Source: Lactiplantibacillus mudanjiangensis (lineage in GTDB: Bacteria; Bacillota; Bacilli; Lactobacillales; Lactobacillaceae). Taken from it: 64,000 nt of DNA. A program made the position numbers and the translations under genes. How positions within the stretch are numbered: position 1 is the first letter of the stretch; every line of letters starts with the position of its first letter. The stretch lies in NCBI RefSeq assembly GCF_005405385.1, contig NZ_BJDY01000007.1:248001-312000 (forward strand), given 5' to 3'. This document shows positions 1-64,000 of the stretch, one piece after another. The notes beneath the pieces were generated by a model. The model searched no databases and was not told where the DNA came from. It worked only from the letters and a program-made list of their open reading frames with translations.

Positions 1-655
1 TCGTTTGCTCACCGATTTTATTGGCTTTAAATAAGAACGTCCCCGTACTATTCATCGTCGCGCCAATAACCTGATCATCGACTTTTTTAGTTACTGGCAT
101 ACTTTCGCCAGTAACCATCGATTCATCAATACTTGAACTGCCTTTGATAATCACGCCATCAACCGGAATCTTTTGACCAGGTTTCACCCGAATCACATCA
201 TTTAACGCGACTTCGGTGATTGGCATCTTAACAAACTGATCATCACGTAATACTTCGGCATCTTTTGCCTGTAAATTGACGAGTTTTTCTACTGCGTTAG
301 ACGCATTGTGGCGCATTCGTTCTTCAAAAACTTGACCTAGTAACACAAACGTCGTGACTAATGCCGCACTTTCGAAAAATACCGGCTGATCAGTCATCAT
401 GGCGTAGAGGCTGTACACGTAGGCCGTAACGGTTCCAATCGCCACCAACGTATCCATGTTCGCATGGTGCTTTTTAAAGGCCGCCCAAGCGCTTTGGATA
501 AATGGTCCCGCGGCGACTAACATGACGATAGTTGTTAAAACAAGTTGCGTCCAATCGCCACCTGGTAACATGATTCCAAAAGGCATCAACACCATATTCG
601 CTAACAATGGTAGGGAGAAAATCAACGCAATCCAAAACCGCTTGGTAATGCTCAT
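1..655 (-). CDS. copB: Copper-translocating P-type ATPase, N-terminal part (cut by window start)
   Basis: Membrane P1B-type ATPase, probably exporting copper. The 218 codons present begin at an ATG at 655 and stay open to the window edge. Visible parts are the first membrane helices, an MDTLVAIGT stretch typical of heavy-metal ATPases, and the actuator domain with the TGES loop (VTGESMPV). There is no N-terminal CxxC metal-binding domain before the first helix, which fits CopB rather than CopA types. The CPx/CPH helix and the DKTGT phosphorylation site lie outside the window, so metal specificity is inferred from the context. The start overlaps the stop of the upstream cupredoxin gene by one base (TAATG), implying translational coupling. 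Confidence 0.85.
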
Positions 656-1026
656 TACTCAATCACCACTTTCCCATGAAACATATCCATGCCACAAGCC
701 CATTGGTATTCACCCGGCTTACTCGTATCGATCGTCACGGATTGCACTTGATTCTTAGGCAATTCTTGGTTAATCCCAAAGTCACTAAAGACGACATGAT
801 CCAAACAACTTGATGCGTCTGTACGCGTAAAGTTCAAGACCGCTGGGACCCCTTGCTTTAAGACTACCTTCTCCGGTGAATAACCGCCACTCACTTCAAT
901 ATCCACACTTTGTTGATCATTAGTCATCGCGGCAGCAGCTGTTTCAGTCGTATGCTTGCCAAAGAACCACCATAAAATAAACCCAATCAAAACCAAGCCA
1001 ATTCCCAATACGATTAATTTAATCAT
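655..1026 (-). CDS. Membrane-anchored cupredoxin-domain protein
   Basis: Probable extracellular or membrane-surface copper-binding protein of about 123 aa. Residues 1-23 form one hydrophobic anchor, followed by a short linker and a cupredoxin-like beta domain. Possible copper ligands are the Cys-Leu-Asp-His (SSCLDHVVF) and the C-terminal CGMDMFHG motif. The ATG at 1026 is preferred because AGAGAGG lies 10 bases upstream; a TTG three codons earlier would overlap that site. It is the first gene of an operon with the CopB-type ATPase, so it may hand copper to the exporter or sequester it outside; that role is inferred. Confidence 0.8.
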
Positions 1027-1063
1027 TACAGTCAATCCTCTCTTAATGCCAATTATTTAAGAT

Positions 1064-1115
1064 TACGTTTGTAAACCACAAAATACAGTTTACCCGTATC
1101 GTTTACAAATGTCAA
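1064..1115 (-). promoter_or_regulatory. Copper operon promoter with two copY-type boxes
   Basis: On the minus strand TTGACA (1110-1115) and TAAACT (1087-1092) are separated by 17 bp. A box reading GACATTTGTA (1104-1113) overlaps the -35 and a second, TACAAACGTA (1064-1073), lies just past the -10. Each differs by one base from the CopY consensus TACAnnTGTA. No copY gene is in the window, so the repressor would have to be encoded elsewhere. Confidence 0.6.
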
Positions 1116-1165
1116 CGATGAAATTTTGATTTTGGGGCTAAGGGTTGAATAAAAGTAACTCACAG

Positions 1166-1486
1166 CTTGCTGCCTACCGTTCGTCCACCTTGAGCCGGAA
1201 CGCTGTGGGCGGACCGGCTCAGCCAAAAAGCGGTCTGAATCGTCGTTTTGAACCACCAAGCCCGTGTTTCAAAAGCGCCAATCTCTAAGCGATAAATCGC
1301 TAAGAGATTCCCACGGCTGGGCTCAATGTGAACTCACTCTCGGTTATGATAGTTACTAGATTGATTAATTTCACGATATAGCCGGAGCCAACCAGTGATG
1401 GCGCCGGCCGTGAAAACATCGTAAGCCCGTACTTTGGCTGGAGTCGGTCCCACAGCCGGCAGAATCACTGGCTGGCGTAGGTAACC
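1166..1486 (+). repeat. Dispersed structured intergenic repeat, copy A
   Basis: One of five related elements. This copy keeps the whole left half (hairpin GAGCCGG...CCGGCTC, the CTCTAAGCGAT/ATCGCTAAGAG hairpin, and the gagtgag-like centre) but lacks part of the right half, including the second arm of hairpin P1. Ends resemble imperfect terminal inverted repeats (see copy B). It lies between the MFS gene and the copper promoter. Two small open frames cross it but look incidental. The rest of the 1027-1590 gap holds only the copper promoter. Confidence 0.85.
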
Positions 1487-1590
1487 AATTAATATTAACA
1501 AGGCTTCCACACTATATTTATGTTTCAATCATTAGTTTACCAAAAATTCCCATGACACCACTTCATGCCATGAGGACCAATTAACTAATT

Positions 1591-2781
1591 TTAATTTTGT
1601 GCTGCAGTGACTAACTTCTTCTGGAAGTTAACCAGAATACACCCAATACCTAGGATCAACGCGATAATCCCACTTACAGAGAACACATTTAATCCCATGC
1701 CTTGTACAGCTGAGGTCAACGGATTGATGATAAACGGACTAACCACTCCACCAATAGAGTAGATCGCTACATAAACACCTAACGCCATTGAAACACTATT
1801 CTTACCGACCGCAATTGAGATTAAATATGGGAATTGCCCCATTGCAATACTCATCGCTGCCCCGACAAAGAAACTACCGACAAATGCTAATAGTAAGGAA
1901 TGTCCGAAACCAACTAATAAGTAAGAGAGACCATATAAAATAAACGAAATTGAAATCGACGTATATTTAAATTTCTTCCCAATGATACCAACAATCAAGC
2001 CGCACAACATCCCACCAATAAGTGAAATGGTCGACGTTAAGGCCGCTTGAGACGTTGCCCCTAACTTTTCCTCTACAACAAATAATGAAATATTGTTGTT
2101 CAATACGTTGTTTAAGAGCATGACGCAAAAGCCCCAAAACGCACAGTAGAAGACGTATTTGTTTAATTGAATCTTGCCGCCTTGATTGTCATCATCTGGG
2201 TTAACTTTTTCTGGATGCCAAGGCACTAACGCTAAAGTCACCACTAAGATTAACAAAGTAAAAATGTAAATCCAATAGTTATTCACCCAAGTGTTAGTCG
2301 CAGCTAATTGACCACCACCCATGATGAAGATGATCCCCCCGATATTGGTAAACGTTGTCGTTAAGCCCATCGTGGACTGCCGTTCCTTTTCAGGTAGCAT
2401 TTGTGAAATCAAAACTTGTGACAAGTTGGTACAGGCCCCTTGTCCGAGTCCAACTAGGCAAGAGCAAAACAGCAAAAACATAAAGCTCGTATGGAACGCT
2501 AGCGGCATGAACCCACCAATCACCACGAGGATGATGGCGCTGATTGTCAACGTTTTAAGGTTGATTTTGCTAGCTGTTAATTTCCCAATAATCAATCCTG
2601 CAATCATCATGAACAAGTTCGGTAACGAGGTTAACATTTGAACGCTCGTGTTACTTAAGGCAAATGTTTTGGCAATGGCCGCATACGATGGCGTGATCGC
2701 CAACGCTGCCATGCCCATCGAACTGACTGCTAAAACCCCAATTCGCGTCTTCGAAACATAAGCTTGACTGGGTACTTCCAT
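1591..2781 (-). CDS. MFS transporter
   Basis: Twelve-helix major facilitator of 396 aa, acting in the cytoplasmic membrane; substrate unknown. It shows repeated long hydrophobic segments, a hydrophilic loop in the middle (around HPEKVNPDDDNQGG) between helices 6 and 7, and the N-terminal half ending in an EKERQSTMGL loop typical of the family. AAAGGGGG stands 8 bases before the ATG. It starts 20 bp after the FAD-reductase gene on the same strand, so both are likely one transcript, suggesting that it moves the substrate or product of that reductase. Confidence 0.85.
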   Translation of the reverse strand: MEVPSQAYVSKTRIGVLAVSSMGMAALAITPSYAAIAKTFALSNTSVQMLTSLPNLFMMIAGLIIGKLTASKINLKTLTISAIILVVIGGFMPLAFHTSFMFLLFCSCLVGLGQGACTNLSQVLISQMLPEKERQSTMGLTTTFTNIGGIIFIMGGGQLAATNTWVNNYWIYIFTLLILVVTLALVPWHPEKVNPDDDNQGGKIQLNKYVFYCAFWGFCVMLLNNVLNNNISLFVVEEKLGATSQAALTSTISLIGGMLCGLIVGIIGKKFKYTSISISFILYGLSYLLVGFGHSLLLAFVGSFFVGAAMSIAMGQFPYLISIAVGKNSVSMALGVYVAIYSIGGVVSPFIINPLTSAVQGMGLNVFSVSGIIALILGIGCILVNFQKKLVTAAQN

Positions 2782-2801
2782 GCTGATGACCCCCTTTCAA
2801 C

Positions 2802-4307
2802 CTACCGTTGTGTTGTCATGGCCTGCTGAACATATTCAGCGGCACTAGTCCCCGCGATTCGCCCAGACGTCCACGTAAAACCAGAGGCTAACCCTTCATA
2901 GGCTGGATAACTGTGACCTTCATAATAACCACCGGCATTGGCACCACCGGTATAAAGCCCAGGAATTGGCACAAAGTTATCGTCTAAGACGGCTAAGTTT
3001 TCATCGACTCGAACACCACCAACGGTCCCTAGGTAAGCGGCCTGGCTGATAAAGGCATAGAATGGCCCTTGTTCAACTGAATAAGCCAATGATTTCGTTG
3101 ACTTACTGAATTCTTGATCATCTTTAGCGCTGACCGCTTCGTTATAAGTCGCCACAGTTTTAGCCAATGCAGCTGAGTCTAAACCAGCATGGTCAGCTAA
3201 TTCGGCTAAAGTAGCGCCTTTATATGCGGTCTCACCTTTGATAGCTTCTTCGGCTAACTTGGTAAAGTCACCACGACCAGTTGCAGCACCAGGACCAGCT
3301 TGAGACACTTCTTCGACATTTTGATCGGCCGTAAAGGTATCTAAAGTCGCTTGATCAACGACAAATAAGTATTTGCCACCTTGTGACCACGCGGCATTCG
3401 CCCATTCAACGGTATCGTAAACCACGTCTTCATTGGCGAAACGCTTGCCCTTCATATTAACCCACAGCTGTGGCGTCAATAATAATTGCGTCAAGGCATT
3501 AGATGAAAAACCCGCCAAATGTTGGTTAGAGGTCTTTTGGGTCACTTTGGATTTGGCTAGTTGGGCCGCGTGAATCAACGCATGACTATCAATATCCGTT
3601 GCGCCGGCCTTGACCATCGCTGCCATCCCTTCACCATTGTTCGGCACCCCAAGTGTCCGTAAGTTCGGCGTATGCATCGTCTTAGCAACCTTTTTCGCAT
3701 CACCACCATAACCACCAGTTGCGACCACCACAGCTTTGGCATTGATCGTTAACGTCTTGCCATCAGCGGTTGTCGCGGTAACGCCAGCGACCTTACCATC
3801 AGTCGTGATTAAATCCGTCATCGTCGTCTCAAATTGGAATTTAACCCCAGCTTGTTCTAATGTTTGTTGAATGCGTTGATAACTGTCATCTTTATGTTGA
3901 TACATGTGATAAGAGCCACCACGATAAGGATTGTCACGATGCGCAAACTGAGTGGTATTCGTGGTTGGGTTGAGCTTAATTTCCATGCCCATTTTTTCCA
4001 ACCAAGCCAACGTATCGGCCGAACGATTCACAATGCGAGATAATAACACCCCGTTAGATAAATAGTGATTGTAGCTCGCTAATTCATTAATCGCTTCTTT
4101 AGTCGATAATTGCATGCCCGCGGCTTGTTGTTCTTTGGAATTAATTGCGAAAAAGCCACTGGAAATTTTCGTATTGCCACCAATTTGTGGTTGCTTTTCA
4201 ATGACTAAAACCTGTAACCCTTTTTCAGCCGCTGCATAAGCTGCTGCTAAGCCGGTACCGCCAGTCCCAGCTACTAAAACATCCGTATTCATCGTTGTAT
4301 TCGTCAT
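2802..4307 (-). CDS. FAD-dependent reductase of the fumarate reductase/flavocytochrome c family, substrate probably not fumarate
   Basis: Soluble 501-aa flavoprotein. Residues 8-35 hold the FAD-binding GTGGTGLAAA Rossmann motif and GGNTKISSG follows around 43-51. There is no signal peptide and no haem or FMN domain. In Shewanella Fcc3 the substrate is held by Arg402 (TTRD), His504 and Arg544 (GANR); here the aligned stretches read VVYD (Tyr297), AAYLGTVGG and GGANAGGYYEG, so these residues are gone. The family reduces activated C=C bonds; a substrate without a carboxylate, for example a vinylphenol as for VprA of L. plantarum, is a guess that fits. AAGGAG precedes the ATG. Co-transcribed with the MFS gene, divergent from an AraC regulator. 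Confidence 0.8.
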   Translation of the reverse strand: MTNTTMNTDVLVAGTGGTGLAAAYAAAEKGLQVLVIEKQPQIGGNTKISSGFFAINSKEQQAAGMQLSTKEAINELASYNHYLSNGVLLSRIVNRSADTLAWLEKMGMEIKLNPTTNTTQFAHRDNPYRGGSYHMYQHKDDSYQRIQQTLEQAGVKFQFETTMTDLITTDGKVAGVTATTADGKTLTINAKAVVVATGGYGGDAKKVAKTMHTPNLRTLGVPNNGEGMAAMVKAGATDIDSHALIHAAQLAKSKVTQKTSNQHLAGFSSNALTQLLLTPQLWVNMKGKRFANEDVVYDTVEWANAAWSQGGKYLFVVDQATLDTFTADQNVEEVSQAGPGAATGRGDFTKLAEEAIKGETAYKGATLAELADHAGLDSAALAKTVATYNEAVSAKDDQEFSKSTKSLAYSVEQGPFYAFISQAAYLGTVGGVRVDENLAVLDDNFVPIPGLYTGGANAGGYYEGHSYPAYEGLASGFTWTSGRIAGTSAAEYVQQAMTTQR

Positions 4308-4430
4308 TCTTGCTCACTCCTTAACTTAATTTACGAGTTTAGTATACGGCTAAGAAATGCCCAAGTAGATAGTGTATAATATCTTTATTACTACGGAAAT
4401 GTATCTTTACAGAAAATAGAAGGTGCTTTT

Positions 4431-5342
4431 TTGGCAAAAACAATCACCATTACTACTGAATTGATTTTGGAAACGACTGATTTTGATGAAACAAATCAGC
4501 CGCTTAGTCCCGAAACTGAAAGCAATAGTAAATGTTTTCACATTCGATTAATTGAAAGTTTAACGACTTGCGAGCTCTTTTTGAGCGGTCATTATGTCTC
4601 ACTATCACCATTTGATGTCATTATGTTGTCCTCTGACCAACCAGTAACCCTTAAAAACCTCACCGCTCCGGCACAATTACGGGTCTTTTCGGAATGCTTA
4701 CATGCGCCAACCCCCTTAAATATGGTCGTTGTCGGCGACAATCCCATGGTGCACGACTTAATGAATGCCGGTGAACATGAACCACACTATATCGTTTACC
4801 GTCATCTAACCGACCAACTCAAGCACCGCTACTTTGATTTACTCGCTGAAATTGAATGCCAAAACTTGCATGACGTCTTTTTAAGTTATCAACGTGAAAT
4901 GGCGGCAGGATTATTGCTAACCGAATTACTTCGCAACCACGAACAAACGATTTCAATTTCAGATTCCGACTTTCCCGGTACTGATTTGCACCACGCCAGT
5001 GCCGATACACAGTCTGGATTGATCTTTAACTACTTGGTTTTGCATAGTCAAAACGCCACCCTTCAAGGCACTGCCACCCACTTTGGCTACGATAAAAACT
5101 ACTTTTCGCGCCTCTGCCGCAAGTTATTCGATAAGAGTTTCACTGGTCAATTAGCCTTTATTCGCATCGAGCTGGCCAAACGAATGCTGGCGCTATCGAA
5201 TAAAACAATTGAAGAGATCGCTTTTGAACTAGGCTACAAAAATAGTAGTAGTTTTTTTGCCGTTTTCAAGCGTGACATGTCCATGACACCCAATGACTAT
5301 CGCGCCAGTCATGGTTACCGGCGGTCAGCTTCACACGATTAA
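4431..5342 (+). CDS. AraC-family transcriptional regulator
   Basis: DNA-binding regulator of 303 aa. The N-terminal 180 residues are a cupin-like sensor region, and the C-terminal 100 carry two helix-turn-helix motifs (ATHFGYDKNYFSRLCRKLF and IEEIAFELGYKNSSSFFAVFKR), typical of AraC/XylS proteins. It starts with TTG at 4431, supported by AAGGTG seven bases upstream; no ATG start is available. A TATAAT lies at 4375-4380. It is divergent from the reductase/MFS pair and probably controls it in response to the substrate. Confidence 0.85.
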   Translation: MAKTITITTELILETTDFDETNQPLSPETESNSKCFHIRLIESLTTCELFLSGHYVSLSPFDVIMLSSDQPVTLKNLTAPAQLRVFSECLHAPTPLNMVVVGDNPMVHDLMNAGEHEPHYIVYRHLTDQLKHRYFDLLAEIECQNLHDVFLSYQREMAAGLLLTELLRNHEQTISISDSDFPGTDLHHASADTQSGLIFNYLVLHSQNATLQGTATHFGYDKNYFSRLCRKLFDKSFTGQLAFIRIELAKRMLALSNKTIEEIAFELGYKNSSSFFAVFKRDMSMTPNDYRASHGYRRSASHD

Positions 5343-5373
5343 AAAAGGAATCCAAACGGTTAGATTCCTTTTA
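5343..5373 (+). terminator. Rho-independent terminator after the AraC gene
   Basis: AAAAGGAATC and GATTCCTTTT form a 10-bp stem with a T tail directly after the stop codon. Confidence 0.8.
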
Positions 5374-5424
5374 GTTACTACTAAAAATTGAAAAAATATG
5401 CTGATTGCTAAGCCATACTAAATT

Positions 5425-5831
5425 AGCCACCTACGCCAGTCAGTGATTCTGCCGGCTGTGGGGACCGGTTCCAGCCAAAAAACGGGCTTTCACCTCGCTT
5501 TTGAGCCAAGCTAAGACCGCTAGTCTCAAAAGTCGTCCACATCGTAAGCCCGGAAAACTCATCCGGACTTACGATGTTTTCACGGCCGGCGCCATCACTG
5601 GCTGACTCCGGCTATATAGCAAATACGAATCAATCTAGCAATCACCACCATAACCGAGAGTGAGCTCACATTGAGCCCAGCCGTGGGCGCTCTTTGCGAT
5701 TTATCGCTTAGAGCCTGGCGCTTTTGAAACACATGGGTTTAGTGGTTCAAAACGACGGTTCAGACCGCTCCTTGGCTGAACCGGTCCTTCCACAGCGTTC
5801 CGGCTCAATGTGGGCAAACGTCAGGTGGCAA
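5425..5831 (-). repeat. Dispersed structured intergenic repeat, copy B (most complete)
   Basis: About 407 bp, inverted relative to the other four. Both ends carry related sequence in opposite orientation: GCTGTGGGGACCGGTTCC followed by AGCCAAAA at one end, and on the other strand from the far end GCTGTGG then GGACCGG and AGCCAA, giving imperfect terminal inverted repeats of about 60 nt. Inside are hairpin P1 (5539-5553 with 5563-5577), hairpin P2 (CTTTTGAG arms) and the AGCGAT/ATCGCT hairpin. No transposase or clear target duplication is seen. Confidence 0.85.
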
Positions 5832-6158
5832 ACCACTACAAACTCGTCAATTAACACGGTCTTTAGCTGATCGTAAACCTTTTAAACTAATCTTAACCAG
5901 CTATTTCTTTCAAAATCAGCGTTTTTCCATTCACCCAACCTTTGTCTTGCCAAACCCCAGTCCCTGCTACAGTTCACACAGACTTCACTTGCCAGATTTA
6001 ACGCCTACTGTAACTTAACCGCCATCTTCGCCACGGTAGCTTAACATCCTTGAAATTGTTTTGTCATCTGACGGCGCTAAACTCGGGTCAATCGATTAAG
6101 CAAACTCGAGCTTAGCTAAAAACAACTATCTCTCTTAACAGAAATGGAGTTTATCAAT
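5832..6158 (+). other. Non-coding region upstream of the transglycosylase gene
   Basis: About 300 bases without a credible gene. It may include a long 5' leader; an imperfect inverted repeat (CTCGGGT...ACTCGAG) lies near 6083-6112. No clear promoter could be assigned. Confidence 0.4.
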
Positions 6159-6644
6159 TTGAAAAAATTCATGCGCACCATCTTAACAACCTCAGCTATC
6201 GCAACTGGATTAGTCGTTGTCAGTGGCGTCTCAGCTAATGCGGATACCACTACCGCACCTGCTCATCAAAGCAACACCAGTTATACTCAACCAACCCAAC
6301 ATTACGGTTACCAACAATTATCTACATCTAGCACTGGTTCAACGACTAGCGCCACTACCAGCACAAGCTCAACCACGAGTTCGTCAAGTTCATCGACTTA
6401 TACCGGGACTAACTTAAAGAGCTATGTGTTAAGTCAAATGGCATCGCGGACTGGCGTGTCTGAATCCACTTGGAATACGATTATTACCCGCGAATCCAAC
6501 TGGGAACCTTACGTTGTGAACAGTTCTAGTGGTGCTTATGGCTTATTCCAAAATATGCACATCAGCAGTGGGTCCGTTGAAACGCAAGTGGACGCTGCCG
6601 TTAGCCTCTATGAAGCACAAGGTTTAAGTGCTTGGGGCTACTAA
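6159..6644 (+). CDS. Secreted transglycosylase-like cell wall protein
   Basis: Secreted 161-aa protein. A signal peptide ([16 protein letters not shown]...) with a cleavage site near ANA-DT is followed by a Ser/Thr-rich linker (about residues 40-88) and a C-terminal domain with the [20 protein letters not shown] motif of small SLT-like transglycosylases, in which the first Glu is the likely catalytic acid. The protein ends in the SAWGY found in related Lactobacillus wall proteins. The TTG at 6159 is chosen because GGAG lies nine bases before it; the ATG at 6144 precedes that site and has none of its own. It probably trims peptidoglycan during growth. Confidence 0.8.
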
Positions 6645-6680
6645 TCTAAATTTTTAATCTATTCCCCCCTAAAATAGACA

Positions 6681-6711
6681 AAAACACCGGCCAACTTGGT
6701 CGGTGTTTTTT
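6681..6711. terminator. Bidirectional terminator
   Basis: AAAACACCGGCC and GGTCGGTGTTTT pair around AACTT between two convergent genes, with T runs on both strands. Confidence 0.8.
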
Positions 6712-6715
6712 GTGT

Positions 6716-7195
6716 CTACGCTTGGGCATTGAATTCAGTGATCTGTTTTTCAGTAACCTGAACACTTTGATAGGCCGATTTTAAAAAGGTTGGATCAGCT
6801 TCAGAAAAGCCGGTCGAAAACGGTGTCTGTAAGAAAATATCCGCCATTTGCTTACCTAGATATGGTGTCACAATAATGCCACCCATGGCGAGAACATTGG
6901 CATTGTTAATTACTCGTGATAACCGTGCCGTTTCAATGCTTTCGCATAAGGCACTGTAGACACCTTGATATTTATTAGCGACAATATTAACGCCCATGCC
7001 AGTACCGCAGAAAATAAATCCACGGGTAAACTCACCGCTGGCAATGCGCTTACCAACCACGGCACTCACTTCAAAATAATCAACGTCATTAGTTGGCGTC
7101 ACATCTTCAACCTCAATTTGTTGCGCCAATAAATAGGCCTTAACGGCTTCTTTTAAGTCATAACCTAATGGATCGGCTCCCATAATTACTTTCAT
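6716..7195 (-). CDS. RpiB/LacA/LacB-family sugar-phosphate isomerase
   Basis: Cytoplasmic isomerase of 159 aa, family members of which interconvert aldose and ketose phosphates. It begins with MGADPLGYDLK, aligning with the phosphate-binding GSDHAGYELK of RpiB but with His replaced by Pro. It keeps the CGTGMGVNIVANK loop with the active-site Cys, and the SRVINNANVLAMGG segment. The His-to-Pro change and lack of a pentose or galactose operon leave the substrate open. GAGGAG lies 10 bases before the ATG. The promoter region contains a MerR-type operator, so the divergent MerR gene is the probable regulator. Confidence 0.75.
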   Translation of the reverse strand: MKVIMGADPLGYDLKEAVKAYLLAQQIEVEDVTPTNDVDYFEVSAVVGKRIASGEFTRGFIFCGTGMGVNIVANKYQGVYSALCESIETARLSRVINNANVLAMGGIIVTPYLGKQMADIFLQTPFSTGFSEADPTFLKSAYQSVQVTEKQITEFNAQA

Positions 7196-7253
7196 CTGTT
7201 AAAATCTCCTCTGTTTTTGTTAAAATTGTTTTCTGTATTTGTCGACGTTTATT

Positions 7254-7284
7254 ACTATAAAAGTTAGAGCTAGCTCTAAGTCAA
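7254..7284 (-). promoter_or_regulatory. MerR-type promoter of the isomerase gene
   Basis: On the minus strand TTGACT (7279-7284) and TATAGT (7254-7259) are 19 bp apart, and a perfect 16-bp palindrome, TTAGAGCTAGCTCTAA (7264-7279), fills the spacer. A 19-bp spacer with the operator between the boxes is the classic MerR activator arrangement. Confidence 0.75.
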
Positions 7285-7389
7285 GCTTTTCTCAAAACTT
7301 TTTTTATTGACGCCATTGTCAAAATAATTGCTTTCTGACTTAGTTCCCATTAGAGTTAGCGATAAAGTGAATTAAAGGAGTCATTAAAA

Positions 7390-7875
7390 ATGTTATATTC
7401 AATTGGTGAAGTCGCCAAAAAACTAGATATCAGTACGTATACACTTCGTTACTACGATAAAGAAGGGCTGTTACCCTTCGTGGATCGCAACGCGGCGGGT
7501 CGACGCGTTTTCAAAGATGAAGACTTCAACTACTTAGAAACCATTAGTTGCTTAAAGGAAGCTGGCCTCCCGGTTAAACAAATCGCCAGTTTTATTGAAC
7601 TATGCTTAGCTGGTGATCGGACTTTAGATGAACGCTACGACTTTTTATTGGAACAAGAAACCGATCTGGAAGCTAAAATGGCTAGCCTTCAACATACATT
7701 GGACTTCCTACGTTGGAAAAAATGGTATTACAAACGGGCACTGGCAGCGGGCACGGAAAGTGTCAATTGCTTGCCCGAAACTACCCTAACTGATCCAGCG
7801 GTTCGTGCAAAATTCGATCAACTCGTTGCTGATGGTGCTGATCCCAAACAGTTGGGTGAATTAGACCGCACCTAG
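7390..7875 (+). CDS. MerR-family transcriptional regulator
   Basis: DNA-binding regulator of 161 aa. Residues 1-70 are the winged helix-turn-helix (YSIGEVAKKLDISTYTLRYY) and the wing, followed by a coiled-coil dimer helix (about 75-120). The C-terminal tail carries a single Cys (SVNCLP) and no metal-binding cysteine pair, so a metal sensor is unlikely. The ATG follows AAAGGAG. It is divergent from the isomerase gene, whose promoter carries a 19-bp-spaced operator. Confidence 0.85.
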   Translation: MLYSIGEVAKKLDISTYTLRYYDKEGLLPFVDRNAAGRRVFKDEDFNYLETISCLKEAGLPVKQIASFIELCLAGDRTLDERYDFLLEQETDLEAKMASLQHTLDFLRWKKWYYKRALAAGTESVNCLPETTLTDPAVRAKFDQLVADGADPKQLGELDRT

Positions 7876-7921
7876 TTGAAAGTCATACTCGTTGATATGG
7901 TAACCGTCAAAAAAAGTTATG

Positions 7922-8150
7922 CTTGCCACCTGTCGTTCGCCCACATTGAGCCGGAACGCTGTGGGCGGACCGGCTCAGCCAAAAGGCGGTCTGAACCGTC
8001 GTTTTGAACCACTAAACCCGTGTTTCAAAAGCACCAAGCTCTAAGCGATAAATCGCTAAGAGCTTCCCACGGCTGGGCTCAATATGGACTCACTTTCGGT
8101 TATGTTAGTGATCTGAAACCAATTAACAAGTCCATGCTGGCGTAGGTGAC
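7922..8150 (+). repeat. Dispersed structured intergenic repeat, copy C
   Basis: Keeps the left half (GAGCCGG...CCGGCTC hairpin and an AGCGAT/ATCGCT hairpin) and only the last 15 bases of the right end (gctggcgtaggtgac); hairpins P1 and P2 are deleted. It lies between the MerR stop codon and that gene's first terminator. Confidence 0.85.
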
Positions 8151-8171
8151 TAATTTCTCATAATCCTAAAA

Positions 8172-8216
8172 CCACCTAAATTTGACCCTAGCCTGTCAAA
8201 TTTAGGTGGCTTTTTT
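8172..8216 (+). terminator. Terminator downstream of MerR gene and repeat C
   Basis: CCACCTAAATTTGAC and GTCAAATTTAGGTGG make a perfect 15-bp stem followed by CTTTTTT. It is about 300 bases after the MerR stop, so repeat C would sit in the transcript's 3' UTR. Confidence 0.85.
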
Positions 8217-8606
8217 GAATTGTTTTTAATTCAATACGTTAACTAATTTTTGACATCAACCACGGCTTAAACTGCTTTAATCAGGTATAACGATCACTAA
8301 TAATTAATTTATCTTTTAATGAGTTAAAAATGATTTTTTCATTCAAAATCGTCGTTTTGAATAAAAAATATTTATAGCTCGATTTAGTTTATTAGTAAAA
8401 ATCAATCTAAATAACCCAACCCTTTCGAGGATGAAAACATTTAAATCGACTTAAAAACACTGTTATATCAGCGTTTAAGCTTCATTCAGTTGTTGCATTG
8501 TACACATTAAGCAGTTACACTATTAATGTAGATAAAGCTTAACGACAGATAAAATTCAACGTATTCAAAAAAGGAACCAGTTCGATTCTCAAAGGGGAGC
8601 TCAATC
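8217..8606 (+). other. AT-rich region upstream of the first BspA-like gene
   Basis: About 390 bases with no gene. It is AT-rich and probably holds the promoter and leader of the surface protein gene; no single promoter stands out. A strong AAAGGGGAG site ends it. Confidence 0.4.
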
Positions 8607-11600
8607 ATGACAATGCATACTGATCAAAAAATTCATTATAAAATGTATAAAAAAGGCCGCTTCTGGTTATTCGCCGGTGTTCTAGTTGCCACCGCTTGGC
8701 AAGGCCAAGTATTGGTTCAAGCTGACACGACAACGCCTGCGACAACAAGTACCAGCGAAACCACGACTACTGGCAATGATACGACTGCCTCGACAGTCAC
8801 CTTAAAAGACAGTGCGACCACTCAGACGACTGACGCAACAACAACTAAGGCTACTCAGTCAACAAGCAACACTGAAACCACTGACAATTCGACTACCGAC
8901 ACTAAGACAGCCACTGATACGACCACTACTACGCCTGACGCGAAGACTAGTCAAACAGACACCGACAACACGACTACCTCGGATCAAACTAGCGATGCTA
9001 ATAACACCAAAACACAACCAACAACGGTTCAAGATACGACCACAACAAATACGAAATCGGCTGACACGACAAAACCGGCAACTATTGCTGACACCAGCAA
9101 TACTCCTCAGACGACTAGCCCGGCCAAAGATGCTAATACGACGACAGCCGCTACAGTTGCCACAACTGACAATGCCCCCACAACAGCAGCAACAACGCCG
9201 AAGGTTGCCGCTACGCCAACTGAAAATACCACTAGCAAAACGGTCAATCGGCAAGCATTGCTCAAAGCAGCCACTGCCGTAACAACCACTGACATCGGTA
9301 CTGGCACATTAGGGACCAGCACTTGGCGTATTGATAGCGCGGGCGTCTTACATATTGGTGCTGGTACGTTAGTCGCGGCCTATGACCCGGAATGGAAAAC
9401 CAAATATGGGACTAAAATTACCGCCGTCACTTTTGATGGTCAAGTTACCGCAGCTGCCAATTCAAGTGATTTATTTTACAATCTACCCAATCTGACCACG
9501 ATTACTAATCCTGAAAAATTTGACACTAGTAACGTTACCGATATGACGCAACTATTTCTCGGTGACACCAGCCTCACCACATTAGACCTAAGTAGCTGGG
9601 ACACCAGCAATGTCACTAGCCTGGCAAGCATGTTTTACGGTGATCATAACTTAACTAGTCTGAACATTAGTAAATGGGACACGAGCAAAGTCACCTCCTT
9701 AAGATACACTTTTTACATGGCTAACAGTTTAACTAGCCTGGACTTAGATGGTTGGGACACTAGTAATGTCACCGACATGTATGCGACTTTTGCCACCCAA
9801 AACGGCTATCCTAGTCAGTTGGCAACACTAAAAATCGACAAGTGGAAAACCGGGAAAGTCACGACCATGTTTTCAATGTTTTCTGGCGATCAAAGTTTGA
9901 CCAGCCTGGACTTAAGCAGTTGGGATACGAGCAATGTTAAAGATATGTTCATGATGTTTTATGGCAACACCAAATTGCAATCGCTAAAAGCCAGCACTTG
10001 GGACACCAGTAAAGTTACCGATATGTATCTCATGTTCTATGGTGATAGTGCGCTCACCGACTTAGACCCAAGTGGTTGGGAAACTGGGAATGTCACTAAC
10101 ATGCAAGGTGTGTTTGCACATACAAGCATTGCCAAACTAGACTTGCATACCTGGGATACGAGTAAAGTCACGAATATGATGAATCTGGTTTCTGGTAACA
10201 ACGCCTTAACCGACCTCAACGTTAAAGGCTGGAATGTTGAAAATGTGGTCAACGCATCAATGATTTTTGATGGTGATACCAAACTTGAAACATTGGACTT
10301 AACCGGATGGAACTTGCTTAGCGCTAAGAGCGCCATCAGTATGTTAGCCGATAATCCGGTATTAACCACCATTATCATGCCTGATATGACGATGCCTAAA
10401 GTAACCGATGCTAGTTTTATGTTCGCCAATGATTATGTCTTAACTGCGGTTGATACTGCCAAGCTTGATCTCAGTCAATTACAAGACGGTGAAGCGATGT
10501 TTAATTGCGCTTATGCCCTCAAAACAATCGACACCACCGACTGGAACTTGAGTAATCTGACTGATGCCAGCTACATGTTCTGTGGGACTAGAGCGTTAAC
10601 AACCATGGACACTAGCAATTGGTCGTTAGAAAATGTCACCAATGCGAGCTATATGTTTGGCAATGATCCTAGCCTAACAACCTTGGATACCAGCAATTGG
10701 AAATTCGATCAGTTAATTGATGCCAGTTACATGTTTCTCAACGATGCCAGTCTGACAAGCTTAGGTAACACTGACTGGCACTTGACTCAACTTGGTAATG
10801 CCTTTGACATGTTTTATAACACGCCAAGCTTAACCGCCCTTAATACCAGTAATTGGGGATTAGGCAACCTAACCAATGCCACGCAAATGTTTATTTACGA
10901 CAGTAGTCTAAAATCATTAGACGTCACTAATTGGGATGTCCGCAACTTAGCGCAAGCGCAAAACATGTTTTTTGGTACCACTAATCTGGCCACATTAGAT
11001 GTCTCAAACTGGCAAACCGATAGTTTGGTTAATCCGATCAATATGTTCTATCAAGCCGCTGCGTTAAAACAGCTGGCCGTTAACGGTTGGAATATGAGCA
11101 AAGTGACTGACGCGACTGGGATGTTTAATCAAATGACGTCATTAGAAAGCATCGATCTTTCTAATTGGGATACGAGCCATTTCACGACCGTTGCTGGGAT
11201 GTTTAACCGTGATTACGCCTTAACCAGTGTTAACTTGACCGGTTGGAACACGAGCAACGTCACCGTGATGCGGAACTTGTTCTTTGACACGACCAGCTTA
11301 ACCGATCTCGACCTGTCCAACTTGGATATGACCGCGTTAACTCCTTTCCAAACATTATTAAAAGGCTCCGGCGTGCAAAAATTAACACTCGGAACGCAAA
11401 CCGTCTTAACTCGTGATGGTGTTACTGCCGACTTAGCTGACGTGCCCACGACCGATGGTTACAACGGTCACTGGATCAACACCGAAGGCCAACAATTCAC
11501 GTCCGCTGAACTTATGGCCCTTTACAATGGTACGGATACCGCGGTTGCGGGCACCTATGTTTGGCAAACTGACCAAACAACGCTTGACGTTCATGACACG

Positions 11601-13178
11601 TCAGTCACGCAAACCCACAAGACCACTTGGACAGCCGTGGATAACTTTACGAGTGCGACCGATGCACTTGGCAAGTCACTTACCGCTGCTGATTTAGCCA
11701 CTAGCGGCGATGTTGATTTAACCAAGGCCGGGACCTACACCGTTACCTATACCGCCGCTAATGGTCAAACCAAAACGGCAACCATTACCGTTATTGCCAG
11801 TCAAGCAGGCTTAAACGTCCACGATATGACGGTAACTAAAGGCGCTAACTGGACGGCGCAAGCTGCATTTGCCGGCGCGACTGATCTTAATGGTCAACCG
11901 TTGAGCTTAACTGATATCACTGTCACTGGCGCAGATCAAATCGATACGCAAAAAGTGGGTCAACAATATCAGGTGACCTACAGTTATACCGATGCTAATG
12001 ATAATCCATTTAGCCGGACAATCACTGTCACGATTGCTGATACTCAAGTAAATGTCCTCGCCCACGATACAACGTTGACTCAAGGCCAAGCATGGACGGC
12101 AACAGATAGTTTGACGGATGCCACTGATGCCGATGGTAACGTCATTGATCTCGATGACGTTACGGTTACAGGGACGGTTGATACGAAAATACCGGGTCAA
12201 TATCCAGTCACATTTAGCTATACCGACGTCTACGGCAACACCGCAACTGCTAACGTGATCGTCACAATTGTTGCCACTAAAGCAAGTGTCAACGTTAAAG
12301 ACAGTTCTCTCACCGCTGGTAAATCTTGGACGGCCGCGGATAACTTTGTGAGTGCCACTGACGTTAACGGTCAACCCTTGACCTTAGCAGATATCACGGT
12401 AACCGGTGCCAATCAAGTGATGATCAACACGCCTGGTAACTATACCGTCACTTACAGTTATACCGATAGTTACGGTAACGTCAAATCAGCTCAAGCATCG
12501 ATTACGGTAACTGCCGCAGCAACTAACCCTGACGACAATAATCAAGGCGAAACTGGTGAGACCGTTGATCCCGAAACACCAACTAAACCGGATACTGGAG
12601 ACAATGGCGGCAATACGACAACACCAACTAACCCAGACACTGGGAACAACGGCGGCAACACCACAACACCAACTAACCCAGATACCGGGGACAACGGTGG
12701 TCAAACGACAACACCGACTGATCCTGAAACACCGACTAATCCAGATGCTGGCGATGGTAGTGGCAATACGATCACGCCTAGTGAACCGGATACCACCCCA
12801 ACAACGGATACAACCGCTGGAGATACGATTAATCCAGGATTAACGACTAAGGATCACCCATCGACACCGACAATCGGTACCGAAACGGCCGATTGGGATG
12901 GTGACGCGATCAACACAACAACACCATCATCACCCGCTAAAGCAACGCCAGTAGCTTTAAGCACGACCGCAACAACTCCGGTCACGCAAGTAGCCAAGAT
13001 GACGACAGCTAATGATACTGTTACCGCTGCTAAATCAACTCATACTGCTAAACCAGCTGCGACCGCCTTGCCACAAACCGATGAAAAGACGACGGCAACT
13101 TCGGTCTTAGGCTTAATGCTCCTCAGCGCTAGTGCCCTTATCGCTACTTTAGGTAAAGGTCGCCGGATTGAAAAATAA
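8607..13178 (+). CDS. BspA-like (DUF285) LPxTG-anchored surface protein
   Basis: Sortase-anchored cell-surface protein of 1523 aa. Residues 1-38 are a KxYKxGKxW-type signal peptide (HYKMYKKGRFW). A Thr/Asp/Ala-rich stalk runs to about 210, then comes a domain opening with TSTWRIDSAGVLHIG. From about 300 to 930 there are roughly 23 BspA-type repeats of about 25 residues (consensus SxWDTSNVTDMxxMF). Next are four Ig-like repeats (about 990-1300), three 15-residue PTNPDTGDNGGNTTT repeats, a Thr/Pro linker, and the sorting signal LPQTD with hydrophobic helix and KGRR tail. BspA-like proteins often bind host or matrix ligands; the ligand here is unknown. The tail differs from the two neighbouring surface proteins. 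Confidence 0.9.
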   Translation: MTMHTDQKIHYKMYKKGRFWLFAGVLVATAWQGQVLVQADTTTPATTSTSETTTTGNDTTASTVTLKDSATTQTTDATTTKATQSTSNTETTDNSTTDTKTATDTTTTTPDAKTSQTDTDNTTTSDQTSDANNTKTQPTTVQDTTTTNTKSADTTKPATIADTSNTPQTTSPAKDANTTTAATVATTDNAPTTAATTPKVAATPTENTTSKTVNRQALLKAATAVTTTDIGTGTLGTSTWRIDSAGVLHIGAGTLVAAYDPEWKTKYGTKITAVTFDGQVTAAANSSDLFYNLPNLTTITNPEKFDTSNVTDMTQLFLGDTSLTTLDLSSWDTSNVTSLASMFYGDHNLTSLNISKWDTSKVTSLRYTFYMANSLTSLDLDGWDTSNVTDMYATFATQNGYPSQLATLKIDKWKTGKVTTMFSMFSGDQSLTSLDLSSWDTSNVKDMFMMFYGNTKLQSLKASTWDTSKVTDMYLMFYGDSALTDLDPSGWETGNVTNMQGVFAHTSIAKLDLHTWDTSKVTNMMNLVSGNNALTDLNVKGWNVENVVNASMIFDGDTKLETLDLTGWNLLSAKSAISMLADNPVLTTIIMPDMTMPKVTDASFMFANDYVLTAVDTAKLDLSQLQDGEAMFNCAYALKTIDTTDWNLSNLTDASYMFCGTRALTTMDTSNWSLENVTNASYMFGNDPSLTTLDTSNWKFDQLIDASYMFLNDASLTSLGNTDWHLTQLGNAFDMFYNTPSLTALNTSNWGLGNLTNATQMFIYDSSLKSLDVTNWDVRNLAQAQNMFFGTTNLATLDVSNWQTDSLVNPINMFYQAAALKQLAVNGWNMSKVTDATGMFNQMTSLESIDLSNWDTSHFTTVAGMFNRDYALTSVNLTGWNTSNVTVMRNLFFDTTSLTDLDLSNLDMTALTPFQTLLKGSGVQKLTLGTQTVLTRDGVTADLADVPTTDGYNGHWINTEGQQFTSAELMALYNGTDTAVAGTYVWQTDQTTLDVHDTSVTQTHKTTWTAVDNFTSATDALGKSLTAADLATSGDVDLTKAGTYTVTYTAANGQTKTATITVIASQAGLNVHDMTVTKGANWTAQAAFAGATDLNGQPLSLTDITVTGADQIDTQKVGQQYQVTYSYTDANDNPFSRTITVTIADTQVNVLAHDTTLTQGQAWTATDSLTDATDADGNVIDLDDVTVTGTVDTKIPGQYPVTFSYTDVYGNTATANVIVTIVATKASVNVKDSSLTAGKSWTAADNFVSATDVNGQPLTLADITVTGANQVMINTPGNYTVTYSYTDSYGNVKSAQASITVTAAATNPDDNNQGETGETVDPETPTKPDTGDNGGNTTTPTNPDTGNNGGNTTTPTNPDTGDNGGQTTTPTDPETPTNPDAGDGSGNTITPSEPDTTPTTDTTAGDTINPGLTTKDHPSTPTIGTETADWDGDAINTTTPSSPAKATPVALSTTATTPVTQVAKMTTANDTVTAAKSTHTAKPAATALPQTDEKTTATSVLGLMLLSASALIATLGKGRRIEK
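12579..12713 (+). repeat. Three tandem 45-bp repeats in the surface protein linker
   Basis: Three in-frame near-identical 45-bp units encode PTNPDTGDNGGNTTT-like 15-mers, a wall-spanning region that could vary in copy number by slippage. Confidence 0.8.
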
Positions 13179-13188
13179 CCAACTAATC

Positions 13189-13220
13189 AAAAAAGCATGC
13201 CAAATTGGCATGCTTTTTTT
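13189..13220. terminator. Bidirectional terminator
   Basis: AAAAAAGCATGCCA and TGGCATGCTTTTTT pair around a short loop between convergent genes. Confidence 0.85.
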
Positions 13221-13238
13221 GCTATTAATCATTATGGT

Positions 13239-13853
13239 CTATTGCCAAGCCACGGTCATTCGTTGTCGTTCAAAGTGTGGGTGCTGGACTTCATCGACTA
13301 ACGCCAACGCCATATCGGCATAACTAATACTAGAATCATGATGCTGATCATACAGTAAGACATCATGACCAACTTGATAGTGCCCCGTTGCGGGTGCTGT
13401 CGGTAAGTAATTGTATGGCGGTGCTACGTAAGTCCAGTTCACCTCACTAGCTTCCAAGATTTCTCGAGCCTTAACCTGCGCCCGACTAGCTGACCGCATA
13501 AAAATAGGCAGCTTATCAGCAACCGTCTTTTGGCGGCTTTCATCTAAGAAAAGTGTTGCGCCAGATCCAACCACGATTAACCGTGTCGTAGTTCCTGCTA
13601 AGATAGTCGTTAACTGTTGATTAACCCGCGGATAATCGGCCTTTTTGGATGAAGCAAACGTACAAATAACCGCATCAAACCCTTGTAGATCCGCTGGTGT
13701 TAGGTCAAAAATATCACGTTCTAACGTCGGCACATCTTGTGACAACTTAGCCGCATTCCGGACAATCGCGGTTGTCGCTAACTGTCGTTGTAACGCAACC
13801 TTCAAGACTGCCTGTCCCGTTTTGCCAGTGGCACCAATAATCGCTAACTTCAT
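13239..13853 (-). CDS. NAD(P)-binding SDR-like (NmrA/YwnB-type) protein
   Basis: Cytoplasmic Rossmann-fold protein of 204 aa. The N-terminal GATGKTGQAVLK is the dinucleotide-binding loop, and the short length without a catalytic YxxxK places it with atypical SDRs (NAD(P)H-binding, YwnB-like) rather than classical dehydrogenases. The ATG at 13853 is chosen for GGAG eight bases upstream; upstream in-frame codons run through a poly-T stretch and are not plausible. Its substrate is unknown. It stands alone between the surface protein and a zinc-ribbon membrane protein. Confidence 0.75.
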   Translation of the reverse strand: MKLAIIGATGKTGQAVLKVALQRQLATTAIVRNAAKLSQDVPTLERDIFDLTPADLQGFDAVICTFASSKKADYPRVNQQLTTILAGTTTRLIVVGSGATLFLDESRQKTVADKLPIFMRSASRAQVKAREILEASEVNWTYVAPPYNYLPTAPATGHYQVGHDVLLYDQHHDSSISYADMALALVDEVQHPHFERQRMTVAWQ

Positions 13854-13924
13854 TACTTCAACTCCAATCCTGAATATAAAAAAAAAAATCAACTGATGAT
13901 ATCACCAGTCAATCGCCATTTCAC

Positions 13925-14743
13925 TTAAAGAGCCCCCAGTAAACCGGCCCCGACACTACCGATAACTGTAATCAAAATAATAATGATAATAATATCAATA
14001 AACGAGATGATAAAGCCCGCAATGGCCAATCCCTTTGGTTGCTTGAAAAGACCGATAAATGAGAATAACATCCCTAAGAACCAGACAACGAAATTAACCC
14101 CAGGAACCCAGGAAAATAGCAATGAAATCAGTGCCAGTACAAAGCCAGCGGTTCCTAGTCCATTACTTTGCGCTTGTGGTGTTGCTTGGACATAAATATT
14201 ATTAGCCCCACCCGGTGTCGTTGTTTGGGTCGCTTGTTGTGCAGTGGCCTGTTCAGTCGCAGCCGCCGTCTTTTGAGCTTGAACTTGTTCCGCATGATTT
14301 TGTTGAGCCGTCTTCATCGCAGAAACACTGCTTTTCGTCATATGGCGAAGTTGTTGTTCCATACTAGTTGGCGCATCTCCATTACTCCAAGCAAAACTGT
14401 ACAACCAAACTAGTACTGCCACGAGCGCGATAAGGCCAATCCAAGCATGATAAAAGAAAATCTGCATCATCATCGAAAAAGCGACTAATGCAATCACAAT
14501 AATAATCGTGGTTGCCCAATTATTCGTAATCCATTTCATCATCCGATCCAAACGTGCATTGAAATCCCCATCGGTTGTCTGCCGTTTAGGGGTAGCCGTT
14601 GCTGGCTGTTGCATCGTCGCTTGGGTCGTTGACTTAGCTTGAGCCGTCGTGTCATTTACTAACTTAAACCCACACTTAGGACAAAGCTTAACTGCCGCCC
14701 TAAGTTTAGTTCCACATTGTGGACAAAATTTATGTTCTGCCAA
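13925..14743 (-). CDS. Zinc-ribbon membrane protein
   Basis: Membrane protein of 272 aa, function unknown. Residues 7-25 are a zinc ribbon (CPQCG...CPKCG). Two helices lie around 75-115, then an Ala/Gln-rich cytoplasmic stretch with many QATAQ repeats, and two more helices at the C-terminus (GTAGFVLALISLLFSW and an Ile-rich segment), resembling DUF4190-type tails. It starts with TTG, supported by GGAGG nine bases upstream. Such proteins are common in lactobacilli, but no role can be assigned. Confidence 0.7.
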   Translation of the reverse strand: MAEHKFCPQCGTKLRAAVKLCPKCGFKLVNDTTAQAKSTTQATMQQPATATPKRQTTDGDFNARLDRMMKWITNNWATTIIIVIALVAFSMMMQIFFYHAWIGLIALVAVLVWLYSFAWSNGDAPTSMEQQLRHMTKSSVSAMKTAQQNHAEQVQAQKTAAATEQATAQQATQTTTPGGANNIYVQATPQAQSNGLGTAGFVLALISLLFSWVPGVNFVVWFLGMLFSFIGLFKQPKGLAIAGFIISFIDIIIIIILITVIGSVGAGLLGAL

Positions 14744-14926
14744 TTACTTACTCCTCCAAAAAAATTGATTCAAACTAATAAGTTATTTAACTATTAGTTT
14801 TTTGCACTATCCATTATAGCGTATTGCACCAGTTTTCCCAATAGGAGAAAAATATCAGCATACTGATTTTACGCGCGCATGCGCCAATGTGTATGCTAAG
14901 CACATCAAATTTAGGAGGCTTTTTTT

Positions 14927-15334
14927 ATGACTAAATCATTATTTACAAATACGATCGATATTGCCGCACCCATTGACACTGTTCAGCACTGGCTCATCCA
15001 ACCAACGGCGTTACCCCGCTGGAATCCAGACGTCAGCCAAGTTACTCCACTAGACTCACAAACATGGGATCTCACCCGAACTAAAACCGCCCTAAATCAG
15101 CAAGAACAACTAGTACTGACCACCACACCCGACTCCGTTACTTATACCAGTACCGGTGGTCGCTTAGCCTATCAACTTGAATTTACATTATCAACAACGC
15201 CAACTGGTACATTAGTTCAAGAAAAGCTCACCCCACAATCATCGTTCCCCGGTTTAGCTTTGATGGCGCCAGTCGCTAAACAAGCCTTTCATCATAACTT
15301 GCAGCTCCTGCAACAATTATGCTTAACAGCTTAA
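14927..15334 (+). CDS. SRPBCC-family (START-like) protein
   Basis: Small 135-aa protein predicted to fold as a helix-grip lipid- or aromatic-binding domain. The N-terminal IDIAAPIDTVQHWLIQPTAL and WNPDV match the polyketide cyclase/SRPBCC pattern. AGGAGG precedes the ATG. The ligand is unknown. Its last 12 bases overlap the end of the convergent HAD gene. Confidence 0.7.
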   Translation: MTKSLFTNTIDIAAPIDTVQHWLIQPTALPRWNPDVSQVTPLDSQTWDLTRTKTALNQQEQLVLTTTPDSVTYTSTGGRLAYQLEFTLSTTPTGTLVQEKLTPQSSFPGLALMAPVAKQAFHHNLQLLQQLCLTA

Positions 15335-16066
15335 TTGTTGGATCATGGCCGCTACATCGGCTGGCTCGCATTGATAATCGAATTGGCTTCCCAATGCAGC
15401 CAGTTTAGGTTTGCTGTTAATCCACACACTGGTTGTGGCTTGGGTTAACATTTTGAGGTCGTTTTGATCGTTGCCAAACGCGACATAGTCTTGAACGCCC
15501 AGTTGACGCAAAGTCGTCAATTTATTAATTTTCCTAGCGGTTAAATCTAGATTACCTTCACCAGCATGACCAACGATTTCTAGCTCAGTTTCAGCCGACA
15601 ATTGCCTGTGGATTTTTTGCTGCTGATCAGAACTCATGCCTAGCAAGATAATTTTGACCGACTCGTCAATTTCAGCTAATGAAATCCGTTTAGCTTGCTG
15701 TGCTGGATCTAATTGTCGCAAGATTGAATTAGGTGTCGTGACCTTTACTGCCAGATCCCAACGACCATCAACAACATAGTCCAAGTTTTCACTAAAAATC
15801 AGCTGTTTGACTACTTCAAAATCAGCCGTTGTAATTGGTGCCATCACTTGAATCTGTTGATCGCGTGACACCATTGCGCCGTTAGCACCGATCAATACCG
15901 ATTGGTCAAGTTGCGGCACAATTGGCATCAAGTCTCGAATTGGGCGTGCCGAAGCAAACCAAACCGGATGCTGCTGATTTAAAGTCACTAACGCCGCTTG
16001 GATCGCAGCCCCAATTGTGCGACCATCAAAACTAATCGTGCCATCTACGTCAAAAATATAATGCAT
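15323..16066 (-). CDS. HAD-superfamily phosphatase (Cof type)
   Basis: Cytoplasmic phosphatase of 247 aa, probably acting on sugar phosphates or similar small metabolites. It has motif I DVDGT near residue 5, a large C2-type cap in the middle, and the C-terminal GNDQNDLKML motif that binds Mg. The ATG at 16066 is chosen because AAGGAG lies eight bases before it, twelve codons into the longest open frame. The gene overlaps the convergent SRPBCC gene by 12 bp. Confidence 0.8.
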   Translation of the reverse strand: MHYIFDVDGTISFDGRTIGAAIQAALVTLNQQHPVWFASARPIRDLMPIVPQLDQSVLIGANGAMVSRDQQIQVMAPITTADFEVVKQLIFSENLDYVVDGRWDLAVKVTTPNSILRQLDPAQQAKRISLAEIDESVKIILLGMSSDQQQKIHRQLSAETELEIVGHAGEGNLDLTARKINKLTTLRQLGVQDYVAFGNDQNDLKMLTQATTSVWINSKPKLAALGSQFDYQCEPADVAAMIQQLSC

Positions 16067-16152
16067 TTTCCTAACTCCTTTAACTTTTGGCCAAATGTAC
16101 AATTCTGGTATTGAATTATACCGTCATTTTCCAGTTAAAGCGAGACTCATTA

Positions 16153-16206
16153 CAAAAAACGGCTACTAACCGACTGGCATGAGCCTGACAGTTAGTAGCC
16201 GTTTTA
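16153..16206 (-). terminator. Terminator of the second surface protein gene
   Basis: ACGGCTACTAAC and GTTAGTAGCCGT form a long stem, with a T run on the minus strand. Confidence 0.8.
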
Positions 16207-16225
16207 GATCACTTATTTTGTTAAC

Positions 16226-19200
16226 TTAGTGCCGTTTCCGGAAGAAAGCTAACGTGAAACTTGATAACAAGAGCCCCAATGCCGCTAAGAAGCTCGTTGA
16301 TTGTTCGTTGGTTTGTGGTAAAGTTTGAGCCTTAGTTTTCGCCAACTGCTGCCGTGCAACAGAACGTGATGTCGCGGTCGCCGGCACTGCGGCACTAGTA
16401 TTAGTTGTTGGTATCACCTTGACCTTCTGATCATCCCCCGTTGACGGCGTGGCTACATGTTTAGCCGTCACTGTCGATGATGCATGTGATCCGGACTGAT
16501 TATTAGTCGTATTCGTCTTTGGATCAGTCGGCGTTGGTTTTGCTGGTGGTGTTGGTTCTGGATCAATTGGTATTGCTGGTTCAGTCGGCGTACTTGGTTC
16601 CGGATCAACCGGCGTACTTGGATCAGGGTCAGGCGTTGGCGTGACCGTAGCTGCTTTGACAGTCACCGTTAATGTCTGCGATACCGTGTTGCCAAACTGA
16701 TCTTGATAGCTCACTGTAACGGGATAATCTCCCACAGCCGCTGTATTCACCGTGCCAGTGTACGTTAACGCGCTAGCAGGCAATGTTTGACCTAATGCAT
16801 CAGTCGCTGATTTCACTAAACTGTGCATATCGAATTGTTCACCTTGCGTAATTGTAATAGGATCAACTAATGATAGACTCACCGCACTAATATTAACTGG
16901 GACAAATTCATCTACCGAATTACCATATTGATCTTGGTAGCTTACCTTTAGTTGATACGTCCCTGCTTTCGTTACGTCAACTTCGCTTGAATCATAGGTA
17001 ATGGTTGGATTAGTCACATTTTCGCCATTAGCGGTAACGCCCAATACTGCTTGGCTTGGATCAAAGTTCTCGCCTAGTCGTAAGTTCAAGAATGGTTGGG
17101 TTTGAATAGCTAACTTACTGTCTTGAACAACTACCTCGTATGAGCCGGTGATGTCATTGCCATAATCATCCGTATAACTGACATTGACGGTGTAAGTACC
17201 GGCCTTTTCCGTATTCACATTTTGTATATCATACGTTAATTTTGCTGGATCAATATCATTACCCGCAGAATCCTTTGCGGACAAGATCCCCGCAGTTTCA
17301 TCGAGTGCTTGTTTAGTCGTCAGTGTGACAGGTTGGGTTTGAAGGCTACGGTTATCAACAACGGTTACGATCGTTTGCCGATTTGTGATATTACCAGATG
17401 CATCTTTATAACTAGCAGTTACCGTATAGTTTCCTGCTTTTTGAGGATCAACATTGCTTATAATCGTTAGTCCATTTTCAGTCGTCATCGTCTCACCTAA
17501 TGTCGTCTTACCGGTTTCGATAACCTGCATTGGATCAAAGGTTCCGGTTGGACTGGCAACTAACATCACATCTGGCTTCAAACTTAATTGATCGTCATTC
17601 GCGACAACCATCACCGTAGCCGGTTCAGCTTCGATGATATTGCCACCTACATCTGTATAATTAGCAGTAATCTGATATTCCCCGGGTATATCGAATTTAA
17701 TGTTATCTAAACCGCTAAAAGTTACATCGTCAGCAGTTAACGCTTTAGTCCCGGTACCATCCAGTCCACTATCAAAATAGTCAGTACTACTAAAGTTTTT
17801 CTCAGTATCAGGGCCAATCACAATTGTTGGCGACTTTAATTTAAGCGCTGCTGCCGTATTCATGATTTTAACCGTAATCCGACGTGTTAGCTCCACGCCA
17901 TCCGATGTTTGATAGGCATACACCAGATCATACGTCCCAGGATCAGTAGGTGAAAATGATTCTGCTGAACGATAAACACGGCCTCCAAACGTTTCATCAT
18001 ATCCGAGTATTTTATTATCCTGTACCCAATAACAAATAATACCATCCATACCCAATTCATCATCTGAAATTATTGTCATCATTGGTAACGGCGTAACACC
18101 GTCATCTGATACACCGTTGACTTGGGCTGTAGCTTGCTTCCAAATACTCTCTTTAACATTGTCTTTTCCAAGAACAATAGTCGTATTTTGACCATTTAAA
18201 TAAGCTTGGCTCTTTCGTGAGACTACTGTTACCGTAATCTTAGCTGTCACCTTTTGGCCTAAATCATCAACATAAATAAGTGTGATGGGATAATCACCTA
18301 GCGTATCAACATCTATTTGTCCTTCATATGTTAATAGCGACGTCCTGTTTGGAACCACTAGATCACCTTTTGAATCATAAGTACTTGAACTCGCACCTAA
18401 ATCAAAGTCTTGATCACCTTGATAAATTGAAAAATCCCCGGCCGCAATACTACTCCGATCCAACCGATAAGTTGCTGCCGGACCATCACCCGCTTGACTA
18501 TATAAGTCCATCAATTCTTGACTCGTGTACATTTGGTTAGTTTCCGTATTCAGCCAGCCACTCAATTCATCAACATAAGTCGGCGTAGTGGATGAATCCC
18601 CGATAAACTTGAATTTTGATCCCACACTAAGCGCTTTAAGATTCTGCGTTTCGCTCAACATTGAACTACTGTCAGTAACGTTACTCATATCCCAATCACT
18701 TAGATCCAGCGAGGTTACACCACTCCCTGAAAACATTTCTGACATATTAATATCTGTAACATCATCATCTTTCCAATTCCAATCATCAATAGTCAACTGC
18801 AGCTTTTGTGTCGCTCCAGTTCTTGCAAACATACTTTGAAAATTGCTTACCTTGCTGACATTCCAACCACTAACATCCAGAGACACCAAATTGGTCATGT
18901 CCGCAAAGGTGGCATTCATATTTTCAACATGGCTGGTATTCCAAATAGCACCAGAGCTTGCAAGCGATAGATTCTGTAAACTACTTAAGTCAGAAAAAGT
19001 ATTACCTAAATTTTCAAGTGAACCAGTTTGCCAATTGTCCAATTTTAAGGTCGTAAGATTGCCCATATTTTGAAACATGTAAGACATATTTTTTACGGAT
19101 CCAACTTTTGTCCCCCAACTGGTCAAGTCTAAATCGGTTAAATTATAATCATTACTGAACATGAACGACATATTTTCAACTTGACTAGTGTCTAGATTAT

Positions 19201-20173
19201 CCAATCCTTTTATCTCAGATATACCCATATTAAAAAACAATCTAGATGAATTCACCGCTGCCGTAACTTTATCATCAATAGTAATTGACGTAATGCTACT
19301 ATTAGATACCCAAGGAATATTTGTATTCCATCCATTGCTACCAAATACTGTATCAGCTAGTACCCCTTCACCAATATGCAAAACTGTGCCGTCAATCCAC
19401 CATTCACTCGTGCCAAAAACACCTTTATTTGCGGCATCAACATTTTGATAGCCTGTGTAATCTTTAGCAGGCATCACTGTCGTATCATCTCGTAATAAAG
19501 CTTTCTTTGAAACTGGCGTCGTCTCGCTTTTAACTGCCAGACTTGCTGGCGTTGCTTGGGTTTGGTTAATGGTTGGCGAAGAACTTGCTGGCTCATCTAC
19601 TTTAGGAGCCGATGCATCAGACTGTTCAGTAGATACATCTGACGTTGATGCCGAGTCTTTCTTCGGCTGGGTAACTACTTTTTCTGAAGAATTAACGGTC
19701 GAATCCGCTGAGTTAGCCTTACTTTCAGTCGCTGGATCTACTGTTACATCAGGTGTTGAGGTATCTGATTTCTGATTTGTTTGATCAGATGATCGAGTCT
19801 CTTTTTGGTCATTTTCCTGATGATTAGTCGTGTCTGCTTGCGGGACACTTGTTTGGTTAGTCTTCCCATCAGTCACCGTTGTCTGATTTGATGTACTGCC
19901 ATCAGTTGACGCAGCGTCTCCATCCGGATTAGACGTATCATGATTGGTTGTCGTGGTCGTTGCCGTCTTCAAAGTTACGGTCGTCTGACCACTGGACGTA
20001 TCTGTTGTTGCCGGTTCAGTCGTTTCAGGCGTCGTAGTCTCCGGTGCCGTGCTCGTATCCGCCTTCGCTGACAATGCCCCTACTTGCCAAGTTAACGCCA
20101 TAATTCCGGCAAATACCCAAACGCGGCCCTTCTTATACATCTTATAATGAACCGTTTGATTACCCTTTAACAT
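16226..20173 (-). CDS. BspA-like LPxTG surface protein with Ig-like repeats
   Basis: Sortase-anchored surface protein of 1315 aa. It has a KxYKxGKxW signal (VHYKMYKKGRVWVFAG), a Ser/Thr/Asp-rich stalk to about 230, and a shorter BspA-type region (about 240-510, beginning FGTSEWWIDGTVLHIGEG) with about eight WxTSxVxNM repeats. About seven Ig-like domains follow (each ending in a YTV.Y.D..GN pattern), then a Pro/Thr linker and LPQTN with helix and RKRH tail. GAGGGG stands before the ATG. Compared with the protein at 8607 it has fewer BspA and more Ig-like repeats. Its last 32 codons are nearly identical in DNA to those of the next gene. Confidence 0.9.
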   Translation of the reverse strand: MLKGNQTVHYKMYKKGRVWVFAGIMALTWQVGALSAKADTSTAPETTTPETTEPATTDTSSGQTTVTLKTATTTTTNHDTSNPDGDAASTDGSTSNQTTVTDGKTNQTSVPQADTTNHQENDQKETRSSDQTNQKSDTSTPDVTVDPATESKANSADSTVNSSEKVVTQPKKDSASTSDVSTEQSDASAPKVDEPASSSPTINQTQATPASLAVKSETTPVSKKALLRDDTTVMPAKDYTGYQNVDAANKGVFGTSEWWIDGTVLHIGEGVLADTVFGSNGWNTNIPWVSNSSITSITIDDKVTAAVNSSRLFFNMGISEIKGLDNLDTSQVENMSFMFSNDYNLTDLDLTSWGTKVGSVKNMSYMFQNMGNLTTLKLDNWQTGSLENLGNTFSDLSSLQNLSLASSGAIWNTSHVENMNATFADMTNLVSLDVSGWNVSKVSNFQSMFARTGATQKLQLTIDDWNWKDDDVTDINMSEMFSGSGVTSLDLSDWDMSNVTDSSSMLSETQNLKALSVGSKFKFIGDSSTTPTYVDELSGWLNTETNQMYTSQELMDLYSQAGDGPAATYRLDRSSIAAGDFSIYQGDQDFDLGASSSTYDSKGDLVVPNRTSLLTYEGQIDVDTLGDYPITLIYVDDLGQKVTAKITVTVVSRKSQAYLNGQNTTIVLGKDNVKESIWKQATAQVNGVSDDGVTPLPMMTIISDDELGMDGIICYWVQDNKILGYDETFGGRVYRSAESFSPTDPGTYDLVYAYQTSDGVELTRRITVKIMNTAAALKLKSPTIVIGPDTEKNFSSTDYFDSGLDGTGTKALTADDVTFSGLDNIKFDIPGEYQITANYTDVGGNIIEAEPATVMVVANDDQLSLKPDVMLVASPTGTFDPMQVIETGKTTLGETMTTENGLTIISNVDPQKAGNYTVTASYKDASGNITNRQTIVTVVDNRSLQTQPVTLTTKQALDETAGILSAKDSAGNDIDPAKLTYDIQNVNTEKAGTYTVNVSYTDDYGNDITGSYEVVVQDSKLAIQTQPFLNLRLGENFDPSQAVLGVTANGENVTNPTITYDSSEVDVTKAGTYQLKVSYQDQYGNSVDEFVPVNISAVSLSLVDPITITQGEQFDMHSLVKSATDALGQTLPASALTYTGTVNTAAVGDYPVTVSYQDQFGNTVSQTLTVTVKAATVTPTPDPDPSTPVDPEPSTPTEPAIPIDPEPTPPAKPTPTDPKTNTTNNQSGSHASSTVTAKHVATPSTGDDQKVKVIPTTNTSAAVPATATSRSVARQQLAKTKAQTLPQTNEQSTSFLAALGLLLSSFTLAFFRKRH

Positions 20174-20281
20174 CTACAAAACCCCTCTCACAAAAATAAC
20201 GAACACCTTTTAATTAAACTTATACAATCATTATAACGCAACGAATATCTACTAAGTCAACCGCTTTCAAAAAGGGTGAAC

Positions 20282-20330
20282 AAAAAACTGCTACCGGCTA
20301 ATCAGATTCTGATTAACCAGTAACAGTTTT
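20282..20330 (-). terminator. Terminator of the MBG-repeat surface gene
   Basis: AAAACTG...TAATCAGA pairs with TGATTA...CAGTTTT; an imperfect hairpin just after the stop, with a T run on the minus strand. Confidence 0.7.
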
Positions 20331-20353
20331 CAAATTTCTATTTCACCTATCAC

Positions 20354-23300
20354 CTAGTGCCGTTTCCGGAAGAAGGCTAACGTGAAACTTGATAACAAGA
20401 GCCCCAATGCTGCTAAAAAGCTCGTTGATTGTTCGTTGGTTTGTGGTAATTGCGTTGCTTGTGACTTCGTCGTTGCTTTAGCTGCGGCACGCAAGCTAGT
20501 TGTGGCTGCTTGCGCTTGACTAGTCGAGGTCGTTGTCGTTGAACCAGACTTAATCGTGCTTTCTCGATCATGGTCTACCTTAACTAAAGGTACCACGGTT
20601 GGTTGTGATACTGCGGTTGAAGTCGGTACTGGCGCCGTCGAAGTTGGCGTTGTTATTGTCGGGTCGGACTGATTCGAACCAGCCTGACCATCGTTATTAT
20701 TATCCGCAACCAATGGATTCGTACCGTGTTCCAATTCAATATCACTTGGGACACCATCATGATCTGGGTCAGCTTCGTAATGCGCAATCTTTGGTTCACC
20801 ACCAACATTGGTAATGTCAATCACAGTTGCTGCACCATCGCCATCCTTTAAGATAATGTTGCCAATCGAAGCATTTGCCGTTTGCTTTGAAACGACCTTG
20901 CCATCAACAATTTCAGTTACCGTAACCTTCGAAGTTGTTGGATCATACGTATACGTGGTTTCACTATGATCGGACCATTCTTTGGTAATATTAACGACCT
21001 GACCACTCTTATCTTTTTCAGTAATCGTGGTATTGCCGTCACTATCCACCGTCTTACCAAGCACTTTTAACTCACCTGGAATAACATCCACATCGTAGTT
21101 CGGATTATTCACAATCGCTGCTAAATCATAATCCCCAACTGTCTTCGTGTTCGGTTGGTCAACAGTTAATCCAAGGTCACTCAACGTTTCACCAGCTGGC
21201 AACGTACCATCTGTAATCGTTGCTGACGTTTCTGGCGTCGATTCACCAGCAAACATCTCTTGATCACCAAGTTGCACCGTTAGCTTACGTTTAGCAACAC
21301 TTAACTGACCACTGAGCGCTGAGTAATCGTAGTTGGCGTTAACGGCCATCAAACGTGCTAAACCAGCTCTCGACAAGCGAACCGTATACTGACCAGCAGA
21401 TAAGTTATTAGCGGAAACAAGTTGATCTTGCAAGTTGTAGATTTCAAAGTCCGTTTGCATCAAGCCAGCAAAGTTACCGGCACTGAGTTCTTCGGTAAAG
21501 CTTGGCACGTCACCATAAGTGGTCGATACATCTTTAACCCCAGCAGCCGCATCAGCTCTTTCAATCGTCAAGGTCGCTGGTAAAATAGCCACAACATAAT
21601 TGGCACTATTGGCTGTCCCATCAATTTCATAAGTCCCAGCATTTTCACCACTTTGACGGGTTAGCGTGACACCTAAAGCAGAGACATCATCGCCATTCTT
21701 TAAGACGGTTGGATCAACTAAAATCAAGGCTTGATCGCTCTCACCATACGTCTTCGTTTGATCAGCTGCTTGAACGGTAACTACTCGTTTAGTGATGTTG
21801 AAGTCGGCTGGCGTTACGGTAACGTCATAGTTCTTATTACCACTGACACCGGTAATTTTGTACGTGCCGACATTTTCACCGGTTACCCGTGACAAGCTAA
21901 GTTTCAAATCAGCCGCCGTGTCTTGATAACCTAAAGCGGTTGAATCAGTAATCGCTGCAATGGTCAACGCAGGATCAGCATCACCGTAAACTTTGGTTTG
22001 TGTATCTGTTTGTACCGTAATGTGACGTGGCGTGATCGTTAAATCATGACCGACAACGGTTAAATCATAGTCTGAATTAGAAGATTTAACTGTAATGGCA
22101 TAAGTGCCAACGTCATTTCCAGCGACTCGTGTTAACACGATACCAAGATCAGCCAAGGTCTTGCCAGCTGGTAAGTCACCACTCGTCAATTGCCAAGTTA
22201 AGGCTGGATCGTCCTCACCATAAGTCTTCGTCAATGAATCAAGGGTGATTGTGGCCGCACGTTTATGAATTGTAAACGTCCCAGGATCAACAATAATCTT
22301 GTAATTTGAATTTAAGCTAGCTTTATCAGCACCAAGATGAATGGTGTAGGCATTAGCTGATTCACCAGTACCGTCACCTGTATCACGAACTAAAGTAACA
22401 CCTAAGCTGTCTTTCGTATCCCAACTAGCTAAGGCTGGCTTATTAGGATCTGAATTTGGCTCGATTGTCCAATCTAATGCTGGATCAGCATCACCATAAG
22501 TCTTATCCTCGTCAGTCGCTTGAACATGAATCGTCCGTTGACCAATGGTTAATGTTCCTGGTGTCACTGTCACAGCATAGTTTTGGCTATCGCTAGTCCC
22601 TGTAATCGTATACGTACCAACATTCTCGTTCTTATCTGTTCTACTTAATGTCACGTCAAGTGCAGAGGCATCAGTATCATGTACAACCTCGTTGTTAACC
22701 AAGGTACCCTTTGGAATTGTTAAAGTTAACGCTGGATCAGCATCACCATAATCTTTCGTCAAACTATCAGCAGTCACCGTAACTTGGCGTTTGTTAATCG
22801 TATAGGTCCCATTAGTAACTGTTACCAAATAATTATCACTCGTACCAGTACCACTAATCTGATATGAACCAACATTTTCGTCGGCCTTACGTGACAATTT
22901 AATTCCTAACGCTGCTTCCGTATCGGTACCAACCAAAGTTGGTGTCTCGATTGTTAGCTTCTGGTCAGCATCACCATAGGTTTTACTAAAATCACTCGCC
23001 TTAACCGTGATTGCGCGTTTATCAATCGTTAAATTACCCGTCACAAACGTGAAATTATAATTAGCATTATCGGCACTTAACTTAATCGTGTATTTTCCAG
23101 CACCATCACCCGAATCGCGACTGGTCTTAACATTTAATTTTGCTAAAGTATCACCGTTGGTCAATGCACCGGACGTTATTTTCCAAGTCAAGGCTGGCTC
23201 TGTGTCACCATACGTTATTTCAGAACTATCAGCGGTTAACGTAATGGCTTGTTGACTAATTGTAAACTTAGCTGGCGTAACCGTGACTGCATAGTTCTTG

Positions 23301-26254
23301 CTTTCACTGCTACCAGTAATCGCATACTCGCCAACATTTTCACCTGTTTCACGTTTCAAAGTGATTGCTAATACTGCAATAGGGTCTGTATCACCATTAA
23401 CTAACACACTTGCCGGATCATCCAGCGTTAAAGTTGGTTCAGTACCGCCATATGTCTTGCCATTATCAACTGCTTTGACGGTAACGGCTCGTTTAGTGAT
23501 ATCAAACTTACCGTTATTTACAGTCACATCATAATTAGCACTATTACTGGTACCACTAATGACATAATTGCCAACATTTTCATCACCGGTACGTGATAAT
23601 GTCACCCCTAAATCTGTAGCTTTGTCACCGTTAACTAACATTGACGTTGAATCAACTAATGTTAGCGCTGGGTCTGTATCACCATAAGTCTTAGTTTTAT
23701 CGGCCACTGTCACACTCACTTTGCGTTTATCAATCGTGTAAGTTCCATCAGTGACTGTTACGATGTAATTTTTGCTGGTACTCGTACCAGTAATGGTATA
23801 CTTTCCAGCACCTGTACCAGGTTCACGCGTTAATGAAACGTCTAAATCAGCTTCTTTATCACCATTAGCCAAAACCGCGCTTGGATCATCTAACGTCAAT
23901 GTTTTTTCAGCATCACCATACGTACTAGTGATATCTGAAGCTTTGACGGTTACTGCTAGCGGATTAATCGTTAACTTGCCAGCCACAAAGGTAATATCAT
24001 AATTCGCATTATTAGCACTAGCATTAATCGTATAATCGCCAGCATCATTACCCGTATCACGACTCGTGCTAATCTTTAGACTAGCTAAAGTATCACTATC
24101 AGCCAATGAACCAGCTGTTAATTTCCAATTTAATTCCGGATCAGCTGAACCATACGTCTTAGTGTAACTATCAGCCGTTACTGTAATTGCACGCTGACTA
24201 ATCTTAAACGTACCGGGTGTAACCGTAACATTGTAATTTGCACTCGTACTCTTACCAGTGATTGCATACGTATTCACATCTTCACCAGTCACTCGACTCA
24301 AGGTAACCGCTAATGCCTCTTCCTTGTCACCATTGACTAAGACACTTGTTGGATCTTCTAAGGCCAAGGTTGGATCAGCTTCGCCATACGTTTTACCATT
24401 ATCGGCTGCGATAACCGTGACGTTACGTTTGCTAATGGTGAACTTACCATCAGTAACCGTCACATTGTAATTAGCACTATTGCTTGTACCAGTAATCGCA
24501 TAGTCAGCAACATTTTCACCAGTTACTCGACTCAAGGTGACACCCAAATCAGATTCATCATCGCCAGTAACTAAAACACTGGTTGGATCTTTCAACGATA
24601 AAGCAGGATCGGTATCGCCATAAATTTTACCAGTATCAGCTGCTACAACGGTAACGGCCTTTTTATCAATCGTATAAGCACCATCAACAACAGTCACGTC
24701 ATAATTAGTATTGTCAGCACCAGTCCCAGAAATGACATAACTACCAGCATTTTTATCACCCGTGCGACTCAAGGTCACGCCTAATGCAGATTCATCATCA
24801 CCCTTAACCAAAACACCGCTTGGATCGACTAATGTCAAAGTTTCATCAGCATCACCATACGTTATTTCCTTGTTAGCCGCAGTAACTGTGACCGCTAACT
24901 TTTTGATTGTAAAAGTGCCTTTTTCAACTGTTACCGTGTAATTCTTGCTAGAACTACTCCCGGTAATATCGTAGTCACCAGCATTTTCGCCAGTTGCTCG
25001 ACTCAACGTGACATCTAAGTCAGCTTCTTTATCACCATTGACTAAAACGGATGATGGATCAACCAATGTTAAAGTTGGATCAGTAGCAGTACCATAAGTC
25101 TTGCCAGTATCAGCAGCTTTAACCGTCACTTCTCGTGGATTGATTGTTAAAGTCCCTGAATTAACGGTAACTGAATAGTTAGCGTTATGACCACTCCCTG
25201 TAATCGTATAAGTTTCGACATTTTCACCAGTATCACGTGTATATGTCATGCCTAAACCAGCTAGCGTATCTGAGCCAACTAACGAACTACTACCAGTTGC
25301 TAAGGTAATATTATTAGTTGGATCGGCATCACCATACGTCTTTTGGATATCTGAAATCTGAACCGTAATGGCCCGTGGCGCAATCGTAAAGACGCCTTCG
25401 TTGGCACTTGTATCCAGTGACACCGTATAATTCGAATTTAAAGTAGCTGTTGGATCGATGCTAATCGCGTAAGTACCAGCAGTTTCACCACTAGCACGTA
25501 CTAATTTGACACCTAGATCATCCAAACTATCTCCATTAACCAACCCATTAGTTGAACTATTAGCTAAATCCAAAGTTGGATCATCAGTAGTCCCATAGGT
25601 TTTGGCATGGTTATTGGCCGTAACAGTAATCGCTTTTGGTACTACCGTTAATTTAGCTGTTCCAAATGAGGTAAAAGTATAATTAGTATCTTTGGTTAAA
25701 GCATCCTGTGCAGCTGCCGTATATTGGATGGTGTAATCACCACCAGCTTGTAATTGCTTTGCAGTTACCACCTTACCAGTTGTATTATCAATAATTTCAA
25801 AATCAGTGGAAGCGAGTGTATGGTCAGCTGCCGCCGTGCCTAATTTGCCGCTTAACGTAAGCGCCGTACCATCACTGTTAGTCCCACCATAAGTTGCAGT
25901 TGTGGCATTAACAGTTGGCGCCACATCTGCTGGCGTAATCGTTAAGGTACTAGCCACGAACAAGCCAGCATCAGCATTCAAGGTCTTCAAATAGGCTCGA
26001 CCGGCATCAGTCATTTTTACAATGTAAGTCCCGACATTCTTTGGTGTCACTGACGTTGTAGAATCAGAACCACTGTAATACACAAAATAGCCGGCTTGTT
26101 GCATACCCGCGATTTGTGCCGCAGTCAAAGTCCCAAAACCAGACCCAAATTCAACATTTGGTAATGGCAAGTCCTGACCATAAACAGCCGTCGTCGTGTC
26201 TAAAGTTGCTAAAACATCCTGTGCATCCTTATTTGTGGTTGATAAGTCATCCAA
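20354..26254 (-). CDS. C-terminal fragment: MBG-repeat stalk and LPxTG anchor
   Basis: This frame of 1966 codons from its first ATG (open further, to about 26565) begins with an alpha-helical spacer. It then has about 17 canonical MBG repeats of 70-80 residues (each with a KTYGDxDP motif and NYxVTV...TI) plus divergent units at both ends. Near the C-terminus is a Ca-binding-like DPDHDGVPSDIELEHGTNP segment, then a Thr/Ser linker and LPQTN with a hydrophobic helix and RKRH. No ribosome binding site supports independent translation, so it is probably silent unless the frame is restored. Confidence 0.75.
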   Translation of the reverse strand: MDDLSTTNKDAQDVLATLDTTTAVYGQDLPLPNVEFGSGFGTLTAAQIAGMQQAGYFVYYSGSDSTTSVTPKNVGTYIVKMTDAGRAYLKTLNADAGLFVASTLTITPADVAPTVNATTATYGGTNSDGTALTLSGKLGTAAADHTLASTDFEIIDNTTGKVVTAKQLQAGGDYTIQYTAAAQDALTKDTNYTFTSFGTAKLTVVPKAITVTANNHAKTYGTTDDPTLDLANSSTNGLVNGDSLDDLGVKLVRASGETAGTYAISIDPTATLNSNYTVSLDTSANEGVFTIAPRAITVQISDIQKTYGDADPTNNITLATGSSSLVGSDTLAGLGMTYTRDTGENVETYTITGSGHNANYSVTVNSGTLTINPREVTVKAADTGKTYGTATDPTLTLVDPSSVLVNGDKEADLDVTLSRATGENAGDYDITGSSSSKNYTVTVEKGTFTIKKLAVTVTAANKEITYGDADETLTLVDPSGVLVKGDDESALGVTLSRTGDKNAGSYVISGTGADNTNYDVTVVDGAYTIDKKAVTVVAADTGKIYGDTDPALSLKDPTSVLVTGDDESDLGVTLSRVTGENVADYAITGTSNSANYNVTVTDGKFTISKRNVTVIAADNGKTYGEADPTLALEDPTSVLVNGDKEEALAVTLSRVTGEDVNTYAITGKSTSANYNVTVTPGTFKISQRAITVTADSYTKTYGSADPELNWKLTAGSLADSDTLASLKISTSRDTGNDAGDYTINASANNANYDITFVAGKLTINPLAVTVKASDITSTYGDAEKTLTLDDPSAVLANGDKEADLDVSLTREPGTGAGKYTITGTSTSKNYIVTVTDGTYTIDKRKVSVTVADKTKTYGDTDPALTLVDSTSMLVNGDKATDLGVTLSRTGDENVGNYVISGTSNSANYDVTVNNGKFDITKRAVTVKAVDNGKTYGGTEPTLTLDDPASVLVNGDTDPIAVLAITLKRETGENVGEYAITGSSESKNYAVTVTPAKFTISQQAITLTADSSEITYGDTEPALTWKITSGALTNGDTLAKLNVKTSRDSGDGAGKYTIKLSADNANYNFTFVTGNLTIDKRAITVKASDFSKTYGDADQKLTIETPTLVGTDTEAALGIKLSRKADENVGSYQISGTGTSDNYLVTVTNGTYTINKRQVTVTADSLTKDYGDADPALTLTIPKGTLVNNEVVHDTDASALDVTLSRTDKNENVGTYTITGTSDSQNYAVTVTPGTLTIGQRTIHVQATDEDKTYGDADPALDWTIEPNSDPNKPALASWDTKDSLGVTLVRDTGDGTGESANAYTIHLGADKASLNSNYKIIVDPGTFTIHKRAATITLDSLTKTYGEDDPALTWQLTSGDLPAGKTLADLGIVLTRVAGNDVGTYAITVKSSNSDYDLTVVGHDLTITPRHITVQTDTQTKVYGDADPALTIAAITDSTALGYQDTAADLKLSLSRVTGENVGTYKITGVSGNKNYDVTVTPADFNITKRVVTVQAADQTKTYGESDQALILVDPTVLKNGDDVSALGVTLTRQSGENAGTYEIDGTANSANYVVAILPATLTIERADAAAGVKDVSTTYGDVPSFTEELSAGNFAGLMQTDFEIYNLQDQLVSANNLSAGQYTVRLSRAGLARLMAVNANYDYSALSGQLSVAKRKLTVQLGDQEMFAGESTPETSATITDGTLPAGETLSDLGLTVDQPNTKTVGDYDLAAIVNNPNYDVDVIPGELKVLGKTVDSDGNTTITEKDKSGQVVNITKEWSDHSETTYTYDPTTSKVTVTEIVDGKVVSKQTANASIGNIILKDGDGAATVIDITNVGGEPKIAHYEADPDHDGVPSDIELEHGTNPLVADNNNDGQAGSNQSDPTITTPTSTAPVPTSTAVSQPTVVPLVKVDHDRESTIKSGSTTTTSTSQAQAATTSLRAAAKATTKSQATQLPQTNEQSTSFLAALGLLLSSFTLAFFRKRH
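21560..25650 (-). repeat. About 17 tandem MBG-domain repeats
   Basis: Units of about 210-240 bp, each encoding a KTYGDxDP-containing domain, lie head to tail. Protein-level similarity is clear; neighbouring units share long DNA stretches (for example those coding for NSANYNVTV), which favours recombination and copy-number change. Confidence 0.8.
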
Positions 26255-26537
26255 ATCAGCCTTAAATCCGACTAATAAATCTTGCGCTTTTTGTAGCGCG
26301 GCATAACCGTCTTGACCAGCTTGATAAATATCAGCATCAGCTGTACCATCTACTTCGCCTTTTTCAAAGTCCGCTTTCGCTGCTGCATTACTATCTGAAA
26401 CGCTTTGATAAGTGTCCTTGATGGTATTGAAAGTCTTAGTTGCCGCATCTATTTGAGCCTGCGTTAATCCTTCGATTTTGATAAAGCTGTTATATAAATC
26501 TGTTGCTTGCGTGCTATAATCATCGGCCTGTGTTTGG

Positions 26538-28829
26538 TTAGCAGTCGCTTGGGTAAATCCAATAATCTAAAGTGGACTTAGTTGGAACTAAAACACTTTT
26601 CGTAGTTTGTGGCGCTGACTCATCTGTTGAATCTGTTGCGCTCGCATTTCCGACTTCTGACCAGTAATAAGTCGTATTGCTGACAGTTTCACCACCACTT
26701 GTTACGGCATTACCATTGGCATCAACATATGAATCTCCATTTAAATTCTTTGTAATTGATTGGCCAGTCCCAGCAGAACCAGTAGTTGTTACTTTTTGAC
26801 CATCAACAGTTGTCCCAGTATTAGTGTAGTAATGGGCAAGCGGATCAGACGTATCCGTTGTTGTTGTATTATTATCAGTCGCCGTGTTTCCTTGATTAAT
26901 AGTGACTGTATCGTTTGCGACCGCTTGTCCAGTAGTCGGTGCATTTAAAACAACTTTCGTCGCCGTATAACCAGGAAATTGGACAACGGCTTGCTCCCCT
27001 GCCACAGTTGTAACCGTAATTGGATCAATACCAGCAATCGCCTTGCCCGATGAATCAACCGCCGTTACCGTAGCGGTAAAGGCCAACTTAACCGGTACAA
27101 TCATTGATTGAGTAGTCCCGTCAGTCACCGTATAGGTATAGTAAGTTGCATCAGCAACGCCATCTTCACCAGTAATTGTGTGGGCTTCACCATGACCACT
27201 AGTTGCAGCTTGAGAACTATCAATAACATAAACGTTACCAGCCGAATCCGTTGGCAAAACAGAAACTAAGCTTGCATCAACCAGTCCAGCCGCAACTGCT
27301 CGATCGGCAGCAGCTTGTGTTGAAAACACCGAAATTGTATCCCCAATATTAGCAATCGCCGTCACATCGGTATTGTTTAACAACGCATCATCATCGGTCG
27401 CATCCACTAAATTAACTGAAATGTCAGTTGTTTTTGGCGTATAACTAAATGACTCAATTTTGGCAGAATAATCATTCCAACTCCCACCAGTTGAGGCTGA
27501 CACTGAAACTGAATAACCGGTACTCGTATCACTAATCACTCGAGTAAAGGTACTTGACCCCAGAACCACGGTCAACATTTTTGAAGTTGCGTCGTAATCC
27601 ATTGTAAAAGTATTCACAGGGCTTGAACTACGTGTTAATCCAACAGTGCTTGCCTTACCCCATTCATTTTTGCTTGAAACAGCTTGCAAATTACCACTTG
27701 AATCAGTCGTCCGCCAACCGATGTATGGGCTACTGCTTGGATCATTATAGTTTGAGTTGTAATATTCATCGTAGACGAACCCGAAAGCATTATCCAAGCC
27801 ACCTAAGCCTAATAAACCACCAGATCCACCTTCAGTTGCCTTGGAAGGATCGCCAGGTGCAAAGATGAATCCAACACTATCAGCACCACCAGAAGACTTA
27901 CTCCCAATCCCAATCGCACCAGTCATTGAAAAGTTGTGACTGAAATCAATTTCATGCTCGAAAGAAACATGTGCCGCTTGGTGCCCAGTGACTGTGCTGG
28001 CATTACCATTAGCGTCATAAACCGTATGTGAAGAATTACTTGTTAATGAAACCGATCCATCTGAACCGATGGTCGTTGTCGTAATATTTTTAGCCGTATT
28101 TGCATCGGCATCGCCACCATCACGGTTTTCAACAGTTGCCGTAAAATGATCGGCGATTTGATCCGCCGTTAAGTTTACTTCTGTCGAATCGGCCCCAATA
28201 CTAACATTATCCTTTAATACTGGATAAGTTGTTGTCGTAGTCGCAGTACTATCAGTAGATGATGTCGTATCCGTGGTACTTGTCGTATCGGCACTAACAG
28301 CTTCAACACTTGCCATTTTAACTAAACTAGCCCGACTCAGGGGTTTACTAGTAGTACTATCAGCGGACCCAGCCTCAGATGACGCAGCAGAAGTTTCTGC
28401 CGAAGTAGCAGCTGATTTGGCTGTAGAAGTAGCAGCCGATGAACTGGCTTGACTCGTTGCGGAAGGTGCTGCACTCGCATTGCTCGTTGATGCTGCCGAT
28501 GATTGTTGCTTGCTACTATCTGCAGAGGTTGCGGCCTGGCTCGCACTACTTGCTGATGAACCGGCTGCCGAAGAGGCCGATTGTACTGATTTAGTTTCAG
28601 TCGAAGTAGCCGCACTGCTCCCAGCAGTTTGTGACGTTGTCTCAACCGTTGGGGTCGAATTAGTCGTATCGGCCTTCGCTTGTAGGACTGCTGCGCTTTC
28701 CATTAACGTCAATGCTGAAAGCGTGACCATTAAGGTTCCAAAAAGACGGGTCTTTACTTTCCAACCCGTGTGCCCCTTATATAAAATTAAATGTTCCTTG
28801 GTATCATAGTTACTCACTTTTTGTCTCAA
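26538..28829 (-). CDS. N-terminal fragment: signal peptide and L-type lectin domain
   Basis: 763 codons from a TTG at 28829, preferred because GAGGGG stands nine bases upstream. It encodes a signal peptide of the KxYKxGKxW class (ILYKGHTGWKVKTR), a Ser/Ala-rich linker, and an L-type (legume-like) lectin domain at about 190-430 (ADSVGFIFAPGD, DNAFGFVYDEYYNSNYND with likely Ca-binding Asp/Asn). A region of two or three beta domains follows. The last ten codons before the stop are in the shifted frame. It would be secreted without an anchor. Confidence 0.75.
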   Translation of the reverse strand: MRQKVSNYDTKEHLILYKGHTGWKVKTRLFGTLMVTLSALTLMESAAVLQAKADTTNSTPTVETTSQTAGSSAATSTETKSVQSASSAAGSSASSASQAATSADSSKQQSSAASTSNASAAPSATSQASSSAATSTAKSAATSAETSAASSEAGSADSTTSKPLSRASLVKMASVEAVSADTTSTTDTTSSTDSTATTTTTYPVLKDNVSIGADSTEVNLTADQIADHFTATVENRDGGDADANTAKNITTTTIGSDGSVSLTSNSSHTVYDANGNASTVTGHQAAHVSFEHEIDFSHNFSMTGAIGIGSKSSGGADSVGFIFAPGDPSKATEGGSGGLLGLGGLDNAFGFVYDEYYNSNYNDPSSSPYIGWRTTDSSGNLQAVSSKNEWGKASTVGLTRSSSPVNTFTMDYDATSKMLTVVLGSSTFTRVISDTSTGYSVSVSASTGGSWNDYSAKIESFSYTPKTTDISVNLVDATDDDALLNNTDVTAIANIGDTISVFSTQAAADRAVAAGLVDASLVSVLPTDSAGNVYVIDSSQAATSGHGEAHTITGEDGVADATYYTYTVTDGTTQSMIVPVKLAFTATVTAVDSSGKAIAGIDPITVTTVAGEQAVVQFPGYTATKVVLNAPTTGQAVANDTVTINQGNTATDNNTTTTDTSDPLAHYYTNTGTTVDGQKVTTTGSAGTGQSITKNLNGDSYVDANGNAVTSGGETVSNTTYYWSEVGNASATDSTDESAPQTTKSVLVPTKSTLDYWIYPSDC

Positions 28830-29280
28830 TTTTGTACACCCCTCTATCAGTCTGCGTGCGCTGCCGATCAACTTCACACTAAGCTACCCTTTTTAACTCC
28901 CAGTGAAAATGATTGATGACAAGAAATTTACTATGTTTATTAATCTTTCAACTAAATAGTTGATTAATATTAGTTAATTATTTAACTGAATTCATGCTGC
29001 ACTATTTTCTAAGAACCTATCCGGACAGTTCCGTGTTAGCTTGCCTAGAATCCTGTTACTAAGTATCTAACGCTTATTCCTAATTATGACTTAGGATTTA
29101 AATTATATGGATAATCACCTTAACTATCGAACCAACCAATCAATTACCAGCTGTATTGCTTGATAGTTAAAGGTTCTATTTGTTAGTTTAGTCATTACCA
29201 TTTCATAACATCTTCATTATAAGATTAGCAGACACGATATTCAAGCAAACTATTTACCGCTGTCAATCATTTGCGCTCAT
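28830..29280 (-). other. Non-coding region upstream of the lectin/MBG gene
   Basis: About 450 bases, AT-rich, with no credible gene. It probably holds the promoter and leader of the surface gene. A weak inverted repeat (AACTATC near 29121, GATAGTT near 29161) is present. Confidence 0.4.
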
Positions 29281-29311
29281 AAAAAAAGAGCTAACGCAGT
29301 GCGTTAACTCT
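29281..29311 (-). terminator. Terminator of nudC
   Basis: GAGCTAACGC and GCGTTAACTC pair across AGT, with seven T on the minus strand. Confidence 0.8.
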
Positions 29312-29322
29312 AATTCAGTTTA

Positions 29323-30159
29323 TTAGTTTTTGCTGTGACGGAAGGCTTCAATCATTGTCCAAGTCAAACTCATGGTGCCATCTTCAGCATTATGTGGTAA
29401 GTCATCACGATGGAACCATTGGGCTTTCGCCAATTCATCGGTTTCTAGATCAATGGCGATATCCTTATCCAATTCAGCAAAGTATCCTGCCAATAAGGAA
29501 TGGGATGGCGCCCACGGCTGGCTACCAAAGTATTTCAGGTTATGCACTTGCAGGCCAACTTCTTCAAAGACTTCCCGGCGCACGGTATCTTCAAAGCTTT
29601 CCCCAATCTCGGTATAGCCTGAGATAAGTGAATAGTGATTGTATCCTGCCAAGAACTTTGTTAATAACAACTTATCCCCATGAGTCACACCAACAATAAT
29701 CGCCGGCATGATCGTTGGATAACTCGTCTGTCCGCAAGCATCACACACCAACGAACGTTCAGTCGTCCCGCGGCGTAATGGTTGTCCACAATGCCCACAA
29801 AAACGGTTCGTATCATACCACCAAGCAAGGTGGGCGGCTGTTGCGCTACTGAACGCTAACCAGCTGGGCGTCATGCGACGGAAATCTCTGGTTGCGCCAA
29901 CTTGATAAGCATCGGTCGCTTGCGCTTGGGCATCCACATCCACCCAATAAAAAGCCGTTTTATCAACAGCTAACAAGTAAACATACTGATCGGCCGTAAA
30001 TGACCAGTCGGTTTGGGTCATCTCATAAGTGGGTAACTCACTAGCTGCGGTTAATACAACTGCGCCTTGCCGGCCAATTAACACATAGTCCCCAGCACGA
30101 GGTGGCCGTTGTTGATCATTTTGATTTTGTAAGTGATGCGGTTGAATATCTTGAAACAT
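29323..30159 (-). CDS. nudC: NAD(+)/NADH pyrophosphatase (Nudix)
   Basis: Cytoplasmic 278-aa Nudix hydrolase, splitting NADH to NMNH and AMP or removing NAD caps from RNA. Around residues 117-140 is the zinc ribbon (CGHCG...CDACG), followed by the Nudix box GYTEIGESFEDTVRREVFEEVG (about 186-207) and the NudC-specific SQPWAPSHSLL, all matching NudC. Length is normal for the family. The ribosome binding site is weak (AGTAGG). It stands as a single gene with its own terminator. Confidence 0.9.
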   Translation of the reverse strand: MFQDIQPHHLQNQNDQQRPPRAGDYVLIGRQGAVVLTAASELPTYEMTQTDWSFTADQYVYLLAVDKTAFYWVDVDAQAQATDAYQVGATRDFRRMTPSWLAFSSATAAHLAWWYDTNRFCGHCGQPLRRGTTERSLVCDACGQTSYPTIMPAIIVGVTHGDKLLLTKFLAGYNHYSLISGYTEIGESFEDTVRREVFEEVGLQVHNLKYFGSQPWAPSHSLLAGYFAELDKDIAIDLETDELAKAQWFHRDDLPHNAEDGTMSLTWTMIEAFRHSKN

Positions 30160-30251
30160 GTTGCGCCTACTTTCTTAGTCCAGTTGGATGAGCCGAAAAT
30201 TCAGAACGTTTCCTATTATAACCAACTTCATTAAGTTTTCGGCACGAAAGG

Positions 30252-30317
30252 TTTCAAAACTGCTTAAAGAATCCGAGGCTGATAAATAACAGACGGATAA
30301 ATCAAACTACGGTCAAG
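30252..30317 (-). pseudogene. Remnant of the 3' end of a duplicated HTH-membrane gene
   Basis: About 66 bases match the end of the gene at 31398-31967 (CTTAAAGAATCCGA.GCTGATAAA.AACAGAC.GA with scattered changes), but stop codons interrupt the frame. The two copies flank the MBL gene, so a tandem duplication or insertion with later decay is likely. Confidence 0.7.
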
Positions 30318-30323
30318 CGCGCT

Positions 30324-31220
30324 TTATCGTTGATCTGCATGGTACATCGTCATAAAACCATCATGCACAATTACGCGCTGATCGGTATCATCTTCACTTT
30401 TCATCGATAGCTGACGATCTTCTGGCCGGGCTTCTTGCCGTAAATAAACAGTCTGGGCAACATCCGTCCGAATCTGATGCGGGGGAAAAGTTAACGGGAA
30501 TTCGGTAAACGACGTTCCCGCATCATGATCGACAATATCAATTAGATCTTGATAGATAACATCCAACATAGTCGCTGGCAACATCGCTTGTGGCCCGCTG
30601 CATAACCAATCAAACTGATCACGCACTGCCATCAATCGTTTGAATTGTTGTCGTACGACGCTCACAGAACCGTTAATGATTTTCCCCAGTGGCGTAATTT
30701 CATCGCCACAAAACAAAATTCGTGATTGTTGATCTAAAAATGCCAAACTTCCAACCGCATGATCTGGTAACGCATAAACGTTCAATTGTCGCTGACCAAG
30801 TTCAATCACATCACCGGCCGCAATAATTTGTTTGGGATAATCACGTGGGAAATCAATTCCTGCAAAGCTCGGAAACGGCAATGTTGCTAATGGGGCCGTC
30901 TTAGCTGACATCAAAGCCACATCAAAATAACTATTGTTTGCTGTATGATCAAAATGATCATGTGTATTTAAAATTCGTCGAACTGGCCGTAGCGTTAATT
31001 GCTCACAAAAGCTCCGCAAATCACCAGCACCATAACCTGAATCAATCACAATTGCTTCTTGATTACCTTCCACTAGATAAGATAAATCACCATCACTCAA
31101 AATTTGCCAAACACCAGTTGCAATGAGTTTAGATTCAAAAAAAGGATAATCCATTGGCCGCAAAATAGCCGTTTCACTATTCTGAATTAAAATATGATGC
31201 TTACTACTAAAGTCAATCAT
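30324..31220 (-). CDS. MBL-fold metallo-hydrolase
   Basis: Cytoplasmic metallo-beta-lactamase-fold hydrolase of 298 aa, substrate unknown. The zinc motif THDHFDHT (HxHxDH) lies near residue 86 and further His/Asp ligands at DHAVGSLAF and FCGDEIT. The N-terminal half resembles glyoxalase II-like and YcbL-like proteins (VIDSGYGAGDLRSF). A SD-like GAGGTGAG precedes the ATG. It stands alone between a broken copy and an intact copy of the HTH-membrane gene. Confidence 0.8.
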   Translation of the reverse strand: MIDFSSKHHILIQNSETAILRPMDYPFFESKLIATGVWQILSDGDLSYLVEGNQEAIVIDSGYGAGDLRSFCEQLTLRPVRRILNTHDHFDHTANNSYFDVALMSAKTAPLATLPFPSFAGIDFPRDYPKQIIAAGDVIELGQRQLNVYALPDHAVGSLAFLDQQSRILFCGDEITPLGKIINGSVSVVRQQFKRLMAVRDQFDWLCSGPQAMLPATMLDVIYQDLIDIVDHDAGTSFTEFPLTFPPHQIRTDVAQTVYLRQEARPEDRQLSMKSEDDTDQRVIVHDGFMTMYHADQR

Positions 31221-31397
31221 GCGCTCACCTCATCAATTACCATACGCCAAATACACTGATTCGGCTACTCACGACTGTTTGACATCGCCCACTAAACCAA
31301 GCTACGCTAGCTGAATATCAGGGCTGAGACTTATCACGTCAGCTATTGTCATCGATGCCAGACACCCAGCCTTTTTACAACCATTTTCATTTCAAAA

Positions 31398-31967
31398 TTA
31401 CTTAAAGAATCCGATGCTGATAAACAACAGACCGACAAACCAAACTACAGCCAAGCTGATTATCAGCCAGCCTTTATCTCCCCATTGCTTCGTTTGCGTT
31501 TGAACATAAGGATCACGCGATCTTTTATCAGTCATAAACGCCAGAATCTCTTGATACGTTTTAACGTGATATTGCGCTGTCAGTCGTCGCAGTTGCCAGT
31601 CAGCAATAAACAATAACACCGCAATAACACCAGACAAGCCGATGGCGACACTCACAGGTAAGAACACTAAACTAGCAGCGAGCAAAATCGGAAATATCCC
31701 GATGATGGCGAATACCGCATAGCTCCAGTCAAGATGGCGATGACCGTCAATGACCCGTTGCATCTCGTCTAAATCCCCAGTGACTAATTCATCCAACGTC
31801 ACGTCAAATAAGGTTGCTAATAATAACAGGTTTTCCACATCGTGATAACTCCGCCCGGTTTCCCAATTAGAAACGGTCTGTCGGGTCACGTAAACTTTGG
31901 CAGCTAAGTCTGCCTGTGATAGCGCTAATTGTGTCCGATAAGCTTTGATCTGTTTATTCAAGTTCAT
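31398..31967 (-). CDS. XRE-family HTH protein with membrane domain
   Basis: 189-aa protein. Residues 1-65 are a Cro/C1-type helix-turn-helix (LSQADLAAKVYVTRQTVSNWETGRSYHDVENLL) and three or four hydrophobic helices fill the rest, so it is a membrane-bound DNA-binding regulator. Such proteins may sense envelope or lipid signals; the target is unknown. GGAGGGG precedes the ATG. The 3' end has a degenerate copy about 1.1 kb downstream on the same strand. Confidence 0.8.
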   Translation of the reverse strand: MNLNKQIKAYRTQLALSQADLAAKVYVTRQTVSNWETGRSYHDVENLLLLATLFDVTLDELVTGDLDEMQRVIDGHRHLDWSYAVFAIIGIFPILLAASLVFLPVSVAIGLSGVIAVLLFIADWQLRRLTAQYHVKTYQEILAFMTDKRSRDPYVQTQTKQWGDKGWLIISLAVVWFVGLLFISIGFFK

Positions 31968-32136
31968 TGGGCATCCCCTCCAATCACATTATTGCAAACT
32001 CGCCGACGTTATGCTTGCTTAAATCAACCAACATCACTCAAAAGGCGCTGTCAAAATCATTTGGCAACGCTGATTTAACAAGATTTTGAATCAATTATTT
32101 TCTAGAAAAACGCTATCAATTTAGCGACTATTTTGC

Positions 32137-32142
32137 TATAAT
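32137..32142 (+). promoter_or_regulatory. Extended -10 of the HTH/membrane gene pair
   Basis: TGCTATAAT (TGn plus TATAAT) lies 45 bases upstream of the chosen start; no convincing -35 is seen, as expected for an extended -10 promoter. Confidence 0.55.
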
Positions 32143-32186
32143 ATTGATGTAAACAAAACATGACATTTTGTAAAGATGGTGTTACC

Positions 32187-32390
32187 TTGATAAAGAATCG
32201 TCTCAAAGTTTTACGTGCCGAACGGAATTGGACGCAAGCCGAATTGGCTGACCGTCTGCAGATTTCACGTCAAGCGGTCATTTCAATTGAAAAATATAAG
32301 TACCTACCGTCGCTTGAACTCACTTTTAAGATCGCCAAACTTTTTGATCAACCAATTGAACAAATCTTCTACTTGGAGGGGTCCTTATGA
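32187..32390 (+). CDS. Small XRE-family HTH regulator
   Basis: 67-aa DNA-binding protein made of one Cro/C1-type helix-turn-helix (WTQAELADRLQISRQAVISIEK). The TTG at 32187 fits the family length (starting IKNRLKVLRAERN) and has a weak GATGGTG upstream; an ATG at 32160 is the alternative, close behind the -10. Its stop overlaps the ATG of the membrane gene (ATGA), so the two are coupled. Such two-gene modules usually regulate themselves; function otherwise unknown. Confidence 0.75.
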   Translation: MIKNRLKVLRAERNWTQAELADRLQISRQAVISIEKYKYLPSLELTFKIAKLFDQPIEQIFYLEGSL

Positions 32391-32710
32391 TTAATCAAAC
32401 GAGTATTCTAATTGCTATTATTTTAGTAATGGGATTATATTTCTATGCGTTGTGGCAAACTGATGTCTTGCAGCGCCGTTATCACAACGATGAACGTTGG
32501 CAGCAGATTCGGTTACGCGCTAATCGCTTGGTCAAACGTTATTACGAAAGTTTGATTATCATCGTGGCACTAGTCATGACTTGGTCGCTCTTCGCACCAC
32601 AACAATTACTTATTAGTTTGGACCGAGTCTTGCTAATTTTTACTTTAGTCATTGGGTTAGGGGCTTTTGTGGAATACTTGGCCATCAAGCGGTTTGATCG
32701 TTTAATCTAA
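32387..32710 (+). CDS. Small membrane protein paired with HTH regulator
   Basis: 107-aa membrane protein with three predicted helices (about 5-22, 54-72 and 78-98) and a basic loop rich in Arg after the first. Overlaps the HTH gene by four bases and is preceded by GGAGGGG. It may act as an anti-regulator or sensor for the HTH protein; this is inferred only from the pairing. Confidence 0.7.
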   Translation: MINQTSILIAIILVMGLYFYALWQTDVLQRRYHNDERWQQIRLRANRLVKRYYESLIIIVALVMTWSLFAPQQLLISLDRVLLIFTLVIGLGAFVEYLAIKRFDRLI

Positions 32711-32766
32711 TCTCATCAAAAAGCTTTTAATCGCCACAACTGTGCTTCAATCACGCCTTCAGTTTA

Positions 32767-32824
32767 AAATACCGAGTATGCTTCAGCCACATTTCAGCAG
32801 CTGAAACATACTCGGTATTTTTTT
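32767..32824. terminator. Bidirectional terminator
   Basis: AATACCGAGTATG and CATACTCGGTATT flank an inner TTCAGC/GCTGAA stem between convergent genes, with a T tail on the plus strand. Confidence 0.85.
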
Positions 32825-33311
32825 ACATGATCAATTTCAATCGCGGCATTCCCCAATGAATCAAGACCAAATTGCCACCAAAGAAGCCAAAGCCACTAAC
32901 AATCATAGCTAACCAAGCGACCCAATTTAGTGATAATGACTCACTCAACTTCATCACATACCAGCTCATCAACGGCAATTCAATCACCGCCGTCACCACG
33001 CCTGGCACATAGCTGTGCTTAATGACCACAAAAACCAGATGCAAAACTAGATGCCCTAAATACGGAAAACTAGCCGCCATGACCAATACCGGCAAGTGCC
33101 ACCAATAAGCCCCTGCCACAATTAAAAGCAGCAACCAGAACTCTTCCCAAATACCCACGGCTAAAATATCCGCCCGCGCAACACCACCAAACAAAGTCCG
33201 ACGACCAATGTGTGGATCATGATTTTTTAGCCAAGTCGGGACCACGACCAGCTCCTCAAAGTCATGCCACATAAACAATAGTGGTAGCAACCAAAATGAC
33301 TGAAATGCCAT
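32823..33311 (-). CDS. HXXEE-domain membrane protein
   Basis: 162-aa membrane protein with four or five hydrophobic helices. The HDFEE near residue 17 is the family signature, with further conserved His residues (GHLVLHLVF, KHSY) in later helices, suggesting a metal- or substrate-binding pocket in the membrane; the activity is unknown. The ATG at 33311 follows AGGAG by eight bases; the longer frame starts at a TTG too near the site. It is divergent from a TetR gene that may repress it. Confidence 0.75.
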   Translation of the reverse strand: MAFQSFWLLPLLFMWHDFEELVVVPTWLKNHDPHIGRRTLFGGVARADILAVGIWEEFWLLLLIVAGAYWWHLPVLVMAASFPYLGHLVLHLVFVVIKHSYVPGVVTAVIELPLMSWYVMKLSESLSLNWVAWLAMIVSGFGFFGGNLVLIHWGMPRLKLIM

Positions 33312-33409
33312 TATCAAGACTCCTTTCGTCTATAATGGCAGTATATGGCGACTGATTGTTCAAATAAATAGGTTGGCGCCATGTGCCACAAAAAAGGAGG
33401 AATTGTGCC

Positions 33410-34009
33410 ATGCCACGTGATCAACTCATTAATCAATCTAAACAAGCCTTTGTTCAAGCATTATTACGATTGTTAGAAACCGAATCGTTCACCGATATTA
33501 CGATTAAACAATTAGTCTTAGAATCCGGCTATTCTCGCCGTACCTATTATCGATATTTCCATGATAAAGAAGCCATTTTAGATACTTTATTTACCCAGCG
33601 TCTTCAAGCTTATCATGATCGACTTAGCCACATCGATCTAGCACCAGCGCAGCTCCCGGCCCAAATCATTACCGCACTCTGGCCGCATCATCAGGAACTA
33701 CAACTACTGGCTCAACGCGACGTGCTAGTCCCACTAATGACTCGTCATCTTGAGACAATTATTAAGTCGCTTTTAACCATTGATGTCCCCTGGCGTCAAT
33801 CGACCACTCAAAACACGACTAACTATCGTTATGCCTTAACTTATTCCATTGGTGGTTTTACGATTTTACTCAATACGTTATTTACACAACCAAAAACCAG
33901 TATCACGCCCGAACAACTGACGACACAGTTAACAATGGCTTTGTCTGAAATCGTCACACAATGGCAGCTACAAAACGATCACGCCACCACCAATAATAAT
34001 CAACGCTAA
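33410..34009 (+). CDS. TetR-family transcriptional regulator
   Basis: 199-aa regulator. Residues 10-55 hold the helix-turn-helix (ITIKQLVLESGYSRRTYYRYFHDKEAIL); the C-terminal region resembles DhaS/TetR_C-type sensor domains. AAGGAGG lies nine bases before the ATG at 33410. It is divergent from the HXXEE gene. Its 3' end overlaps the convergent sugar porter gene by 42 bases, unusual for convergent genes. Confidence 0.85.
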   Translation: MPRDQLINQSKQAFVQALLRLLETESFTDITIKQLVLESGYSRRTYYRYFHDKEAILDTLFTQRLQAYHDRLSHIDLAPAQLPAQIITALWPHHQELQLLAQRDVLVPLMTRHLETIIKSLLTIDVPWRQSTTQNTTNYRYALTYSIGGFTILLNTLFTQPKTSITPEQLTTQLTMALSEIVTQWQLQNDHATTNNNQR

Positions 34010-34825
34010 GCCAGTATACAGGCGCCACCAACTGACTTGACGCGGCTCTTTTAATAAATAAACACCTAATAGCGTTGCAATCACCATATTTAGTTGTGAC
34101 AACAAAAAGGCATTAACCATACCATTTAACGTCACCGAAACTAAGTAGGCCATAGCTGCCACCCCAAATAACAAACCGCCCAGCGTGTTTAGCTTAATTC
34201 GGTAACCGTTCAGCCGTGGCTGAGTTCGTAATAGCTTGATCAAGATTAAGGCCATGATGACCATGCCCAATGCTTGTGGCAACATAGCCGCCACCGGATT
34301 CTCATGGACGATCAATTTAGGGAAGAACGAATATCCCCAATAACCAATTGTTGTTAAGATCAGTACAATATAAGCTTTCAACTGACTCTTAGCTGCCTGA
34401 GTTGTTGACTTAAGAATCAAATTTCCCACTAAAATACCGATGATAATGATTGCGACCCCGATCACCCCTTTACCAATCGCCGCTCCAGTCGCCCATTCAT
34501 GTAGTCCTAAACCACCAATTAATGAGTTACCCACAATTTGTAGCCCAGTGGAAATCGGAAAAGCTTTACTCACGCCCAACTGTTGATAACTCCAATACTG
34601 GCCGACTTGACCAACGCTCCACGCCAGTCCTGATAAAGCCGCCAGCACCAGTGTGGCGGCATCTATGACTGGCCGTTGCCACATAAATAGTAATGTCGCC
34701 ATAATTAGCGTCCCCAGCGTTGTCCCCAACAACTGTTCAAAAGCTGAGCCTTTAATATAATGTAGAATGACCGGCATAATCCCCCAAATCACTGCGGGTA
34801 CTAAACCAGCACCAACTGCCAACAT
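33968..34825 (-). CDS. GRP-family sugar uptake porter (GlcU/RbsU-like)
   Basis: Membrane porter of 285 aa with ten predicted helices, related to the glucose/ribose proton symporters GlcU and RbsU. It opens with LVPAVIWGIMPVILHYIKG, and the GQYWSYQQLGVSKAFPISTGLQIVG segment is characteristic. The ATG at 34825 has GGAAGG seven bases ahead; a GTG just before is the alternative. The substrate cannot be read from sequence. Lies after the alpha-mannosidase operon terminator and so is probably transcribed separately. Confidence 0.8.
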   Translation of the reverse strand: MLAVGAGLVPAVIWGIMPVILHYIKGSAFEQLLGTTLGTLIMATLLFMWQRPVIDAATLVLAALSGLAWSVGQVGQYWSYQQLGVSKAFPISTGLQIVGNSLIGGLGLHEWATGAAIGKGVIGVAIIIIGILVGNLILKSTTQAAKSQLKAYIVLILTTIGYWGYSFFPKLIVHENPVAAMLPQALGMVIMALILIKLLRTQPRLNGYRIKLNTLGGLLFGVAAMAYLVSVTLNGMVNAFLLSQLNMVIATLLGVYLLKEPRQVSWWRLYTGLALIIIGGGVIVL

Positions 34826-34848
34826 CACGTTACCTTCCTTTCATCAAA

Positions 34849-34892
34849 ACAAAAGGCACCAACCTGAGAATCATTCTCAAACTGGCACCTTA
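34849..34892 (-). terminator. Terminator of the PTS/alpha-mannosidase operon
   Basis: AGGTGCCA...GAGAAT pairs with ATTCTC...TGGTGCC, followed by TTTTG on the minus strand. Confidence 0.75.
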
Positions 34893-34895
34893 ATC

Positions 34896-37499
34896 CTACT
34901 TGAATACTGCTTTATTAAATTTCAGTGTTAACACATCATAACTGGCAATAGTACCCTGATAGTCTTGTGCTTCATCAATTGCATTGACCACTTTTGCACC
35001 AGTTGGCAGTGCAAACTCAACTGCATGTTTCGTTGGATTGACCACGCGTACAATCACGGCGTCATGATCGAAGAAATCCGGATAACAAGCACCCGCCACC
35101 ACATGCTCTGGTAGTTCAAACAGACTCATTGTCGCTGGTAATGGGGCTTTCGGCGCCAATTCATCTTGCAACTTATTATCAAGACGATTGATAAACAAAT
35201 TGAGCTGTTGTGATTGATAGGCCAATGCCGTTTGACTGACTTGAAGGGCTTGCTGTGCAATCACTAATTCGTCAAACCGATCATCAATCCTAATCGTGAC
35301 CTGATAATCAAACGCTTGTTGCAATTCTGCTTGTGGCGTTGGGAAGAATGGATGCCCTAGCTTGGTCGTATCACCCGAAGCGCGACCCGGACGATTAATT
35401 AAATCAGGCTTACCAAGTTGATCCGTTGTCGCCAACAAAGTTAGCCATAGTTGATCACCTTGTTGCTCGTACTCTTTAACATCCGAAGTCATCGCCGTTA
35501 TGGTATGGGTCGCCCCATTGACACTCACACTATGATCTAATGGCCAGATGGCGACTGGTCGTTCTGCATAACGATCTTGCCATTGCTCTGGTTCTTGACG
35601 ATCTCGGGTTAAAAAGCCAAACGGTACTGACGCCACTGCCGGAACAGAACTCCCGGTATTAACGACTAAGCTTAGCTTATGATCCGCAATGTTGTTATCA
35701 ACATGCAGCTTGGCCGTGAGATTGTGATTAGCCGTTAAGATTAAATCCACATGATACTTAAACATAACGGTAGCTTGGGTATTTTTTCGTTCGGTCAAGT
35801 TCTTAGGTAACTTAAGTTGCCCGGTTAATTGCATGAGTTGCCAATCTTGATTAGCCTTGACCGTTGCCGTTTGAAAGCGTAATGCTTGAGGCTGATCACC
35901 AGCCAGAGGTGAAAAGTCATACGTATCCCCGGCATTGCCTTGATCTTGTAAGGTTAAGAAATCTGACAAGACGGTACCATCGAACAAAGTAGCCGTTAAT
36001 GACCCATCATTAAACGCAATTTCAAGCTGATCATTACTAATCGTTTGGGTTGCAATGAGCTGTAACCGATTAGTTGTCGCTACTGTGGCTTCAAAATCAA
36101 TCACCCGATAGCCTAACGGTGGTAATGTGGTCTTCAACTGATACGTACTTAAATAATAAGCAGGTTCGGTGATATAGTGATCACCACTCGCCGTTTGTGA
36201 CAACACATTTTCACGGCTAGCAACTTTCGTTTGATCCTGTAAGACAGCATGTTCAACGTCTTTAAAATACACATCTGGACTCGCAGTAGTCACTTTAACC
36301 GTTTGATAAGCATCCGTGGTGGTTAAAGCTGGATTAAGCAATAGAACTTGTTGATCCGTTAAGCCTAGATTCAATGCGATCAGCCGCTCAATCGTATTGA
36401 TTAAACTATCGGCTAATTCATGACCAGACTTGAGTCTTTGTAAGATATCCGCTGCGACCGAATCCACAATGCTGCCAGCCATGCTGTCATGGGCTTGGCT
36501 TTCAAGCAACTTTTGCCAAGCCAAGACTAAGTCACCGCTACTCAAGTCGATCCCGCAGCGTTGTCCAATTACCATCAACGGTTCCACTTGATAAATTAAT
36601 TTATCTTCTAGTTTCGTTGCCGCTAATTTAATGTCCATTCGACTAGACCCACAAGTCCGGTGAACACGTGCATAAATCGGATCTAAGAACTCACCAGTAT
36701 AATCAGCCAAATCAGTCGGGTTCAACTTCGCAATAAAGCCTGGATAATCACTGACTTCATACTCATATTTACCCATTTGATTGATTTTAGCGACTTTGTC
36801 CGTAAAGTCATGAATGATTTCCATTTGATCGTTACCGGTTGGAATCAAGACCGCCTTTGCCGATTGTGGTGAGATCTGCGTAATGAGGTCAACTGCCGGA
36901 TCAAGCCGCTGATCCACATAGTCATGACTTGGCGTCAGTAACATCCCGGTACCATAACCTTGTGGCATATTCACCGCGGTGACCGTTCGCTGACCACCTA
37001 AACTATGCCATTTGAAGTAAAAGCCGTGCGTCTTTTTAGGATCGATACCACGCCAGAAAACAAAGCTGTGTAAACCAAGTTCGTTAAGCACCACTGGCAA
37101 TTGACTATTGAAGCCAAACGTATCTGGCAAATAACCCACTGGCAATCGCTGCCCATACTTCATCGCCGACAACTGACCAAGCATCCCGTTACGTAACAAG
37201 GATTCGCCTTGCAAATGTAAGGCGTCCGGCTGGGTGTACCAGGGGCCAATCTGTAGCTGTTTATTCGCAACTAATTGTTGAATCGTCATGCGCATCTCTG
37301 GATGAATCGTGACGTAATTATCCAAGATCGACAACTGACCATCTAATGTAAAACTCGCTTCTGGATGTTGTTGTAATTCTTTAATCGCATTGGTAAATAA
37401 CAAATCACTTAAGATTATCGAGTCTTGACTAGAAAAATACCATTCTCGATCCCAGTGGGTATGATTAACCAAATAGACTTTTGTTTTTTCCGTTGTCAT
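34896..37499 (-). CDS. GH38 alpha-mannosidase (MngB-like)
   Basis: Cytoplasmic glycoside hydrolase of 867 aa, normal for bacterial GH38. HTHWDREWY at residues 13-21 carries zinc ligands; PDTFGFNSQLP (about 128) contains the nucleophile Asp, and LIPTGNDQME and the C-terminal beta domains complete the family pattern. It is the last gene of an operon with a complete fructose-family PTS, the layout of E. coli MngA/MngB, where MngB cleaves 2-O-(6-phospho-mannosyl)-glycerate. A phosphorylated mannoside is therefore the likely substrate; that is inferred. GGGAG stands before the ATG. Confidence 0.85.
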   Translation of the reverse strand: MTTEKTKVYLVNHTHWDREWYFSSQDSIILSDLLFTNAIKELQQHPEASFTLDGQLSILDNYVTIHPEMRMTIQQLVANKQLQIGPWYTQPDALHLQGESLLRNGMLGQLSAMKYGQRLPVGYLPDTFGFNSQLPVVLNELGLHSFVFWRGIDPKKTHGFYFKWHSLGGQRTVTAVNMPQGYGTGMLLTPSHDYVDQRLDPAVDLITQISPQSAKAVLIPTGNDQMEIIHDFTDKVAKINQMGKYEYEVSDYPGFIAKLNPTDLADYTGEFLDPIYARVHRTCGSSRMDIKLAATKLEDKLIYQVEPLMVIGQRCGIDLSSGDLVLAWQKLLESQAHDSMAGSIVDSVAADILQRLKSGHELADSLINTIERLIALNLGLTDQQVLLLNPALTTTDAYQTVKVTTASPDVYFKDVEHAVLQDQTKVASRENVLSQTASGDHYITEPAYYLSTYQLKTTLPPLGYRVIDFEATVATTNRLQLIATQTISNDQLEIAFNDGSLTATLFDGTVLSDFLTLQDQGNAGDTYDFSPLAGDQPQALRFQTATVKANQDWQLMQLTGQLKLPKNLTERKNTQATVMFKYHVDLILTANHNLTAKLHVDNNIADHKLSLVVNTGSSVPAVASVPFGFLTRDRQEPEQWQDRYAERPVAIWPLDHSVSVNGATHTITAMTSDVKEYEQQGDQLWLTLLATTDQLGKPDLINRPGRASGDTTKLGHPFFPTPQAELQQAFDYQVTIRIDDRFDELVIAQQALQVSQTALAYQSQQLNLFINRLDNKLQDELAPKAPLPATMSLFELPEHVVAGACYPDFFDHDAVIVRVVNPTKHAVEFALPTGAKVVNAIDEAQDYQGTIASYDVLTLKFNKAVFK

Positions 37500-37502
37500 C
37501 AC

Positions 37503-38627
37503 TTAGTTCTCCCACTGATCTTCAGAAAAATAAGTTGCATCGGCATCTTCCGTCGTTGTTGCCGTTTCTTCAGTTGTTACCGTCACATTTTTTCTAAAGA
37601 GCAATGTCAATGCAGTGACCGTTAAAGTCCCAACTAAAATGGCAAAAATGTAAATCCACCATTTTTCAACGGCGAACCAGCCATAAAATCCAGAGATTGG
37701 GGCGCGGTTAACGGCACCCAAGCCAACCGCAATCGCACTACCTAATGCCGAACCAATCATATTGGCAGGAATGACTTTAAGTGGTGATTCAATTGCAAAC
37801 GGAATTGCACCTTCACTAACACCGATCAAGCCCATGACTAATGACGCATTCCCAGCTTCTTGTAATTCAGGTGAGAATTTCCGTTTATTGATCATCGTCG
37901 CTAATCCTAAGCCTAACGGTGGAATAATAATGGCGACTTGCGCGGCAGTGTTTGGATCATAAACCCCACTGGTTAATAACGCCATCGCAGTTGTAACGGC
38001 GGCTTTATTAACTGGGCCACCTAAGTCAAAGCCAACCATACCACCAATAATGGCCGCTAATAAGACGCGGTTCGTCCCAGTCATACCTTTTAACCAAGCG
38101 GCTAATCCAGTGTTAATCCCAGCGAACGGCACACCAATGACATATTGAATCAAAAATAGCGTGATAAATGAACCGACGACCGGCACAATAAAGACTGGTA
38201 AAACTGATTTTGCAGCTTCTGGTAAATGAATATGGGCGACTAAGAACTTAACGGTATAACCAGCAATCAAGCCAGATGCCAACGCACCTAAGAAGCCCGC
38301 ATTCATGCTAGCAACTAAGGTTCCACCAATAATCCCAGGGGCAATCCCACCTTTATCAGCGACAGAATAAGCAATATAGGCTGAAATAATTGGGAACATT
38401 AAACCAAGCGCAGTCCCACCCCAACCGTCATCGGTATGCAAAAATTGAATAACAGCATTGGCACTCTTGGCCCACTGGGCATCCCAGATATTATTAATGC
38501 CATAAAATGACGCGCCGACCCGGCTAATCGCCATCAAAACGGCGCCGGCAATCACAATCGGAATCATGTATGAAATCCCCGTCATGACATGCTGTTCAAG
38601 CTCTTTACCTAACTTCTTCCAGTTCAT
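37503..38627 (-). CDS. PTS EIIC component, fructose/mannitol family
   Basis: Sugar channel of 374 aa. Multiple long hydrophobic helices and the GGPVNKAA and EGAIPFAI motifs identify the fructose-type EIIC domain. Its 30-residue C-terminal tail is Thr/Glu-rich and cytoplasmic. GGAGGG precedes the ATG. It follows the EIIB gene by 14 bp and precedes the GH38 gene by a few bases, so translation is coupled. It would import and phosphorylate a mannoside with EIIA and EIIB. Confidence 0.85.
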   Translation of the reverse strand: MNWKKLGKELEQHVMTGISYMIPIVIAGAVLMAISRVGASFYGINNIWDAQWAKSANAVIQFLHTDDGWGGTALGLMFPIISAYIAYSVADKGGIAPGIIGGTLVASMNAGFLGALASGLIAGYTVKFLVAHIHLPEAAKSVLPVFIVPVVGSFITLFLIQYVIGVPFAGINTGLAAWLKGMTGTNRVLLAAIIGGMVGFDLGGPVNKAAVTTAMALLTSGVYDPNTAAQVAIIIPPLGLGLATMINKRKFSPELQEAGNASLVMGLIGVSEGAIPFAIESPLKVIPANMIGSALGSAIAVGLGAVNRAPISGFYGWFAVEKWWIYIFAILVGTLTVTALTLLFRKNVTVTTEETATTTEDADATYFSEDQWEN

Positions 38628-38641
38628 GTGACACCCTCCTC

Positions 38642-38962
38642 TTAATTTTGATCAGCTAAGGCTAATGCATCTTCGATGACTTTTTGTGCATTCTTAATTG
38701 GATCACTAACGTTAACTTGTAAGATTTTTTTACCTTCAAAACGATCAGAATCCCGGACTTTAGTATCGGTAGCAAAAATAACGGCTTCACCAATCTGACA
38801 ATCTTTCGCATTCAATCGGTTACCAATTCCCGTGGCACCTTGGGTTTCAACTTTGATTAAAACCCCCATTTTTTTAGCTTGTTGAATCAAGGCTTTTTCA
38901 GCCATGTACGTATGGGCAACACCAGTGGCACATGCGGTTACTGCAATTAATTTTCGACTCAT
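38642..38962 (-). CDS. PTS EIIB component, fructose family
   Basis: 106-aa phosphocarrier. The N-terminal VTACATGVAHTYMAEKAL holds the phosphorylated Cys of fructose-type EIIB proteins. The ATG at 38962 is chosen because GAGG lies eight bases before it; starting upstream would overlap the EIIA gene. It transfers phosphate from EIIA to the incoming sugar at EIIC. Confidence 0.85.
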   Translation of the reverse strand: MSRKLIAVTACATGVAHTYMAEKALIQQAKKMGVLIKVETQGATGIGNRLNAKDCQIGEAVIFATDTKVRDSDRFEGKKILQVNVSDPIKNAQKVIEDALALADQN

Positions 38963-38972
38963 AATCTTTTCC

Positions 38973-39419
38973 TCACTTTTCAAATATTTGTTCTAAATCT
39001 TGACTAGACGTTGCGGCTTGTAACTTGGCACGAACATCATCATCCATCAACGTGCCGGCAAGTTCTGATAATAATTTCAAGTGTTCATTGTCGCCGTCAT
39101 TTGGAATCGCTAACAAAAAGACGTATTCAACTGGTTGATCATCTAACGCTTGCCATTCCACTGGCTGGGCCAACTTCGCAATGGCCACAGCCGAACGAGT
39201 GACGGTATCGGCTTTACCATGTGGAATGGCAATACCCCCGCCTACACCAGTCGTGCCTTCTTGCTCACGTTCATTAACTGCGGCGATGTATTCATCGACA
39301 TCGCCAATTACCCCTTCTTGCAAATAAAGTGTTGCTAATTGCTTAATAATGGCTTGTCGATCTTGACCGACAACATTAAATTTCACTAAATTTGGTTGAA
39401 CAATCGCTGCTACTGTCAT
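38973..39419 (-). CDS. PTS EIIA component, fructose family
   Basis: 148-aa phosphocarrier. The GVGGGIAIPHGK motif contains the active-site His of fructose/mannitol-type EIIA. Its ATG overlaps the stop of the regulator gene (ATGA), with GGAG ten bases upstream. It receives phosphate from HPr. Confidence 0.85.
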   Translation of the reverse strand: MTVAAIVQPNLVKFNVVGQDRQAIIKQLATLYLQEGVIGDVDEYIAAVNEREQEGTTGVGGGIAIPHGKADTVTRSAVAIAKLAQPVEWQALDDQPVEYVFLLAIPNDGDNEHLKLLSELAGTLMDDDVRAKLQAATSSQDLEQIFEK

Positions 39420-41353
39420 TTCTCAATTACTCCTATCAATTGGTTATATAAGTCTTGATCCGATTCACTATTTATTAATATTTCTAAGCGATGTGGATTG
39501 CTGACCAGCTCGTAAAAGTCATCAAAAATCTCATCGATTTCGGCTTGGGTCAAATGCTTGGTCATCGCTAAGAAAAAGATGATACTCACTTGTTGCTCGC
39601 CCCATTGAATCGGCTTGGCCAACGTGCAAACAACAATCCTTGGTTGCGCAATCAAGTCAGGTTCGGCATGAGGAACGGCATAATTACCAAAACTCGTGTA
39701 AGACAAGCTTTCTCGCTTCAAGGCGCTAGCAACGATGCCAGGCTTAGCTAATCGTTGATCTACTAATTGTTGACCTAACAAATTAATAACTGCCTGCCAA
39801 CTTGTTAGCGTGCGTTTCGCAAATACCAGATTGGGTGACAACATGCTTAAAATCTTTCGTTTAACTGGATGAGTTTGATGCGTTGATTGACGAATCGCTT
39901 GTTGGACAAATTGCACTTCATTGCTTTCTAACAATGGTGAAACAATCACCGTCGGAATCGTCGCGACTTGAAGTTGAATCGTGCTAATAATTAAATCAAC
40001 CTGCGTTAGCTTGTGCTGCTGTAAATCTTGTATCGACCACACCCCAACAATTTTTAACTGCGGAAACTGTTTTCGAACTTTGGCGGCCAACAATTGCGCA
40101 GAGCCTAAACCAGTACTACAAACAATGACCACATTAAGGCGATCCGAGACCAACCGCTGTCGCTCCAAGAAAGCCTCTAAATGTAAGGCTAAGTATGCGA
40201 CTTCATCATCATTCATCTGAATCTGTTCATGTTGTTCATAGTATCTCGCTAGATTTAACCCTTCATCAAAAGCCTGCGTATAATTCTGCTTGATGCTTGC
40301 CATAAACGGATTACTGATGGTCGCATTGACTTTGAGTCGTTTAATGGCCGATTCCAAATGCACCGTCAAGCCGACTAACAATTCCTGATCATAGCCAAAG
40401 TCTTTCAAAAGTGTCGGTAACTCACTAAATGCCGGCGTTGCTTGTGGATCAATCTCTAAATGCACCCCACCAGCCGTAGCGGCAATTAAATGAATTTGGA
40501 TATAGCTCACTTCTTCAACTGGTAACTGCACGTTAAACGTTTGATCCAACCGCTTAGCTAACCGTGTGGCGTTAGTTAATTGTTGTTGACCGATTTGTGG
40601 TTTAGCCGGATGGGTCACCTTAATCGGATTACCATCGCGGACCCGCTGAATCGCAATTGCCAAATGAATGACTAATGATTGAAACGCATAATCAGAAATA
40701 GTTAGCTCCCGCTGGGCGACAAATTGATTAACAATGGCGATCAATTGCTTAACCAACGCCGCTGGTAACAAGGTATTATTGGCTAATTCTTGGTAACTCA
40801 CGACATTCTGTTTTTGCCCTGATTCAACCCGCCAGTGCTCACCCCAAAATGTACTTAATAGTCGAAACAACAATTGTCGTTTTTGTTGTTCACTGGCAAG
40901 CAAGCGAATGCCCCGTTTCGGATGATGATCGAGGGTCATCTGTTGTGCAGCTAGTTGTCGTTCTAACTGTTGTAAGTTTCGTTCAATGGTTTTGGCACCA
41001 ATAAATAATTGAGTCGCTAAGTCGCCAACGGTAATGAAGTCACTTGTCTTTAACAGCTGTGTCAAAATATAAGTGACCCGATCGTGATCATTATCTGGAA
41101 TAGCCGTTTGTTGTTGTAACTCTCGCAATAATCGTTGTGGCTCCTCCAAATCACCGACTAATGTGATCCCAATTCGTGGCTGCCGTTTAATCGTGATGAA
41201 GTGTTCCGCTAATACCGGTTCGATCACTTGCAAGTCATGATAAATCGTCTTGGTCGACACCATTAGTTGGGTTGCCAACTGACTAGCGGTTGTTTGCCGA
41301 ACACTCAACAATTGTTGAACTAAATTAAGTTGTCGCTCATTTAAATTCGCCAT
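39416..41353 (-). CDS. PRD-containing transcriptional activator (BglG/ManR type) with EIIB and EIIA domains
   Basis: 645-aa PTS-controlled regulator. Two N-terminal helix-turn-helix domains (ATQLMVSTKTIYHDLQVIE; VGDLATQLFIGAKTIERNL) show that it binds DNA rather than RNA. Then come two PRDs (about 170-390, with His in VIHLAIA and LALHLEAF), an EIIB-like domain (VVIVCSTGLGSAQLLA, with Cys) and an EIIA domain (YAVPHAEP, with His). Activity should depend on phosphorylation by the PTS it controls. GAGGTG precedes the ATG, and it is the first gene of the operon. Confidence 0.9.
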   Translation of the reverse strand: MANLNERQLNLVQQLLSVRQTTASQLATQLMVSTKTIYHDLQVIEPVLAEHFITIKRQPRIGITLVGDLEEPQRLLRELQQQTAIPDNDHDRVTYILTQLLKTSDFITVGDLATQLFIGAKTIERNLQQLERQLAAQQMTLDHHPKRGIRLLASEQQKRQLLFRLLSTFWGEHWRVESGQKQNVVSYQELANNTLLPAALVKQLIAIVNQFVAQRELTISDYAFQSLVIHLAIAIQRVRDGNPIKVTHPAKPQIGQQQLTNATRLAKRLDQTFNVQLPVEEVSYIQIHLIAATAGGVHLEIDPQATPAFSELPTLLKDFGYDQELLVGLTVHLESAIKRLKVNATISNPFMASIKQNYTQAFDEGLNLARYYEQHEQIQMNDDEVAYLALHLEAFLERQRLVSDRLNVVIVCSTGLGSAQLLAAKVRKQFPQLKIVGVWSIQDLQQHKLTQVDLIISTIQLQVATIPTVIVSPLLESNEVQFVQQAIRQSTHQTHPVKRKILSMLSPNLVFAKRTLTSWQAVINLLGQQLVDQRLAKPGIVASALKRESLSYTSFGNYAVPHAEPDLIAQPRIVVCTLAKPIQWGEQQVSIIFFLAMTKHLTQAEIDEIFDDFYELVSNPHRLEILINSESDQDLYNQLIGVIEK

Positions 41354-41388
41354 TCAATCACCTCTTTTTGGTTTAACTTTGTAACTTT

Positions 41389-41415
41389 AGTATACCGATT
41401 GTTTAAGCGCTTACA
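41389..41415 (-). promoter_or_regulatory. Promoter and cre site of the PTS/alpha-mannosidase operon
   Basis: On the minus strand TATACT (41389-41394) is a -10; TGTAAGCGCTTAAA (41402-41415) just upstream matches the CcpA cre consensus at 13 of 14 positions, indicating catabolite repression. Confidence 0.65.
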
Positions 41416-41523
41416 ACGACGCCGATTACCGTAATAATGTGGAACCATGTGACGTCCCCCTTGATTGTTGTACTAGTAGCCTAACTTTACCTATTTTATG
41501 AAGACCTGTATATGAAAATGCAA

Positions 41524-41565
41524 AATAACGGTTTTTAAGTGATCACTCACTTAAAAACCGTTATT
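41524..41565 (-). terminator. Terminator hairpin after the pyrophosphatase-like gene
   Basis: AATAACGGTTTTTAAGTG and CACTTAAAAACCGTTATT form an 18-bp perfect stem. Confidence 0.75.
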
Positions 41566-41576
41566 AGGTTGCCGCT

Positions 41577-41909
41577 TCAATTTAACAATTCAATTTCTGA
41601 ATCAAAATATTGTTCTAAAAAATGAGTCTGTGTCAGAATTTCATGATAGGATAACTGCTCATCAACCGCCGTCACTACCCATTTCATCTCAACGTCATCA
41701 TGCCGGTGAATAATTGCCACCAAACGACCATAAAAGCTGGTCAGTGGTTTGGTCACCGTCTTTGAAATGACGTAAGCGTCTTGCGGCTCACCGTCTCCGC
41801 CTAGGACAGTGGTCACTAAGCCATAATTAATCGGATACACCGTTCCTAACTCATTTCGGTACCCTTTAGGACGATCAACTTTAACATTGACCATCACCTT
41901 ACTTTTCAT
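41577..41909 (-). CDS. Small inorganic pyrophosphatase-like protein
   Basis: 110-aa protein. The pattern DRPKGYRNELGTVYPINYG and GDGEPQDAYVI resembles family I pyrophosphatases (cf. PLNYGY and DGDPxDV), but the protein is much shorter than usual (about 170-180 aa), and the acidic cluster is changed (DGEPQDA). Whether it hydrolyses pyrophosphate is uncertain. AGGAGG lies nine bases before the ATG at 41909; upstream in-frame codons are not plausible. It stands alone. Confidence 0.7.
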   Translation of the reverse strand: MKSKVMVNVKVDRPKGYRNELGTVYPINYGLVTTVLGGDGEPQDAYVISKTVTKPLTSFYGRLVAIIHRHDDVEMKWVVTAVDEQLSYHEILTQTHFLEQYFDSEIELLN

Positions 41910-42007
41910 GACAGCTAACCTCCTACAACCTTTAGCTATCACTAGTCTAGCACGTCACCAGGCCATCCTAAAGTCGTTCACTTTGGGAGGGTGCCTAACT
42001 AACTTAA

Positions 42008-42808
42008 CTATTTTTTCGTCACATCCCCACCAAAGTATTTCTTCGATAACTTAGTCAGTGTGCCATCTTTGCGGAGGGCTTGAATTGCTTTTGAAACTTG
42101 CTTTTGCAATTTAGCGTGCTTCTTATTGAAGATTGCCCCAATTTTTTGCGTCTTAATCTCAGTACCGGCATCAATTAGCTTAATCTTGGCGGTCTTATTT
42201 TGTTTGAAGTAAGCATAGAACGCTTCACGAGAATTAATCGTTCCGGCAACGCGACCTTGGTTGACCAAATCAATCGATTGTTGGAACCCATCCGTTGGGG
42301 TCACCGTCGCCCCTAATCGTTGCGCATCGGTTGCGTTATTACTAGTGGTTGTTTGTGCGACTTTTTTGCCTTTAATATCAGTAATCTTACTAATACTTGA
42401 ACTTTTCTTCACCGCTAATTGCGCTTTAGAGTAAATATATGGTGTTGAAAATAAGTATTTCTTTTGTCGTTGGCTGGTTTCGGCGATATCATTAATCACA
42501 ACATCATATTTGTCCACATCCAGCCCGGCAATCAAGGAATCAAACTTAGTTGGCACAAACTTGGCCTTCAATCCCAGTTTTTTCGCTACTGCTTTACCTA
42601 GATCAACTTCAAAACCGGTTAATTTGCCAGCTTTACGATAACTATACGGTTGGAAAGTGCCTTCCAAGCCAATCGTTAACGTACCCGATGTTTGTAAATC
42701 CAAACTAGTATTCGTACTACTTTTAGTCGAAGTGCCACAGGCCGATAATGTCACTGCCAATACGGCACCTAATACTGCCATCCCTAACCCACGTTGCCAT
42801 TTTTTCAT
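42008..42808 (-). CDS. Amino-acid ABC transporter substrate-binding lipoprotein
   Basis: 266-aa lipoprotein with LSAC lipobox (Cys near 24) and a family-3 solute-binding domain (LTIGLEGTFQPYSYR..GKLTGFEVDLGKAVAKKLG, then YDVVINDIAETSQRQKKYLFS). It resembles cystine or polar amino-acid binding proteins. No permease or ATPase is adjacent, so it must use components encoded elsewhere. GGAG precedes the ATG. A MarR gene lies divergently. Confidence 0.85.
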   Translation of the reverse strand: MKKWQRGLGMAVLGAVLAVTLSACGTSTKSSTNTSLDLQTSGTLTIGLEGTFQPYSYRKAGKLTGFEVDLGKAVAKKLGLKAKFVPTKFDSLIAGLDVDKYDVVINDIAETSQRQKKYLFSTPYIYSKAQLAVKKSSSISKITDIKGKKVAQTTTSNNATDAQRLGATVTPTDGFQQSIDLVNQGRVAGTINSREAFYAYFKQNKTAKIKLIDAGTEIKTQKIGAIFNKKHAKLQKQVSKAIQALRKDGTLTKLSKKYFGGDVTKK

Positions 42809-43010
42809 CCTTACACACTCCTATTTTTTTATCTCGATACAAAAGAATGATTATCAGCCAGTCTAAAATTATTAAGTTATAAGCTACTTATCCACAGGCG
42901 TTTTTCCACTTTATGATTGCATCGCCTAGCCGACGCAATATAATTATTTTTAATGTTGTATTCTAACAATTAATAACGCATACTGTTCATAGCAAAAAGG
43001 AGTTTTAGCC

Positions 43011-43463
43011 ATGGAAAATAATTTTGAGGTTACTCATTTGGCACAGCAACTGAAGCAACTCGCCGGTATCGTGCAACGACAATTAAGTACTGGTCTGAAG
43101 GAACTCGAGATTCCATTAATTGGTAATCAAATTGCTATTTTGGTACAACTGGCTCAGTTTCCAGCCGCCACCATCACCCAAAAACAATTAGAACGTACCT
43201 TCCAGCTGAGCCATCCCACCATGCGTGGACTCATCCAAAGCCTCGTCAAATTGCACTTCATTGAGACCCAGCCAATGGCGCAAGATCAGCGTCAGATCGC
43301 CCTTGTCCTTACACCCGCTGGAATTGCCTTTCTCGTGGATCATGCTGACAAGTTGCGTGGTTTGGTCGATGATACTGAAGATCAACTTGCTGCGACTTTA
43401 CGTCCAGATGAGCAACAACAGCTTAAGCATTTGATGGCCTTATTGCTAGAATCAGTTGCTTAA
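43011..43463 (+). CDS. MarR-family transcriptional regulator
   Basis: 150-aa winged-helix regulator. Residues 55-105 hold the recognition helix and wing (TQKQLERTFQLSHPTMRGLIQSLVKLHFIETQPMAQDQRQIALVLT), typical of MarR proteins. AAAGGAG lies before the ATG. Divergent from the substrate-binding protein, with its own terminator; ligand and targets are unknown. Confidence 0.8.
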   Translation: MENNFEVTHLAQQLKQLAGIVQRQLSTGLKELEIPLIGNQIAILVQLAQFPAATITQKQLERTFQLSHPTMRGLIQSLVKLHFIETQPMAQDQRQIALVLTPAGIAFLVDHADKLRGLVDDTEDQLAATLRPDEQQQLKHLMALLLESVA

Positions 43464-43480
43464 GTCAATTAACTAAAAAC

Positions 43481-43524
43481 TGGTCAACGAAAAAATTTTT
43501 AAGGGGATTCGTTGGCCATTTTTT
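43481..43524 (+). terminator. Terminator of the MarR gene
   Basis: TGGTCAACGAA and TTCGTTGGCCA pair with one G-T, followed by TTTTTT; also lies near the convergent metQ end. Confidence 0.75.
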
Positions 43525-43529
43525 GCAAC

Positions 43530-44387
43530 TTAATCATTAAAATACGATAACGGTTTATTCACGTTAATTTTCGTACCATAATATTTTTGTTTAATATATT
43601 TCTGAATATCAGCCTTATGGTATAACTTAACTAACTTCAAATAGCTTGCTCGGTGCTTATTCTTAGCTGCCGTCGCTAAAATATTAACGTTGGCTTTCGT
43701 ACTTTTGTTGAAGCTTTCGTGATAGATCGAATCACGCAAAACATGCAGGTGACCTTCTAAGGCCACTGTATTAGAAATCAACACCGCATCCACGTTCTTA
43801 ATGATCCGCGGACCAGTAGTATCATCAATTTGCTTAAACTTCAGGTGCCGCGGATTACGCTTAATATCTTTAAGTGAACCCAACGCGCCAAAATTTGCCG
43901 ACAACTTGATTAGCCCAGCCTTTTGCAATAACAGTAACCCGCGCGATGCTTGTGACGGATTATCCGCAATCGCAATCGTAGCGCCATCAGGAATTGCCTC
44001 GACACTAGTTACCTTTTTCGAATAAAGGCCCATCGGTTCTAGATAAGTCGTCCCTAAAGCGGCTAACTTTTCCTTCGGATTTTGTCGATTGTACGTTTCA
44101 TAATATGACCATGACTCAAATGCGTTGACATCTACATCGCCATCGGCCGTCGCTTTATTGAGCTGAACCCCATCCGTAATTTGTTTGACTTTAATCGTCA
44201 ATCCCATTGCTTTGGCATCTTGACTCTTAGCGATATGTTGCCAGATATCATAATCTGAACCCATTGAGCCAACGGTAATCGTGGCGTGCTGGGCTGATTG
44301 CACGGTATAACTCGTCAACTCATGAATGCCCACACAACTCCCAACGATGACGAGTATGCCAGCTAACCACCATGCTAATCGTTTCAT
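43530..44387 (-). CDS. metQ: Methionine ABC transporter substrate-binding lipoprotein
   Basis: 285-aa NlpA-family binding protein for methionine (or a related compound). A short signal with lipobox-like VGSC (Cys18) is followed by TITVGSMGSDYDIWQHIA, and VNAFESWSYYETYN and VDAVLISNTVALEGHL are family segments. The ATG at 44387 is chosen for GGGGAGG nearby. It is the last gene of the metN-metI-metQ operon under a T-box leader. Confidence 0.85.
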   Translation of the reverse strand: MKRLAWWLAGILVIVGSCVGIHELTSYTVQSAQHATITVGSMGSDYDIWQHIAKSQDAKAMGLTIKVKQITDGVQLNKATADGDVDVNAFESWSYYETYNRQNPKEKLAALGTTYLEPMGLYSKKVTSVEAIPDGATIAIADNPSQASRGLLLLQKAGLIKLSANFGALGSLKDIKRNPRHLKFKQIDDTTGPRIIKNVDAVLISNTVALEGHLHVLRDSIYHESFNKSTKANVNILATAAKNKHRASYLKLVKLYHKADIQKYIKQKYYGTKINVNKPLSYFND

Positions 44388-44403
44388 TGCGATTCCTCCC
44401 CGT

Positions 44404-45075
44404 TTAATCATGTGACACCCGCTTAACCAGCCAGTCACCAAAGATCTGCACCACAAACACCAGTACTAAAATAATGACCATCGCGACTAAGGTGACGTCA
44501 TTTTCGAAACGCGCATAGCCGATACTAATTGCAATATCACCAAGGCCACCGGCACCAATCGCCCCAGCCATGGTGGTCAACCCAATTAGGCTAATCACCG
44601 TCACAATTGAGACGCGGATCAAATCCGGTAGTCCTTCTTTTAAATACACCCGAAAGATAATCGCTAACGGACTAGAGCCCATTGATTGTGCCGCTTCCAC
44701 AATCCCCTGATCAACATCCAACAAGGCATTTTGAACTTGACGCGCATAAAACGGAAAAATGCCAAAGACTAATGGGACTAATGACGCCGTTGTCCCCACG
44801 GTGGTGCCCACCAAATAACTGGTTAGTGGCGAAATAACGGCTAACAAAATAATGAACGGGACTGATCGTAATAGATTCGTTAATTTATCTAAAATCTGAT
44901 AAGACGGTTGGTCCGCTAAAATACCATGCGGATGGGTCACCACTAGCAACACGCCCAACCCTAAACCTAAAACACCCGCAATAATTGCCGAAAAAGCCGT
45001 CATATAAAGCGTTTCTAAGGTTGCTTGAATAAATTCACTTTTCATTTGTAAGACATTTGGAATTAACGCTGCCAT
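44404..45075 (-). CDS. metI: Methionine ABC transporter permease
   Basis: 223-aa membrane permease with five or six helices and the EAA-type loop (EAAQSMGSSPLAIIFRVYLKEGLPDLI) that contacts the ATPase. Its ATG overlaps the metN stop (TAATG), so the two are translationally coupled. Length is usual for MetI. Confidence 0.9.
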   Translation of the reverse strand: MAALIPNVLQMKSEFIQATLETLYMTAFSAIIAGVLGLGLGVLLVVTHPHGILADQPSYQILDKLTNLLRSVPFIILLAVISPLTSYLVGTTVGTTASLVPLVFGIFPFYARQVQNALLDVDQGIVEAAQSMGSSPLAIIFRVYLKEGLPDLIRVSIVTVISLIGLTTMAGAIGAGGLGDIAISIGYARFENDVTLVAMVIILVLVFVVQIFGDWLVKRVSHD

Positions 45076-46142
45076 TAGTCACTCAGTCCCTTCACTACTT
45101 GTTCATCAATTAGCCGGGTATGTACCCCTTGATCCGCCATCCGAGCCACCGCTGCATTAAATCCAGTGATATCACCCGTGATGATGGCGATCATATCCCC
45201 CACATTTTGCCCATCGATCTGATCAATATTGGCAAATAAGATATTGACGTCTACTTTAAATTCCTGTGAGAGTTGTGAAATCACGCCCTTTTTCGTGGCT
45301 TGACCAATGAACTTAAACGCGATCAATTCTTGATTAGCGGCTAATTCACTAAGCTTGATCGTTCGCGTAATCCGCTGAATTGCCGCTCGGACGTTGGTTG
45401 AAGTTTCGACAAAATCGAGCGTGATTGGCGCTTTTGGTGCGGTAAAGACTTGTGCGACGGGACCACGTTCGACAATGCGACCATTCTCCATAACGGCAAC
45501 ATGGTGACAAATACTTTTAATCACTTGCATCTCATGAGTGATTAGGACGATGGTCACGCCTAGCTCCCGGTTTAATCGTTGTAATAGTGCCAAGATAGCC
45601 GCGGTCGTTTTTGGGTCAAGGGCGCTAGTGGCTTCATCCGAAATAAGCACTTGTGGATCAGTCACGAGTGCCCGAGCAATCGCCACGCGCTGCTTTTGAC
45701 CACCGGATAATTTATTAGGATACGTGTCGGCATAATCCGCTAAGCCCACCAATTTTAGTAGTGCTAAGGCCTTTGCTTGTCGATCACGTTTGCTAATCTT
45801 TTGGCCTAATAGCGGATAAATCACATTCCCCAAAACGGTCCGCGATTGCATCAGGTTAAAATGTTGAAAAATCATGCCAACCTGTTTGCGTGCTTGGCGC
45901 AATGCTGCCGGTGCCAGCGTCTGTAATTGCTGTCCATTAACCGTGACCCGTCCGGTCGTTGGCAATTGCAATAAATTAATGACCCGGACTAACGTACTTT
46001 TCCCGGCGCCAGAATAACCAATAATGCCATAAATATCACCGGTATCGATTTGTAGATTAACGTCTTGCACCGCATTAACCTTTTGTTGCCCATCGTTAAA
46101 GGTCACCGAAATATCTGCTAACTCAATAATGTGTTCACTCAT
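45075..46142 (-). CDS. metN: Methionine ABC transporter ATP-binding protein
   Basis: 355-aa ATPase. Walker A GYSGAGKST, signature LSGGQKQRVAIARAL, Walker B VLISDEATSALD and switch His (LITHEM) are present. The C-terminal 80 residues are the NIL/ACT-like domain, which in MetN senses methionine and inhibits transport. AGAGGA lies eight bases before the ATG at 46142, downstream of the T-box terminator. Confidence 0.9.
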   Translation of the reverse strand: MSEHIIELADISVTFNDGQQKVNAVQDVNLQIDTGDIYGIIGYSGAGKSTLVRVINLLQLPTTGRVTVNGQQLQTLAPAALRQARKQVGMIFQHFNLMQSRTVLGNVIYPLLGQKISKRDRQAKALALLKLVGLADYADTYPNKLSGGQKQRVAIARALVTDPQVLISDEATSALDPKTTAAILALLQRLNRELGVTIVLITHEMQVIKSICHHVAVMENGRIVERGPVAQVFTAPKAPITLDFVETSTNVRAAIQRITRTIKLSELAANQELIAFKFIGQATKKGVISQLSQEFKVDVNILFANIDQIDGQNVGDMIAIITGDITGFNAAVARMADQGVHTRLIDEQVVKGLSD

Positions 46143-46480
46143 CACACTCTTCCTCTCATTAAAAAAGCGCCCATTCATCTTTAATCTGATTATCAGATTA
46201 AGGACGAATGGACGCTTTTCCGTGTTACCACCTTATTTCGCATGACCCTCACAGGCCACCGCACTTCAAGTCTCGCTAATAATATTAACAAAACTCTAAA
46301 CTCGCTAACGGGAGTGCCCGTCAATGCTTAACGAATCCGCTCGGCATTGAATTTTGCATTGTAAGACCATCTTCAATATCAACCATTGACTACCTCACAC
46401 CAACTGGCAGCTCTCTGCGACAATCGTTTCATATCTACTCATCTTACGCGTTTATATTCAACTGTTTACTTAGTTGTTTA
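46143..46480 (-). ncRNA. T-box leader upstream of metNIQ
   Basis: On the minus strand the leader has an AGTAGA-type bulge near its 5' end, a long Stem I region, the T-box element AAGGTGGTAACACGG (complement of 46221-46235) and an intrinsic terminator (46161-46218: CGTCCATTCGTCC region with ATGAATGGGCGC and six T). This is the order of Gram-positive T-boxes, which sense uncharged tRNA. The operon implies tRNA-Met; the specifier codon could not be assigned surely, though ATG triplets occur in the Stem I region. Confidence 0.85.
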
Positions 46481-46591
46481 TAGTATCACGCTGTTTTTAT
46501 GATAAGTCAATGGCAAAATTAATTACATTTTAATCAAAGTTAAAAGTTGCTTTTAAACAATTATCGTCGATAAGACCAAAACTAGACTTAC

Positions 46592-46867
46592 TTGCCGCCT
46601 TACTGTTCGCCACATTGAGCCGGAACGCTGTGGGCTCACTCTCGGCTACGATCCTAACTAAATTAGCATCCGCATGATAACCGGAGCTAACCAGCGATGA
46701 CGCCAGCTGTGAAAACATCGTTAGTCCGGATGGTTTTCCCGGGCTTACGATGTGGACGTCTTTTGAGACTGGTGATTTGGGCCAGGCTCAAAAGCGAGGT
46801 GGAAGCCCGCACTGTGGCTGGAACCGGTCCCCACAGCAGGCAGAATCGCTGGTTAGCGGAGGTGCCT
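46592..46867 (+). repeat. Dispersed structured intergenic repeat, copy D
   Basis: Keeps both ends and the right half with hairpins P1 and P2, but lacks the inner part of the left half (jumps from gaacgctgtgggc to tcactctcgg). It lies between the T-box leader and the GH13 gene. Confidence 0.85.
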
Positions 46868-46910
46868 ATTTCATACAATTAAAGTTGCACTCACGATCAT
46901 AAATAACTGC

Positions 46911-48587
46911 TCAGCAGCGATACACCTTTGCTTCGTATGGCCGTAGTTTATCAGCCAAGTCATCCGCATAATTACTTAGCAATAATTCAGACGAATCCTT
47001 AAGTTCAGCCATGATTGGCCGTTGTACTCGTTGAGCTGTAAAGTTGCATACAACCAACCACGTCTGATCTTGCCAACACCGACGATACATAAAAACGGCA
47101 GTATCTGTTGGTAACAATAACTCAAAATCACCTAACGTGACGATTGGCTCTTGATGACGTAAGGCAATTAGCCGCTGATAATGGTACCAGACTGAGTCAG
47201 GATCAGCTAAAGCGGCAGCAACATTAATCTCATGATAGTTAGGGTTGACGGCAATCCACGGTGTCACCGAACTAAAACCAGCGTTAAGCTGCTGATTCCA
47301 CTGCATCGGTGTCCGGGAATTATCCCGCGAACTCGCCGCCAGTCGGGCCATCATATCGGCCTTCGTTAATAACTGCCGGTCATTGACCAAATCTTGATAC
47401 GCATTTAAGGTCTCGATATCCCGGTAACTCGCCAGCTCTGTAAAGTGCGCGTCGGTCATACCCAGTTCTTCCCCTTGATAAATATAGGGCGTCCCCTGTA
47501 AAAGATGTAAACACGTTGCCAACATTTTTGCGGAGCAAACGCGGTAAGCAGGCCGATCATCGCCAAATCGCGATACGGCGCGCGGGGTATCATGATTATT
47601 CCAAAACAAACTATTCCAAGCCTGATCATGCAACCCGACTTGCCACTCATTAATGACTCGCTTTAACGCCACTAGTGGCGCTTTGCGGGTGCTCCACTTA
47701 CCAAATCCATGCTGGCTATTATCCAATCTTAAATGCTGAAATTCAAAAACCATATCTAGTTCTTGCCGATCTTTACCAGCATACTTCAACACATCGGCTG
47801 GTGTGACGCCATGCGTTTCACCGACCGTCATCACCTCAAACTGTGCTAAAACTTGCTGATGCATTTCCTTTAAAAACTCATGTACCCGCGGCCCATTAGT
47901 CACTTGTGAATCACCGAATTGACTATGTGGTTTCAAGGGGCCATCCGGTAAACCAGGCCGTTTGGAAATTTGGTTGATGACGTCCATCCTAAAGCCATCA
48001 ACGCCTTTATTCAACCACCAAGTCATCATGCGATAGATTGCCTGCCGCATTTCCGGATTCTCCCAATTTAGATCAGGTTGCTTCGTCGAAAACGTATGCA
48101 AGTAGTATTCATTAGTCTGCTCATCGTACTGCCAAGCGGAACCACCAAAGGCTGCATCCCAATTATTAGGTGCACTATCCCCATTGCCAGCCCGCCAAAA
48201 GTAGAAGTTACGGTATGGGTTAAGCTTATCTTGGCGACTAGCCTTAAACCAAGGGTGTTCATCGGACGTATGATTAACGACCAGATCCATGATGAGCTTC
48301 AGTCCACGCTGATGAGCCGCTGCTAATAAGGCGTCAAAATCCGCCATCGAGCCAAAATCACTAGCGATTTTTTGATAATCACTAATGTCATAGCCATTAT
48401 CATCGTTCGGTGATTGATAGATCGGATTCAGCCATAAGACATCCACACCTAGCTGTTTTAAATAATCTAAGTGGGCAATAATCCCTTGAATATCACCAAT
48501 GCCATCATCATTTGTATCCTGAAAACTCCGAGGGTAAATTTGATAAACAACCGCCCGTTGCCACCACTTAATCTGTTCAGTATCCAT
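46911..48587 (-). CDS. GH13 oligo-1,6-glucosidase/alpha-glucosidase
   Basis: Cytoplasmic GH13 (subfamily 31-like) hydrolase of 558 aa. GFRMDVIN (about residue 200) has the nucleophile Asp, TVGETHG the acid/base Glu, and NHDTPR the third carboxylate; QPDLNWENP is the fifth conserved region. The Val directly after the nucleophile is associated with alpha-1,6 specificity (isomaltose-type), while Ala/Thr there favours alpha-1,4. AAAGGAG lies before the ATG. It follows the LacI gene by 22 bp on the same strand and is probably repressed by it. Confidence 0.85.
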   Translation of the reverse strand: MDTEQIKWWQRAVVYQIYPRSFQDTNDDGIGDIQGIIAHLDYLKQLGVDVLWLNPIYQSPNDDNGYDISDYQKIASDFGSMADFDALLAAAHQRGLKLIMDLVVNHTSDEHPWFKASRQDKLNPYRNFYFWRAGNGDSAPNNWDAAFGGSAWQYDEQTNEYYLHTFSTKQPDLNWENPEMRQAIYRMMTWWLNKGVDGFRMDVINQISKRPGLPDGPLKPHSQFGDSQVTNGPRVHEFLKEMHQQVLAQFEVMTVGETHGVTPADVLKYAGKDRQELDMVFEFQHLRLDNSQHGFGKWSTRKAPLVALKRVINEWQVGLHDQAWNSLFWNNHDTPRAVSRFGDDRPAYRVCSAKMLATCLHLLQGTPYIYQGEELGMTDAHFTELASYRDIETLNAYQDLVNDRQLLTKADMMARLAASSRDNSRTPMQWNQQLNAGFSSVTPWIAVNPNYHEINVAAALADPDSVWYHYQRLIALRHQEPIVTLGDFELLLPTDTAVFMYRRCWQDQTWLVVCNFTAQRVQRPIMAELKDSSELLLSNYADDLADKLRPYEAKVYRC

Positions 48588-48609
48588 CTCGCCATAACTC
48601 CTTTATGCG

Positions 48610-49590
48610 TTACGCCGTAATCCCTTTGACTAATTTAACCGGTAGTTGATACATCGGTTCTAAGTCGCATTCGGCATCGGCAATTCGTTGTAATAGTAAT
48701 GAAACTAGCAATTCACTGATATCCGCTAATGGTTGTTCAATCGTCGTTAAGTCTGGGTGATAGTTACGAATCAACGCCGTTCCGTCGTAACCCACAACTT
48801 TAAGGTCATCCGGCACTGACAATTGCAATTGTTTGGCCACGTTAATCGTCAATAATGCCGTCAAATCATCACTACAAAAGACGCCATCATAGTCATTTGC
48901 CACCAATATCTTCTTAATCGTCATCATCTTTAAGGCCGGTGACCATTCAAATGGAATTTCATGAAAATGCGGTGTCAGTTGGGCCGTTTTTAAATACGCT
49001 TCGTACCCTTCACGCCGGCCATTAGTTGGTGAACCTGCGTGATTCTTACCGGTAAAAATCGCGATTTTCTGAGCGCCGGCTTGATGTAATGCTTGTGTCG
49101 CCAATCGACCACCTTGCTGATTATCGGAACTAACAATCGGCACATTATCTGATAAGTACCGGTCAAACGAGATAATCGGCAAGCCGTATTGTTGATACTC
49201 CTCAATCCCTAAGTTATGTGCGCCAGCAATAATCCCATCGACTTGATTAGCCATGAGCATCTGTAAATATTCTCGTTCTTTTTGCGGATCATCGGCACTA
49301 TTGCACAAAATCACTTTATAGTTTTGCGCAAATAATAGCTTTTCAATCCGAGAAACAAGTTCTCCAAAAAAGGGATGGCTAATATCTGAAAAGATCACCC
49401 CGATTAACCGCGTTTTCTTGCCTTGCAAGGAACGTGCCATATTATTAGGTTGATAATGCAACTCACGCATCGCTTCAAAAACTTTATCTTTGGTTTTTTG
49501 ACTTAAATAACCGTGATTATTAATCACTCGCGATACCGTGGTGGCAGAAACACCGGCTAATTTGGCCACATCATTCAATTTTGGTTTCAT
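48610..49590 (-). CDS. LacI-family transcriptional regulator
   Basis: 326-aa repressor. Residues 3-22 form the HTH (LNDVAKLAGVSATTVSRVIN) with the hinge helix NMARSLQGK, and the rest is a periplasmic-binding-like sugar sensor (IGVIFSDISHPFF). GGGG lies before the ATG at 49590, ten codons into the longest open frame. Divergent from the PTS/GH36 operon and upstream of GH13, so it probably controls both. Confidence 0.85.
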   Translation of the reverse strand: MKPKLNDVAKLAGVSATTVSRVINNHGYLSQKTKDKVFEAMRELHYQPNNMARSLQGKKTRLIGVIFSDISHPFFGELVSRIEKLLFAQNYKVILCNSADDPQKEREYLQMLMANQVDGIIAGAHNLGIEEYQQYGLPIISFDRYLSDNVPIVSSDNQQGGRLATQALHQAGAQKIAIFTGKNHAGSPTNGRREGYEAYLKTAQLTPHFHEIPFEWSPALKMMTIKKILVANDYDGVFCSDDLTALLTINVAKQLQLSVPDDLKVVGYDGTALIRNYHPDLTTIEQPLADISELLVSLLLQRIADAECDLEPMYQLPVKLVKGITA

Positions 49591-49740
49591 TTTTTTACCC
49601 CGATCATGACTTATTAACAATTGTCCCAGGTACTTTTGGCTCCTAGGACTGCTGTCTACTAGCTAGTCCATCGATTAACTAGTCACTATCAATATAGCAT
49701 ACCGTTATCTCACCACCACGTGCTAATTTAAACACTATTA

Positions 49741-49754
49741 TAAAACCGCTTTCA
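49741..49754 (-). promoter_or_regulatory. cre-like site in the LacI-PTS intergenic region
   Basis: TGAAAGCGGTTTTA on the minus strand matches the cre consensus at 13 of 14 positions. Confidence 0.55.
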
Positions 49755-49859
49755 GTGTTATGTCAAACGTTCGTCATTTTTATTTTAATATTTTATTCAA
49801 CCGATACTAGTCTGACGCAACTAAGTAATTCGAAGTCAAAATTAAATTATGGTAAACGC

Positions 49860-49910
49860 TTGACATAATTCGATAACTTGTTATGATTGGACATTGTAAA
49901 GCGCTTGCAA
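49860..49910 (+). promoter_or_regulatory. Promoter and operator of the PTS/GH36 operon
   Basis: TTGACA (49860-49865) and TATGAT (49882-49887) are 16 bp apart. Just downstream, GTAAAGCGCTTGCA (49896-49909) overlaps the expected start site and contains the AAGCGCTT core, suiting a LacI-family operator or a CcpA cre (12 of 14 on the other strand). The whole gap 49591-49949 holds only regulatory sequence. Confidence 0.65.
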
Positions 49911-49949
49911 AAAAAAACAATACCCAATTATTTTTAAGGAGTGATTCTG

Positions 49950-51905
49950 ATGAACCATGCAGAAGTTGCCAATCGCGTCTTGGCCGCCATCGGTGCGGAT
50001 AACCTACAAGCCGCCGCGCATTGTGCGACACGACTACGTTTAGTCATCAAAGACGAAAGCAAGATCGATCAAACCGCTTTGGATAATGATCCAGACGTTA
50101 AAGGAACCTTTGAAACCAACGGTCAGTACCAAATCATTATTGGCCCAGGCGATGTCGACAAAGTGTATGCTGCCTTGATTGCCAAAACCGGCCTCAAAGA
50201 AGCCACTCCCGATGATATTAAAGCGGCGGCTCAAGCTGGTAAAAAGAAAAATCCCTTAATGGACTTCTTAAAAGTCTTATCAGATATCTTTATTCCAATC
50301 GTACCAGCTTTAGTCGCTGGTGGGCTCTTAATGGCTTTAAACAACGTTTTAACGGCTGAACACTTATTCATGGCAAAATCCGTTGTTGAAGTCTATCCCG
50401 GGCTAAAAGATGTTGCCGATATGATCAACGTCATGGCGGCCGCACCCTTCACGTTCTTACCAATTCTATTAGGCTTTTCAGCCACGAAACGGTTTGGCGG
50501 CAATGGTTACTTAGGCGCCACGATGGGCATGATCATGGTCTTACCCTCACTCGTTAACGGTAATAATGTTGCAGCCGTCACCGCAGCTGGCAAAATGACT
50601 TACTGGCACGTTTTCGGACTTAACATCGCGCAAGCTGGTTATCAAGGTCAAGTACTACCCGTTTTAGCGGTGGCTTTTATCTTAGCCACTTTAGAGAAAT
50701 TCTTCCATAAACATATCAAGAGTGCCTTTGACTTTACCTTTACCCCAATGCTCTCAATCATTATTACTGGCTTCTTAACCTTTACGATTGTCGGCCCCGT
50801 CTTACGAACCGTCAGTGACTGGTTAACCAACGGCTTAGTTGGCCTTTATAACACCACTGGTTGGGTTGGTATGGGCATCTTTGGCTTACTTTATTCTGCA
50901 ATTGTGATCACCGGACTTCATCAAACATTCCCAGCCATTGAAACCCAATTACTTGCCAACGTTGCCAAAACTGGGGGTTCATTCATTTTCCCAGTAGCTT
51001 CTATGGCCAATATTGCCCAAGGGGCCGCGACTTTAGCGATCTTCTTTGCCACTAAGAGTCAAAAACAAAAAGCTTTAACCTCATCGGCTGGGATCTCAGC
51101 GTTATTAGGGATTACTGAGCCCGCCATTTTCGGGGTTAACTTAAAAATGAAGTTTCCATTTGTTTGTGCAGCCATTGCATCGGGGATTGCCTGTGTCTTT
51201 TTAGGCCTCTTCCATGTCTTATCGGTAGCAATGGGGCCAGCCTCAGTCATTGGCTTCATTTCAATTGCCTCTAAATCAATTCCGGCCTTCATGTTATGTG
51301 CCTTGATTGCCTTTGTACTCGGTTTTGTCTCCACCTTTATTTATGCTAAACGCGTCTTAGGTGATGATGCTGATCCTGTTGAAGCCCCTGTTCAACCTGT
51401 CGCGCCAGCAGCGGTTAACGATGAAATCTTAACTGCCCCAATTAGCGGGACTAGTGAAAGCTTACGCGACGTCAATGACCAAGTCTTTTCAGCCGAAATC
51501 ATGGGCCACGGTGTCGCAATTATCCCAACTAGTGACCAAGTCTTAGCCCCCGCTGATGGTGTCGTGACCGTTACTTACGATAGTCGCCATGCTTATGGGA
51601 TCAAAACCAACGACGGTGCCGAAATTCTGATTCACTTAGGCTTAGATACCGTTAACTTGAACGGTGACCACTTTACAAGTCAAGTTGAAAAAGGCGCCAC
51701 GGTTCATCAAGGTGACGTGTTAGGAACCATGGATGTGGCCGCTTTGAAAGCCGCCAATTATGATCCAACCGTCATGTTGATTGTCACCAATACTACTGCT
51801 TACGCCAATGTCGAACGACTGCAAGCGACTCAGGTCACGGCTGGCGACAAAGTCTTAGCACTAACGCAACCTGCAAATGGTGGCGTGGCCGCAGCATTGA
51901 GTTAA
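49950..51905 (+). CDS. PTS EIIBCA, sucrose/glucoside family
   Basis: 651-aa fused sugar transporter. EIIB lies at residues 1-90 ([15 protein letters not shown] with the phosphorylated Cys), EIIC is in the middle ([21 protein letters not shown] and multiple helices), and EIIA at the C-terminus ([14 protein letters not shown] with active-site His). The domain order and sequence style match sucrose-type (SacA/Pts1BCA) permeases of L. plantarum. However, the downstream partner is an alpha-galactosidase, not a GH32 sucrase, so the sugar may be melibiose, raffinose or another alpha-galactoside. The ATG at 49950 has AAGGAG eight bases before it. Confidence 0.85.
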
Positions 51906-51922
51906 CAGGAGGTTATCAGGTT

Positions 51923-54091
51923 ATGCCAGTTACCATTGATCAAACGACTGGTCTCATTCATTTATACAATGATCAGATCAGTTACGTGATTCAGCTTTTG
52001 GCACATCGTTACCCGATCCATCGCTACTTCGGTCGTCGTTTAACCACTTGCGATCATCTAGCCCTAACGCCACAACGACCACATGCTTTTGCGGCCGATG
52101 CAACTCCTGATTTTCCGTATTCGGTGACCTCGTTGCCATTCGAATACGCAACTATCGGTAGCGGTGATTATCGCCAACCCGGATACTTGATTAAAGATAC
52201 GCATCAACAATGGTTACCATTACTGACCTATCAAGATTTGACTGTCACGCATCAGCCTTTGAATCCTGCTGAGTTGCCAACAACGGTCGCCGCTACGGAA
52301 CCGGTAACGACCTTGCAATTACATCTAAGCGATCCAGTAACGGCCTTAAACGTTGATTTGAACTACACCATTTTTGAGCAACGGGCCCTGTTATTACGAA
52401 GTACTACCTTTCATAATAACGGTCTGGAAACACTGAGCATTGACCACGCCGCCAGTTTACAATTGGCCTTGCCCACGGCCGACTATCGCGTTTTAACATT
52501 GGCTGGCACCCATGCCCACGAAGCCAATCTCGTAACGGCTGAATTGCATCCAGGTATTCAATTGTATCGTAGTCTACGGGGGACGAGCGGTCCACAGCAG
52601 CAGCCGTTTACCGCGTTGACCGCCAAGTCTACCACTGAGTTCAGTGGGGAAGTTCTGGCGAGTGCCTTAGTTTGGAGTGGCAATTTCGAAAGTAGTGTTG
52701 AAGTTGATCAATATGGGCGAACACGCTTTACTTTAGGCTTAGAACCAACCACATTTAGCTGGCAGCTAAAGCCGCAACAATCGTTTCAAACCCCAGAAGC
52801 AGTACTCACTTGGTCCGATCAAGGGCTGAATGGCCTATCGCAAAACTGGCACGCCTTTGCGCAGCAATTGTTGCCAGATGTGCCCGCGGCCCCGTTGGTT
52901 TTAAATACGTGGGAAACCATGATGTTCGATGTTTCCGCGGCTAAAGTAACCTCATTCATTGAACAAGCAGCTAGCTTCAAACTGGCAACCGTTGTGATTG
53001 ACGATGGTTGGTTTACAAATCGACATGGCGAACATGGACAATTAGGCGACTGGGAAGTTGACCGCACTAAATTTCCCGCTGGATTAGCCCCCTTGAGTAC
53101 TGCGGCTCATCAATTGGGACTGAAATTCGGCTTGTGGGTCGAACCCGAAATGGTCACGATGAACAGTCACTTGTATCAGCAACACCCAGATTGGGTCCTA
53201 CGATACATCGATCGTGACCCCATCACGGCCCGCCATCAGTTGGTGCTTGATTTATCGCAATCAGTAGTCCGACAACATTTATTGACGACCCTGATTCAAC
53301 TCGTTAAAACCAATCAGCTGGATTATTTAAAATGGGATTTTAACCGTCACTTGGCACAAGTTGGCAATACCGCGCTTCCGAGTGCTCAACAAGGCGAATT
53401 ATCCTATCGCTATGTTTTAGGGCTTTATGACTTATTGCGCCGGTTGCGGGCAGCCTGTCCTGAACTCGTGATTGAAAACTGTTCGGCCGGTGGTGGTCGT
53501 TTAGACTTTGGCCTGTTAACGTTCACCCCGCAGACTTGGTTGAGTGATCTTACCGATCCGATCGATCGCGCAACGATTGAAAATGGCTTCAGTTATTTAT
53601 TTCCACCAACCGTTTTCAGTAATCACGTTTCAGCCTCACCCAATGCTCAAAACGGCCGTCAAACAACGTTGATCACCCGGCTCAACTTAAATTGGTGTGG
53701 TCAGTTAGGATTCGAATTAGAACTTAAGACACTCTCTAATAAGGAACAGGATCAATTACGGCAACAAATAGCCGCTTACAAAACTTGGTACCCGGCGTTA
53801 AGGACGGCCCGTTTTTATCGATTATTACCGTCAGGCACAGCGGTTGCTTGGCTAATCATTAGCGCTGATGCACAACAGGCGATCCTATTCTACTCGCCAG
53901 GATTAAGCTCGGCCGTAAAAACGACTAAACAACTACCACTATGTTATCTACCGGATGAGCGTACTTACGCCTTAGCCGATGGGACGACTTATCTAGGGGC
54001 CGAGCTCAATCAGTTTGGACTACCGTTAACACCTAGTGCACAAGATTTCACGACTCAACTGATTAAGTTACACGCAGTAACACAAAATTAA
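51923..54091 (+). CDS. GH36 alpha-galactosidase-like protein
   Basis: Cytoplasmic 722-aa glycosidase of the usual GH36 length. VVIDDGWF, YLKWDFNRHL (nucleophile Asp), ENCSAGGGRLDFGLL and SDLTDPIDR (acid/base Asp) follow the GH36 order. Typical enzymes read SDNTDAIDR, so Asn-to-Leu and Ala-to-Pro changes near the acid/base may alter the substrate, perhaps to a phosphorylated or branched sugar delivered by the PTS. AGGAGG lies 10 bases before the ATG, and the gene is 17 bp after the PTS gene. Confidence 0.85.
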   Translation: MPVTIDQTTGLIHLYNDQISYVIQLLAHRYPIHRYFGRRLTTCDHLALTPQRPHAFAADATPDFPYSVTSLPFEYATIGSGDYRQPGYLIKDTHQQWLPLLTYQDLTVTHQPLNPAELPTTVAATEPVTTLQLHLSDPVTALNVDLNYTIFEQRALLLRSTTFHNNGLETLSIDHAASLQLALPTADYRVLTLAGTHAHEANLVTAELHPGIQLYRSLRGTSGPQQQPFTALTAKSTTEFSGEVLASALVWSGNFESSVEVDQYGRTRFTLGLEPTTFSWQLKPQQSFQTPEAVLTWSDQGLNGLSQNWHAFAQQLLPDVPAAPLVLNTWETMMFDVSAAKVTSFIEQAASFKLATVVIDDGWFTNRHGEHGQLGDWEVDRTKFPAGLAPLSTAAHQLGLKFGLWVEPEMVTMNSHLYQQHPDWVLRYIDRDPITARHQLVLDLSQSVVRQHLLTTLIQLVKTNQLDYLKWDFNRHLAQVGNTALPSAQQGELSYRYVLGLYDLLRRLRAACPELVIENCSAGGGRLDFGLLTFTPQTWLSDLTDPIDRATIENGFSYLFPPTVFSNHVSASPNAQNGRQTTLITRLNLNWCGQLGFELELKTLSNKEQDQLRQQIAAYKTWYPALRTARFYRLLPSGTAVAWLIISADAQQAILFYSPGLSSAVKTTKQLPLCYLPDERTYALADGTTYLGAELNQFGLPLTPSAQDFTTQLIKLHAVTQN

Positions 54092-54132
54092 AAAGGTATT
54101 TCCAAGCAATATTGACTTGGAAATGCCTTTTT
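54090..54132 (+). terminator. Terminator of the PTS/GH36 operon
   Basis: AAAAAGG.ATTTCCAAG pairs with CTTGGAAAT.CCTTTTT. Confidence 0.85.
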
Positions 54133-54165
54133 AGCATCTGATGTTAAAAAAGATGAATTTATCTG

Positions 54166-54220
54166 TTGACAATAAAGTAACAGGTCGTTATAGTATTACT
54201 TGTGCTTAATAAAGCAACAG
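54166..54220 (+). promoter_or_regulatory. Promoter with Rrf2-type inverted repeat, operon I
   Basis: TTGACA (54166-54171), a 17-bp spacer and TATAGT (54189-54194) precede CTTGTGCTTaataAAGCAACAG (54199-54220), an inverted repeat over the start site with one altered half. The operon encodes its own Rrf2 regulator. Confidence 0.65.
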
Positions 54221-54239
54221 GAATTCGAGGTAACTATTT

Positions 54240-54620
54240 ATGACAAAAAACAAACAACGCGCACTTGATTACATGCAAGCTGTCTTCACTGAAAAAGACA
54301 TGGCTAAAGTTGAAACCTTCTTCGGCAACGATTGGACCCAACATAATCCATCCGTAAAAAACGGCATTCAAGCTTTACGTGACGTTTTGACCGATAACGA
54401 CATGCATTGGGAACCTAGCATTGTCATGGAATAAGGCGATATTGTGGCCGTTCACGGTCGTTACACAAACTTCTTCGGAAAAACGATGATTGCCGTCGAC
54501 TTCTTTAGATTTGACGATGATGGCAAAATCAACGAACGCTGGGATGTTTTGCAAGAAGAAGTTCCGGCAAGTCAAACCGCTAGCGGTAACGCTATGTTTC
54601 CTATTCAAGCTCATTACTAA
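54240..54620 (+). pseudogene. NTF2/SnoaL-like protein gene with a nonsense codon
   Basis: The frame runs 126 codons but is cut by TAA at 54432-54434 after 64 residues (...SIVME). Downstream the same frame continues with family-like sequence (GDIVAVHGRYTN, VDFFRFDDDGKI, NERWDVLQE) to TAA at 54618. One base change (CAA or GAA to TAA) would explain it. Intact relatives are small cone-shaped NTF2-fold proteins of the SnoaL-like polyketide cyclase class. First gene of operon I; the break may affect only this gene. Confidence 0.8.
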
Positions 54621-54637
54621 ATTATTGGAGGTTCGTT

Positions 54638-55066
54638 ATGAAATATTCTTACAAATTAAGCGATGCGATTCATATTTTAGCTTATGTCAGCATCGTTCCA
54701 GCTGGCAATCTCAGTAGTGCAACCATCGCTGAAAGCATTGAATCTAACGCTAGCGTCGTTCGCCGCTTAATGGCTAATCTGAAAGAGGCTGGCTTACTCG
54801 CAAGTACCGTTGGCGCCGCTAAACCACATTTGGCAAAACCGGCAACCGAAATCACCTTATTGGACGTTTTTAAAGCTGTGGAAACCAATCATGACATCTT
54901 ACATGTCGATCCACGAACCAATATGGATTGCCCAGTTGGCGCTAATATTCAACAAACATTAAATGAAGCCTACGCGCATGTCCAAAATGCCGCGGAAGCT
55001 GAAATGCAAGCCATCACCGTTCAATCGATCATTGATGGTATCCAAGTCCGTCGTCAAGAAGCGTAA
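54638..55066 (+). CDS. Rrf2-family transcriptional regulator
   Basis: 142-aa regulator. The winged helix (SATIAESIESNASVVRRLMANLKEAGLL) occupies residues 20-60, and a single Cys lies in CPVG (about 105), a position used for sensing in some Rrf2 proteins but without the three Cys of IscR. GGAGG precedes the ATG. It is a paralogue of the protein at 60244, sharing KLSDA-HILAYV, the VRRLM helix and CPVG. It probably binds the inverted repeat of its own promoter. Confidence 0.85.
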   Translation: MKYSYKLSDAIHILAYVSIVPAGNLSSATIAESIESNASVVRRLMANLKEAGLLASTVGAAKPHLAKPATEITLLDVFKAVETNHDILHVDPRTNMDCPVGANIQQTLNEAYAHVQNAAEAEMQAITVQSIIDGIQVRRQEA

Positions 55067-55087
55067 ATTAAAGGAGATAAAACAACT

Positions 55088-55498
55088 ATGACTAAAGCAA
55101 CTCAAACACTCAAAACATTCTTAACTGAAATCAGTGCCATGAATATCGAAGCCGTTCAAAATATGTTCGCTGAAAACGTCACTCAATTCGTCCCGTTCGC
55201 ACCAGCTGGCACCCCCGATAAAATTGAAGGAAAACCTGCAGTGGCCGCTACATTCGGCAGCTTACCACAAATGTTTAAAAACATGGATTACAGTGATATC
55301 GAGATTGTCGAAACCAACGATGAACACTTCGCAATTGGTTTTGCCCACGCTGATGCCACCCTCGTTAACGGTTCCCCTTATGATCAAAATTACGTCTTCT
55401 ACGTTCGGACTAACGACGCGGGTTTGATTGAAGAATATCGTGAATACATGAATCCCGTAAAATTAAATGATGCCATTGCTCAACTAACCGCCAAATAA
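55088..55498 (+). CDS. NTF2/SnoaL-like protein
   Basis: 136-aa protein of the NTF2-like fold (nuclear transport factor 2/SnoaL/ketosteroid isomerase group): LKTFLTEISAMNIEAVQNMFAENVTQFVPF, then a beta-rich half ending YVFYVRTNDAGLIEEYREYMNPV. Such proteins bind or isomerise small ketones or aromatics; the ligand is unknown. It lies in operon I between an Rrf2 regulator and a QorB-like reductase, suggesting a role with quinones or aldehydes. Confidence 0.75.
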   Translation: MTKATQTLKTFLTEISAMNIEAVQNMFAENVTQFVPFAPAGTPDKIEGKPAVAATFGSLPQMFKNMDYSDIEIVETNDEHFAIGFAHADATLVNGSPYDQNYVFYVRTNDAGLIEEYREYMNPVKLNDAIAQLTAK

Positions 55499-55512
55499 AG
55501 GAGTTCATTAAA

Positions 55513-56376
55513 ATGAAATATGCTATTTCCGCCGCAACTGGCCATCTTGGTCAACTCGTTATCCAGCACCTACTAAAATTAGTGCCCGCAACCGATGTCG
55601 TGGCCATCGTCCGAAATCCAGATAAAGCCAAGCAAGTTTTACCAGCAGACATTGAAATTCGCCAGGCCGATTATACAGATGTCACGGCATTAACTAATGC
55701 ACTCGCTCACGTTGACCGCTTATTATTTATCTCATCGATTCCAGGCACGGCTACTCCACGCCAAGTGCAACATCAAAACGTGGTTCAGGCTGCTCAAGCC
55801 GCTAACGTTCATTACATTGCTTACACTAGTTTTGCTAAAGCTGAAACCGCTCAATCACCCTTGTCAGCCGATCATATCGCGACTGAAAAAATGATTAAAG
55901 CTAGCGGTATCGCTTATTCATTTTTGCGTAATGCATGGTATTTAGAAAATGAAAGTAGCTATCTAAAAGCTGCGTTGGCTGGCGAAGACGCCGTTTATGC
56001 GGCCGGTGACGGTCAGATGAGCTTTGCCCTTGAACGTGAATACGGTGAAGCAGCCGCTAAAGTTCTAGCCAGTTCCACAACTAAAGCGATTTATGAATTC
56101 GGTGGTCAACCATCATCTTATGCAGACTTACAAACAGCCCTACACCAAGTTCTCGATACTGATTTTCAGTTTAAGGCCGTCTCTGATGACGATTATCGAC
56201 AAACCATGTTATCCGCTGGCCTAGATGCTCAATTCGTTGAAGTCTTACTCGCCATGCAAGTGATGATGCGCCACAATGAATTAAACGTGCCAACCACTGA
56301 TTTAGCTGACGTTCTCGGTCGTCCCGTTACGTCATTAGTTGACGCAGTTAAAGAAGTTTTGAACACTTTAAATTAA
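55513..56376 (+). CDS. NAD(P)H-dependent quinone reductase-like protein (QorB/NmrA type)
   Basis: 287-aa cytoplasmic oxidoreductase. SAATGHLGQLVIQHLL is the NAD(P)-binding loop, and IAYTSFAKAET and SFLRNAWYLENE are typical of QorB/YtfG-like atypical SDRs. These reduce quinones with NADPH. An AAAGGAG site precedes the ATG, and it ends operon I. Repeat E lies between its stop and the operon terminator. Confidence 0.8.
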   Translation: MKYAISAATGHLGQLVIQHLLKLVPATDVVAIVRNPDKAKQVLPADIEIRQADYTDVTALTNALAHVDRLLFISSIPGTATPRQVQHQNVVQAAQAANVHYIAYTSFAKAETAQSPLSADHIATEKMIKASGIAYSFLRNAWYLENESSYLKAALAGEDAVYAAGDGQMSFALEREYGEAAAKVLASSTTKAIYEFGGQPSSYADLQTALHQVLDTDFQFKAVSDDDYRQTMLSAGLDAQFVEVLLAMQVMMRHNELNVPTTDLADVLGRPVTSLVDAVKEVLNTLN

Positions 56377-56405
56377 TTAATAGTCGCTGTTCAAAAATGG
56401 ATTGA

Positions 56406-56638
56406 CTTGCCACCTGCCGTTCGCCCACATTGAGCCGGAACGCTGTGGGCGGACCGGTTCAGCCAGTGATGGCGCCGGCCGTGAAAATATCGTAAGTCCG
56501 GCTGGTTTTCCCGGGCTTACGATATGGACGACTTTTGAGACTAGCGGTTTGGGCTAGGCTTAAAAGCGAGGTGGAAGCCCGTATTTTGGCTGGAGCCGGT
56601 CCCCACAGCCGGCAGAATCACTGACTGACGTAGGTGAC
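56406..56638 (+). repeat. Dispersed structured intergenic repeat, copy E
   Basis: Keeps both ends and the right half, with P1 (56487-56501 with 56511-56525, 15 bp) and P2 (56532-56544 with 56554-56566), but the left half is deleted from gttcagcc on. It lies between the QorB-like gene and its terminator. Confidence 0.85.
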
Positions 56639-56708
56639 TATTTTAGTCTATCTTAAGTCAATAGGCTTCTATCGTCAGATTTATCTTTCAATCTTTAGCT
56701 CATTAATC

Positions 56709-56760
56709 AAAGAGAGTCAAGCACATCAACAATTTTGTTGCTGTGCTTGACTCTTTTATT
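56709..56760 (+). terminator. Terminator of operon I
   Basis: AGAGTCAAGCACA...CAACA pairs with TGTTG...TGTGCTTGACTCT and a TTTTATTT tail follows, about 330 bases after the last stop codon. Confidence 0.85.
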
Positions 56761-57331
56761 TAGTCTGCCAACTCATCTTGTACCACATATATCCCACTAA
56801 ACCCTACAACGTTGTTCGACCATCTCAATAGTGCCTTGATTGTAATGTTAAACGTTGGGTCGGCATGACGTTGTTGACAGGATCAGCTGGTACGGGGTAT
56901 GTTAAACCTAAACTTTGGCGCTTCTCCGATAACTGATTATGCACTCGTTTTGTAGCCACGGAAACCTTATTTTTGGCACCATTGGATAGTTAACAAAACC
57001 AAGCATCCACAGCTACTAAGTGTCCCTAGTCATCGGTTCATCACAATATCGTTGTACCATCTCCCATTTTCAATAGTTTTTATTTAATCCCCACATAACT
57101 ACCCAGTCAGTATGTAACTGCGGTATTAATTATTTAACTAGCATTTATCAGCATCGTACTAGTACGCATATCGCTGTCTGCCTGTTTTGACAACCCCACT
57201 TGATGAAAAGTTAACGTATTGGTCACCAATCAGTATACCGAGTTAAACCGGATAAAACGTCAATTTGTATTAAACTAAAATAAGATGATTATAAAAATAC
57301 AATGTTAACCATCGACCTGATTAACTTCAAC
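56761..57331. other. Non-coding region with a possible gene remnant
   Basis: About 570 bases without an intact gene. On the minus strand the frame 56825-56989 is open for 54 codons and reads like protein (KRVHNQLSEKRQSLGLTYPV), but it has no start with a binding site and a stop just upstream. It may be the tail of a decayed gene; the family was not recognised. Confidence 0.35.
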
Positions 57332-58093
57332 TTAATCAAGCTGACTATTTTGTTGCCGATATTCTAATGGGGTCATTCCGATCTCACGTTTAAAGCGTCT
57401 TGAGAAATCAGCTGCATCGTAAAAGTTCAGTTCTTCTGCAATTCCCCGAATTGGCAACACACTCGTTAGTAATAGTCGTTGGGCTTCACGGAGCTTTTTC
57501 ATGTTGATGTAATCGCGAATCGACATTTGCATTTCCGCATTGAATCCCCGCTGAACAGTAACCGGATTACACCGCTTATTCACGTGGGCCACCACATTTT
57601 TTACGGTTAATTTATCATATAAATGCGCATTCACATAATAAATCACATCGAGGGTCGATTCCAAGTGATCTGCATAGGCCAAGCCATTTTTTTGCGCTAA
57701 CTCACCAAAATCTTTAATAATCCGTTCCATCCAAGGCACATACTTTGCCGTGGTTACCGGTAGCGCCAATAATTCTTGATGATAGTGCAGTCGTAAGCGC
57801 ACGAAGTCATAAATTATTGCGTGATTTTGAATCCCTTCGAATGACAAAACATCGACCAGTGCATGTAGCTGTGCAACCTTATCGGCTGGGGATAACTGAT
57901 TCAGCAACGTCCGTGAACGTGCTAAGTTTTCTCGTGCAAATTGAATCCCATCGGTTATCCGTCCCGCCCGATAAAAACGAATAAAGTCACGTTCCACGTA
58001 GCCGATTAATACTAACGCCTTAGCGCGCTGATCATGCGCGATATAAGATTGCATGGAATCTAAATATTGCGTATATTGCAATTCTGCTGTCAA
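57332..58093 (-). CDS. AraC-family transcriptional regulator
   Basis: 253-aa regulator. The C-terminal 100 residues form the AraC HTH pair (KNVVAHVNKRCNPVTVQRGF and IRGIAEELNFYDAADFSRRFKREIGMTP); the N-terminal 150 residues are all-alpha and hydrophilic, with no cupin pattern, unlike the AraC at 4431. GGAGG precedes the ATG. No obvious target lies next to it: non-coding DNA follows on one side and 300 bases without a gene on the other. Confidence 0.8.
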   Translation of the reverse strand: MTAELQYTQYLDSMQSYIAHDQRAKALVLIGYVERDFIRFYRAGRITDGIQFARENLARSRTLLNQLSPADKVAQLHALVDVLSFEGIQNHAIIYDFVRLRLHYHQELLALPVTTAKYVPWMERIIKDFGELAQKNGLAYADHLESTLDVIYYVNAHLYDKLTVKNVVAHVNKRCNPVTVQRGFNAEMQMSIRDYINMKKLREAQRLLLTSVLPIRGIAEELNFYDAADFSRRFKREIGMTPLEYRQQNSQLD

Positions 58094-58326
58094 GACACGA
58101 CCTCCAAAAAATTTAATGGCTATAAAACGGGAGCTATCTTACCAAAAAGCAACTTAAAAAGCTATCAATAAGCGTAGTCATTCGTATGACAAAGCTTAAT
58201 TTTAACCTGACATCCTTTAGTTGGTCTAGATTGATGATCGGCCTGACTCGATTAGGCTGACGAGACCTGTTACTTTAGTTGGTCTATCTGTTCAAAAACA
58301 GTAACTATTATTTTTTTCTGCTTATC

Positions 58327-58355
58327 AAAAAAGAGCCCTAGAATGGCTCTTTTTA
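58327..58355 (-). terminator. Terminator of the pyruvate oxidase gene
   Basis: AAAAAGAGCC and GGCTCTTTTT pair around CTAGAAT. Confidence 0.85.
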
Positions 58356-58394
58356 GTTCGTGCGTTTAAATCATTGTGACTAAAATCATCACAA

Positions 58395-60146
58395 CTATCC
58401 GATGGCCTTCATCAATGTACTTAATGCTGGTTGTAACGTTTCATCGACCGCATATTGTTCCCGATAGGCTGTGATCGTTTTGTCATCGAATTGATCAGGA
58501 TCAACTGGCACAAAACTGGTATCGATCGGATCAACATTTTTAATCTTGGCATCTAAAACAATTGGTAGTTGATTGCCATCTGCTTGTAATTGGGCAATTT
58601 TTGCCATCGCTGTTTTTAATTCTGATAAGTTAGTCGCAGTTAGACCAATCGCGCCCATATTTTTCGCCATACCAGCCCAATCGGCCCCGACTAAGTCAAT
58701 CCCATAAGGCGCTTGACCGGCCGTTAGCTTTTCATGACCGATAAACCCTAATGCTTGGTTTTCTAGCACCACGTTAATGACTGGCAATTGATACTTCACT
58801 TCAGTTAAGATATCTGGCATCACCATGGCAAAGCCACCATCCCCAGAAATACTCCAAACTTGTTTGTCTGGATAGCTCAACTTACCAGCCAAACCAGCGG
58901 GCATCCCAAAGCCCATCGTGCCATACCAAGCAGACATTGCAAAGCGCTGATCTTGATTGAATGGCAATTGACGAATCGACCATTCCGTATTGTTACCAAC
59001 ATCTAGCCCGAAGACCGCATCATCAGTAGCGGCGGCCTTAACCGCGGCAATCACGCCTTCAGCAGCCAAACCATCATGATCATCGGCAGCTAGTTGGGCC
59101 AACCACTTATTCCAGTTCACTTTATCCTGCTTAGCAGCTTTCACGAAAGTCGTTTCTGGTCGCGTCACTTTGGTGGCAGCTAAAGCTTGTAAAAAGTCTC
59201 CGGCATCGGCTAGAACCGTCATATCGGCGTCGCGTTGTTTCCCTAAATCAGCTAAATTATTATTAACTTGAATAAATTTAACCCCGGCTGGTAAGAAGCG
59301 GGCAAACGGGTAGTTTGTGCCGACAAACAAGACTAAGTCAGCGGCTTGTGACACTTCAAAACCAGGCTTCGTTCCTAAACGACCACGTGACCCCATCAAC
59401 AATGGATGGTCAGTTGGCATTACACCCGTGGCGGGAACTGTCGTTAAAACGGGTAAATTGAATTGTTCAGCAACTTGAACAACAGCGTCGCGTTGACCAC
59501 GACCACCTTGCCCGACCCACATAATTGGGCGTTTAGCTTGGGCCAATTGTGTCGCCACTGCTTGAACTGCTACAGGATCCAACGTTGGCTTTTGTGGCAC
59601 GGTTGCGAATGGTGTTGTCTTAAAGCCATTAAACTCGATTTCTTGACCAGATAGATCGTCTGGCAAAATAACCACTGACACCGATCGAGTCGCATAAGCT
59701 GACCGAATCGCTTCGTCAACGACGTATGGAATTTGGTCGGCGTTGGTGACTTGTTTATGGAATTGAGCCACATCAGCAACCATTGGATCTTGATTCATTT
59801 CCTGGAAGAAATTGGTATTCATAATCCCAGTGGCTGACTGTCCAACCAAAGCTAGGACTGGAACGTGATCCATCTTGGCATCATATAAGCCATTCAGTAA
59901 ATGAACTGCGCCAGGGCCCGCTGAACCAAAGCTAACCCCGATCTTACCGGTTAACTTAGCATCGGCCGCTGCTGCTAAAGCGCCAACTTCTTCATGTCGA
60001 ACCTGAATGTAGTTTAAGTGTTCACGTTCTTCGTATAACCCATCGACGGTATTATTAATCGAATCCGCCGTAATCCCGTATAGGTGATCAATGTCCCAAT
60101 TTTCTAAAACTTTGGCCAATGCACGGCCCGCTGTCATTTTTGTCAT
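58395..60146 (-). CDS. pox: Pyruvate oxidase
   Basis: 583-aa TPP- and FAD-dependent enzyme that converts pyruvate, phosphate and oxygen to acetyl phosphate, CO2 and hydrogen peroxide. HLYGITADSINNTVDGLY opens the TPP PYR domain with the catalytic Glu in RHEEVGALAAAADAK; GSAGPGAVHLLNGLYDAK and the middle FAD domain follow, and the C-terminal PP domain has GDGGFAM. Length is near the 603 aa of the studied L. plantarum enzyme. AGGAGG lies eight bases before the ATG. It has its own promoter with an Rrf2-like operator. Confidence 0.9.
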   Translation of the reverse strand: MTKMTAGRALAKVLENWDIDHLYGITADSINNTVDGLYEEREHLNYIQVRHEEVGALAAAADAKLTGKIGVSFGSAGPGAVHLLNGLYDAKMDHVPVLALVGQSATGIMNTNFFQEMNQDPMVADVAQFHKQVTNADQIPYVVDEAIRSAYATRSVSVVILPDDLSGQEIEFNGFKTTPFATVPQKPTLDPVAVQAVATQLAQAKRPIMWVGQGGRGQRDAVVQVAEQFNLPVLTTVPATGVMPTDHPLLMGSRGRLGTKPGFEVSQAADLVLFVGTNYPFARFLPAGVKFIQVNNNLADLGKQRDADMTVLADAGDFLQALAATKVTRPETTFVKAAKQDKVNWNKWLAQLAADDHDGLAAEGVIAAVKAAATDDAVFGLDVGNNTEWSIRQLPFNQDQRFAMSAWYGTMGFGMPAGLAGKLSYPDKQVWSISGDGGFAMVMPDILTEVKYQLPVINVVLENQALGFIGHEKLTAGQAPYGIDLVGADWAGMAKNMGAIGLTATNLSELKTAMAKIAQLQADGNQLPIVLDAKIKNVDPIDTSFVPVDPDQFDDKTITAYREQYAVDETLQPALSTLMKAIG

Positions 60147-60165
60147 TTGTAAGTCCTCCTAATCA

Positions 60166-60221
60166 AGATGTGCCGTTTTAAAGCACATCTAAATGTTAAA
60201 ACAAACACTGGACCCTGTCAA
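60166..60221 (-). promoter_or_regulatory. Pyruvate oxidase promoter with Rrf2-type inverted repeat
   Basis: On the minus strand TTGACA (60216-60221), 17 bp, TAACAT (60193-60198), then AGATGTGC...GCACATCT (60166-60190) over the start site. It shares the TGTGCTT half-site with the repeats at 54199 and 61268. Confidence 0.65.
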
Positions 60222-60243
60222 AACTTACGCCCAGCGTTAAAGT

Positions 60244-60666
60244 TCAAGCTTCTTTTAATAAACTAATATCGTTAATGACATCTTGTAACGTGATTCGTGC
60301 CATCCGACCTTCCGCACTACTTTGAATCTCTTGATAATACGTCGTCATGACTTTGGGAATCACACTCCCGACCGGACACGATTGTGAGGTGTCACGATCA
60401 ACGCTCAATAATTCGCGTCGAGTGCTTACCGCCAGATAAATATCTCTTAATGTGATTTGCACTGGTGAACAGGCCAATTTTGGCTTGGCAATCCCTTTAG
60501 TCGATTCCAATAACCCGGCTTTCCGTAACTTGCTCATCATCCGGCGCACCATCGTTGGATCGGTATTTAGACTCGATGCAATCCGATCACTTTTTAACTC
60601 ATCATTGGTATGTAGTGCCACGTAAGCCAAAATATGCGTGGCATCACTTAATTGCGTATTTGCCAT
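60244..60666 (-). CDS. Rrf2-family transcriptional regulator
   Basis: 140-aa regulator, paralogue of the one at 54638. The winged helix (DRIASSLNTDPTMVRRMMSKLRKAGLL) is at about 27-55, and Cys residues are in LACSPV and SCPVG. The ATG at 60666 is preferred with GGGG eight bases upstream; ATG 60669 is close. A TGn-TATGAT element is upstream. It lies between an Fe-S-like gene and pyruvate oxidase, and probably represses both through the shared inverted repeat. Confidence 0.8.
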   Translation of the reverse strand: MANTQLSDATHILAYVALHTNDELKSDRIASSLNTDPTMVRRMMSKLRKAGLLESTKGIAKPKLACSPVQITLRDIYLAVSTRRELLSVDRDTSQSCPVGSVIPKVMTTYYQEIQSSAEGRMARITLQDVINDISLLKEA

Positions 60667-60739
60667 CATTAACACCCCAATTCCATTTCATCGTTGTGTC
60701 TAATCATAGCACATCATCATGGTAACTACTGGTTCAAAG

Positions 60740-61129
60740 CTAACGCGCTGGGTTATTTTTCAAACTAGTCGGATCAGTGAAGTCAATGAAACCGACATTG
60801 TCATCAATCATGCCACCTTCACCAGTCAGCTGTAGTGTATTTTGATGCTGATTTAATCTCAACGTCATCTCATGTTGTAAGTCAGAAACCGAATAATCTT
60901 TAACCAAAACAGTCCCTAAATTAGATGTTACCTGGGTATTGTAGCCGTCAGTGACCGCATCGGCCGCCACGATATTGACTGTGAATTGCGTCTGCATGTG
61001 CAGCATAGCATGTTGTGAAAAGGCACCTACCCCATCTTCGAAGGTTAATAATAACCGTTTATTGTCAGTTAGTTTTGGCGCAATTTTTTCTTTAGCGCTG
61101 TTGTCAAAAGTTAAGTGATACGTTGCCAT
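60740..61129 (-). CDS. Fe-S biogenesis-like (HesB/IscA fold) protein
   Basis: 129-aa protein resembling the small Fe-S cluster biosynthesis proteins of lactobacilli (YHLTFDNSAKEKIAPKL, LLLTFEDGVGAFS, GFIDFTDPTSLKNNP). It lacks the conserved C-terminal CG-C cysteines of A-type carriers, so Fe-S carriage is doubtful and the fold call is by similarity of pattern. GGAGGG precedes the ATG at 61129. It is the first gene behind an Rrf2-type operator. Confidence 0.65.
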   Translation of the reverse strand: MATYHLTFDNSAKEKIAPKLTDNKRLLLTFEDGVGAFSQHAMLHMQTQFTVNIVAADAVTDGYNTQVTSNLGTVLVKDYSVSDLQHEMTLRLNQHQNTLQLTGEGGMIDDNVGFIDFTDPTSLKNNPAR

Positions 61130-61267
61130 CTTTATCCCTCCAATATGTCGACCTGCTGATACAATTTTTTTAGTGATTGCCAGCTTTAAGTGCACTCATT
61201 CAACTAAGAATCTAATTTAATTTGCTATCGTCAAGTAGATCGCTAGTTAATTGATGAGGTTTGGTCA

Positions 61268-61322
61268 CTTGTGCTTTATTTAAGCACAAGTTCATTTTAG
61301 TCACTTCATTTTTATTTGTCAA
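61268..61322 (-). promoter_or_regulatory. Promoter with perfect Rrf2-type inverted repeat
   Basis: On the minus strand TTGACA (61317-61322), 17 bp, TAAAAT (61294-61299), then CTTGTGCTT-N5-AAGCACAAG (61268-61290), a perfect 9-bp inverted repeat over the start site; the best copy of the shared operator. Confidence 0.7.
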
Positions 61323-61335
61323 CAACCAGACACAG

Positions 61336-61385
61336 AAAAAATACAGGCCAAACATCTTATGCTTTAACTTTTGACCTGTATTTTG
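61336..61385 (-). terminator. Terminator of the GNAT gene
   Basis: AAAATACAGG(T)CAAA pairs with TTTGGCCTGTATTTTT around a long loop, with T residues on the minus strand. Confidence 0.7.
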
Positions 61386-61394
61386 CCTTTTTCA

Positions 61395-61859
61395 TTACTT
61401 ATTTGCTTTTTTCACCATCGAAAAATTAGCCATGGCAACACTATCGCGAACAACCGTATTTTGCTTGATGACCTGATAACCTTGTGCCATAAAAAAAGGT
61501 CGTGCGGTGATGGACGCTGCTGTTTCATACTGACTAACCGGAATAGCTTGTTCCAAAGCAGTCACGAGCTCACGACCAATCCCCTCACCTTGATGATCAG
61601 CACTAACATATAATCGATCCAAATAGCCAGTACTAGTCATATCAGCAAAGCCGACTAGTTCATCGTCTTGCCAAGCCGTATATGTTTGATGGTCCAACAG
61701 CGTTGCCTGCCATTTAGCCTGAACCGCTGGTGTGTCCGGGCCTAGCCATGCCGTTATTTGTGCCGGCGAATAGTCATGACTATTTACTTTTTGAACCGTT
61801 TCACGAAAAAGTTGGTAGGCATCAAAGAGATCTTTAGCCTCATAAGTTTTTAGTCGCAT
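61395..61859 (-). CDS. GNAT-family N-acetyltransferase
   Basis: 154-aa acetyl-CoA-dependent transferase. The LYVSADHQGEGIGRELVTALEQ segment holds the Q-x-x-G-x-G acetyl-CoA loop, and the beta-strand AWQDDELVGFADMT precedes it. AGGAG lies before the ATG. The substrate is unknown. It stands alone. Confidence 0.8.
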   Translation of the reverse strand: MRLKTYEAKDLFDAYQLFRETVQKVNSHDYSPAQITAWLGPDTPAVQAKWQATLLDHQTYTAWQDDELVGFADMTSTGYLDRLYVSADHQGEGIGRELVTALEQAIPVSQYETAASITARPFFMAQGYQVIKQNTVVRDSVAMANFSMVKKANK

Positions 61860-62067
61860 TTAGGTAACTCCTAATTTTCAATCTATTATTATCATTATAC
61901 AAAAACGAATCAACCTTACTCCTATGAGCTAGCCCTTCAATCGAAGTAACATTCATCATTATCTATAATGACCAAAGTTAATACCTCTAAGGCTTATTTA
62001 AACGGCGATAAAACAATGCCCTATATTCTTTACCATAAATCGTTTATTTAATAACATTTTTATTGAC

Positions 62068-62112
62068 AAAAAAAGCTAGTTACTATCAATGTAATCTTGA
62101 TAACAGCTAGCA
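62068..62112 (-). terminator. Terminator of aspA
   Basis: GCTAG.T.TATCAA pairs with TTGATA.TA.CTAGC and seven T on the minus strand. Confidence 0.75.
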
Positions 62113-62129
62113 ATCTTGATTGAGTTTAC

Positions 62130-63512
62130 TTAGTGATTCGCTACCGTCACCGGCTCATGTAACAAACTGGCCGGACTAAATAAAGTCTCGATTTGATGAT
62201 CCGAAAGTAAATGCTTCTCACGCAACAACTCTTTAACTGACCGATGATCAGCTAGTGCCTCTTTGACCAAGGCAGTTGTTTGCATGTAACCCAGGTATGG
62301 CGCCAAAATCGTCGCCGTAATTGCGGATTGTTCCACACGCTCAGCAGCACTTTCAGCGTTGACTTCAATCCCTTTCAAGCAATTGTTAATCAAAGTCATA
62401 ATGGCGTTGGTTAAATGTGTTTCATTGGCGAGAATATCACGGAACATGATGGGTTCAAAGGCATTCAATTCTAGCTGACCGGCTTCGGCGGCCATTGTGA
62501 CTGTCACGTCCTTACCGATCACTTCAAAAGCCACTTGGTTCACGACTTCTGGGATCACTGGATTAACCTTTCCCGGCATAATCGACGACCCAGCTTGTTG
62601 GCGTGGCAACCGTAATTCGTTGAATCCGGCTTGTGGGCCACTACTTAATAACCGTAAATCATGACAAACCTTAGATAGATCCACTGCCAACCCTTTGAGT
62701 GCCCCAGAAAAGGCCACGTAACTGTCACAATTTTGGGTTGCATCGATTAAGTCAGCTGCGACTTCTAGATGCAGACCGGTTAAATCATTCAATTCAGGGA
62801 CAATTCGGTGTTGATACGTGCTCGTTGAATTCACGCCAGTCCCAATCGCGGTGCCGCCCATATTGACACTATGCAAGTCTTCGCCCGCAGTCCGTAGCCG
62901 TTCTAAATCCCGTTTGAACAAGGAATAGTAGGCATGGAAAGAATGACCAAATGTCGTTGGTACGGCATCTTGTAATTGCGTGCGGCCAACTTTGATCAGG
63001 TCTTCAAATTCATTGGCTTTTTCTAACAAAGTTTGTGTCAATTGGCCGACAGCGACTAATAAATCTGGCAATAATTTTAACATCGCCATCTTGCCCGCAG
63101 TTGGAAAAGTATCATTAGTTGATTGCGATTCGTTAACATCATCATTTGGATGAGCAAAAACTGCGGGTGTCAGTTTTTGGGCCAAATGCGCAATCACTTC
63201 GTTCACGTTCATGTTCGCCGATGTCCCAGCGCTTCCTTGAATGGCCGGCACAATGAAGGCATCTCGATAGTTACCGGCTAGAACAGCATCACAAGCTTTG
63301 ACAATGGCATCACGTTTGTCACGATCCAGTGTTCCCGCCTGCTGATTAGCCATTGCCGCTGCTTTCTTAATTTCGACTAAGCTTTCAACTAAAAGTGGAT
63401 GTAACCGTTCAGAACTAATCGGGAAGTTTTCAACGGCGCGTTGGCTATGAATCCCGTACAGCGCCTCATCTGGAAGTTCTCGTTCACCAATACAGTCTTT
63501 TTCTGTTCTCAT
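62130..63512 (-). CDS. aspA: Aspartate ammonia-lyase
   Basis: 460-aa cytoplasmic enzyme of the fumarase/aspartase superfamily, releasing ammonia from aspartate to give fumarate. Near the start, EKDCIGERELPDEALYGIHS and RAVENFPIS match aspartases better than fumarases (which read ALWGAQT), and GSSIMPGKVNPV carries the catalytic Ser. Fumarase activity cannot be fully excluded. AAGGGCGG precedes the ATG at 63512. It could feed fumarate into reduction or supply ammonia and acid tolerance. Confidence 0.85.
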   Translation of the reverse strand: MRTEKDCIGERELPDEALYGIHSQRAVENFPISSERLHPLLVESLVEIKKAAAMANQQAGTLDRDKRDAIVKACDAVLAGNYRDAFIVPAIQGSAGTSANMNVNEVIAHLAQKLTPAVFAHPNDDVNESQSTNDTFPTAGKMAMLKLLPDLLVAVGQLTQTLLEKANEFEDLIKVGRTQLQDAVPTTFGHSFHAYYSLFKRDLERLRTAGEDLHSVNMGGTAIGTGVNSTSTYQHRIVPELNDLTGLHLEVAADLIDATQNCDSYVAFSGALKGLAVDLSKVCHDLRLLSSGPQAGFNELRLPRQQAGSSIMPGKVNPVIPEVVNQVAFEVIGKDVTVTMAAEAGQLELNAFEPIMFRDILANETHLTNAIMTLINNCLKGIEVNAESAAERVEQSAITATILAPYLGYMQTTALVKEALADHRSVKELLREKHLLSDHQIETLFSPASLLHEPVTVANH

Positions 63513-63716
63513 TTTTTTGCCGCCCTTCAACATTTTGGTTACTATTATTTTAATACTTTTTTATTTACAGTAGCATTGTAACGCTATCCTGATGGGCGTC
63601 AATTAGCTGACAGCACTTCCGAATGATATAAGTTTATGACGGTTGTAACTTAATATTATAAAAATAAACGTGCTTAGACTTAATTATCTTAATCAATTTT
63701 GAAACTGTCACTTAAC

Positions 63717-63758
63717 AAAAAAACGGCCAAGCCCGCACGAAGCGACTTGGTCGTTTTG
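63717..63758 (-). terminator. Terminator of the second GH38 gene
   Basis: AAAACGGCCAAG pairs with CTTGGTCGTTTT, with T residues on the minus strand. Confidence 0.75.
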
Positions 63759-63769
63759 ATTAATCAAAC

Positions 63770-64000
63770 TCAATAATTAAACTTCAATGTCAACATATTA
63801 TAAGGATCAACAATTAAATCATGGTCTACCGGTTGTTCCAACGCATCAACAATCTCTGCTTGCTGGCAAATCGCGGGCAACGAAACAACTTCTCTAGTCG
63901 GATTCTGAATCCGCACAATATACGCTTTTGAATCCGTATAAGCCGGGTAGATCGCTGATACTAGCAACGATTTGTCCAGGGTCAGCAATGAAAATTCAGG
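63770..64000 (-). CDS. Second GH38 alpha-mannosidase-like protein, C-terminal end (cut by window end)
   Basis: About 76 codons in frame up to the window edge; the start lies beyond. The segment (SLLVSAIYPAYTDSKAYIVR...DPYNMLTLKFN) lines up with the C-terminus of the GH38 protein at 34896 (HVVAGACYPDFFDHDAVIVR...ASYDVLTLKFN), so this is probably a paralogous alpha-mannosidase. Only the last beta domain is visible, so the function is inferred. Confidence 0.65.
   Translation of the reverse strand, partial: PEFSLLTLDKSLLVSAIYPAYTDSKAYIVRIQNPTREVVSLPAICQQAEIVDALEQPVDHDLIVDPYNMLTLKFNY

Follow-up and report, generated by a model that had tools for sequence, protein, structure and literature searches.

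The repeat at positions 5425-5831 of the DNA analysed here, a 64-kb stretch of the Lactiplantibacillus mudanjiangensis genome (hereafter the window; the genome comprises 3.29 Mb in 13 contigs), raises the question of whether it belongs to a mobile element, to a structured RNA family, or to both. A sequence-only reading had reported five related intergenic copies of 230-410 bp and offered a MITE-like element and a structured RNA family as alternatives.

Extent, ends and copy number of the element

The five repeats are real, as they are recovered by a repeat finder, which pairs 1165-1353 with 7921-8109 (91% identity) and 5409-5605 with 56459-56655 (90%, complementary strands), and by a 546-column profile built on 30 full-length copies, which matches all five places with best E values per place from 3.2e-73 to 2e-158. 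The length originally given to them had to be revised, because the full-length element measures about 545 bp and the five copies of the window are decayed or internally deleted members. Internal stretches are missing from four of the five, and in the copies at 46592 and 56406 the deletions lie, by eye, at the short direct repeats GTGGGC and CAGCCA. The copies and the folding modules within them, scored with the module model R1, are the following.

1138-1535, minus strand: MITE copy A, internally deleted (profile match 1144-1504; ends within 3 mismatches), with decayed ends CTAAGGGTTGAATA at 1138-1151 and TTTCAATCATTAG at 1523-1535
1202-1317, plus strand: right-type folding module of copy A (64.7 bits)
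5381-5852, plus strand: MITE copy B, the one first reported, nearly complete (profile match 5402-5852, E 2e-158), with a decayed left end CTAAAAATTGAAAA at 5381-5394, read by eye, and an unrecognisable right end
5455-5586, plus strand: left-type folding module of copy B (128.4 bits)
5680-5796, minus strand: right-type folding module of copy B, facing the left-type one (61.7 bits)
7870-8150, minus strand: MITE copy C, left module deleted (profile match 7870-8126; the remaining end as first drawn), adjoining the stop codon of ORF 7390-7875
7958-8073, plus strand: right-type folding module of copy C (61.1 bits)
46536-46887, minus strand: MITE copy D, interior of the right module deleted (extent from the profile)
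46706-46837, minus strand: left-type folding module of copy D (128.3 bits), itself included in the 60-row training alignment A1
56364-56698, minus strand: MITE copy E, interior of the right module deleted (profile match 56364-56697), with the end CTTTCAATCTTTAG at 56685-56698 in the sequence
56478-56609, minus strand: left-type folding module of copy E (127 bits)

The window also holds repeats of other kinds, namely a 1523-codon ORF at 8607-13178 with repeats at 78-nt spacing, surface-protein-like by reading, an extended array of divergent units, each about 234 nt, within a coding region at 21590-25500 (families D1-D4), and a 98-nt repeat (D20) at 16224-16321 and 20352-20449, 96% identical and 4.1 kb apart.

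Genome-wide collection and alignment of copies, which had been proposed as a check, gave 224 first-look candidates for the 411-bp core in its own genome, and the 40 of these that were scored are near full length at 86-89% identity, the query copy itself excepted. Alignment of 30 copies with their flanks revealed conservation past the reported ends, and the true ends are formed by the inverted repeat CTAAAGGTTGAAAG (left; its inverse on the right), about 70 bp outside the repeated core. The end sequence has 132 matches in the genome at no more than one mismatch and its reversed control none, while the terminal repeats of the window copies are decayed. The motifs GCTGTGG, GGACCGG and AGCCAAAA, earlier taken for terminal inverted repeats, owe their similarity to two internal modules lying in opposite orientation, and the evidence that decides the MITE question sits outside the coordinates first drawn. 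A profile search of 464 kb (the window, 340 kb of the same contig and 60 kb of another, a non-random sample) found 53 places corresponding to 51 elements, two pairs being halves split at stretch borders. Element sequence makes up about 4% of this sample (19.3 of 464 kb, by profile-match lengths), and about 360 copies are estimated genome-wide provided that this density holds across the 3.29 Mb, in agreement with the few hundred predicted earlier. Copy numbers from the genome searches are lower bounds, as no more than 40, 2 (core, family-wide) or 8 (R1) candidates per genome were scored. A plasmid or phage origin was set aside, positions 5372-5900 having no match among 72,556 plasmid and 50,697 phage records, a set outside which near records possibly lie.

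Target-site duplications are common around the element. Among 40 end pairs, some of which (for instance window 40963-41390 and L120 427-701) are probably paired by chance, flanking octamers match at 7 or more of 8 positions in 16 (shuffled mean 0.66, maximum 4, 2000 shuffles) and flanks match at 6 or more of 7 positions in 10 (shuffled mean 0.75, maximum 5), one pair falling in both counts; 15 have no good 7- or 8-bp duplication, one of these matching at 9/9 and a few probably being chance pairs. The targets are AT-rich and the duplications mostly of 8 bp. The earlier statement that no clear duplication could be seen holds at the single testable window copy (1138-1535) but not elsewhere in the genome. 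Presence and absence at orthologous sites, also proposed as a check, revealed one insertion with its empty site: the copy G000:C7:216622-217165 of this genome is bordered on both sides by TCAAATAA, and in L. daowaiensis (L205), where both flanks align through the orthologous site, TCAAATAA occurs once and the element is absent. In L. songbeiensis (L206) and L. dongliensis (L207) TCAAATAA likewise occurs once, and the right flank alone aligns through the site. The three loci were assigned to these species at 100% identity.

Partner insertion sequence and spread across relatives

A transposase gene between ends of this type was found in relatives. In genomes G008 and G020 a pair of ends, spaced at 1565 and 1567 bp, encloses a single open frame (459 and 466 codons), and the transposases of loci L102 and L120 belong to NF049925, an IS4-family model, with 481 and 460 bits (cut-off 250). 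Five of the 13 insertion sequence (IS) loci examined carry CTAAAGGTTGAAA ends, as the MITE does, three carry CTGAAACTTGAAAG and five have no clear ends; the IS at L120 is flanked by ATAGGAG twice, and that at L102 has no clear duplication. The ISPepr1 subgroup of IS4 is characterized by a length of 1500-1600 bp, ends of the form YT-AA-YTT---A, a duplication of 7-8 bp and AT-rich targets (PMC2266710). The partner shares seven of the eight conserved end positions, the 7-8 bp duplications and the AT-rich targets at 1565/1567 bp, and by length, ends and duplication it fits an IS4-family IS of the ISPepr1 type. Unlike such an IS, the MITE lacks a transposase, and its two modules are absent from the IS loci. 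A search of 14 loci, several overlapping one another, that surround IS4-type genes or their relics found no module (best E 0.12, filters off); hence the modules are dispensable to the IS itself, and their reading as ends of an autonomous element was rejected. The genome of L. mudanjiangensis retains a relic of an ISPepr1-type IS at L157 (G000:C2:536500-540500), where an exact end is followed by remnants of both gene ends; neither an NF049925 match nor an intact partner gene was found in it.

The genome groups with Lactiplantibacillus: one 390-codon ORF, aminotransferase-like by reading, has its best named matches in L. songbeiensis (93%), L. daowaiensis and L. dongliensis (92%). In a scan of the genus, at least one end match occurred in 17 of 21 genomes, and matches clearly exceeded the reversed control in nine (G000, G004, G008, G009, G011, G014, G016, G018 and G020). 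Elements of G020 and G009 have identical ends and a diverged interior; two of their 14 loci hold an open stretch of at least 120 codons, that of L111 covering element sequence and that of L112 beginning at the element end. Because the repeats share terminal repeats, 8-bp duplications, an empty orthologous site and an IS with matching ends, their nature as a non-autonomous transposable element (MITE), as judged at the level of sequence, is demonstrated, and the MITE-like alternative of the first reading is thereby upheld. Mobilisation in trans by such transposases is inferred.

The family extends beyond the genus. With the core DNA as query, matches were found in 36 of 301 Lactobacillaceae genomes from 8 of 40 genera, its own genome included. 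With model R1 they were found in 24 of 395 genomes from the order, 23 of them in Lactobacillaceae and one in another family; the latter (G571) has a single weak match at E 1.2e-4. Among named loci, R1 was found in 4 of 24 from Lactobacillaceae (L. songbeiensis, L. dongliensis, L. herbarum and Secundilactobacillus odoratitofui) and was unmatched, at E up to 1, in all 56 from other families (families assigned by name). Stretches of other genomes were picked around matches, and densities there are not estimates. In G167 (L249-L254) amplified module pairs have different ends, GATTCTTTCTTAAATT-like by eye, which suggests an element with another terminal repeat. Amplified elements that bear modules but have no CTAAAGG ends were noted at L249-L254 (G167), L255-L260 (G013) and L266-L267 (G094).

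Structure, strand and arrangement of the folding module

Each full element holds two convergent modules, each consisting of a closing stem and two three-way junctions. In this model the long stem P1 closes the module, the short stem P2 (GGAC/GTCC or CGAC/GTCG) inside it encloses the hairpins P3 and P4, and the hairpin P5 follows. The model was assessed on an alignment of 60 non-redundant modules from 24 genomes and five genera; modules with fewer than 150 matched profile positions were left out, and five of 65 non-redundant modules were dropped before covariation was counted, three as reverse-strand duplicates and two as poorly aligned rows, one of which (L126) was later scored as a module by R1 at 69 bits. 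Across the 36 modelled pairs, P1 excluded, 93.2% of 2123 cells are paired as compared to 71.1% after shuffling, and both sides have changed with pairing kept in 32 of the 36. The covariation score is 0.557, against 0.160 in the shuffled control, which kinship can inflate, and 0.06-0.09 with partners slid, a control that retains kinship. Diverged copies within G035, G007, G018 and G268 have 91-93% Watson-Crick pairs (67-80% shuffled), and left-type modules of this genome 94.8% (78.7% shuffled).

Whether the fold acts on one strand was assessed by counting G.T and A.C cells on pairs found from both strands, with RNase P from 30 Lactobacillaceae, treated alike, as the yardstick. The modules gave 33 G.T and 61 A.C cells, a ratio of 0.54 (bootstrap 0.35-0.80), and RNase P gave 65 and 7, a ratio of 9.29 (4.55-34). 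The excess of G.U over A.C that is expected of a one-strand RNA is thus absent from the covarying stems of the module. With each strand's own best fold, G.T:A.C was 53:73 forward and 122:51 reverse for the modules, and 336:19 on the true strand and 131:70 on the wrong strand for RNase P. Rfam had no match in the window at gathering scores and none for 5360-5920 at E up to 10, and no module at five other loci had a gathering-score match; some weak matches below threshold lie close to modules (L128 10930-10996 and L113 137-283 among them) and were taken as chance. The alternative of a structured RNA family was therefore right as to a conserved, strongly covarying module and fails as to the G.U excess of a one-strand RNA. 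In view of this missing signature, the fold is probably maintained either at the DNA level or in the two orientations alike. Strand-neutral pairing could reflect folded DNA, RNA selected both ways, or palindromes maintained via template switching, the last of which is disfavoured as the whole explanation because conservation extends to unpaired columns (at least 90% in 20 of 58, and in 19 of 72 paired columns).

Modules recognised by R1 number 70 across the 464 kb sampled, 131 across 56 loci from other genomes and 9 across the 80 named loci. Neighbouring modules less than 450 bp apart face each other in 68 of 70 pairs, two pairs being tandem and none divergent; one pair of this genome, split by a stretch border, entered as two lone modules. 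The facing arrangement recurs in other Lactobacillaceae, also outside CTAAAGG-type elements. In G035, from a different genus, 80 kb contain 13 modules, six in facing pairs and seven alone. The seven lone modules may be MITEs in their own right; neither clear ends nor duplications were found there (inverted-flank scores 16.3 within and 13.6 between copies). A 40-bp perfect palindrome (100% opposite-strand self-match) lies in the same genome at L124 6013-6052.

Competing explanations and significance

We consider it probable that both properties hold jointly, that is, a MITE of about 545 bp moved in trans by ISPepr1-type transposases and carrying a selected, strand-neutral fold. Transposases of this type, supplied in trans, would have moved the MITE, and their gene would subsequently have been lost from this genome. 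The fold would be under selection in a form blind to strand. Most likely the two ends of the element would fold as DNA, single-stranded or cruciform, and thereby aid its movement or persistence; alternatively, the fold would be a hairpin-rich 3'-end element readable from either side. The former is favoured. A counter-point to this explanation is the 122:51 ratio of the reverse-strand own fold, though wrong-strand RNase P gives such an excess too. Further counter-points are that no intact partner gene was found in this genome, that 15 of the 40 end pairs show no good duplication, that the IS loci carry no module and that the lone modules of G035 have no clear ends.

The rival that survives best is a purely selfish, functionless MITE, whose fold would be a by-product of template switching in palindromes or of inheritance from source copies. 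It agrees with the loss of modules from many copies of this genome (profile places) and with the small pairing excess in its amplified family, where the 30 best whole elements have 97.0% pairing versus 95.6% shuffled and 9 of 869 cells are double-changed. We nevertheless hold it to be doubtful, because unpaired positions are conserved as well and because in other genera the subfamilies, though diverged, retain a single fold and the facing arrangement.

A second rival starts from the genomic place of the elements. As stated in the first reading, the window copies lie between genes, one of them reaching the last bases of a called ORF, and a single place of the 53 in the sample falls inside a called ORF. 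Using genes from a simple ORF caller and expectations from intergenic length, with edge or inside-ORF places left out (9 of 53 here, 2 of 47 elsewhere), gaps between convergent genes were found enriched both in this genome (19 of 44 against 18% expected, p 1.1e-4) and elsewhere (20 of 45 against 22%, p 6e-4), and divergent gaps were avoided (1 of 44 and 3 of 45). RNA hairpins selected both ways at gene 3' ends, with a role in termination, insulation or the stabilisation of mRNA where genes converge, would account for this enrichment, for the strand-neutral pairing and for the mirror layout, in which transcription from either side reaches a sense module first. However, depletion of divergent gaps is equally expected from harm to promoters, and the 3'-end bias could be plain promoter avoidance; the 60-module alignment, read by eye, has no conserved T-runs following the hairpins, and the ten lone modules between tandem genes, seven in the same and three in the opposite orientation, are too few to tell. 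We regard selection for such hairpins as rather unlikely, and folded DNA of the element's ends as the tentatively preferred role of the fold.

A one-strand structured RNA ferried by the MITE would suit the complex junctions, the conserved unpaired bases and the strong covariation. It was set aside as the main reading by the wobble test and is very improbable, given also the lack of an Rfam match and the opposite orientation of the modules, by which a single transcript would hold one sense and one antisense copy.

REPINs are inverted pairs of palindromic units, a likeness to the paired modules described here. Movement of REPIN-like units by Y1 (RAYT) transposases can be given next to no credence and is largely refuted, for although inverted palindromic pairs, intergenic position and high copy number recall REP/RAYT systems as outlined in PMC3733652, no association of Y1 with the element was seen across 20 genomes (modules and no Y1 match in G018, G020, G306 and G133; Y1 and no element DNA match in G001, G002, G012, G015 and G019), and in this genome the elements are bounded by terminal repeats and by duplications. 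The modules further differ from REP/REPIN units in their length of about 130-200 nt with several hairpins.

RUP, NEMIS/Correia and BOX are bacterial MITEs, short, intergenic, present in many copies, bounded by terminal repeats and moved in trans. The present element differs from them by its two convergent multi-junction modules that covary across genera and by its ISPepr1-type partner. attC sites and parvovirus-type terminal palindromes are cases of folded DNA, with small palindromes within larger ones and inverted at both ends; their likeness to the element is one of analogy alone, no recombinase or Rep partner having been identified here. Among the open-licence literature matches listed the element is undescribed. 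As a MITE it joins a known class, and the paired multi-junction module, which spreads wider than the MITE and has no Rfam match, makes up the new part. We tentatively raise the possibility, less likely than not but worth weighing, that the paired module represents a new class of functional folded DNA, in which two convergent multi-junction structures conserved across Lactobacillaceae would be recognised as single-stranded DNA or cruciform by a putative factor and would travel with several unrelated transposase systems without being tied to any single one.

Taken in terms of its meaning, the analysis names a putative driver of a MITE family to which about 4% of the sample belongs, and brings to light a folded module that covaries, is unmatched in Rfam and recurs in no fewer than eight Lactobacillaceae genera. 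The comparison of G.T with A.C cells against the RNase P yardstick provides a way of deciding whether a repeat family folds as DNA or as RNA, and with model R1 others can map the family and seek a factor that binds the module. Should the fold work at the 3' ends of genes, many transcripts would be touched by it, and should it work in mobility, it would represent an unusual end structure common to more than one transposase.
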